Source: a virus. Taken from it: a DNA stretch of 21,528 bases. Below the pieces are notes generated by a model that did no database searches, was not told the origin of the DNA, and saw only the letters and a list, made by a program, of their open reading frames with translations. Below are positions 1 through 21,528 of the stretch, piece by piece; positions within the stretch are counted from its first letter, which is position 1, and the number at the start of each line of letters is the position of its first letter. The stretch lies in IMG/VR virus record IMGVR_UViG_3300032286_000222, positions 1 through 21,528 of that record; one strand, 5' to 3'. Made by a program: the position numbers and the translations under genes.

Positions 1-39
1 CAAGACATCCGCCTCGGTCAGGTTATTTGAATCTGCCAT
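1..39 (-). CDS. Partial hypothetical protein (first 13 codons only)
   Basis: Only the first 13 codons fall inside the window; the gene runs off the left edge. The frame starts with ATG at 37-39 and reads MADSNNLTEADVL. A good ribosome-binding site (AGAAAGG) sits about 5-10 bases before the ATG, so the start is credible. It follows the portal/head block on the same strand, where scaffold or capsid genes commonly occur, so a structural role is possible. That is inference from position; 13 residues are too few to name a family. Confidence 0.6.
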   Translation of the reverse strand, partial: MADSNNLTEADVL

Positions 40-87
40 TTTGACCCTTTCTTACACTTGTCGGCAGGGAGTCATTCTGCCTAAAGG

Positions 88-411
88 TTAGTCGACTACT
101 TGTTCATCCGATCCATCCCCGTAGCCTGGAATGGCGGAGTTTAGTTTTTGGGATGCAAGCGATTCTAAGGTCGCTACACATCCCCTAAAGCCTTTAGCAT
201 AGCCACAAGCATCCGCAAGTGCTTCTGATTTCTTCATTACTGCGGTTCCATTTTGACGTAAAGTTAAGTTTAAAAGGATAAGGCTTAATCGCTTGCCGGT
301 TGGCGTAGACAGGAATCCTGTCCATGCCTTTTCGTCCTCGTCCTCCCACTTTGGTTCATCAACCCATTCCTGGTCGCGTATAAACGCCAATGCTGCCTTT
401 AGCTTCCTCAC
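88..411 (-). CDS. Hypothetical phage protein (107 aa)
   Basis: The family is not recognised. The product is a soluble, mixed-charge protein with an acidic stretch near its N terminus (DEPKWEDEDEKAW) and a C-terminal half that looks helical; there is no signal peptide or membrane segment. The frame can be extended to a TTG at 450 (120 aa). I prefer the GTG at 409-411 because it overlaps the stop of the upstream 43-aa gene as GTGA, the usual coupling here, with an AAGAAGGGTGGG purine run just upstream. It lies downstream of portal and methyltransferase genes, so a head-module accessory role is possible but unsupported by any motif. Confidence 0.7.
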   Translation of the reverse strand: MRKLKAALAFIRDQEWVDEPKWEDEDEKAWTGFLSTPTGKRLSLILLNLTLRQNGTAVMKKSEALADACGYAKGFRGCVATLESLASQKLNSAIPGYGDGSDEQVVD

Positions 412-539
412 TCTGAAAACCCACCCTTCTTGGCTTTCATCATGCGCCAAATCTTGGGTTTAATGGTTGAGTTCTTCTTGCTTCGGCTTGTGCCAGCCTT
501 GCGGCGAGCATTGATATTGGCGTATAGACCTTTTTTCAT
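408..539 (-). CDS. Conserved small basic phage protein (43 aa)
   Basis: This short reading frame starts at ATG 537-539 and ends at TGA 408-410, overlapping the next gene by 4 bp. It begins MKKGLYANINARRKAG and is rich in Lys and Arg throughout. From memory, many tailed phages carry a 40-60 aa protein beginning M(K/A)(K/R)GLYANI.A(K/R)(R/K), often near portal and other head genes. Its role is not known to me; the charge suggests nucleic-acid or virion contact, which is inference. It begins four bases after the stop of the methyltransferase gene and has no clear Shine-Dalgarno, so coupled translation is likely. Confidence 0.8.
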   Translation of the reverse strand: MKKGLYANINARRKAGTSRSKKNSTIKPKIWRMMKAKKGGFSE

Positions 540-543
540 TTCG

Positions 544-1083
544 CTATTTTACCATATCCTGGCTGTTGGACAGCTTTATCGCCCAAGAGTCACCATTGAA
601 TAAAGTATAATCTTTATCCCCAATCTCTTCTTTTAAAGCCTTCTTAACAGATTCCCAACTCCAATCGTGACCAGCCATAATCCCACCTTCTTTTAGCTTC
701 TTGCGCCAGCCTTTTAGGTCGGCAAGCACGCCCTCATAGCGATGATCTCCGTCAATATAAACAAGATCACATGATCCGTCTTGAACAAACTCAAGGGCAT
801 CTAGGCTTTTCCCACGGCTAAACATCACGTTCTTTAGCTCGCATGTGCGCTCTTGGAATGCCTCAAAGACAAACTTCATGGGGCATTGTTGGCTTGCCCT
901 ATCGTTAATATCGTATCCGTTAAGCCAAGGATCTACTGCAAGAACTTCTTTGAAATACTTTGCTAGTACAATTGTTCCCTCGCCACTATACGCGCCAATC
1001 TCAATTGCCTTACCCGTGGCCCCATGCTCGTTCGCCCACTTGCAAAGTTCTGCCAAGCCTTCCTGCTGGAAGGCATCCCTCAT
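544..1083 (-). CDS. Class I SAM-dependent methyltransferase (Methyltransf_24-like)
   Basis: The product is a small Rossmann-fold methyltransferase of about 179 aa. The SAM-binding motif I is AIEIGAYSGEGT (residues about 26-37), with an acidic residue after strand 2 (AVDPW, Asp51). DLVYIDGDHRYEGV at 106-119 and GGIMAGHDW at 133-141 are hallmarks of the Methyltransf_24 group, whose members act on sugars, cephalosporin-type small molecules or other targets; the substrate here is unknown. The frame can start at a TTG (1098) overlapping the portal stop as TTGA. I chose the ATG at 1081-1083 because GAAGG lies 8 bases upstream. A gene like this beside portal might modify a virion or host surface component, but the sequence does not show this. 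Confidence 0.85.
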   Translation of the reverse strand: MRDAFQQEGLAELCKWANEHGATGKAIEIGAYSGEGTIVLAKYFKEVLAVDPWLNGYDINDRASQQCPMKFVFEAFQERTCELKNVMFSRGKSLDALEFVQDGSCDLVYIDGDHRYEGVLADLKGWRKKLKEGGIMAGHDWSWESVKKALKEEIGDKDYTLFNGDSWAIKLSNSQDMVK

Positions 1084-1094
1084 TACCGGTACCT

Positions 1095-2975
1095 TCAAGC
1101 AGGCATCGGACCGGCTGGTTGGCCTTGCATTGCTTCCGGAGGCAACTGTTGTGCCTGCGCTTTCATTTGGGCCTTGCCTGCATCACGAAGCTGTTTCTGG
1201 ATAGCGCGGGAGGTGTTTGGATCGACCTGTTCAAGAGCCGCCAAGTGCTGTTGTAAATGTGCCATCAGAACTTGCATTGCACTCTGATCGACCTGTTGCT
1301 GCCTTGCTTGAGCCGCTTGGTTAAATGCAAACAGAACGGATATGTGCGCTTTGTGATCATCGCTAGGTTTGATTGCGACAGGGAATCCTGTAGCAAGCAT
1401 CGTTGCAATTTCAGTCGCTTGATCTTCAGCTTGATCGCCAGAGGCTGCGTTCGGATCTTGGAAGAGTCTGCGGACCAGCGATGGATCATCTTGTTCAAGC
1501 ACCGATTTAACCAGTTCGCCCTGATTAACAAAAGGATTATTTTGGAACATCTGCATCCGAGCTACCGACTTCTGCAATGCAAACTGCCGGTTGATAAAGT
1601 CCAATCCACCTTTCGGTTCGATTGAATATTCATCATGGATGCCATCCGGAGGCATAGAGCCTGTTTCCTCGGCATACCGATACATCAAGTCTTTCTTATT
1701 GTACTGCGTGTAAAGCGACCAGCATTGTTTGAAGAGATGGGCTAGACCCATCCGGAACATGCGATTACGAAGGTCACCTGAGGCTGCAGCTTGCGACTGC
1801 AATGCTTGAATCTCCGTGGCAGTCTTTCGATCCGACACCTGGAACTGAGAGCCAGCACCAAAGTCAGGATTGCCCATGCGCTGTTCAGATAGAAGACGTT
1901 CTTCAAGCATCAGCTTCTGAAAATCAAAAGGAGGTTGGCTGAACTGAACTGGCTTTAATCCCTGTGGCAGGATCTGACCAGGCTGCATCTTCAGATTCGA
2001 TGTGTTCAGCGAGATAGGGTTCTGTGCTTCGAAAACGGGTCGGTTGGCCAGTTCAACGTAATCGGAGAGGGAGTTCTTTAGTTTATTTAGCAGGTTCTCG
2101 TTCGGGAGCAGGATCTCTGCAACGCCTCTCGGACTGTACCAACCGCCCCCTGTGACCTCATAGGGGAAATCTACGAAAGGAGGTTCGCCGTGACGATACG
2201 GCAAAGTAAATGGCTTGCGGACATCTTCAGTTACGACAAGCGGACTGTACGTTTCGACCTTCCATCCGTCTTCAGAAGGTGTGTACATTTCCCAAAGAAT
2301 GATGCGATCATTCTCAGCTTCCTGAGTAATTCCTTCCCGTCTATAAATCTCATCTTGAATCTCACTTCGTAAGCCCACCGATTTGGAGGGTTTACCAGAA
2401 ATTGTTTTGATAAATTCCTCATCCTGCTTGTACAGGGGATTTGCCTTATAGGAATCGACACTTGTCGAGACGATGTGAACGATGAAATCTGCATCCTTAA
2501 ACTCCTTTGTGTAGGCCGGAACAATGATGTGGAAAGGATCAATAGCCTCAAAATCAATGCGCTTCTTGTCCTCATTCCAAATGATCTTCGCAACTCCACG
2601 CCCGTAGAGCAGGATGTTGTCGATGACGGAAACAATCTCTTTCTGGAAATTTGTTTTCTCGCGCATGTTGTAGTCAAACCAACGCTCGGCAGAAACAGTA
2701 AGCGGTGCCAACTGCTGGCGCATTGGAACAAAACTGGAAAGGATGTCGTTGCCGATTGCGCTGTTGACAAAAGAAGGCTTCAGCTTCTCAATTGCTGTGT
2801 CGATCAACTGAACGTGAAGGTCGGCGGCGGTAGGCCAAGGCTTGACCTTCCGGCGAACACCAAAGTAACGAGCCTGGTAAAATAACCGCTGCCGGTTCTC
2901 CCATGTCTCACGCTGATTGAGCGAGTCAATAATTCTGGAATAATATTCTGTTCTACGGCTGTCTTTGGCGTTCAT
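1095..2975 (-). CDS. Portal protein (head-tail connector)
   Basis: The product is a 626-aa portal, which forms the ring at the capsid vertex through which DNA is packaged and to which the tail attaches. The N-terminal segment PWPTAADLHVQLIDTAI (about 47-63) matches the P-W-P-(G/T)-A-(S/A)-D-hh-hP signature of long podovirus-type portals. A stem/wing-like middle follows, including LPYRHGEPPFVDFPYE and the adjacent GGGWYSPRGVAEIL, then helical segments. The last 60 or so residues are Gln/Ala/Pro-rich, consistent with a barrel or flexible tail. The length is usual for this type. The start ATG overlaps the stop of the lipoprotein gene (ATGA), and large terminase lies about 1.1 kb upstream on the same strand, the normal packaging context. 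Confidence 0.88.
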   Translation of the reverse strand: MNAKDSRRTEYYSRIIDSLNQRETWENRQRLFYQARYFGVRRKVKPWPTAADLHVQLIDTAIEKLKPSFVNSAIGNDILSSFVPMRQQLAPLTVSAERWFDYNMREKTNFQKEIVSVIDNILLYGRGVAKIIWNEDKKRIDFEAIDPFHIIVPAYTKEFKDADFIVHIVSTSVDSYKANPLYKQDEEFIKTISGKPSKSVGLRSEIQDEIYRREGITQEAENDRIILWEMYTPSEDGWKVETYSPLVVTEDVRKPFTLPYRHGEPPFVDFPYEVTGGGWYSPRGVAEILLPNENLLNKLKNSLSDYVELANRPVFEAQNPISLNTSNLKMQPGQILPQGLKPVQFSQPPFDFQKLMLEERLLSEQRMGNPDFGAGSQFQVSDRKTATEIQALQSQAAASGDLRNRMFRMGLAHLFKQCWSLYTQYNKKDLMYRYAEETGSMPPDGIHDEYSIEPKGGLDFINRQFALQKSVARMQMFQNNPFVNQGELVKSVLEQDDPSLVRRLFQDPNAASGDQAEDQATEIATMLATGFPVAIKPSDDHKAHISVLFAFNQAAQARQQQVDQSAMQVLMAHLQQHLAALEQVDPNTSRAIQKQLRDAGKAQMKAQAQQLPPEAMQGQPAGPMPA

Positions 2976-3223
2976 TTGTTGCGCTCCACTTTTAGTTCAT
3001 ACGAAAGATCGTTCACAGCATTCAAGGCTTTCCTGGCCCATTCGCGCGTTCCAGGCGTACCCCTGCGGATTTCGATGTAGGTAGGATCTTTCATCAGTTC
3101 CTCAACTATCCCTGTTGTGTGGGTTACTGGTGTCGTTGTTGCGCATCCACCAAGAATCACCGCGAAGGTCACGCTCAATAGCGTCACGATTATGCTTCCA
3201 TTCGCCTTCAATGTTCTGGACAC
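2972..3223 (-). CDS. Small lipoprotein, possible o-spanin (Rz1-like)
   Basis: This is an 83-aa protein with a clear lipoprotein signal. A short basic N terminus (SRTLK) is followed by a hydrophobic core (SIIVTLLSVTFAVI) and the lipobox LGGC, placing the lipidated Cys at about residue 27. The mature part is charged and helical. The frame extends upstream without a stop to a TTG at 3292, but that would put about 23 extra residues before the signal. The GTG at 3221-3223, or the TTG at 3209-3211, gives a normal signal peptide. It overlaps, out of frame, the 62-aa gene upstream and lies beside a holin-like gene, the arrangement of phage spanin pairs. Spanin function is inferred from that arrangement and the lipobox, not from a family match. 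Confidence 0.7.
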   Translation of the reverse strand: MSRTLKANGSIIVTLLSVTFAVILGGCATTTPVTHTTGIVEELMKDPTYIEIRRGTPGTREWARKALNAVNDLSYELKVERNK

Positions 3224-3290
3224 GTTTCTCGCGCCAGCTAGGGATGAGTCGAAACACGGCTGCGATGATCTCAAGGATTGCACGCAGCAC
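3102..3290 (-). CDS. Small overlapping protein, candidate i-spanin (62 aa)
   Basis: The frame starts at GTG 3288-3290, nine bases after the stop of the holin-like gene, and ends at 3102, overlapping the lipoprotein gene by about 120 bp in another frame. The N terminus (MLRAILEIIAAVFRLIPSW) is hydrophobic but holds one Glu and one Arg. It could be a membrane anchor or an amphipathic helix. The rest is strongly charged (REKRVQNIEGEWKHNRDAIERD) and probably helical. A membrane-anchored partner that overlaps a lipoprotein fits an inner-membrane spanin, although the periplasmic part would be short. There is no strong Shine-Dalgarno. It might instead be a small unrelated phage protein. Confidence 0.5.
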   Translation of the reverse strand: MLRAILEIIAAVFRLIPSWREKRVQNIEGEWKHNRDAIERDLRGDSWWMRNNDTSNPHNRDS

Positions 3291-3298
3291 AAATAAAA

Positions 3299-3469
3299 TT
3301 ATTTAATATTCAGTCCGACTGTCTTGAGAAAGTTGACAATCTTTTCCAAGAAGGAATCGTCAGCGGGAGTCGGTGTGAGCTTAACAACAATACGCGCGGC
3401 AAGAACGATGCCACCAACAGCGGCTACGATCTCTTGCCAATTTGAAGTAATCCAATTCCAGATATTCAT
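3299..3469 (-). CDS. Holin-like small membrane protein (56 aa)
   Basis: Found by reading the minus strand: ATG at 3467-3469, stop TAA at 3299-3301. An excellent ribosome-binding site, AAAAGGAGAAAATAAC, directly precedes the ATG. The product starts MNIWNWITSNWQEI, has one hydrophobic segment (VAAVGGIVLAARIVV, about 15-29) and then KLTPTPADDSFLEKIV. The segment hydrophobic helix-(V/T)KLTPTP-(R/K/A)DD is, from memory, typical of small phage membrane proteins annotated as holins or superinfection-immunity-like proteins. Its place ahead of the lipoprotein pair supports a lysis role. Only one membrane segment is evident, so it would be a class III-like holin or an accessory pinholin if it acts that way. 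Confidence 0.75.
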   Translation of the reverse strand: MNIWNWITSNWQEIVAAVGGIVLAARIVVKLTPTPADDSFLEKIVNFLKTVGLNIK

Positions 3470-3483
3470 GTTATTTTCTCCTT

Positions 3484-4062
3484 TTATCTAATTCCAGTAT
3501 TTTTTGACTTATATTGTTCAAGATCTTTTCTTAGGCTTGGAGACTTGGAAAGATTCTCCATGCTGGCAAATTCTGGACGAGGGACCATTGCAAAACCAGG
3601 TTTTGATGGCGTTGCTCCAGGTGCTGCATTGTACGAAGATGGACGAATGGCTGGCTCTGAAATTGCTGGATTGTCTTGTTCGTAGGCAAGCCTCATTAAC
3701 CTGTCCCTATCAAGCATGTCATTAAAATAACTTAATGGAATACCTATGTTATTCTTATCCGCATTAAGTGCTATTTGGATTGCTTGTTTTCTATCACCAG
3801 TTGAAATGGAGTTTAGAAATTCATTTTGAACATTTGCTCTGTTTTTTTCTGCTTCACCAGTAACCTTGGAGGTCACGCCGCCTTGAGTAGAATAACTTGA
3901 TTCTGGTCGATCACTAAGCGAAATGAAATCATCTTGATTTTGGCTTGGTGCATATTGAGCATACATCTCAGCAGCTGTTCTGCTGTCTGGTTTATAGTTT
4001 TCGCCAAATGAATTAAATTCCTTTCTAAGTTTAGAAAGAATATTCTCATTTTCTTTTTCCAT
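3484..4062 (-). CDS. Hypothetical protein between large terminase and lysis genes (192 aa)
   Basis: The family is not recognised. The protein is hydrophilic, rich in Asn, Ser, Gln and Pro, with a charged N-terminal helix (ENILSKLRKEFNSF) and a low-complexity C-terminal half with many Pro, Ala and Ser residues (SEPAIRPSSYNAAPG). No membrane segment or catalytic motif is visible. The composition would fit a flexible head or tail accessory protein, or a scaffold-like protein, but this is a guess from composition and position. It starts at ATG 4060-4062, nine bases after the terminase stop, and GGAGG within the end of the terminase gene lies about 13 bases before it. Confidence 0.75.
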   Translation of the reverse strand: MEKENENILSKLRKEFNSFGENYKPDSRTAAEMYAQYAPSQNQDDFISLSDRPESSYSTQGGVTSKVTGEAEKNRANVQNEFLNSISTGDRKQAIQIALNADKNNIGIPLSYFNDMLDRDRLMRLAYEQDNPAISEPAIRPSSYNAAPGATPSKPGFAMVPRPEFASMENLSKSPSLRKDLEQYKSKNTGIR

Positions 4063-4071
4063 AAATAAACT

Positions 4072-5496
4072 TTATCCTCCAGGGTCAAATCCAGCCATGA
4101 CGGGGTCGTGTGCCACCATCATTTCTTGAAGTGACTTCCAAGTTGGACGCTCTATTTGGAAAGTCAAGTCAAGTCCAACATTTGAGCTACTAAGGCATAG
4201 TGCCAAGGCGTCCGCCCTATCCGGTGACGCCAATCCCCTGGCGCGCATTGAATCCTTGGATTCCACGCCCAACTTGCCTTTGCTGTTGGTGATAGTCCGC
4301 CTACATGTCAATTGGGCTGTCAAATCCTCGTCTTCTGGCAAGATGATCTCGGCATCCTCAATCTTCTTTGCCATGCCGTACCACATCTCTGCTGACCGGT
4401 TGGTATAGGCATTGTTGTCGTATGCAGACGCGCCAAAGTTGACCCTATTGACAGACCATCCGGATTCAGCCAATGCATCGCACATAACCATGCCCATGCC
4501 ACTCGCGTCAGCGTAGATGTTGCTGGCTTCCAGCCCAGCCTTCTTAAACTCAACAATAAACCTACCAACAGCTGCCATCGTGTCTTTCTCACGCCATGCA
4601 ATCATTGGCAGGATCTTGTTGCCATCGCTTATGCAGATCACGTTCTGATCGCCTCCGGCGGCAAAGTCAACTCCAGCCTTCCTTACACCTGGCTTGAATC
4701 TAGGTGGTGCATTATAGCAGTTTTGAAGCTGGTTTAGGTTAATGACCAAGCTTTCTGCACCTATGTCCACAAACTCGCCGTAAATCATGGAGCGGGTTAG
4801 TGGGTGTTTCTCGCCGTACCGCTGGGTTATTTCGTCAATCTGCTTCTGCGTTATGTGTGGGCAGTCGAAGGCTGTGACAGCGTGCTTTGACCACATGTTG
4901 GCTTCCTTGGTGAATGCCCGATAGAAAGCCCCGCTGGTCCCGCCTGGGCTGGATGCGATTAGCAAGCGGGTTGGTTGACACCGGCTGATAGCCTCGAATA
5001 GCGGGTCTGCGACAGTCTTGGCTTCGTCCACTACCATCAGCAATGGATGGTATTCGTGATCCTCGGCATGCCATCCTTCAGCCCGTCCTGGGTCGGTTGC
5101 TGAGTAGCCTATGATGCGTGATGTATTTCCGTTTGGGTGGAGGTAGCGGATCTCGCCAGATGTGACCTCCCATGCGCCACCAAGCTTGGCAATGTGGTTA
5201 CGCAGGCTAGGCCAGAGTTGGCTTTCGACTTGGCGGAAAACGCCTGCGGTTGTTACGGCTATTGAGCGCGGGTAAACCAACGCATGCCATATCAGAATCG
5301 CTGAGATTACCGTGCTTGTCTTACCGGAGCCGTTTGCTGCACGCAGAGCTACGCGACAGTCTTTAGGCTCAAGATCACGCAGTACCTTCCGTTGCCAATC
5401 ATACAGATTGATTCCAAGCACGTTAGCAGCGAATGCGGCTGGTTTGGATAGGTCTAAAAGAATCTCTTCTTGGCTACGCTTAGGAGGCTTTGGCAT
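4072..5496 (-). CDS. terL: Terminase large subunit (DNA packaging ATPase-nuclease)
   Basis: This 474-aa protein powers DNA translocation into the capsid and cuts the concatemer. The ATPase domain shows Walker A AANGSGKTS (53-61), Walker B LLMVVDEAK (152-160) with the catalytic Glu, and the coupling motif LLIASSPGG (178-186). The RNase H-like nuclease domain begins at VRKAGVDFAAGGDQN (271-285), with Asp277 the likely first metal ligand. A second Asp lies in IYADASGMG, and the last in PDRADALAL near residue 440. All key residues are present and the length is normal. The gene follows the small subunit on the same strand with a 61-bp gap. The C-terminal end is short and ends in a Gly-rich DPGG. 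Confidence 0.95.
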   Translation of the reverse strand: MPKPPKRSQEEILLDLSKPAAFAANVLGINLYDWQRKVLRDLEPKDCRVALRAANGSGKTSTVISAILIWHALVYPRSIAVTTAGVFRQVESQLWPSLRNHIAKLGGAWEVTSGEIRYLHPNGNTSRIIGYSATDPGRAEGWHAEDHEYHPLLMVVDEAKTVADPLFEAISRCQPTRLLIASSPGGTSGAFYRAFTKEANMWSKHAVTAFDCPHITQKQIDEITQRYGEKHPLTRSMIYGEFVDIGAESLVINLNQLQNCYNAPPRFKPGVRKAGVDFAAGGDQNVICISDGNKILPMIAWREKDTMAAVGRFIVEFKKAGLEASNIYADASGMGMVMCDALAESGWSVNRVNFGASAYDNNAYTNRSAEMWYGMAKKIEDAEIILPEDEDLTAQLTCRRTITNSKGKLGVESKDSMRARGLASPDRADALALCLSSSNVGLDLTFQIERPTWKSLQEMMVAHDPVMAGFDPGG

Positions 5497-5557
5497 TAGT
5501 GTGAGTTAAGACCTCTTTTTGTTTTGTGCCAGAATAATTTAGGGGGGTATATGCGTA

Positions 5558-6187
5558 TTAAATGGTGGCTGGGGGCTGGGCGGGTGGCGTGGTGGTGTAC
5601 TTGGCCAAGCTTTCTGCCCTTGGCTTACGAGTTCGCATCCTCCGCCCACGTCTTTTAACTTCCTTAATTTGCGTTGTCGTTCCAATGGTTTGCATGTCAT
5701 CTGTCGCACAATAGCTATTGTCTCGAATTGGTAGAGCCGGTTTCTCCGCAATTACTTCCGCATCAATAACTTGTGCCTTTTTTCTGCCAGCAATTCCCGC
5801 CAGAAGTTGAGCCAGATTACCGCTGATTCCGTGAGTGTGTTCTTGCGTAACTGCCAGGCGTGCAGATGGTTGCGCCCAGTTGTACCCTCTCTCAAGCATC
5901 CATGCTTTAGCTTGCCAAGATTTTTGTCCCGCCAACTCTATATCACGCAACAAAGAAAGCTCATGCTTTTTTCTAGCGGTTTCCACCTTACGGGCGAAAT
6001 CTGGTTTTCTACTCGCCCAAGTTTTTATCGTGTTTGCATTGACCCCAACCAAAGCCCCCGCCTTCTCCAAAGTGAACCCAGAACCACAAGCAGAAATTAT
6101 TTCTTCAGCAATTTTTTCATTAAAAATCTCACGACCATTTTTTGACTTCTCAATGGTTGAACCGGATTCCGCTGCGCTTTCGTCCAT
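5558..6187 (-). CDS. terS: Terminase small subunit
   Basis: This 209-aa protein would bind the packaging start site and hand DNA to the large subunit. A helix-turn-helix is visible at about 38-62 (FTLEKAGALVGVNANTIKTW), followed by a charged helix (ARKVETARKKHE) and the WQAKAWMLERGYNW segment at 91-104. That last segment is characteristic of small terminases of this type (consensus WQAxxWxLERRxP..). The C-terminal third is basic and proline-rich (KRRGRRMRTRKPRAE) and ends in a Pro/Thr/Ala-rich tail, probably disordered. It is the first gene of the leftward block. Its ATG has no Shine-Dalgarno, and an A/T-rich 75-bp region separates it from the divergent plus-strand cassette. Confidence 0.88.
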   Translation of the reverse strand: MDESAAESGSTIEKSKNGREIFNEKIAEEIISACGSGFTLEKAGALVGVNANTIKTWASRKPDFARKVETARKKHELSLLRDIELAGQKSWQAKAWMLERGYNWAQPSARLAVTQEHTHGISGNLAQLLAGIAGRKKAQVIDAEVIAEKPALPIRDNSYCATDDMQTIGTTTQIKEVKRRGRRMRTRKPRAESLAKYTTTPPAQPPATI

Positions 6188-6262
6188 AGGGAAAATCTAC
6201 CATAAAAAAAAATAGAAAAAAGATGTTGACGCATCCAAGCTGTTTGAATTAGTCTCTCATTT
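6188..6262. promoter_or_regulatory. Divergent promoter region between terS and plus-strand cassette
   Basis: This 75-bp gap separates the leftward terS start from the rightward cassette. It holds a run of A residues (about 6204-6221) and TTGACG at 6226-6231, a near-perfect -35 hexamer for rightward transcription, 37 bases before the ATG at 6263. At 17-18 bp spacing only weak -10 candidates occur (TTAGTC or TAGTCT near 6249-6255). Neither flanking start codon has a Shine-Dalgarno, which would suit very short or leaderless mRNAs. This is a candidate only. Confidence 0.4.
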
Positions 6263-6523
6263 ATGAAAAGCAACACACAACTGACGGCCAATCTCCTAGA
6301 GGTTGGGAAACGATATTACATGAACTCAAACCTCACTTTTACCGAAGTGATCTGCGAGGAAATGATTGTGGTGGATCGTGGCTTCTACGGCCAGCCAATC
6401 TACTTAATCGCTCGTGCTTCCGATGGTGAGAAGTTTATGATCACCAGACTTCGGAAGGATCACTTCGAAGATGCGAAGGGTCGGAGAGTTGGATTCGTTG
6501 AGTTCTCGGAAATTGTCTCTTAA
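6263..6523 (+). CDS. Hypothetical small protein (86 aa)
   Basis: First gene of the rightward cassette; not recognised. It is a mixed beta-type soluble protein (TFTEVICEEMIVVDRGFYGQPIYLIARASDGEKFMITR, read as alternating hydrophobic strands) with no membrane segment or Cys pair. The first ATG (6263) lacks a Shine-Dalgarno. An in-frame ATG at 6320-6322 (M20) follows GGGAAACG and gives a 67-aa product beginning MNSNLTFTEV, which may be the real start. It is followed 19 bases later by the next small gene. Position in a cassette of tiny genes under its own promoter suggests early expression. Confidence 0.65.
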   Translation: MKSNTQLTANLLEVGKRYYMNSNLTFTEVICEEMIVVDRGFYGQPIYLIARASDGEKFMITRLRKDHFEDAKGRRVGFVEFSEIVS

Positions 6524-6542
6524 CCAAAGAAAGGAAACACAA

Positions 6543-6722
6543 ATGAACAAAGAAGAAAAGAAGCTGGTGAATTATATGAAGAAATACAAATCAAGGAAGA
6601 CCGACAAAGTCTATCTTTGCATTGAGGATGGAGAAAAGTTTACGATGACTGCCAAGAATTGGGAAACGGCAGTTGCACAAGCGATTCACTTCAACGCATC
6701 GGTGCTTTGTGAAGTTAAATAA
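6543..6722 (+). CDS. Hypothetical small protein (59 aa)
   Basis: Not recognised. The frame is open upstream into the previous gene, but the ATG at 6543-6545 is preceded by AAAGAAAGGAAACACAA, the same leader type used by neighbouring genes, so this start is preferred. The product begins MNKEEKKLVNYMKKY, is very Lys-rich in its first third and then shows short beta-like segments (KVYLCIEDGEKFTMTA). A phrase like DGEKF-M/T also occurs in the preceding gene product, so the two may be distant paralogues; the similarity is short. No catalytic motif is seen. Confidence 0.75.
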   Translation: MNKEEKKLVNYMKKYKSRKTDKVYLCIEDGEKFTMTAKNWETAVAQAIHFNASVLCEVK

Positions 6723-6735
6723 GAAAGGAACAAAA

Positions 6736-6999
6736 ATGACACAATCAAAATACGAAAAAGAAATGGAGTCTTATGGATTCGGAATCGGTGGAACTGGTGG
6801 GGGTTGCACCGCATTCTGGAAGGATATTAAGTTTGGCGAATCCAAGTTTGAGATCCTTATCGCGAATGAATGTGAGACTCCAAGGGTTGGGGAATGGGCG
6901 AGTGTCCAATTCTCTGATTATAACGGAAACAACTTTAACTTTGAGTTAAAGGATCATAATGCCGTCTTGATGTTTGCAAGATCATTGATGACGAACTAG
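6736..6999 (+). CDS. Hypothetical small protein (87 aa)
   Basis: Not recognised. ATG at 6736-6738, preceded by AAGAAAGGAACAAAA, begins 13 bases after the previous stop. The product starts MTQSKYEKEMESYGFGIGG and has a glycine-rich patch (GFGIGGTGGGCTAFW). Then come alternating hydrophobic residues and an acidic/asparagine-rich segment (SDYNGNNFNFELKDHN). A soluble beta-rich fold is likely. The frame extends upstream to an earlier ATG at 6673, but that overlaps the previous gene and lacks this leader. Confidence 0.75.
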   Translation: MTQSKYEKEMESYGFGIGGTGGGCTAFWKDIKFGESKFEILIANECETPRVGEWASVQFSDYNGNNFNFELKDHNAVLMFARSLMTN

Positions 7000-7004
7000 G
7001 CGAT

Positions 7005-7043
7005 CAGACCCCGAAACCATCTGCAAGGGTGGTTTTCGGTCTG
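7005..7043 (+). repeat. Imperfect inverted repeat (hairpin) in cassette spacer
   Basis: CAGACC at 7005-7010 pairs with GGTCTG at 7038-7043, and GAAACCA at 7013-7019 pairs with TGGTTTTC at 7030-7037 with one bulge; the loop is around TGCAAG. It lies between the stop of the 87-aa gene (6999) and the leader of the 69-aa gene (7092). No U-run follows, so it is not a standard intrinsic terminator. It may be an RNA processing or stability element, or an operator. Confidence 0.55.
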
Positions 7044-7091
7044 GCCGATAGGCTGGAATAAAAGAAACTAAAAAGAAAAGGAAACACAAAT

Positions 7092-7301
7092 ATGAAACTA
7101 GATATCTATGGACACGACTCGACAATTGAAACCAGAGACTTGATCGACTTCACGCTGAATCCAGATGGAGTTGCTGGGAAGCTGATGAAGGTTGAGAAGC
7201 CTTACATTGTTTTACTAAAGGTTGATCCTTGGAACTCCGAACTCCATCAGTTTGAGACGAAGGAAGAAGCTGGCGAGTTTATTGCAAGCGTTGCGAAATA
7301 A
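7092..7301 (+). CDS. Hypothetical small protein (69 aa)
   Basis: Not recognised. ATG at 7092-7094 follows AAAAAGAAAAGGAAACACAAAT, the cassette leader. The product begins MKLDIYGHDSTIETRDLIDF and looks like a small alpha/beta protein, with a beta strand KPYIVLLKVD and a C-terminal helix (TKEEAGEFIASVAK). The ending TKEEAxxF.A is common in small phage proteins but does not identify a family. It is separated from the previous gene by a 92-bp spacer containing an inverted repeat. Confidence 0.75.
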   Translation: MKLDIYGHDSTIETRDLIDFTLNPDGVAGKLMKVEKPYIVLLKVDPWNSELHQFETKEEAGEFIASVAK

Positions 7302-7326
7302 AACCAAAGAAAGGACACATAAAACA

Positions 7327-7551
7327 ATGAGTGCATTATACGGAACAATTCAAGGAACAAAAGGTATGGCAACACGATGTGGGCATCGTGAATTGGTGAC
7401 TCACTCTGCTTGCTGGAATGGAGCAGTAAGGGTTGCCTTGCAACACGACAAGAAAACCAATTCGACATCATATCGTGTCGAGCTAGTGCCTTGGCACGGA
7501 ACTGGTGAAAACAAATTGCTGGCAGAGGGAGTAATGGAGAAGCAATCGTGA
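7327..7551 (+). CDS. Hypothetical small protein (74 aa)
   Basis: ATG at 7327-7329 is preceded by CAAAGAAAGGACACATAAAACA, the cassette leader; an upstream in-frame ATG at 7222 lies inside the previous gene and is rejected. The product contains GTIQGTKGMATRCGHRE and HSACWNGAVRVAL. The pattern G-(T/x)-KG-x-ATR-x-GH.....H...WN.G(V) resembles small phage proteins I recall only vaguely, of unknown function. It is beta-rich with two Cys and several His residues; metal binding cannot be judged. Its stop overlaps the next start as GTGA. Confidence 0.75.
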   Translation: MSALYGTIQGTKGMATRCGHRELVTHSACWNGAVRVALQHDKKTNSTSYRVELVPWHGTGENKLLAEGVMEKQS

Positions 7552-7679
7552 TCTGCTTCTGCATTTATAGCCGATCCGGTTCTTTCGTCTGTCGCTTTGA
7601 TGAGCGCAGCAAAGCCGAAATGTGGAGGAAGTTTCATGGCATCCAAAATTATGTAGTCAGAAAGGAGGTGTGGCGATGA
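7548..7679 (+). CDS. Hypothetical 43-aa protein, translationally coupled
   Basis: This short frame starts at GTG 7548-7550, overlapping the previous stop as GTGA, and ends at TGA 7677-7679, overlapping the next ATG as ATGA. The product begins MICFCIYSRSGSFVCRFDE and includes a basic helix-like part (RSKAEMWRKFHGI). It has three Cys in the first 15 residues. No family is recognised. The tight overlaps on both sides support it as a real coding unit, and its 3' end also carries the strong ribosome-binding site of the next gene. Confidence 0.55.
   Translation: MICFCIYSRSGSFVCRFDERSKAEMWRKFHGIQNYVVRKEVWR
7662..7670 (+). promoter_or_regulatory. Near-perfect Shine-Dalgarno for the 27-aa membrane ORF
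   Basis: AAGGAGGTG at 7662-7670 is an almost complete complement of the 16S rRNA 3' end and lies 5 bases before the ATG at 7676. It is the strongest ribosome-binding site seen in the window and decides in favour of the very short downstream ORF being translated. Confidence 0.7.
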
Positions 7680-7759
7680 GTATACCATATATTTTTGCGA
7701 ATGGCTTGGTGCTTGGGGTGATCCTAGCAACATTCGTGTTCTTTATGGGTAGGAAATAA
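7676..7759 (+). CDS. Single-span membrane microprotein (27 aa)
   Basis: ATG at 7676-7678 and stop TAA at 7757-7759 give a 27-residue product: MSIPYIFANGLVLGV followed by ILATFVFFMGRK. Residues about 5-24 form one hydrophobic helix ending in a positively charged GRK tail, so an N-out/C-in single-span orientation is expected. The start follows a near-consensus Shine-Dalgarno and overlaps the upstream stop. Tiny membrane proteins in early phage cassettes can alter host membrane enzymes, exclude other phages or assist lysis; which applies here is unknown. It is too short for homology-based naming. Confidence 0.6.
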   Translation: MSIPYIFANGLVLGVILATFVFFMGRK

Positions 7760-7765
7760 GTTTTC

Positions 7766-7799
7766 CCTCGTCTCTCCTCGTTACTGAGGGGAGGAGAGG
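7766..7799 (+). repeat. Strong hairpin, family copy 1
   Basis: CTCTCCTC (7772-7779) pairs with GAGGGGAG (7786-7793), including one T.G pair, around loop GTTACT (7780-7785). An outer CTC/GAG pairing can extend it. Seven bases after the 27-aa ORF stop, it sits in a gene spacer. A second hairpin follows (GGTCA 7798-7802 with TGACC 7816-7820). There is no U-run, so it is unlike a normal terminator. The loop and inner stem resemble the hairpin at 8014-8050. Confidence 0.6.
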
Positions 7800-7852
7800 T
7801 CAAACTCGATAGAGATGACCTAAAGAAAAGTAAAAGAAAGGACACAGAATAT

Positions 7853-8011
7853 ATGAAAGAACATACAATCACATTGACAATCAATGTTCACTTCAATGCC
7901 ATTGATCGTGAGGACGCTCAACGCATAGCCGAGGATATGAATATAAAGTTTATTCATCCCGACACTCAATCAGAAATAGAAAATGATTTGATTGATTGGG
8001 AGATTCGCTAG
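7853..8011 (+). CDS. Hypothetical small protein (52 aa)
   Basis: ATG at 7853-7855 is preceded by AAAAGAAAGGACACAGAATAT, the cassette leader, and the frame ends at TAG 8009-8011. The product begins MKEHTITLTINVHFNAIDRE. It is a beta strand with alternating residues followed by an acidic helix (REDAQRIAEDMN) and an acidic C terminus (SEIENDLIDWEIR). This beta-alpha layout with the wording V.F.A.DREDAxxIAE is common in small phage proteins of unknown role. No catalytic residues are evident. Confidence 0.7.
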   Translation: MKEHTITLTINVHFNAIDREDAQRIAEDMNIKFIHPDTQSEIENDLIDWEIR

Positions 8012-8013
8012 TC

Positions 8014-8050
8014 CCTCCTCGTTCCACCTCGTAACGGAGGTGGGCGGAGG
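8014..8050 (+). repeat. Strong hairpin, family copy 2
   Basis: CCACCTC (8024-8030) pairs perfectly with GAGGTGG (8037-8043) around loop GTAACG (8031-8036), and CCTCC (8014-8018) pairs with GGAGG (8046-8050). It begins just after the stop at 8011. Compared with the hairpin at 7766-7799, both have an inner CCTC-GT(T/A)AC(T/G)-GAGG core, while the flanking stem bases differ in a paired way. Role unknown; no U-run follows. Confidence 0.6.
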
Positions 8051-8078
8051 ATGGATTCCGGCTCTCGCTTGGAACATC

Positions 8079-8099
8079 CTAACAAACGGCAGCGTAGTC
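8079..8099 (+). repeat. ACAAACGG dispersed repeat, copy A
   Basis: CTAACAAACGGCAGCGTAGTC lies in the spacer before the 151-aa gene. It matches at least 16 of 19 core positions of copies B (8652-8672) and C (8695-8713). More diverged copies lie inside the downstream 60-aa gene. The spacer 8012-8143 holds this repeat, the hairpin above, and the leader of the next gene. Confidence 0.65.
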
Positions 8100-8143
8100 T
8101 TTATTGATTGCGCGAATGAATAAGAAAGAAAGAGGAACAGAAA

Positions 8144-8599
8144 ATGAGTCTAACAAGCATACAGAACGATTATCTAGATCCAGATAAACACCTATGGCAA
8201 GAGGAAGCACCAGAATCTTATCAAGTAGTTTTGGATTTCTTCGAAGCAGAAAACGAGGAACTAGCTATAAAAAGTGCATATAAAAATACTGACGCTGGGA
8301 TATGGCTAGAGTTTTGCGAATACGGAATCCGCCTTGGGAGCATTGTCGAAGGGTGCGATTTTGGAACTGCGATTTATGTTCTTCGTTACAAGGATGACTT
8401 CACAAAAGAGGACATCCAAAAACGCATAAACGCAGTCGAACACGAGGCCAACGAGATTTGGAAATGGGCTAATGAGCCTTGCACAAAAACTGGTAGGCCA
8501 AGTGCGATGGGTAAATATACGCAAGCAGAGTTAGGAATGGATTCTCCAGATACTAACTACAACTACGGAATGTTTGAACAAGACGGAAGGAGTAGTTAA
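8144..8599 (+). CDS. Hypothetical protein (151 aa)
   Basis: Not recognised; the largest gene of the rightward cassette. ATG at 8144-8146 follows AGAAAGAAAGAGGAACAGAAA. The product is acidic (many Glu and Asp) with segments typical of an alpha/beta domain: SYQVVLDFFEAENEELA, IWLEFCEYGIRLGSIVEG, AIYVLRYKDDFTKEDI and a helix AVEHEANEIWKWANE. The C-terminal 35 residues are polar and probably flexible (SPDTNYNYGMFEQDGRSS). An acidic small protein could act as a DNA mimic or a decoy for a host DNA-binding protein, but nothing specific shows that. Confidence 0.75.
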   Translation: MSLTSIQNDYLDPDKHLWQEEAPESYQVVLDFFEAENEELAIKSAYKNTDAGIWLEFCEYGIRLGSIVEGCDFGTAIYVLRYKDDFTKEDIQKRINAVEHEANEIWKWANEPCTKTGRPSAMGKYTQAELGMDSPDTNYNYGMFEQDGRSS

Positions 8600-8615
8600 C
8601 TTAGATAAGTAAATT

Positions 8616-8643
8616 GCCAAGGGTTCAAACCCCTGCGGCTTTT
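8616..8643 (+). terminator. Possible intrinsic terminator
   Basis: GCC (8616-8618) and GGGT (8621-8624) pair with ACCC (8629-8632) and GGC (8637-8639), with two bases unpaired on the left and four on the right. TTTT (8640-8643) follows directly. It is located 17 bases after the stop of the 151-aa gene. The stem is short and interrupted, so termination would be partial at best. The sequence GGTTCAAACCCC resembles a tRNA T-arm but no tRNA surrounds it. Confidence 0.4.
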
Positions 8644-8651
8644 CGCGCTTG

Positions 8652-8672
8652 CTAACAAACGGCAGCGCAGCC
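8652..8672 (+). repeat. ACAAACGG dispersed repeat, copy B
   Basis: CTAACAAACGGCAGCGCAGCC; differs from copy A at two positions in 21. It sits just after the possible terminator in the non-coding spacer 8600-8725. If read in frame, it would encode LTNGSAA, like LTNGRPA at the end of the 60-aa protein downstream. Confidence 0.65.
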
Positions 8673-8694
8673 ATTAATCCGGTTGCGTCTTTAC

Positions 8695-8713
8695 AACAAA
8701 CGGCAGCATAGCC
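8695..8713 (+). repeat. ACAAACGG dispersed repeat, copy C
   Basis: AACAAACGGCAGCATAGCC, 22 bases after copy B and immediately before the ribosome-binding site (AAGGAG) of the 60-aa gene. More diverged copies occur at about 8829-8847, 8877-8895 and 8897-8915, inside and at the end of that gene. Confidence 0.6.
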
Positions 8714-8725
8714 ATAAGGAGATCA

Positions 8726-8908
8726 ATGGACGAAAAAGAAGTCATAAGAGAATATTTTTCCCGCCTGGGAAAGAAGGGTGGAAGCGTTAAAGGTCAGACC
8801 AAGGCAAGGGCATTGTCTAGGGAACACTATCAAACGGTAGCCCAGGCGCAGCGTGAGCGTTGGGATAAGTGGCGGCTTACAAACGGAAGGCCAGCTATCA
8901 AACGGTAG
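8726..8908 (+). CDS. Small basic KGG-type protein (60 aa)
   Basis: ATG at 8726-8728 is preceded by ATAAGGAGATCA, a good ribosome-binding site. The product begins MDEKEVIREYFSRLGKKGG and has LGKKGGSVKGQTKARALSREH followed by VAQAQRERW. The pattern (L/M)G(K/R)KGG...K(A/G)...LS.E........A...RW is found in many short bacterial and phage proteins, some linked with DNA binding; the function here is unknown. The final residues LTNGRPAIKR are encoded by DNA matching the dispersed ACAAACGG repeat. The gene ends one base before the stop of the convergent minus-strand gene. Confidence 0.75.
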   Translation: MDEKEVIREYFSRLGKKGGSVKGQTKARALSREHYQTVAQAQRERWDKWRLTNGRPAIKR

Positions 8909-8909
8909 C

Positions 8910-9110
8910 CTAGCGACCTATCCTGCAACAGCAGGCTCGATTACCCAATGGAATGTCAGGGATGGGTAGTGGCTCAACCTTGAACTTAACACTATGTTCT
9001 GGCTGTCCTCCACTTACCTTGCTACCAATACGCTTTCTAGGCCTATCCTTGCTCGATTTTAAGCCATCCTGATGCCTATTCTTGCCTTCCTTTACTGCCT
9101 TACGTCTCAT
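8910..9110 (-). CDS. Hypothetical basic protein (66 aa)
   Basis: Not recognised. ATG at 9108-9110 lies inside the last codons of the upstream gene (11-bp overlap), preceded by GATGAGGTAG. The N-terminal half is strongly basic (MRRKAVKEGKNRHQ, DRPRKRIGSK), suggesting nucleic-acid contact; the C terminus has ACCCRIGR. The stop codon is one base from the convergent stop of the plus-strand gene. The reading frame is short and low-complexity, so it may not be real. The coupled start and the end abutting its neighbour are the main support. Confidence 0.5.
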   Translation of the reverse strand: MRRKAVKEGKNRHQDGLKSSKDRPRKRIGSKVSGGQPEHSVKFKVEPLPIPDIPLGNRACCCRIGR

Positions 9111-9387
9111 CTACCTCATCCCCATCAAAGTCTTTAGGAATCGAATCCTTGAGCGATTGCAGATCCTTCTGGTGCTTCCTGAAGAACAACGACAGCCTAG
9201 CCACAGCCAGACTAATTTCCGCCCACTCAGTCTCGAACACCTCGAAGCTACAATTGTTCTCCATGTCATTCACAAGCTGGCACAGCAAACGGAGGACTGC
9301 ATGCAACTGCGCATTCTCTGCGTGCAGCAGCCGGATATACTGCATCTTCAGCCTATCTGAGTCTTTCACCTGGTTATTGTAGCACAC
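9100..9387 (-). CDS. Hypothetical coiled-coil protein (95 aa)
   Basis: Not recognised. The start is GTG at 9385-9387 with AAAAGGGTGCGAG upstream; a second GTG six codons later is possible. Residues about 12-42 (LKMQYIRLLHAENAQLH followed by AVLRLLCQLVNDM) show heptad-like leucine spacing, so a coiled coil is likely. A second helical, more basic segment follows (LFFRKHQKDLQSLKDS), and the C terminus is acidic (DFDGDEVDET). It lies at the end of the leftward replication block, after a 165-bp structured intergenic region. A regulatory or structural role cannot be distinguished. Confidence 0.65.
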   Translation of the reverse strand: MCYNNQVKDSDRLKMQYIRLLHAENAQLHAVLRLLCQLVNDMENNCSFEVFETEWAEISLAVARLSLFFRKHQKDLQSLKDSIPKDFDGDEVDET

Positions 9388-9552
9388 CGGCTCGCACCCT
9401 TTTCAATTAAAAGTGAATCGCACTACGGGAATGAGCGTAGCGGTAGGGGTAGGACGGACTAAGGAGTCCTACCTCTACATTCCCTTCGTGATTTTCTTTC
9501 ATATATATATATGAGTCTGAATGCTCAATAAATGACAGCGAAATGACAGGAC
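9388..9552. promoter_or_regulatory. Structured intergenic region (hairpin, AT palindrome, direct repeats)
   Basis: This 165-bp gap downstream of the helicase gene has four elements. They are an inverted repeat CTTTT-CAATT-AAAAG (9399-9413), a long GC-rich hairpin (9427-9484), the perfect 14-bp palindrome CATATATATATATG (9500-9513), and two direct copies of AAATGACAG (9530-9538 and 9541-9549) with starts 11 bp apart, one helical turn. Such a cluster beside primase and helicase genes could be a replication origin, an operator or a termination region. No iterons beyond the pair are seen. Confidence 0.45.
9427..9484. repeat. Long GC-rich inverted repeat (hairpin)
   Basis: GTAGGGGTAGGAC (9443-9455) pairs with GTCCTACCTCTAC (9466-9478), 13 positions with one G.T pair, around a 10-base loop. 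Outside it GGGAAT (9427-9432) pairs with ATTCCC (9479-9484), leaving a bulge of about 10 bases on the left arm. CAC (9421-9423) and GTG (9488-9490) may extend it. On the plus strand it is followed by ATTTTCTTTC, on the minus strand by no U-run. Confidence 0.75.
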
Positions 9553-10569
9553 CTAGAAAGTAACTTGGTTGGCAGTATATAAGCCGTTGTCTGATAATAT
9601 CTTGTTAGCTTTTGACAGCCTTTTAAGGTGGCGATAGAAAGTTGACTCAGATACTTCCAGCTTTTCCATGATGTGACGGCATAAATCTCCTGCCAGCCAC
9701 TCCTTGCTACCCATCTCTGTCAGGAACCTTTTATCGTCAACCGCCTTGTGTGCGCCTGGTTTCTTTAGCTTGTCAGGGTTAAGGCTGAAGTTCTGGCGAA
9801 ACAAAGGATATCCCCATTGGACTACGAAGGCATCCATAGGGCTGAAGTTCCGGAGCGTGACCTCGCAGGTGAAGGTGCGCTCATCCTCCTCGTGAGGTGT
9901 GAGAACGACAAGGCTATCTGGGTTACGCGCAAAAACACCTGAACCGCTGAACCTATCAATGGCCTCGCTGCCACTCTTATTACCCTTGGAGAAGTGATGT
10001 GACAGGATGATTGATAGATTGTGGCGTGTGGCTAGGTACTCAAACTCATTCATCAGGCTTGACATGTCTCCGGCTGAGTTCTCGTCCCGCTCCCCCATAA
10101 GCATGTAGTTAGGATCAAGGATGATCGCCTGGTACCCGCGCCCCTCAATCTGCTTCTCAATCATGGGGCGGATTAGTGTAAGATCGGCAGCATGCCCTCG
10201 CAGGGTCCAAACATCGAAATCATCGACCTTGCCTTCCAATCCCTTCGCCTTGATAACATCCGCCAACCGGTTGCGGAAACTCCATTCTTGGATCTCGAAA
10301 TTAATAAACAGCACCCTAGCCTGGTGCGTCTGTTGACCCCACCAAGGCACACCGGCATGTAACGAAAGGGCTAGGTCAATCAACGACCATGACTTGTAAG
10401 CCTTACTGCCTCCGCCAAGGAGCAACTTCCCCCCTCGGTGCAACATTCCATCAATCAGAACCTGTGGCGCAGGCATGTCCTCGCGCACCAACTCTGAGTA
10501 TGATTTGATCGGCGGCCATTCATCCACCGGCTTTGGTTTTAGTCCTAGTGCTACTGCTGGCTCAATCAT
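9553..10569 (-). CDS. RepA/KaiC-like helicase ATPase (AAA_25 type)
   Basis: This 338-aa RecA-fold ATPase probably unwinds DNA with the adjacent primase. Its P-loop is GGGSKAYKSW (52-61), the AAA_25/RepA form with Lys-Ala before the catalytic Lys-Ser. Walker B is AIILDPN (148-154), and SHHFSKG (190-196) matches the His-containing motif of hexameric replicative helicases. The C terminus (about 286-335; DLCRHIMEKLEVSESTFYRH) looks like a winged helix, as in RSF1010-type RepA relatives with DNA-binding tails. The frame extends to a GTG or TTG near 10710, but the ATG at 10567-10569 overlaps the primase stop as ATGA and has AAGGAGGGG just upstream, so it is chosen. Confidence 0.85.
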   Translation of the reverse strand: MIEPAVALGLKPKPVDEWPPIKSYSELVREDMPAPQVLIDGMLHRGGKLLLGGGSKAYKSWSLIDLALSLHAGVPWWGQQTHQARVLFINFEIQEWSFRNRLADVIKAKGLEGKVDDFDVWTLRGHAADLTLIRPMIEKQIEGRGYQAIILDPNYMLMGERDENSAGDMSSLMNEFEYLATRHNLSIILSHHFSKGNKSGSEAIDRFSGSGVFARNPDSLVVLTPHEEDERTFTCEVTLRNFSPMDAFVVQWGYPLFRQNFSLNPDKLKKPGAHKAVDDKRFLTEMGSKEWLAGDLCRHIMEKLEVSESTFYRHLKRLSKANKILSDNGLYTANQVTF

Positions 10570-11495
10570 TTCCCCTCCTTGCAGAACCATAGAAGGCTCT
10601 GTGTTTTGTCTTCTCTTTTTGCCCCTGCCATCCTGACGGGCTGGCTTGGTTTGAATGTTGCAGGATCGCATCCTAGCGGAACAAGAAAAGCTTTTAATTG
10701 GTTTTCCCATTCCTGCTTAACCGGACTCTCGAACCATCCGTGTAAACTCTTACCGGCTGTGTCAACGATTGCGTGCAACTTCATTCGGAATAAGTCGCGC
10801 ATAAGCTGGAACACCGCGCCCATCTCTGGCTTCGTCAAGACATCCGACTCCACGACTAGGTACCGGCGCACCTCCACGTTGTCATTAGCTCTGCTAATAG
10901 TTCCAGATTTGAATACTGCTCCGGTTGTAAACTGCCCCACTGGTTGCGTCAGCTTCATCCAATCCTCAACAAGCTGGAAGTTCTTTGGATGGCTCCCACT
11001 ATCCTTGACCGCTCCTACCCACACAATGTCATCCGGCTTAAACAGCGACAGTATCCCGTGGTAATCATTAAACCCATCCAACCCTTGCGGACTGCTCTCG
11101 TACATATCCGCTGGGTCCCAATTGTAATGGGTCAAGTACCTAGACTTGTTCGACTCTGCAATCGTTCCGATCCTGTCAATGATTTCACTTTCAGAATCCT
11201 TCTGGATTACCAAGGGCCTTGGTATGCTTGACCCAACCGACATAATATTAATTGGCCTGTACAACGGATCATCCAGAATCAACTTGCGCAGTTGTTTGTT
11301 GACCAAATCCCTGTGCGCAACGCATGAGGTATGCCAGCAGAACACGGTGGGAACGTTGTCAATGAAGACTGTGGTATCCCTCACTCTGGTATGGCTGGTG
11401 TGGGTATGTTCCCCTGGACACTTGCACAGCCCGTGATTCTCGGACTGCCAATCTACCGACCCGACTACTGATTCAGCTTTAGATTGTGCGTTCAT
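10566..11495 (-). CDS. Zinc-finger AEP-type DNA primase
   Basis: The 309-aa product carries a Cys/His cluster near its N terminus (C24, C26, H30, then C53-W-H-T-S-C58 and H61), consistent with a DNA-binding zinc ribbon. The C-terminal part, about 205-292, has YLVVESDVL (212-220; acidic pair E216/D218), GKSLHGWF (248-255; the S-x-H of archaeo-eukaryotic primases) and QPVRMAG (285-291). These match the order of AEP motifs I-III in small phage primases. It would make primers for phage replication beside the coupled helicase gene (ATGA overlap). The start ATG (11493-11495) overlaps a possible 25-aa ORF. A full-length polymerase is not in this window. Confidence 0.8.
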   Translation of the reverse strand: MNAQSKAESVVGSVDWQSENHGLCKCPGEHTHTSHTRVRDTTVFIDNVPTVFCWHTSCVAHRDLVNKQLRKLILDDPLYRPINIMSVGSSIPRPLVIQKDSESEIIDRIGTIAESNKSRYLTHYNWDPADMYESSPQGLDGFNDYHGILSLFKPDDIVWVGAVKDSGSHPKNFQLVEDWMKLTQPVGQFTTGAVFKSGTISRANDNVEVRRYLVVESDVLTKPEMGAVFQLMRDLFRMKLHAIVDTAGKSLHGWFESPVKQEWENQLKAFLVPLGCDPATFKPSQPVRMAGAKREDKTQSLLWFCKEGK

Positions 11496-11569
11496 ATAAA
11501 AACATCCGGCTTTGTTTCAAGTGGCGACACACATGGAGGCTCCAGCCGCAGGATCTCCCTGCGTACCAT
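11492..11569 (-). CDS. Possible 25-aa leader ORF before primase
   Basis: ATG at 11567-11569 opens a 25-codon frame (MVRREILRLEPPCV and 11 more residues) whose stop overlaps the primase ATG as ATGA. It begins 12 bases after the glycosyltransferase stop but has no convincing Shine-Dalgarno. It would explain how the primase, which also lacks a good ribosome-binding site, is coupled to upstream translation. Otherwise the 86-bp spacer contains nothing I can identify. Confidence 0.3.
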   Translation of the reverse strand: MVRREILRLEPPCVSPLETKPDVFI

Positions 11570-11581
11570 TCGCCGGATTTA

Positions 11582-12688
11582 TTATTTAATCTCTAGCTCA
11601 ATCGCCTTCTTCGATGCAACAACAATATCCTCCGCCGTAATATTTCTCAGCGCATTGCACCACATCTGTGTCTTGGCTGTCTTGTTTGTCGCATCCTTGC
11701 ACTTGGCCTGGGGCAATCCTGCATGCGGCCTGCATGGGGCATGAGGACATACTTCCGGCTTAAACACCGACACGTTGAGCGGGTAGTAGGTCATACGATC
11801 CGCAGGGTCATAGCTACCCCACAACGACACGCACGGCGTATTAAGTCCGGCAGCGATGTGGTTCACGGAACTATCCGGAGCCACAATAAAGTCTGCGTTG
11901 GCAACTACAGGAAACAGCGAGCGGATCGCCTTGGTCGTATTGAACAAGTCAATCACTCTTGGATGATCGACATGGAAGTTGTTGCTATTGTCCATCCCGA
12001 TGATCACAGCGTGATGTTCTGGGAAAGCTTCCAGTAATGCTAGGACTGCATCCTGCCCCATCTTGGGTGGGTAGGTGCGAGTAGGTCCGGACGATGAAAC
12101 GTGGTAGGCAAAATACTTCTCTGGTAACGGCCATTTGCCTAAACCCTTGATCTCTTCGTGGTCTGGTTCGATCAGGTGAAGCATGGGTTTGCAATACTTT
12201 GCCATCGTCTTCTCATCCCACACGTCCATCCACTCGTAGATTCGCTTGTAACAATTGCCAGGACCAGTTCCGAGTTTCGTTTCACCAACCTGACCGCTGA
12301 ACAGATCGTCCGTGGGTAGGTGCGCATCGTATGAATCCCATGCCTCCAGGGTGCATGGCAGCGGGTAAAGCTTTGCGCCTAGTCCGGCGTAGAGCGGAAG
12401 GTTCCTAGCCGGTGCGTAAACATCGACTATCCCGCCAGACTCCTGCACCAAGTAGTTTACGAATGCCGTTGCGATCACGGCATCCCCAATCGCTCCAGCC
12501 CGATACACGGCTGTCGCTCCGCCTGTTGATCTGCCCTTGTAGTATGGCTTGATCTTATGGGGGCATGGGATTGAATCCGCCCATATCCCTCCGGTCAATT
12601 CGTCCGGAATGACGTAGGTATTGCGAACATGAAGAAGGTTGTCATCCACCTTGTGGATTGAGTTGGTTTGGTTAGTCCATAGTTTCAT
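11582..12688 (-). CDS. Glycosyltransferase family 9-like (heptosyltransferase-like)
   Basis: This 368-aa protein resembles ADP-heptose:LPS heptosyltransferases (GT-B fold, GT9). The N-terminal loop is YRAGAIGDAVIATAF (62-76), the usual R-x-(G/x)-x-(I/L)GD motif. The C-terminal domain has VVANADFIVAPDSSVNHIA (about 269-287), followed by AGLNTPCVSLWG, typical of the donor-binding half. A Cys cluster (CPHAPC, C, WC) near the C terminus matches the conserved Cys region seen in this family. The start ATG has GAAAGGCAGCACA upstream. The real acceptor may be host LPS, a virion protein or modified DNA; phage GT9-like genes are known mostly from genome context and the acceptor is unknown here. Confidence 0.85.
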   Translation of the reverse strand: MKLWTNQTNSIHKVDDNLLHVRNTYVIPDELTGGIWADSIPCPHKIKPYYKGRSTGGATAVYRAGAIGDAVIATAFVNYLVQESGGIVDVYAPARNLPLYAGLGAKLYPLPCTLEAWDSYDAHLPTDDLFSGQVGETKLGTGPGNCYKRIYEWMDVWDEKTMAKYCKPMLHLIEPDHEEIKGLGKWPLPEKYFAYHVSSSGPTRTYPPKMGQDAVLALLEAFPEHHAVIIGMDNSNNFHVDHPRVIDLFNTTKAIRSLFPVVANADFIVAPDSSVNHIAAGLNTPCVSLWGSYDPADRMTYYPLNVSVFKPEVCPHAPCRPHAGLPQAKCKDATNKTAKTQMWCNALRNITAEDIVVASKKAIELEIK

Positions 12689-12700
12689 TGTGCTGCCTTT

Positions 12701-13939
12701 CTATTTAGTTTTTTCTACTGCGTCAATCCTTTTCCCAATCCAAGCCATGCACGGCACAGCCATAGAGTTACCAAGTGCCTTGTATCGTGGACCATCGGGG
12801 CATTGATCCGCTGGTTTGTTACGCCAAGGGATTAGGGTGTGGTCATCGTTAAAGCCTTGGAGTCGTTCACATTCTTTTGGTGTGAGTCTGCGTACTGCCA
12901 TTAAATCTTGCGGTTGCACCAAAGGCACATTCCCACCACCAGTTCCATATCGTGATACGCAACTAGGAGCGACATCGTGCGGTCCAGTTACTCGACTGTC
13001 GTTAGGGTGGTTCTCGTATAAGACGGCGTGCTTGTCTCCCTTAGTTAAGGTAGGACAAGGATCACCTGGCTTACCAACTCCTAGTCCGTTGCCCTTCCCA
13101 TCTTGCTTGTCTCCCCGCTTGCCAGCGTTGCGAGTGGCTTGGTCGTGGATTGGGATTGGAAAGTAAAAACTTTCAGCTTGTTGGGTTAATTGTTTGCCAA
13201 CTTGTTTGCTTAACCCACAATCAATCGTTGCACATACGTCTGGTATACCAGCGTTAATCGCATTCAACACCGCATTAACTTGCTGAGTTACCTCGCTGGA
13301 TTGGGGGCTTCGGCTTGGGTCGTTGCTTGCTGTAAGGCTTGGCGCAACATTGGTGGCAACTCCTTGCCTCGTTTCTCGGCGCGGCGGAGTATCCCTGCGC
13401 ACGCTTTCGGACTCAAATAAAACCTTTGCGGCAAGGTTCCCTTTTCCAAGATGTGCGACAACGAACACACGTCTGCGTCTTTGGGCCACTCCGAACCATT
13501 GAGCGTCCAACACTCGGTATGCCCACTCATACCCCAACTCCCCCAACGCTCCGAGGAAGGAACCAAAATCTTTTCCTCCGTTAGATGACAAGACACCAGG
13601 GACATTTTCCCACACAAGCCATCTAGGCTTGAGACGTTCAGCGATTGCAAGGTATGTAAGCATGAGGTTGCCTCTTGGGTCTTTGAGTCCTTGTCGCAAT
13701 CCTGCAACGCTGAAGGATTGGCATGGCGTTCCTCCGACCAGAAGGTCAACTGATCCGCTTTGTATTGTCCATTGTTCATGTTTACTCATGTCTCCTAAGT
13801 TTGGAACCTCCGGCCAATGATGCTTCAGCACCGCTGACGGGAATGGTTCAATTTCTGAAAACGCTACTGGCTCCCATCCAATCGGCTCCCAAGCCTTGGA
13901 CGCTGCCTCAATGCCAGAGCATACTGATAAGTATTTCAT
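12701..13939 (-). CDS. DNA (cytosine-5) methyltransferase
   Basis: The 412-aa product has the ordered motifs of C5-cytosine methyltransferases. They are motif I SVCSGIEAAS (5-14), motif IV GGTPCQSFS with the catalytic Cys73, motif VI ENVPG (111-115), motif VIII QRRRRVFVV (153-161), a variable target-recognition region (about 165-350), motif IX RRLTPKECERLQGF and motif X YKALGNSMAVPCM. All key residues are intact. The target sequence cannot be read off. No restriction enzyme lies next to it, so it is probably an orphan phage enzyme for protection against host restriction. The start at ATG 13937-13939 has GCGGAGGAGA upstream and overlaps the preceding stop (ATGA); a longer start (13963) is rejected. 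The region 13288-13779 is also open in another frame. Confidence 0.95.
   Translation of the reverse strand: MKYLSVCSGIEAASKAWEPIGWEPVAFSEIEPFPSAVLKHHWPEVPNLGDMSKHEQWTIQSGSVDLLVGGTPCQSFSVAGLRQGLKDPRGNLMLTYLAIAERLKPRWLVWENVPGVLSSNGGKDFGSFLGALGELGYEWAYRVLDAQWFGVAQRRRRVFVVAHLGKGNLAAKVLFESESVRRDTPPRRETRQGVATNVAPSLTASNDPSRSPQSSEVTQQVNAVLNAINAGIPDVCATIDCGLSKQVGKQLTQQAESFYFPIPIHDQATRNAGKRGDKQDGKGNGLGVGKPGDPCPTLTKGDKHAVLYENHPNDSRVTGPHDVAPSCVSRYGTGGGNVPLVQPQDLMAVRRLTPKECERLQGFNDDHTLIPWRNKPADQCPDGPRYKALGNSMAVPCMAWIGKRIDAVEKTK
13288..13779 (-). CDS. Candidate out-of-frame overlapping gene inside the C5 methyltransferase
   Basis: An open frame of up to 163 codons lies entirely within the methyltransferase gene, same strand, different frame. 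It ends at 13288. Its second half reads like a phage protein type I remember from many annotations: VCSLSHILEKGTLPQRFYL, then LSPKACAGILRRAEKRGKEL and LPPMLRQAL (pattern CSLS.ILE.G..P.R..LS..AC.GILRRA.KRG..LP..L..AL). The N-terminal start is uncertain: ATG at 13777-13779 has AGGAG 13 bases upstream, and internal ATGs (codon 58, and MSGHTECW) are alternatives. It could instead be an incidental echo of the conserved methyltransferase frame, so confidence is moderate. Confidence 0.45.
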   Translation of the reverse strand: MNNGQYKADQLTFWSEERHANPSALQDCDKDSKTQEATSCLHTLQSLNVSSLDGLCGKMSLVSCHLTEEKILVPSSERWGSWGMSGHTECWTLNGSEWPKDADVCSLSHILEKGTLPQRFYLSPKACAGILRRAEKRGKELPPMLRQALQQATTQAEAPNPAR

Positions 13940-14115
13940 TTCTCCTCCGCTATTTCCTTGCAAACCAAAGCCGCTGCATCGACCAAGGCAATGATCTGGA
14001 TAATGTCAATCGCATGTCCGTGGTTCGCGCGATCCCTCTCTACCGCCAGTTTTCCTCTGGCAGAGAGAAGGATGTCGCACGCCCACTTGAGGCGGTCTTT
14101 TGCCTCAACTTCCAT
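13936..14115 (-). CDS. Hypothetical small helical protein (59 aa)
   Basis: ATG at 14113-14115 overlaps the upstream stop by one base (TAATG), and the stop overlaps the methyltransferase start (ATGA), so the three genes are chained. The product begins MEVEAKDRLKWACDILLS and is mostly alpha-helical, with an Ile/Ala/Val-rich second helix (IDIIQIIALVDAAAL). It lacks a signal peptide and is too charged for a membrane protein. The family is not recognised. The frame carries the strong GGAGG site for the methyltransferase at its 3' end. Confidence 0.65.
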   Translation of the reverse strand: MEVEAKDRLKWACDILLSARGKLAVERDRANHGHAIDIIQIIALVDAAALVCKEIAEEK

Positions 14116-14297
14116 TACATTCCGGATCGCATGCGGAACTTGCGAGGTGACTTGTTGCTCTTGCCAGCAGCCGACAGCGCAATGGCAATCATCTGCTTGC
14201 GGGAACGAGGCGTTCCGCCTGCTCCACGCTCTTTACCTTTCTTCTTATTGTCCATCGCCAGTTCATGCATGTTCTTCGATACGTCTTTGCCTAGCAT
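14115..14297 (-). CDS. Small basic phage protein (DUF6496-like, 60 aa)
   Basis: ATG at 14295-14297 follows ATAAGGAGAACTGAAT, a strong ribosome-binding site. The basic, Lys/Arg/Gly-rich product contains MHELAMDNKKKGKERGAGG and then TPRSRKQMIAIALSAAGKS. The segment (S/T)x(R/K)(Q/E)xIAIAL(S)xA is the signature of small proteins common in phages and bacteria (DUF6496-like, from memory), of unknown function. It lies between two unknown genes and the cytosine methyltransferase on the same strand. Confidence 0.75.
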   Translation of the reverse strand: MLGKDVSKNMHELAMDNKKKGKERGAGGTPRSRKQMIAIALSAAGKSNKSPRKFRMRSGM

Positions 14298-14309
14298 ATT
14301 CAGTTCTCC

Positions 14310-14534
14310 TTATATGTTGTAATAGGGATTAGGCACCTCTGGTGCTTTTACCCCGAAGCTTGGATTTTCGCATCTGCGACAATCGCGCAGGTCAAAATCA
14401 AGAATCTCGCCATGATTAAGCATTATCGTAAATATCTTGTTATGATCTAATCCGTAGTCAGTCACCAGAAATGCAAGCCCTTCACCTTTTGGAGTCATCA
14501 TCCACAACTCCGGCTTTAGTTGAATTATCTCCAT
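14310..14534 (-). CDS. Hypothetical protein (74 aa)
   Basis: Not recognised. The frame is open further upstream inside the oxygenase gene, but the ATG at 14532-14534 is chosen. It overlaps the oxygenase stop by 10 bases and has CAGGACC just upstream. The product begins MEIIQLKPELWMMTPKGEG and has a beta-strand-rich core (FLVTDYGLDHNKIFTIML). It ends with DLRDCRRCENPSFGVK, a CxxC pair that could bind a metal with another ligand, and a Pro-rich tail. Its placement directly after the oxygenase suggests co-expression, nothing more. Confidence 0.7.
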   Translation of the reverse strand: MEIIQLKPELWMMTPKGEGLAFLVTDYGLDHNKIFTIMLNHGEILDFDLRDCRRCENPSFGVKAPEVPNPYYNI

Positions 14535-15091
14535 GCTGGTCCTGTAAACCAAGCTACCAACACCCACCTTGTCCCCCATATCGGCGCACGGGCGCGATGC
14601 TCTAAGTAGGATGGGAACCAACATCCGGCTCCCTGTTCTCGGATAAACTGCACGTTGTCGATGTCGGCCTTGATCTGCAATCCACCACCCAAGTACTCGG
14701 TAGGATCGGAAAGGTTTACAACTGCAGTAAGTTTCCTGTCGCTTCCGTTGTACAGATCATAGTGCCACATGAATCTCTGGAATGCGTTGTACTTTAGGAT
14801 CTGTAACTGTTGCACTCCTGTAATATCAAACTTCCAATTATCATCGTTGATAGCCTTGGTAAGCTCATTCATAATGTTGTAGATCCATTTATGATGCTGG
14901 CTGTTTGGAACCCAGCATGACGAGCATGTTCTAGTGTATGATCTTTTTGTCGTTCCATCCTTGTTCATCACAGCTGCGCGTTTCATTCCTATGATCTGCG
15001 CGTCATCCCGCAACATCATGCATTGCGCTGGAGTAAGGACATACCTATCCACCGTTGCACTCATTAACTTCTGAACATATTTATTTTCCAT
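14525..15091 (-). CDS. 2-oxoglutarate/Fe(II)-dependent oxygenase (P4H-like)
   Basis: The 188-aa product shows the full active-site set of the double-stranded beta-helix oxygenases. H110 and D112 lie in FMWHYDLY, H165 in FPSYLEHRA, and the 2OG-binding Arg is R175 in IWGTRWVLVAWF. The GGGLQI segment before the distal His is typical of prolyl-4-hydroxylase-like (P4Hc) members found in many phages. The enzyme would hydroxylate a side chain or base using O2 and 2OG; the substrate is unknown. It is not clearly TET/JBP-type. The ATG at 15089-15091 is preferred over a TTG two codons earlier because GGGAGA lies 6 bases before it. It overlaps the 49-aa membrane gene by 11 bp. Confidence 0.85.
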   Translation of the reverse strand: MENKYVQKLMSATVDRYVLTPAQCMMLRDDAQIIGMKRAAVMNKDGTTKRSYTRTCSSCWVPNSQHHKWIYNIMNELTKAINDDNWKFDITGVQQLQILKYNAFQRFMWHYDLYNGSDRKLTAVVNLSDPTEYLGGGLQIKADIDNVQFIREQGAGCWFPSYLEHRARAPIWGTRWVLVAWFTGPAWR

Positions 15092-15230
15092 TATCAATCT
15101 CCCTTTTTATCCAGCAGAACAACGCATAAACACTAAACAACAGGAATGCGAGTAAAGATGCCAGCAGGGACATGTAAAGAACAACCCAGCAAGCAGTCCA
15201 GGCCAAGTCTGCTACTGAAATAAGTATCAT
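15081..15230 (-). CDS. Small membrane protein (49 aa)
   Basis: This gene is absent from longer ORF lists but is clear on the minus strand: ATG at 15228-15230 overlaps the preceding stop as ATGA, and TAA is at 15081-15083. The product begins MILISVADLAWTACWVV and continues with a hydrophobic run, so most of residues 2-42 are hydrophobic, enough for one long or two short membrane segments. The C terminus is charged (CWIKREIDNGK). The start is coupled and its 3' end carries the oxygenase ribosome-binding site. The function is unknown; an inner-membrane location is predicted. Confidence 0.7.
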   Translation of the reverse strand: MILISVADLAWTACWVVLYMSLLASLLAFLLFSVYALFCWIKREIDNGK

Positions 15231-15541
15231 TTTGTAGCCTTGAAGACTCGCCTAATCAGAGTCTTGTTGTCAATAGGAACTCCGGAGGCTCGGCACCAGA
15301 ATCCGACCGCCCCGATCTTGAAGTCTCGAATTAACTTCTGTATCTGGTGAACATTCTTGTACTCCTCGCAATCACCAAGGAAGAATCTTTTGCCAAGGTT
15401 ACGGCGCAGGATCTTCATGCCATCAATCACTCCGCGCCGTTGCAATAGCCTGACATCGTCAATCGCTCGCTTGGCAACCTCTCCGGCCAATTGCTGTAGC
15501 TTTTCATCGTAGTCTCCCTTGGTAAGATGGGTCGAGCGCAT
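15227..15541 (-). CDS. Hypothetical protein (104 aa)
   Basis: Not recognised. ATG at 15539-15541 overlaps the upstream stop by one base (TGATG), and the stop overlaps the membrane-gene start (ATGA). The product is basic and mostly helical (KLQQLAGEVAKRAIDDVRLL, HQIQKLIRDFKIGA) with two Cys (GDCEEY, FWCRAS). Its composition resembles small phage DNA-metabolism accessory proteins, but no motif identifies it. It belongs to the tight chain of genes from 17974 down to 15081. Confidence 0.7.
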   Translation of the reverse strand: MRSTHLTKGDYDEKLQQLAGEVAKRAIDDVRLLQRRGVIDGMKILRRNLGKRFFLGDCEEYKNVHQIQKLIRDFKIGAVGFWCRASGVPIDNKTLIRRVFKATK

Positions 15542-15765
15542 CAGTATCTCCTCTTGGTTTTCTTCTTGTGATTCTCAACCCATTTGGCGTACTCGTTCCA
15601 TAAGAAGGCTGCATCCTGTGCCTCTTGCTTGGTATCAAATATGTCAGTCAGAGGAGGTAAACCATTTGCTGGAACAGCACCCCATAAGCGGGGGCCAATC
15701 GTGTATCCAGATGTGGTATGGATGCGCCACTTGCCGCATTCCTCCACAACCTTGACTGTGGTCAT
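15541..15765 (-). CDS. Hypothetical protein (74 aa)
   Basis: Not recognised. ATG at 15763-15765 overlaps the glycosyltransferase stop (ATGA). The product begins MTTVKVVEECGKWRIHTTS, a beta-strand-rich start. It continues with YTIGPRLWGAVPANG and a C-terminal helix DTKQEAQDAAFLWNEYAKW that ends in a basic tail (KKKTKRRY). The combination of strands followed by a helix is typical of small phage proteins; no catalytic site is visible. Confidence 0.7.
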   Translation of the reverse strand: MTTVKVVEECGKWRIHTTSGYTIGPRLWGAVPANGLPPLTDIFDTKQEAQDAAFLWNEYAKWVENHKKKTKRRY

Positions 15766-16427
15766 CGACCAAGCTCCACAAGCTTGGCATCGTCAGACTT
15801 AATCTGCTCAATCAGCTTTGCCATGTCCGCCGACTGTCCGGCGTAATGGATGCAGTACGCATCCTTGTAGCGATCCAGGCCAAAGTGCGACTCAACGCTG
15901 GTCATACAATTGTATGCTGGATCAAGTTCCTGTAGCGGAACATTCCATAAATGAATCATAATGTTCATCCAGGTCTGTTCGGCAAAATGGTTTGGCAGCA
16001 GTCCGAGCGGAGGCATCGACAGCACACCAGCAGCCTTGGATGAGATCACAAACACGCCTGTGTTGACGTAGAACCTTGGATCAATCTGCGCCCCAAACGC
16101 GCTGGCAAGTTTGCCCATGTGATACTTGCGATCCAAAAACGCTCCCTCATCAAATGCGCAGAACATGTTTACTTCAGCACCCATGTCATCGCAGTCGTTT
16201 GCAATCAGAATATCCGAGTCAACAAACGTGATCTGCTCATATCCCTTTGTGGCCATGATGTTCCCAATTGCTGACTTGCTATATTGCACCGGCTCGACCA
16301 ATGGCTTTTCAAGTGCAATAAAATCAATCTTATGCCTCTTGCAATAAGCCTCCATCCTTGGCCTTGTAAGATTCAAGACCTTCTTCCAATCATCCCCGAA
16401 TGCCTGCGTAACTAATGCGCGTTTCAT
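15762..16427 (-). CDS. GT8-like glycosyltransferase (GT-A fold)
   Basis: The 221-aa product has the layout of GT-A glycosyltransferases of the GT8/nucleotide-diphospho-sugar type. It starts with an N-terminal Rossmann-like strand (MKRALVTQAFGDDWKKV), and the metal-binding DxD lies in ITFVDSDILIAND (D70-S-D72). A late His is in CIHYAGQ, analogous to the C-terminal metal-ligand His of GT8. It lacks a membrane segment and is shorter than most GT8 enzymes, as is usual for phage versions. The sugar donor and acceptor are unknown. It overlaps both its neighbours by 4 bp, so it is part of the chained operon with the oxygenase and, further on, the cytosine methyltransferase. Confidence 0.8.
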   Translation of the reverse strand: MKRALVTQAFGDDWKKVLNLTRPRMEAYCKRHKIDFIALEKPLVEPVQYSKSAIGNIMATKGYEQITFVDSDILIANDCDDMGAEVNMFCAFDEGAFLDRKYHMGKLASAFGAQIDPRFYVNTGVFVISSKAAGVLSMPPLGLLPNHFAEQTWMNIMIHLWNVPLQELDPAYNCMTSVESHFGLDRYKDAYCIHYAGQSADMAKLIEQIKSDDAKLVELGR

Positions 16428-16600
16428 TTCTTATTCCTTCGGTTGGGTTTAACTTCTTTCCATACATCAAACTTTTTATCCATATCGACAGACCAAAGCA
16501 TGAGAGTTTTATAAAGTCCGTATCCAATTCCAATCTTCATAATGGTACGGCTTGTCATATCACCTAAGTAATAAAACAACCAAGACAATGCAGCTTTCAT
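16424..16600 (-). CDS. Conserved small phage protein with GDMxSR motif (58 aa)
   Basis: ATG at 16598-16600 overlaps the upstream stop (ATGA) and the stop overlaps the glycosyltransferase start (ATGA). The product begins MKAALSWLFYYLGDMTSR and includes GYGLYKTLMLWSVDMD, then WKEVKPNRRNKK. The pattern FYxLGDxxSR....(Y)...Y..LM.WS..(L/M)D.....W is shared, as I recall, by short proteins in many tailed phages. An amphipathic or membrane-interface helix near the N terminus is likely. Function unknown. The C terminus is strongly basic. Confidence 0.7.
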   Translation of the reverse strand: MKAALSWLFYYLGDMTSRTIMKIGIGYGLYKTLMLWSVDMDKKFDVWKEVKPNRRNKK

Positions 16601-16869
16601 TTACCAGCATCAAAATCTTCTTCGGCTTGGCGGCACAGCGCATCATCTGCCTTTTCAAGCAAATCTTTGTCTGGATTTTTGATGTCTTCAGTATCAGTTG
16701 AAATTTCAATTTTTGACATAATCACATTATTGACCACTTGGGCATAGTAATGTTCCCTGTATCCAACTGGACCAATATCCTCTGTAATTGTATCAATCTC
16801 TGCGTTTCCATATGCAGTATATTTTTTACCATTGAACTCAAAATCAACTCCTACATCTTCCATAATCAT
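16597..16869 (-). CDS. Hypothetical acidic protein (90 aa)
   Basis: Not recognised. ATG at 16867-16869 (or the second ATG at 16861-16863) follows GAGGTACCAAG and overlaps the stop of the upstream gene by 4 bp. The protein is strongly acidic: MIMEDVGVDFEFNGKKY, then many Asp/Glu, ending DKDLLEKADDALCRQAEED. The first half looks like beta strands and the last 25 residues like a helix. The acidity suggests interaction with a basic protein or a DNA-mimic role, but there is no direct evidence. Confidence 0.7.
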   Translation of the reverse strand: MIMEDVGVDFEFNGKKYTAYGNAEIDTITEDIGPVGYREHYYAQVVNNVIMSKIEISTDTEDIKNPDKDLLEKADDALCRQAEEDFDAGK

Positions 16870-17162
16870 AATCTTGGTACCTCTTTCTTTATTTGTGCTA
16901 ACACGAAGAGCGACCTTACCAGCGCACGCTCCAAGTGGTCAACACTTGTTTCACCATTGTTGTCAGGACAAGGCGAGGATTTGTGAAGTTGCATCTGCGC
17001 TGTGGCAAGGTGGCGAATAGCACGCGCAATATGGTAATCGTGCGTAGGTCGATCTTTTTCCAGCCAATCTCCGTAGGCAGACTTATCCGATCCCTTGCCC
17101 ATCACGCGCCACACTATCTCCTGCGCAGCGTTGCCCATCTCTTGGATTGTAGGAGCGTTCAC
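16866..17162 (-). CDS. Hypothetical helical protein (98 aa)
   Basis: The frame is open upstream to a TTG at 17204, but the GTG at 17160-17162 overlaps the exonuclease stop as GTGA and has AGGGATG upstream, so it is chosen. The product, MNAPTIQEMGNAAQE and onward, is helical. It has HDYHIARAIRHLATAQMQL and TSVDHLERALVRSLFVLAQ, two helices each with a His-x(n)-(R/A) pattern. The layout of paired His-rich helices faintly recalls DUF5664-type phage proteins (dATP/dGTP diphosphohydrolase N-terminal), but the similarity is weak and the length short. No assignment is made. Confidence 0.65.
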   Translation of the reverse strand: MNAPTIQEMGNAAQEIVWRVMGKGSDKSAYGDWLEKDRPTHDYHIARAIRHLATAQMQLHKSSPCPDNNGETSVDHLERALVRSLFVLAQIKKEVPRL

Positions 17163-17974
17163 AGTTTCATCCCTGGGGGCGTGTATTGCTTGACCCAAGA
17201 CCAAACCTTCTGCATCGCGCAGAAAGCTATTCCGGCCTGGTAAAGCTCGTCCTCATCCCAAACCTTCGTCATCAACTTGGTTGGATCGTTGGATGCCAAG
17301 ACTACCGAGACGCATGCTGCTTTTGGATTCTCGCTTGCCGATCTATAGGCCCAAAGTTGGGCGCAGTCCGTATCGAAGAACGGAATCCCTGTCTTCACCT
17401 TCCGATTCTTTAGGTCGATGATAGCGTCACCCACATTGCGTAGCTTGACGTAGGCATCACACCTCCCCGCATAGCCTGCGCCAACAAGACCCTTTTCGCA
17501 CCAGTATGTTTTTTCAATGTTTGCATCGGCCCACTTCTTAAAGGTTTCGATATAGGGAGCAAGTGTTTCATCTCCGGATACGGCTCTTCCCAGGAGGATG
17601 TTCTCCATTTCGGTATGCATTTTCGTCCCGTGTTCTGCTGCTTTCCCTGTCGATTCTTTCGAGTCCTTAACGACTCTCTTTGCGTAGTCTTCGAGTGTTT
17701 CATTTTCCTCCTTTGGCAGCGTCAAGCATGCCATGATTGCCTGTTCAATCTTCCAATTCGTAAGCTGTGGCTTGTCCAGAATAGATAGTATGCTTGTGAC
17801 GCTAGGATACAAAAGCATCTTTCTGGCATCGGCCACAGTCGTGTTCCGAAAGTTTCCATTCTTGCCCATAATAGTATGGGCGGATTCTCCATTTTCTTTG
17901 TACCAATGACCCGCCTGGTCGCTATGGACCAGACGGGTATTGGATGGCTCCCTACTGGTAATAGTAAGTGCCAT
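17159..17974 (-). CDS. PD-(D/E)XK exonuclease (Cas4/RecB-like)
   Basis: The 271-aa product is a RecB/Cas4-type nuclease. Motifs appear in the expected order: YPSVTSIL (56-63, with later residues in the E-H-G-T-K-M-H region 114-120), GYAGRCDAY with the first catalytic Asp173, DLKNRK with Asp187-x-Lys189, and CAQLWAY with Gln206 and Tyr210. Phage proteins of this type resect DNA ends for recombination. No four-Cys iron-sulfur cluster is evident. It starts at ATG 17972-17974, five bases after the ssDNA-binding gene ends, and its stop overlaps the next start. Together with the two nucleases and the ssDNA-binding protein it forms a recombination/replication module. Confidence 0.85.
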   Translation of the reverse strand: MALTITSREPSNTRLVHSDQAGHWYKENGESAHTIMGKNGNFRNTTVADARKMLLYPSVTSILSILDKPQLTNWKIEQAIMACLTLPKEENETLEDYAKRVVKDSKESTGKAAEHGTKMHTEMENILLGRAVSGDETLAPYIETFKKWADANIEKTYWCEKGLVGAGYAGRCDAYVKLRNVGDAIIDLKNRKVKTGIPFFDTDCAQLWAYRSASENPKAACVSVVLASNDPTKLMTKVWDEDELYQAGIAFCAMQKVWSWVKQYTPPGMKL

Positions 17975-17979
17975 ATAAC

Positions 17980-18627
17980 TTAGAACGGTACGTTTTCGCC
18001 GTTGCCGTCTTTGTCTCCGATTTTGACAGGACCAGAAGACGATCCGGATGCGCCAAATTCCTTGGATGCGCGGATCTTATCCTGCAACCATTCTGGCATA
18101 TCCTTGAACTGACCGCCTTCCTTCTCCTCGATCTCGTAGTACATAAGATCGTTAGTAGTTTTTGCAGGAGCAGTCATTCCTTTGGGAAGCTTGGAAGCTC
18201 CGGCAATCGCGCAGTACTGCCTTCCCTGCTGGCTGGTCTTGTGGATCAATGTCAGCATGGCTGGCTTTCCAAGAAGGTTCTTCAAGCTGAATGCCTGCAG
18301 TTCCTTGGCCGTGAATGTCTGTCCGCGCCATTGTTCCAAGAGTTTCCGCAAGCTGGCTTTCTCGCCAAGGCTGCGGGTTTGCTCGATGGATACGACCATC
18401 GGCTTGGATACCTTGGTACGCTTGCCATTCTCCTCAACTTCGAACTCGTCCGTTTGATCCGGAAGCTCGAAGGTTAGTCGAACTTTGGGTGAGAACTTTT
18501 TTTGTCCTTCCCAATTGGTTTCTTGGTGACCGAGGTCGACCAAGCTGTAAAGAACGCCAACTGTTGCACCGGCTTCTGGCAACTTGCGTTCCGTGTTCTT
18601 TGATGTTTCGCTTAGGGTTAGTGCCAT
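17980..18627 (-). CDS. Probable phage single-stranded DNA-binding protein
   Basis: The 215-aa product looks like a phage SSB/DUF669-type protein. It has an N-terminal beta-rich region (GVLYSLVDLGHQETNWEG, VRLTFELPDQTDEFEV) consistent with an OB-fold, and a polar low-complexity stretch (FGASGSSSGPVKIG). It ends with an acidic/polar tail finishing NVPF, close to the (D/E)xx(I/V)PF tip by which SSBs recruit partners. It lies between a nuclease and an exonuclease. A ribosome-binding site TAAAGGAGAAATAAC precedes the ATG at 18625-18627. The fold assignment is inferred and no key residues prove it. Confidence 0.65.
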   Translation of the reverse strand: MALTLSETSKNTERKLPEAGATVGVLYSLVDLGHQETNWEGQKKFSPKVRLTFELPDQTDEFEVEENGKRTKVSKPMVVSIEQTRSLGEKASLRKLLEQWRGQTFTAKELQAFSLKNLLGKPAMLTLIHKTSQQGRQYCAIAGASKLPKGMTAPAKTTNDLMYYEIEEKEGGQFKDMPEWLQDKIRASKEFGASGSSSGPVKIGDKDGNGENVPF

Positions 18628-18639
18628 GTTATTTCTCCT

Positions 18640-19101
18640 TTATTTATTTGGGTTTTGTATTGGTTGTATGTATGTGGGGTGAAGTTCGTCTGGCTTTTTA
18701 ACCCAAAAGCCTCCGCCTACTACGGTATGGGTTAAGGCATTGGCATGCTCAATCTCCATGCGAGGAGGAGCGATTGTTCGCGCAAGTTCACAAATGTCAT
18801 CGGCTGTCAAAATGACTAACCACTTCTTCTCTCCGTTGCGCCGGAAGAACACCGCTGGGATCTTGCCATTCGGACAATCGCGGATTGCCTGTTGCATCCA
18901 TGCTTCCGGCTTTAACTGCTGGCAACGCTTGCCCTCAATGTGAAATGGAAAGTTTTCACAAACCACATCCCCGCTACCACCCTCCGGATTGCCTGCGTAT
19001 TGTTGGCTACGGCGAGCCTTCTGCCATCCCTGCTCGCGTAAGTATCCTGCTAACTCCCGCTCTCCCGCTGCGCCCTTTGCCCTGCTATTGATTTTTCCCA
19101 T
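18640..19101 (-). CDS. Hjc-like PD-(D/E)XK nuclease (possible Holliday junction resolvase)
   Basis: The 153-aa product has Hjc-type resolvase features near its N terminus: SRAKGAAGERELAGYL with Glu14 and a basic segment (RRSQQYAGN). Then come GSGDVVCE with Asp45 and HIEGKRC with Glu56-x-Lys58, the catalytic D...ExK set. The C terminus has a VVGGGFWVKK strand, then a Pro-rich tail. Small Hjc-like proteins resolve branched DNA in phage recombination and packaging. There is no Shine-Dalgarno; the ATG at 19099-19101 directly abuts a hairpin, so initiation may be controlled. It is separated from the upstream 59-aa gene by 45 bp. Confidence 0.75.
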   Translation of the reverse strand: MGKINSRAKGAAGERELAGYLREQGWQKARRSQQYAGNPEGGSGDVVCENFPFHIEGKRCQQLKPEAWMQQAIRDCPNGKIPAVFFRRNGEKKWLVILTADDICELARTIAPPRMEIEHANALTHTVVGGGFWVKKPDELHPTYIQPIQNPNK

Positions 19102-19117
19102 CCGCTGGTTCTAGCGG
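19102..19117 (-). promoter_or_regulatory. Hairpin abutting the Hjc-like start codon
   Basis: CCGCT-GGTTCT-AGCGG is a perfect 5-bp inverted repeat lying directly before the ATG (19099-19101) on the minus strand. It occupies the place where a ribosome-binding site would normally be. It may limit initiation or serve as a protein binding site. The upstream spacer also has ACCC(ATGTC)GGGT at 19121-19133. Confidence 0.45.
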
Positions 19118-19146
19118 AACTACCCATGTCGGGTCAACAACCAAAT

Positions 19147-19326
19147 TTAATTGCGATAATACTTATTAGCTTCCCTAATATCCCTATTGAACTGGCGCAT
19201 CATCTCGTAAACAGTCAAACCTTGTTTAATCTCTGGATGCTTGTTTAGCCAAGCAATAGCTTCTTCAAAGGATTGCACATCCCTCATGGCATCCTCAAAC
19301 TTTGCCCAGGCTTGTTCCTCGGTCAT
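19147..19326 (-). CDS. Hypothetical small helical protein (59 aa)
   Basis: ATG at 19324-19326 overlaps the nuclease stop (ATGA); the longer reading frame to 19392 lies within the nuclease gene and is rejected. The product begins MTEEQAWAKFEDAMRDVQ. It has two helical segments (FEEAIAWLNKHPEIKQ and YEMMRQFNRDIREANK), is well charged and has no membrane part. The family is not recognised. It has no Shine-Dalgarno, so translational coupling to the nuclease is likely. Confidence 0.7.
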   Translation of the reverse strand: MTEEQAWAKFEDAMRDVQSFEEAIAWLNKHPEIKQGLTVYEMMRQFNRDIREANKYYRN

Positions 19327-19706
19327 AGGTTTTGAAATACACGCCAACTTTGCCCTGTCGATGGACAAAGCTTTGTGGTCAATGTTCTGCACTTGGATAT
19401 TGGTAATAGCCAGAAAATGTCATCGTGCATTGCCCAGCACACAACATAATCGACCCCGCTAATCGGCCTCTTTGGGATATTAAAACCATTGCCAATGGAT
19501 GTCGTGAACCTGTATTTCGTCCTACCAGGTTCAATCACTTGTGCCGTCTTTACTTGTATGCGGAAGAATTTTCCGTTCTTTTCTGCCACTAGATCATAGC
19601 CGGAAAAGTCTTCGTATGGCTCAAGCACATTGTAGCCACATCGTAGCAACGCGCCGGTGACGCGAGCCACTCCGATTGCACCAACTTGTCGTGATCCTAA
19701 TTTCAT
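19323..19706 (-). CDS. PD-(D/E)XK endonuclease (PDDEXK_5 / group I intron endonuclease-like)
   Basis: This 127-aa protein begins with a helical part, GAIGVARVTGALLRCGYNV (9-27), followed by SGYDLVAEKNGKFFRIQVK. Asp38 and the Q51-V-K53 triplet form a D...QxK active site, a known variant of the D...(E/Q)xK core in small endonucleases related to group I intron-encoded enzymes (pfam PDDEXK_5). It keeps YRFTTSIGNGFN and WAMHDDIFWLLP after that, as those proteins do. Its role could be a homing-type endonuclease or DNA repair; without an intron nearby, homing is not shown. ATG 19704-19706 has no Shine-Dalgarno and faces the divergent plus-strand gene. Confidence 0.7.
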   Translation of the reverse strand: MKLGSRQVGAIGVARVTGALLRCGYNVLEPYEDFSGYDLVAEKNGKFFRIQVKTAQVIEPGRTKYRFTTSIGNGFNIPKRPISGVDYVVCWAMHDDIFWLLPISKCRTLTTKLCPSTGQSWRVFQNL

Positions 19707-19744
19707 GCTTGACGGATTTAGATTTGTCCTAGAGACTTTTCACT
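19707..19744. promoter_or_regulatory. Divergent promoter region before the secreted-protein gene
   Basis: This 38-bp gap between divergent start codons contains TTGACG at 19709-19714, the same -35-like hexamer as at 6226-6231, again about 36 bases before a plus-strand ATG lacking a Shine-Dalgarno. No clear TATAAT-like -10 follows at 16-18 bp. A short or leaderless transcript would be needed. Candidate only. Confidence 0.35.
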
Positions 19745-20083
19745 ATGAAAGCAATAATAATGATTATAGTGACGGCGATGCTGATGGCATCGGTGATGGC
19801 GGATGATTTTGACGGAGGGGTGTACGACTCTGGATACGCCGTGTTTAGCGGAGGTAAAGGATTGGGCATAACATCAAATGGATTGATAGTTGACGATGGC
19901 ATATTAAAGCTCACTCCGAAGGGATGCTATTCTTCATGCGGTGATGTTTATTATGGTGGAGATGAAATTGTGACAAAAAGCGGATACCTTTATTACGGAT
20001 CAAATGGAACAAAGGTTCAGGTTGGGGATTATTATTCTGGGACTGCTGGATCAACTTATGTTTTTGACAATGATTCAGAATAA
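19745..20083 (+). CDS. Small secreted protein (112 aa), possible moron
   Basis: The product has a signal peptide: MKAIIMIIVTAMLMASVMAD with a short basic start, a hydrophobic core and likely cleavage after AxxMA near residue 19-20. The mature part is Gly-, Tyr-, Asp- and Ser-rich with strand-forming repeats (SGYAVFSGGKGLGITS, CYSSCGDVYYGGDEIV, then YLYYGSNGTKVQVGDYYSG). The pair C-Y-S-S-C could form a disulfide. The gene faces right against its surroundings, lacks a Shine-Dalgarno, and ends exactly beside the stop of the convergent lysozyme-like gene (TAA then TTA). It looks like an added cargo (moron) gene. No family is recognised. Confidence 0.75.
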   Translation: MKAIIMIIVTAMLMASVMADDFDGGVYDSGYAVFSGGKGLGITSNGLIVDDGILKLTPKGCYSSCGDVYYGGDEIVTKSGYLYYGSNGTKVQVGDYYSGTAGSTYVFDNDSE

Positions 20084-20791
20084 TTATCCGCCACCAAAAG
20101 CTGATAGCCTATTATTAATCCTATTTTCCAGACCAACAATAAACTTCCTTCTTCTTGGGTCTGCCGTAGCCCTAGCCTTTTCATCATTTAATTGAGCCTG
20201 ACTAGCGGCAATCATAAGATCCTTTGCATTTACGTTTCCGATTGCTGACAATGTTTTAGATCCAATTGCCCCGTCAACTGCCACATTCTGTCCTAGGCTT
20301 CTTAATCCTTCTTGGAGATACTTTGTTGCACCGCCCATGCCACGATTAAACGCGAGATCCTGCGCGAATGGTTGGATTGCTTGTGGAAGTTGTGATACGA
20401 GTGGTGCTGTGTACTGGCTGATATATTCGGCTGCTGCCGCTTCCCTGTCTTTGGCTGGCAATCCTGCGATCTTTCTGAATGCTTCTGGATGGTATCTGTC
20501 ATTGATGCCAGCTACCTCGTAATCTCCACCCATATCCCCTGCTGGCAAGGCATACACGGAAAGATTTCCCTTCTTGTCACGCCTACCCTCCCAATTGACT
20601 GTGGTTTTGGCTGCATTCAAAAGATCATTATTTGAGTATTTCTGTGCCTCATCTGGAACAAATTGAAGTGGTGCTTCCGGCTGTTGAATTGCTTCCGCCA
20701 TTTGCTTTGGAGCAGATGTTTTAGGTTCAGCAGAAGACTCTATTTGAGGTGATTGAATATTCCCTTGGATCATCTTTTCGTAGCGTTCCAT
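20084..20791 (-). CDS. Lysozyme-like protein with peptidoglycan-binding domain (GH108-like)
   Basis: The 235-aa product has a Gln/Pro/Ser-rich N-terminal tail (1-50), then a GH108-type muramidase region. TVNWEGRRDKKGN carries Glu68 where GH108 has its catalytic E in EGG; MGGDYEVAGINDRYHPEAF and the later SRLxxY/AxYI-type helices follow. The C-terminal part (about 150-200; LAFNRGMGGATKYLQEGL, then VDGAIGSKTLSAIG) matches the PG_binding_3 motif VDGxxGxxTL..I. The usual second Gly of EGG is replaced by Arg. It lies beside a virion-type gene, not the lysis genes, so it may be a virion-associated lysin. RBS AAAGGAGAAATAAA precedes the start. Confidence 0.65.
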   Translation of the reverse strand: MERYEKMIQGNIQSPQIESSAEPKTSAPKQMAEAIQQPEAPLQFVPDEAQKYSNNDLLNAAKTTVNWEGRRDKKGNLSVYALPAGDMGGDYEVAGINDRYHPEAFRKIAGLPAKDREAAAAEYISQYTAPLVSQLPQAIQPFAQDLAFNRGMGGATKYLQEGLRSLGQNVAVDGAIGSKTLSAIGNVNAKDLMIAASQAQLNDEKARATADPRRRKFIVGLENRINNRLSAFGGG

Positions 20792-20792
20792 T

Positions 20793-21528
20793 TTATTTCT
20801 CCTTTGGTGTTAGGTAATCCCTATTGTATTTTAGGAACTGCCTTTTCCCATCTTCTGCTCCACGCTCGTAAGCTTTCTCCAAGGCCTTAACTTTGAAATC
20901 TGCATCCATTCCATCAAATGTTGCGCTTTGGAATAAATTGTCAGCAAGAGCTTTTCTCCTTTGGCCAACATATTCCTGGTAAATTGAATACTGATTTTCA
21001 TCAAGTCTATATGTAACCTTCTTGTCCATGACATCTCTGGATGGAACAGATGGAAGTACATCAGGATTTCCTGTTTCTTTCCACAGCTTATACAATGCAA
21101 CATTTGTCTCATCACTTGGGACTATTCTTGATCTTGTGAAATCAAGGAAATTGTAAAGGAATGGATTTGCGCCTTCCGGTGTCTGTTTGATCGGGTTGCC
21201 CCACATATCTCTTTTGAGAGGAAGCTCCTCGGCACCAATCGCCTCTTTAGCAAACTCTGGCATCTTCGACTTGAGAACATTAGCAAATAATTTCAAACTA
21301 TCATCTGTTCTTGGGTCAATCATATTCTCGCGGCTTGCCTTATTGAAGGCTTGCAATGTGTTGGGGAATGGGATTGATGAGATTGTTCCGTATAGTGATT
21401 CTAGATAGCTGTCATAATCTTCTTTTGAGATTGCATTAAGAAGAGTGTTTGTACTCTTTAAGAATGTTTGATTGAGCGTATAGCTTGCAACTGACGGCAA
21501 GCCCTTGAGGGTTACATCAAGAACATCC
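20793..21528 (-). CDS. C-terminal part of a large virion-type protein (5' end beyond window)
   Basis: The frame is open to the right edge (about 245 codons visible), so the 5' end lies outside the window; the TTG-initiated frame at 21500 is not a credible start. Visible features are helical segments (FLKSTNTLLNAISKED, DSLKLFANVLKSKMPEFAK) and the segment LPLKRDMWGNPIKQTPEGANPF. Then come IVPSDETNVALYKLWKETG and a basic helical tail (AYERGAEDGKRQFLKYNRDYL). This looks like the end of the very long internal virion or polyvalent (LPD38-like) proteins of podovirus-type phages. The assignment is from general resemblance only. Confidence 0.65.
   Translation of the reverse strand, partial: DVLDVTLKGLPSVASYTLNQTFLKSTNTLLNAISKEDYDSYLESLYGTISSIPFPNTLQAFNKASRENMIDPRTDDSLKLFANVLKSKMPEFAKEAIGAEELPLKRDMWGNPIKQTPEGANPFLYNFLDFTRSRIVPSDETNVALYKLWKETGNPDVLPSVPSRDVMDKKVTYRLDENQYSIYQEYVGQRRKALADNLFQSATFDGMDADFKVKALEKAYERGAEDGKRQFLKYNRDYLTPKEK

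Follow-up and report, generated by a model that had tools for sequence, protein, structure and literature searches.

A covarying RNA element behind the stop codons of small genes in a group of uncultured tailed phages, and its possible role as a translation-termination insulator

Two related hairpins stand behind two neighboring small genes of an uncultured virus, and this raises the question of what structured elements do at such positions. The window analyzed here is the whole of a 21,528-base virus record from a tailed phage. Its minus strand carries the portal and large terminase genes and, further right, a primase/helicase gene, and between these, at 6263-8908, small ORFs on the plus strand form a cassette that contains both hairpins. 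The original prediction had the first hairpin right at 7766-7799; the start given for the second, 8014, falls in an outer helix, and the matching 34-nt unit is 8017-8050. Hairpin 1 reads CCTCGTCTCTCCTC-GTTACT-GAGGGGAGGAGAGG and hairpin 2 reads CCTCGTTCCACCTC-GTAACG-GAGGTGGGCGGAGG, both with a 14+6+14 layout in which a 2x2 internal loop follows the first four pairs. As had been predicted, they lie behind the stops of two small ORFs (TAA 7757-7759 and TAG 8009-8011) and have a common core, CCTCGTNACNGAGG, of which the 21,528-base record contains exactly two copies (0 occurrences of the backward pattern). An outer helix, P0, extends the hairpins to 7760-7805 and 8011-8056. With P0 included, hairpin 1 folds at -23.6 kcal/mol (z -4.0) and hairpin 2 at -28.7 kcal/mol (z -4.6), and in either case 0 of 200 dinucleotide shuffles were as good. 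In the following list HPI denotes the hairpin together with P0, and HPII a second hairpin on its 3' side.

7005-7043, plus strand: hairpin of a different family, CAGACCCCGAAACCATC-TGCAA-GGGTGGTTTTCGGTCTG, directly after the TAG at 6997-6999
7676-7759, plus strand: ORF of a 27-aa hydrophobic peptide, MSIPYIFANGLVLGVILATFVFFMGRK, which precedes element 1 and ends with the TAA at 7757-7759
7760-7805, plus strand: HPI of element 1 (state 1), scoring 63.2 bits with a covariance model that has this copy among its 47 training sequences
7760-7763 with 7802-7805, plus strand: P0 of element 1, GTTT/AAAC
7766-7769 with 7796-7799, plus strand: P1 of element 1, CCTC/GAGG, followed by a 2x2 internal loop, GT/GA
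7772-7779 with 7786-7793, plus strand: P2 of element 1, closing the loop GTTACT at 7780-7785
7797-7821, plus strand: HPII of element 1, AGGTC (7797-7801) with GACCT (7817-7821) around CTC-GATA-GAG (7805-7814)
7853-8011, plus strand: 52-aa ORF in an exchangeable slot between the two elements, ending with the TAG at 8009-8011; its cluster has 8 members, all before type B copies
8011-8056, plus strand: HPI of element 2 (state 1), scoring 62.5 bits with the same model, this copy also being one of the 47 training sequences
From 8011, plus strand: P0 of element 2, GTCC/GGAT, its first base being the G of the TAG stop
8017-8020 with 8047-8050, plus strand: P1 of element 2
8023-8030 with 8037-8044, plus strand: P2 of element 2, closing the loop GTAACG at 8031-8036
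8048-8080, plus strand: HPII of element 2, AGGATG (8048-8053) with CATCCT (8075-8080), an inner stem and a TCTC loop
8092-8113, plus strand: third hairpin, GCGTAGTC/GATTGCGC, in the leader of the next gene, recognized by reading and folding

The stem bases outside the core differ between the two window copies and stay paired, as originally noted, and the same holds among the relatives. From 5' to 3', HPI is made up of four P0 pairs, a 2x2 loop, P1 in which CCT(C/T) pairs with (G/A)AGG, a further 2x2 loop, eight P2 pairs and an apical loop of 5-7 nt. A search that used the anchors only and required no pairing of P2 or of the 3' half of P0 returned 106 distinct strings, of which 104 were kept and 2 unrelated ones (4 of 8 positions paired) were dropped afterwards; run on the reversed sequence it gave 1 match. 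In this search, which left P2 unconstrained, 57 of 59 five-prime halves were found to form 7-8 of the 8 P2 pairs. An alignment of 47 of the 104 strings, drawn from those with six-nt loops (38 of 71), seven-nt loops (7 of 27) and five-nt loops (2 of 6), showed 98.8% of cells paired in comparison to 85.5% in shuffled alignments, changes on both sides in 11 of 16 pairs, and a covariation score of 0.538 against 0.261 for shuffles and at most 0.215 for slid controls. RNAalifold, unaided, arrived at the same HPI fold. Since shuffles ignore relatedness, a minimum spanning tree of the 81 distinct stems was added, along which 34 double changes keep a pair and 7 break or make one, with 46 single changes keeping the pair through G·U; slid controls kept only 0-2 double changes. 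The predicted selection for structure is thus borne out by covariation and compensatory stem changes in relatives. As to what kind of structure is selected, the original wording, "RNA or DNA", can be narrowed: across the 104 distinct strings G·U occupies 134 cells (72 in P0 and 62 in P2, counted as cells and not as events) and A·C none, which points to selection on the sense-strand RNA and not on double-stranded DNA. The parts of HPI that do not pair are constrained as well. The inner 2x2 loop is mostly GU opposite GA, CG or CA, and its first position is never paired, since G faces A or G there in all 104 strings. By reading, U-N-purine occupies positions 2-4 in all 98 six- and seven-nt apical loops, whereas the remaining 6 of 104, with the five-nt loops CACAA or CGCAA, do not have this pattern.

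The original prediction came with the proposal that related phages be searched for further copies and for covariation, and such a search was carried out. A terminase search of IMG/VR yielded 232 relatives, of which 80 were kept, and the covariance model found 85 strong copies in 58 of these 80 loci in addition to the two in the window. All strong copies lie on the strand opposite the terminase, 1.4-3.5 kb upstream of its start; the model's other 34 of 121 matches are weak and mirror the strong ones in position. The element is present in 51 of 51 loci whose sequence extends 3.6 kb or more beyond the terminase on its upstream side, as one copy in 27 and two copies in 24, and in 7 of 29 loci with a shorter upstream stretch. 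Scans of IMG/VR with a pattern, together with a search of all loci that included a pairing filter and so biased the set toward pairing, raised the number of contexts to 200, among them one cut-off duplicate, and that of distinct hairpin sequences to 75. Among the 134 further loci collected in this way (L083-L216), many being alternative cuts of the same contigs, one or more core genes of the window phage are present in 133, and L204, the exception, has two of that phage's cassette genes; the element is therefore known here from one group of uncultured tailed phages. Searches outside this group were negative in each case: a 50,697-record phage collection gave no DNA match to 6200-9100, distant search included, tblastn with the 151-aa ORF gave no match, and a TerL search of genome contigs gave no relative. 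The sole pattern match in cellular genomes, in Paenibacillus rigui (L217), was set aside as a chance hit given that by reading only 3 of 8 P2 positions pair. Akkermansia phages were considered as a clue to the host and rejected, the best-ranked cultured TerL proteins being too distant at 35-38% identity, and the covariance model found no element at E up to 1 in the Akkermansia phage Chambord (L218). At gathering scores the window has no Rfam 15 match, and 7700-8750 has none at E up to 1. Among the titles and abstract openings listed by literature searches on phage structured RNAs, on ribosome termination structures together with phages and on stem-loops behind phage stop codons, none described the element.

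We then considered where the element sits relative to the genes that precede it. An ORF of at least 22 codons precedes the hairpin in 194 of the 200 contexts, and single-linkage clustering of the encoded proteins (E below 1e-3) gave 28 clusters. Three clusters (108, 12 and 4 members), mainly short hydrophobic peptides, account for 124 of the 194 and stand mostly before type A and C copies, and the other 25 clusters stand mostly before type B copies. P0 starts with the stop codon or right after it. Taking the ORF with its stop nearest to 5.5 nt, the distance from stop to P1 was 5 nt in 100 contexts, 6 in 64, 7 in 8, 8 in 13 and 9-15 in 9, and the last nine of the 194 count against the insulator reading set out below. 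When the longest ORF was taken instead, 160 of 194 still had 5 nt (98) or 6 nt (62), with 4 contexts ambiguous, in comparison to 39 of 4000 random nearby sites with a stop 5-6 nt upstream. This stop-codon register is not described in the original prediction. In 179 contexts the next start, located with a simple SD-ATG pattern, follows the hairpin at a distance of 45-100 nt. The predicted lack of a U-run was confirmed, as 0 of 198 contexts have at least 5 T within 8 nt after HPI on either strand, and 0 of 174 after HPII. A terminator scan reported neither element and one other plus-strand site, at 7569-7581, and a scan of 6100-9400 for sigma-70-like promoters gave no plus-strand site and 2 minus-strand sites, against 4.5 in shuffles. 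Given this lack of U-runs and of plus-strand promoter-like sites, the neighboring cassette genes probably share one message. A role in stimulating readthrough was rejected because in only 7 of 166 cases is the downstream sequence in frame and open, and 148 meet another stop; in the window the frame behind TAA 7757 is open, yet this is not conserved. A short ORF starting at ATGGAT behind type B hairpins was rejected likewise, since by reading the relatives have ATGGATTAA there, and indels downstream.

Several features of the surrounding cassette were noted in passing. The hydrophobic peptides, 27-31 aa long and belonging to several clusters, are usually encoded 5' of the first element, as at 7676-7759 in the window, and by eye have one TM-like stretch and a basic C-terminus; their likeness to small membrane toxins or holin-like peptides is one of size alone. 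No cassette gene was detected more widely than the one at 8726-8908, whose neighbors change; it encodes p8726, a 60-aa basic protein beginning SRLGKKGGSVKG. It was detected in 121 of the 134 further loci and in 57 of the 80 terminase loci, gave no Pfam match at E up to 0.1, and might be an RNA-binding partner. A 16-19 nt motif (ACAAACGGCAGCGYAG and kin; families D2 and D3) is found at six places in window positions 8079-8913, both between and inside the last cassette genes, and in relatives it can, by reading, fold as an additional hairpin (GCGCAGTC/GATTGCGC or GCGCAGCGATGCGC) upstream of the next SD. On the terminase strand, at L009:10755-10788 and L004:16934-16967, there is a GGGGAGG-loop-CCTCCCC hairpin with a stem that differs among relatives and keeps its pairing. 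The hairpin family at 7005-7043, which lies in a 92-nt gap of the plus cassette, is represented by 17 distinct contexts, is followed by a GATA-loop hairpin, GCCGATAGGC, that is similar to HPII, and by reading has compensatory stem variants CA/TG, AC/GT and GC/GC. That a separate family with compensatory variants of its own also lies behind a stop suggests that structure right after the stop is a general habit of the plus cassette.

The second hairpin, likewise not described in the original prediction, uses nucleotides of the first. In 174 of 198 contexts a CCT behind HPI is able to pair with the AGG that closes P1; by reading, the other 24 have TCC (19) or TCT (5) there. HPII encloses a short stem, in many cases capped by a GATA loop, and the pair adjoining AGG/CCT in the 174 contexts is UA in 60, AU in 49, UG in 48, GU in 1, CG in 1 and unpaired in 15. 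In element 1, HPII has the AGG in common with P1 and further nucleotides in common with P0. Because the same nucleotides are used, P0/P1 and HPII are mutually exclusive. Conservation of HPII was assessed in 26 sequences, i.e., 25 of 29 representatives that stand for 64 distinct sequences plus the window's own, with the aligned type B tails left out of the counts. The results showed 89.6% of HPII cells paired against 82.8% in shuffles and a covariation score of 0.333 against 0.222 for shuffles and at most 0.149 for slid controls; roughly half of the sequences fail to form two of the ten pairs, and shuffles are not exceeded on two of the five covariation measures, namely the number of pairs changed on both sides and that of further pair types. 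P0 in the same sequences was 98.1% paired against 88.5%. The AGG/CCT pairs are invariant in this alignment and hence contribute no covariation, and such invariance would be expected of bases that must fit two partners. At column 45 an A (14 sequences) has U as both alternative partners, and a G (12) has C as its P0 partner and C (9) or U (3) as its HPII partner; this change may be a single event separating type A from the other types. Over 150 elements the fold with HPI (state 1) is more stable than the fold with HPII (state 2) by a mean of 1.8 kcal/mol (sd 2.7), and in the printed sample the difference is near zero for type A and 3-5 kcal/mol for many type B copies. When the first 10 nt were masked in folding, the AGG paired on its 3' side with a mean probability of 0.84-0.95 depending on type (n=179). 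HPI and tail types combine freely, in that 27 of 75 HPIs occur with at least two tails and 27 of 86 tails with at least two HPIs.

Taken as a whole, the hairpins would best be explained as the first half of a cis-acting RNA of ~62-70 nt that serves as a translation-termination insulator of the RTS kind at the stops of small genes, a reading to which we assign a probability of about 0.42. RTS, for ribosome termination structure, denotes stable mRNA structure immediately after the stop, whichever stop is used, as put forward in the main text of Chemla et al. 2020 (PMC7518266). The element would likely be part of a polycistronic message, fixed to the stop of whatever small gene precedes it, and a stable structure met by the front of the terminating ribosome would act as a barrier, keeping it from sliding into the next gene or re-initiating there, with the outcome that the exchangeable cassette genes would be translated independently. 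A terminating ribosome covers about 10 nt behind the stop, which is close to the length of P0, loop and P1. With no ribosome present, P0, internal loop and P1, which make up the first 10 nt after the stop, would pair with GAGG..RRAY to give one long hairpin, state 1. With a ribosome on the stop, these ~10 nt would be covered, P2 would be folded at the ribosome's edge and the freed AGG would close HPII, state 2. A barrier would therefore stand in both situations, and its conservation in both would explain why two exclusive folds are kept. What the analysis shows is the RNA family with its two sets of helices and their mutual exclusion, the strand, the stop register, the independence from particular genes and the absence of U-runs; the shared message, the ribosome's part and the insulating effect are what we infer. 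A register that is kept behind any gene is most simply read by a terminating ribosome.

Folding energies in the plus cassette mostly fit the insulator reading. The 40-nt window after the stop at 7759 folds at -21.8 kcal/mol (z -6.1, 100 mononucleotide shuffles) and that after 8011 at -22.9 kcal/mol (z -4.5, 100 mononucleotide shuffles), both below the -6 kcal/mol per 40-nt window behind the stop that is used as the RTS threshold. Over the plus cassette, 40-nt energies come to 0, 0 and -2.5 at the short gaps (19, 16 and 25 nt) and to -14.3, -21.8, -22.9 and -8.5 at the long ones (92, 93, 132 and 126 nt), one of the latter with a modest z (-1.1), so that the RTS gap rule, structure at intergenic gaps of at least 25 nt and none at shorter ones, rests here on three short and four long gaps. 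An apparent 124-nt gap after 7551, partly filled by an overlapping ORF, gave -5.7 (z -1.0), and 21 ORFs chosen from an incomplete gene list on the minus strand do not follow the rule. An energy barrier alone would need no conserved internal loop, no constrained apical loop and no exclusive fold, and so something more specific may read the RNA. A stronger version, in which the element would be a mobile RNA switch, tied to no particular gene, that senses the terminating ribosome itself, with the 10 nt sized to the ribosome's footprint and occupancy picking the fold, and a standard part placed behind acquired genes, strikes us as doubtful; if it were true, the element would be a natural "terminator for translation" that phages attach behind newly acquired small genes.

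The two folds could also serve the opposite end, namely coupling. In an unlikely alternative, translation of the upstream gene would flip the AGG from P1 to HPII and free the next SD, much as an attenuator exchanges 1:2 for 2:3, so that the downstream gene would be made only during translation of the upstream one, and the RNA-unfolding model of translational coupling, as set out in part of a 2025 review (PMC12548453), is the basis for it. The mutually exclusive, covarying folds of nearly equal energy would suit such a switch, and the predicted accessibility of the SD rises from 0.56 to 0.84 when the 10 nt are masked (n=178; 0.76 with random 10-mers). However, shuffled versions of the native 10 nt give 0.50, below the native value, masking the 5' arm of P2 works nearly as well (0.81), inclusion of ~30 nt of upstream coding sequence brings the free value to 0.64, and the next start is those 45-100 nt away. 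Shuffled 10-mers thus hide the SD equally well or better, from which sequestration appears to be a product of pyrimidine content and not specially selected, and it is not supported as a selected function. The processing, stability and protein-binding roles that the original prediction had offered each retain some probability, but by themselves they leave both the stop register and the exclusive second hairpin without explanation. By analogy to T7, the element might be an intercistronic processing site for RNase III or another double-strand nuclease that also stabilizes 3' ends, which is improbable to much the same degree as coupling. The state-1 hairpin, with ~20 pair positions and two symmetric internal loops, has the length and the loops that suit RNase III substrates, and it is a sense-strand RNA structure between ORFs with no promoter- or terminator-like site reported at the elements; the 5-6 nt register behind 28 protein clusters and the conserved alternative fold would nevertheless go unexplained. 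T7 RNase III sites are irregular intercistronic hairpins in phage mRNA and in this are like the window elements, and we know of none with a fixed stop register or an exclusive second hairpin. Quite unlikely is a binding site at which a phage protein such as p8726 would read the GU internal loop and the apical loop. The invariantly unpaired inner-loop position and the U-N-purine loops, both kept as the stems drift, and the wide detection of p8726 would agree with this, but the 6 five-nt loops that depart from U-N-purine and the missing Pfam match of p8726 do not help it.

Two further readings look to known phage and mobile-element systems, and we consider both highly improbable. One is an antiterminator RNA that would bind RNA polymerase by analogy to put of HK022, which is described in the sections of PMC9378689 drawn on here as ~70 nt with two stem-loops, in two genomic copies downstream of early promoters. 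The likeness lies in size, in two stem-loops within ~70 nt and in the two copies, as found in 24 of the 51 covered relatives; put differs in its position, the window copies being behind stops inside a gene cassette, and in having no strand shared by alternative folds. The other is a DNA recombination module, like PeSL or integron attC, with the shuffling of small genes as its main role. Many unrelated genes stand before the second copy and the HPI and tail types occur in many combinations, which would fit; homology, however, needs no compensatory changes, and the strand-specific wobble pairs point to RNA. The promoter-early-stem-loop cassettes are reportedly the work of Arbiol (2010) and Comeau (2014). 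In T4-type phages, according to the portion of PMC4503421 used here, PeSL are repeated stem-loop modules at places where small genes are exchanged. The window elements differ from PeSL, compared by description, in having neither a plus-strand sigma-70-like promoter site nor a U-run. An integron attC has the core GTTRRRY/RYYYAAC, and by reading this was not seen in that order, so attC was rejected.

The closest known system is RTS, and insulation at the stop remains our preferred reading. As given in the main text of the RTS paper, the signal peaks at the edge of the stretch shielded by the terminating ribosome and is enriched at gaps of at least 25 nt (PMC7518266). The paper bases it on averaged folding energies and on a synthetic operon in E. 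coli, and its authors call a role in natural genomes speculation and ask for tests with native sequences (PMC7518266). Should the element be an insulator, it would be a natural and strongly covarying RTS, reused behind unrelated genes with many evolved stem variants; these natural variants allow direct compensatory-mutation tests of how the terminating ribosome meets mRNA structure, and the element would reveal how a phage insulates freely exchangeable genes. The window structure is like RTS in that it, too, comes directly after the stop. RTS in that paper is a folding-energy signal with no sequence or structure family, and its main text contains no form of the words covariation, compensatory or phage (PMC7518266). 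In contrast, the window element belongs to a single defined RNA family: its internal loop is conserved, it has a second fold that excludes the first, and it recurs behind many genes. It is best called an RNA family without a match in Rfam 15 and, as a kind, a new family-level variant of the RTS idea.
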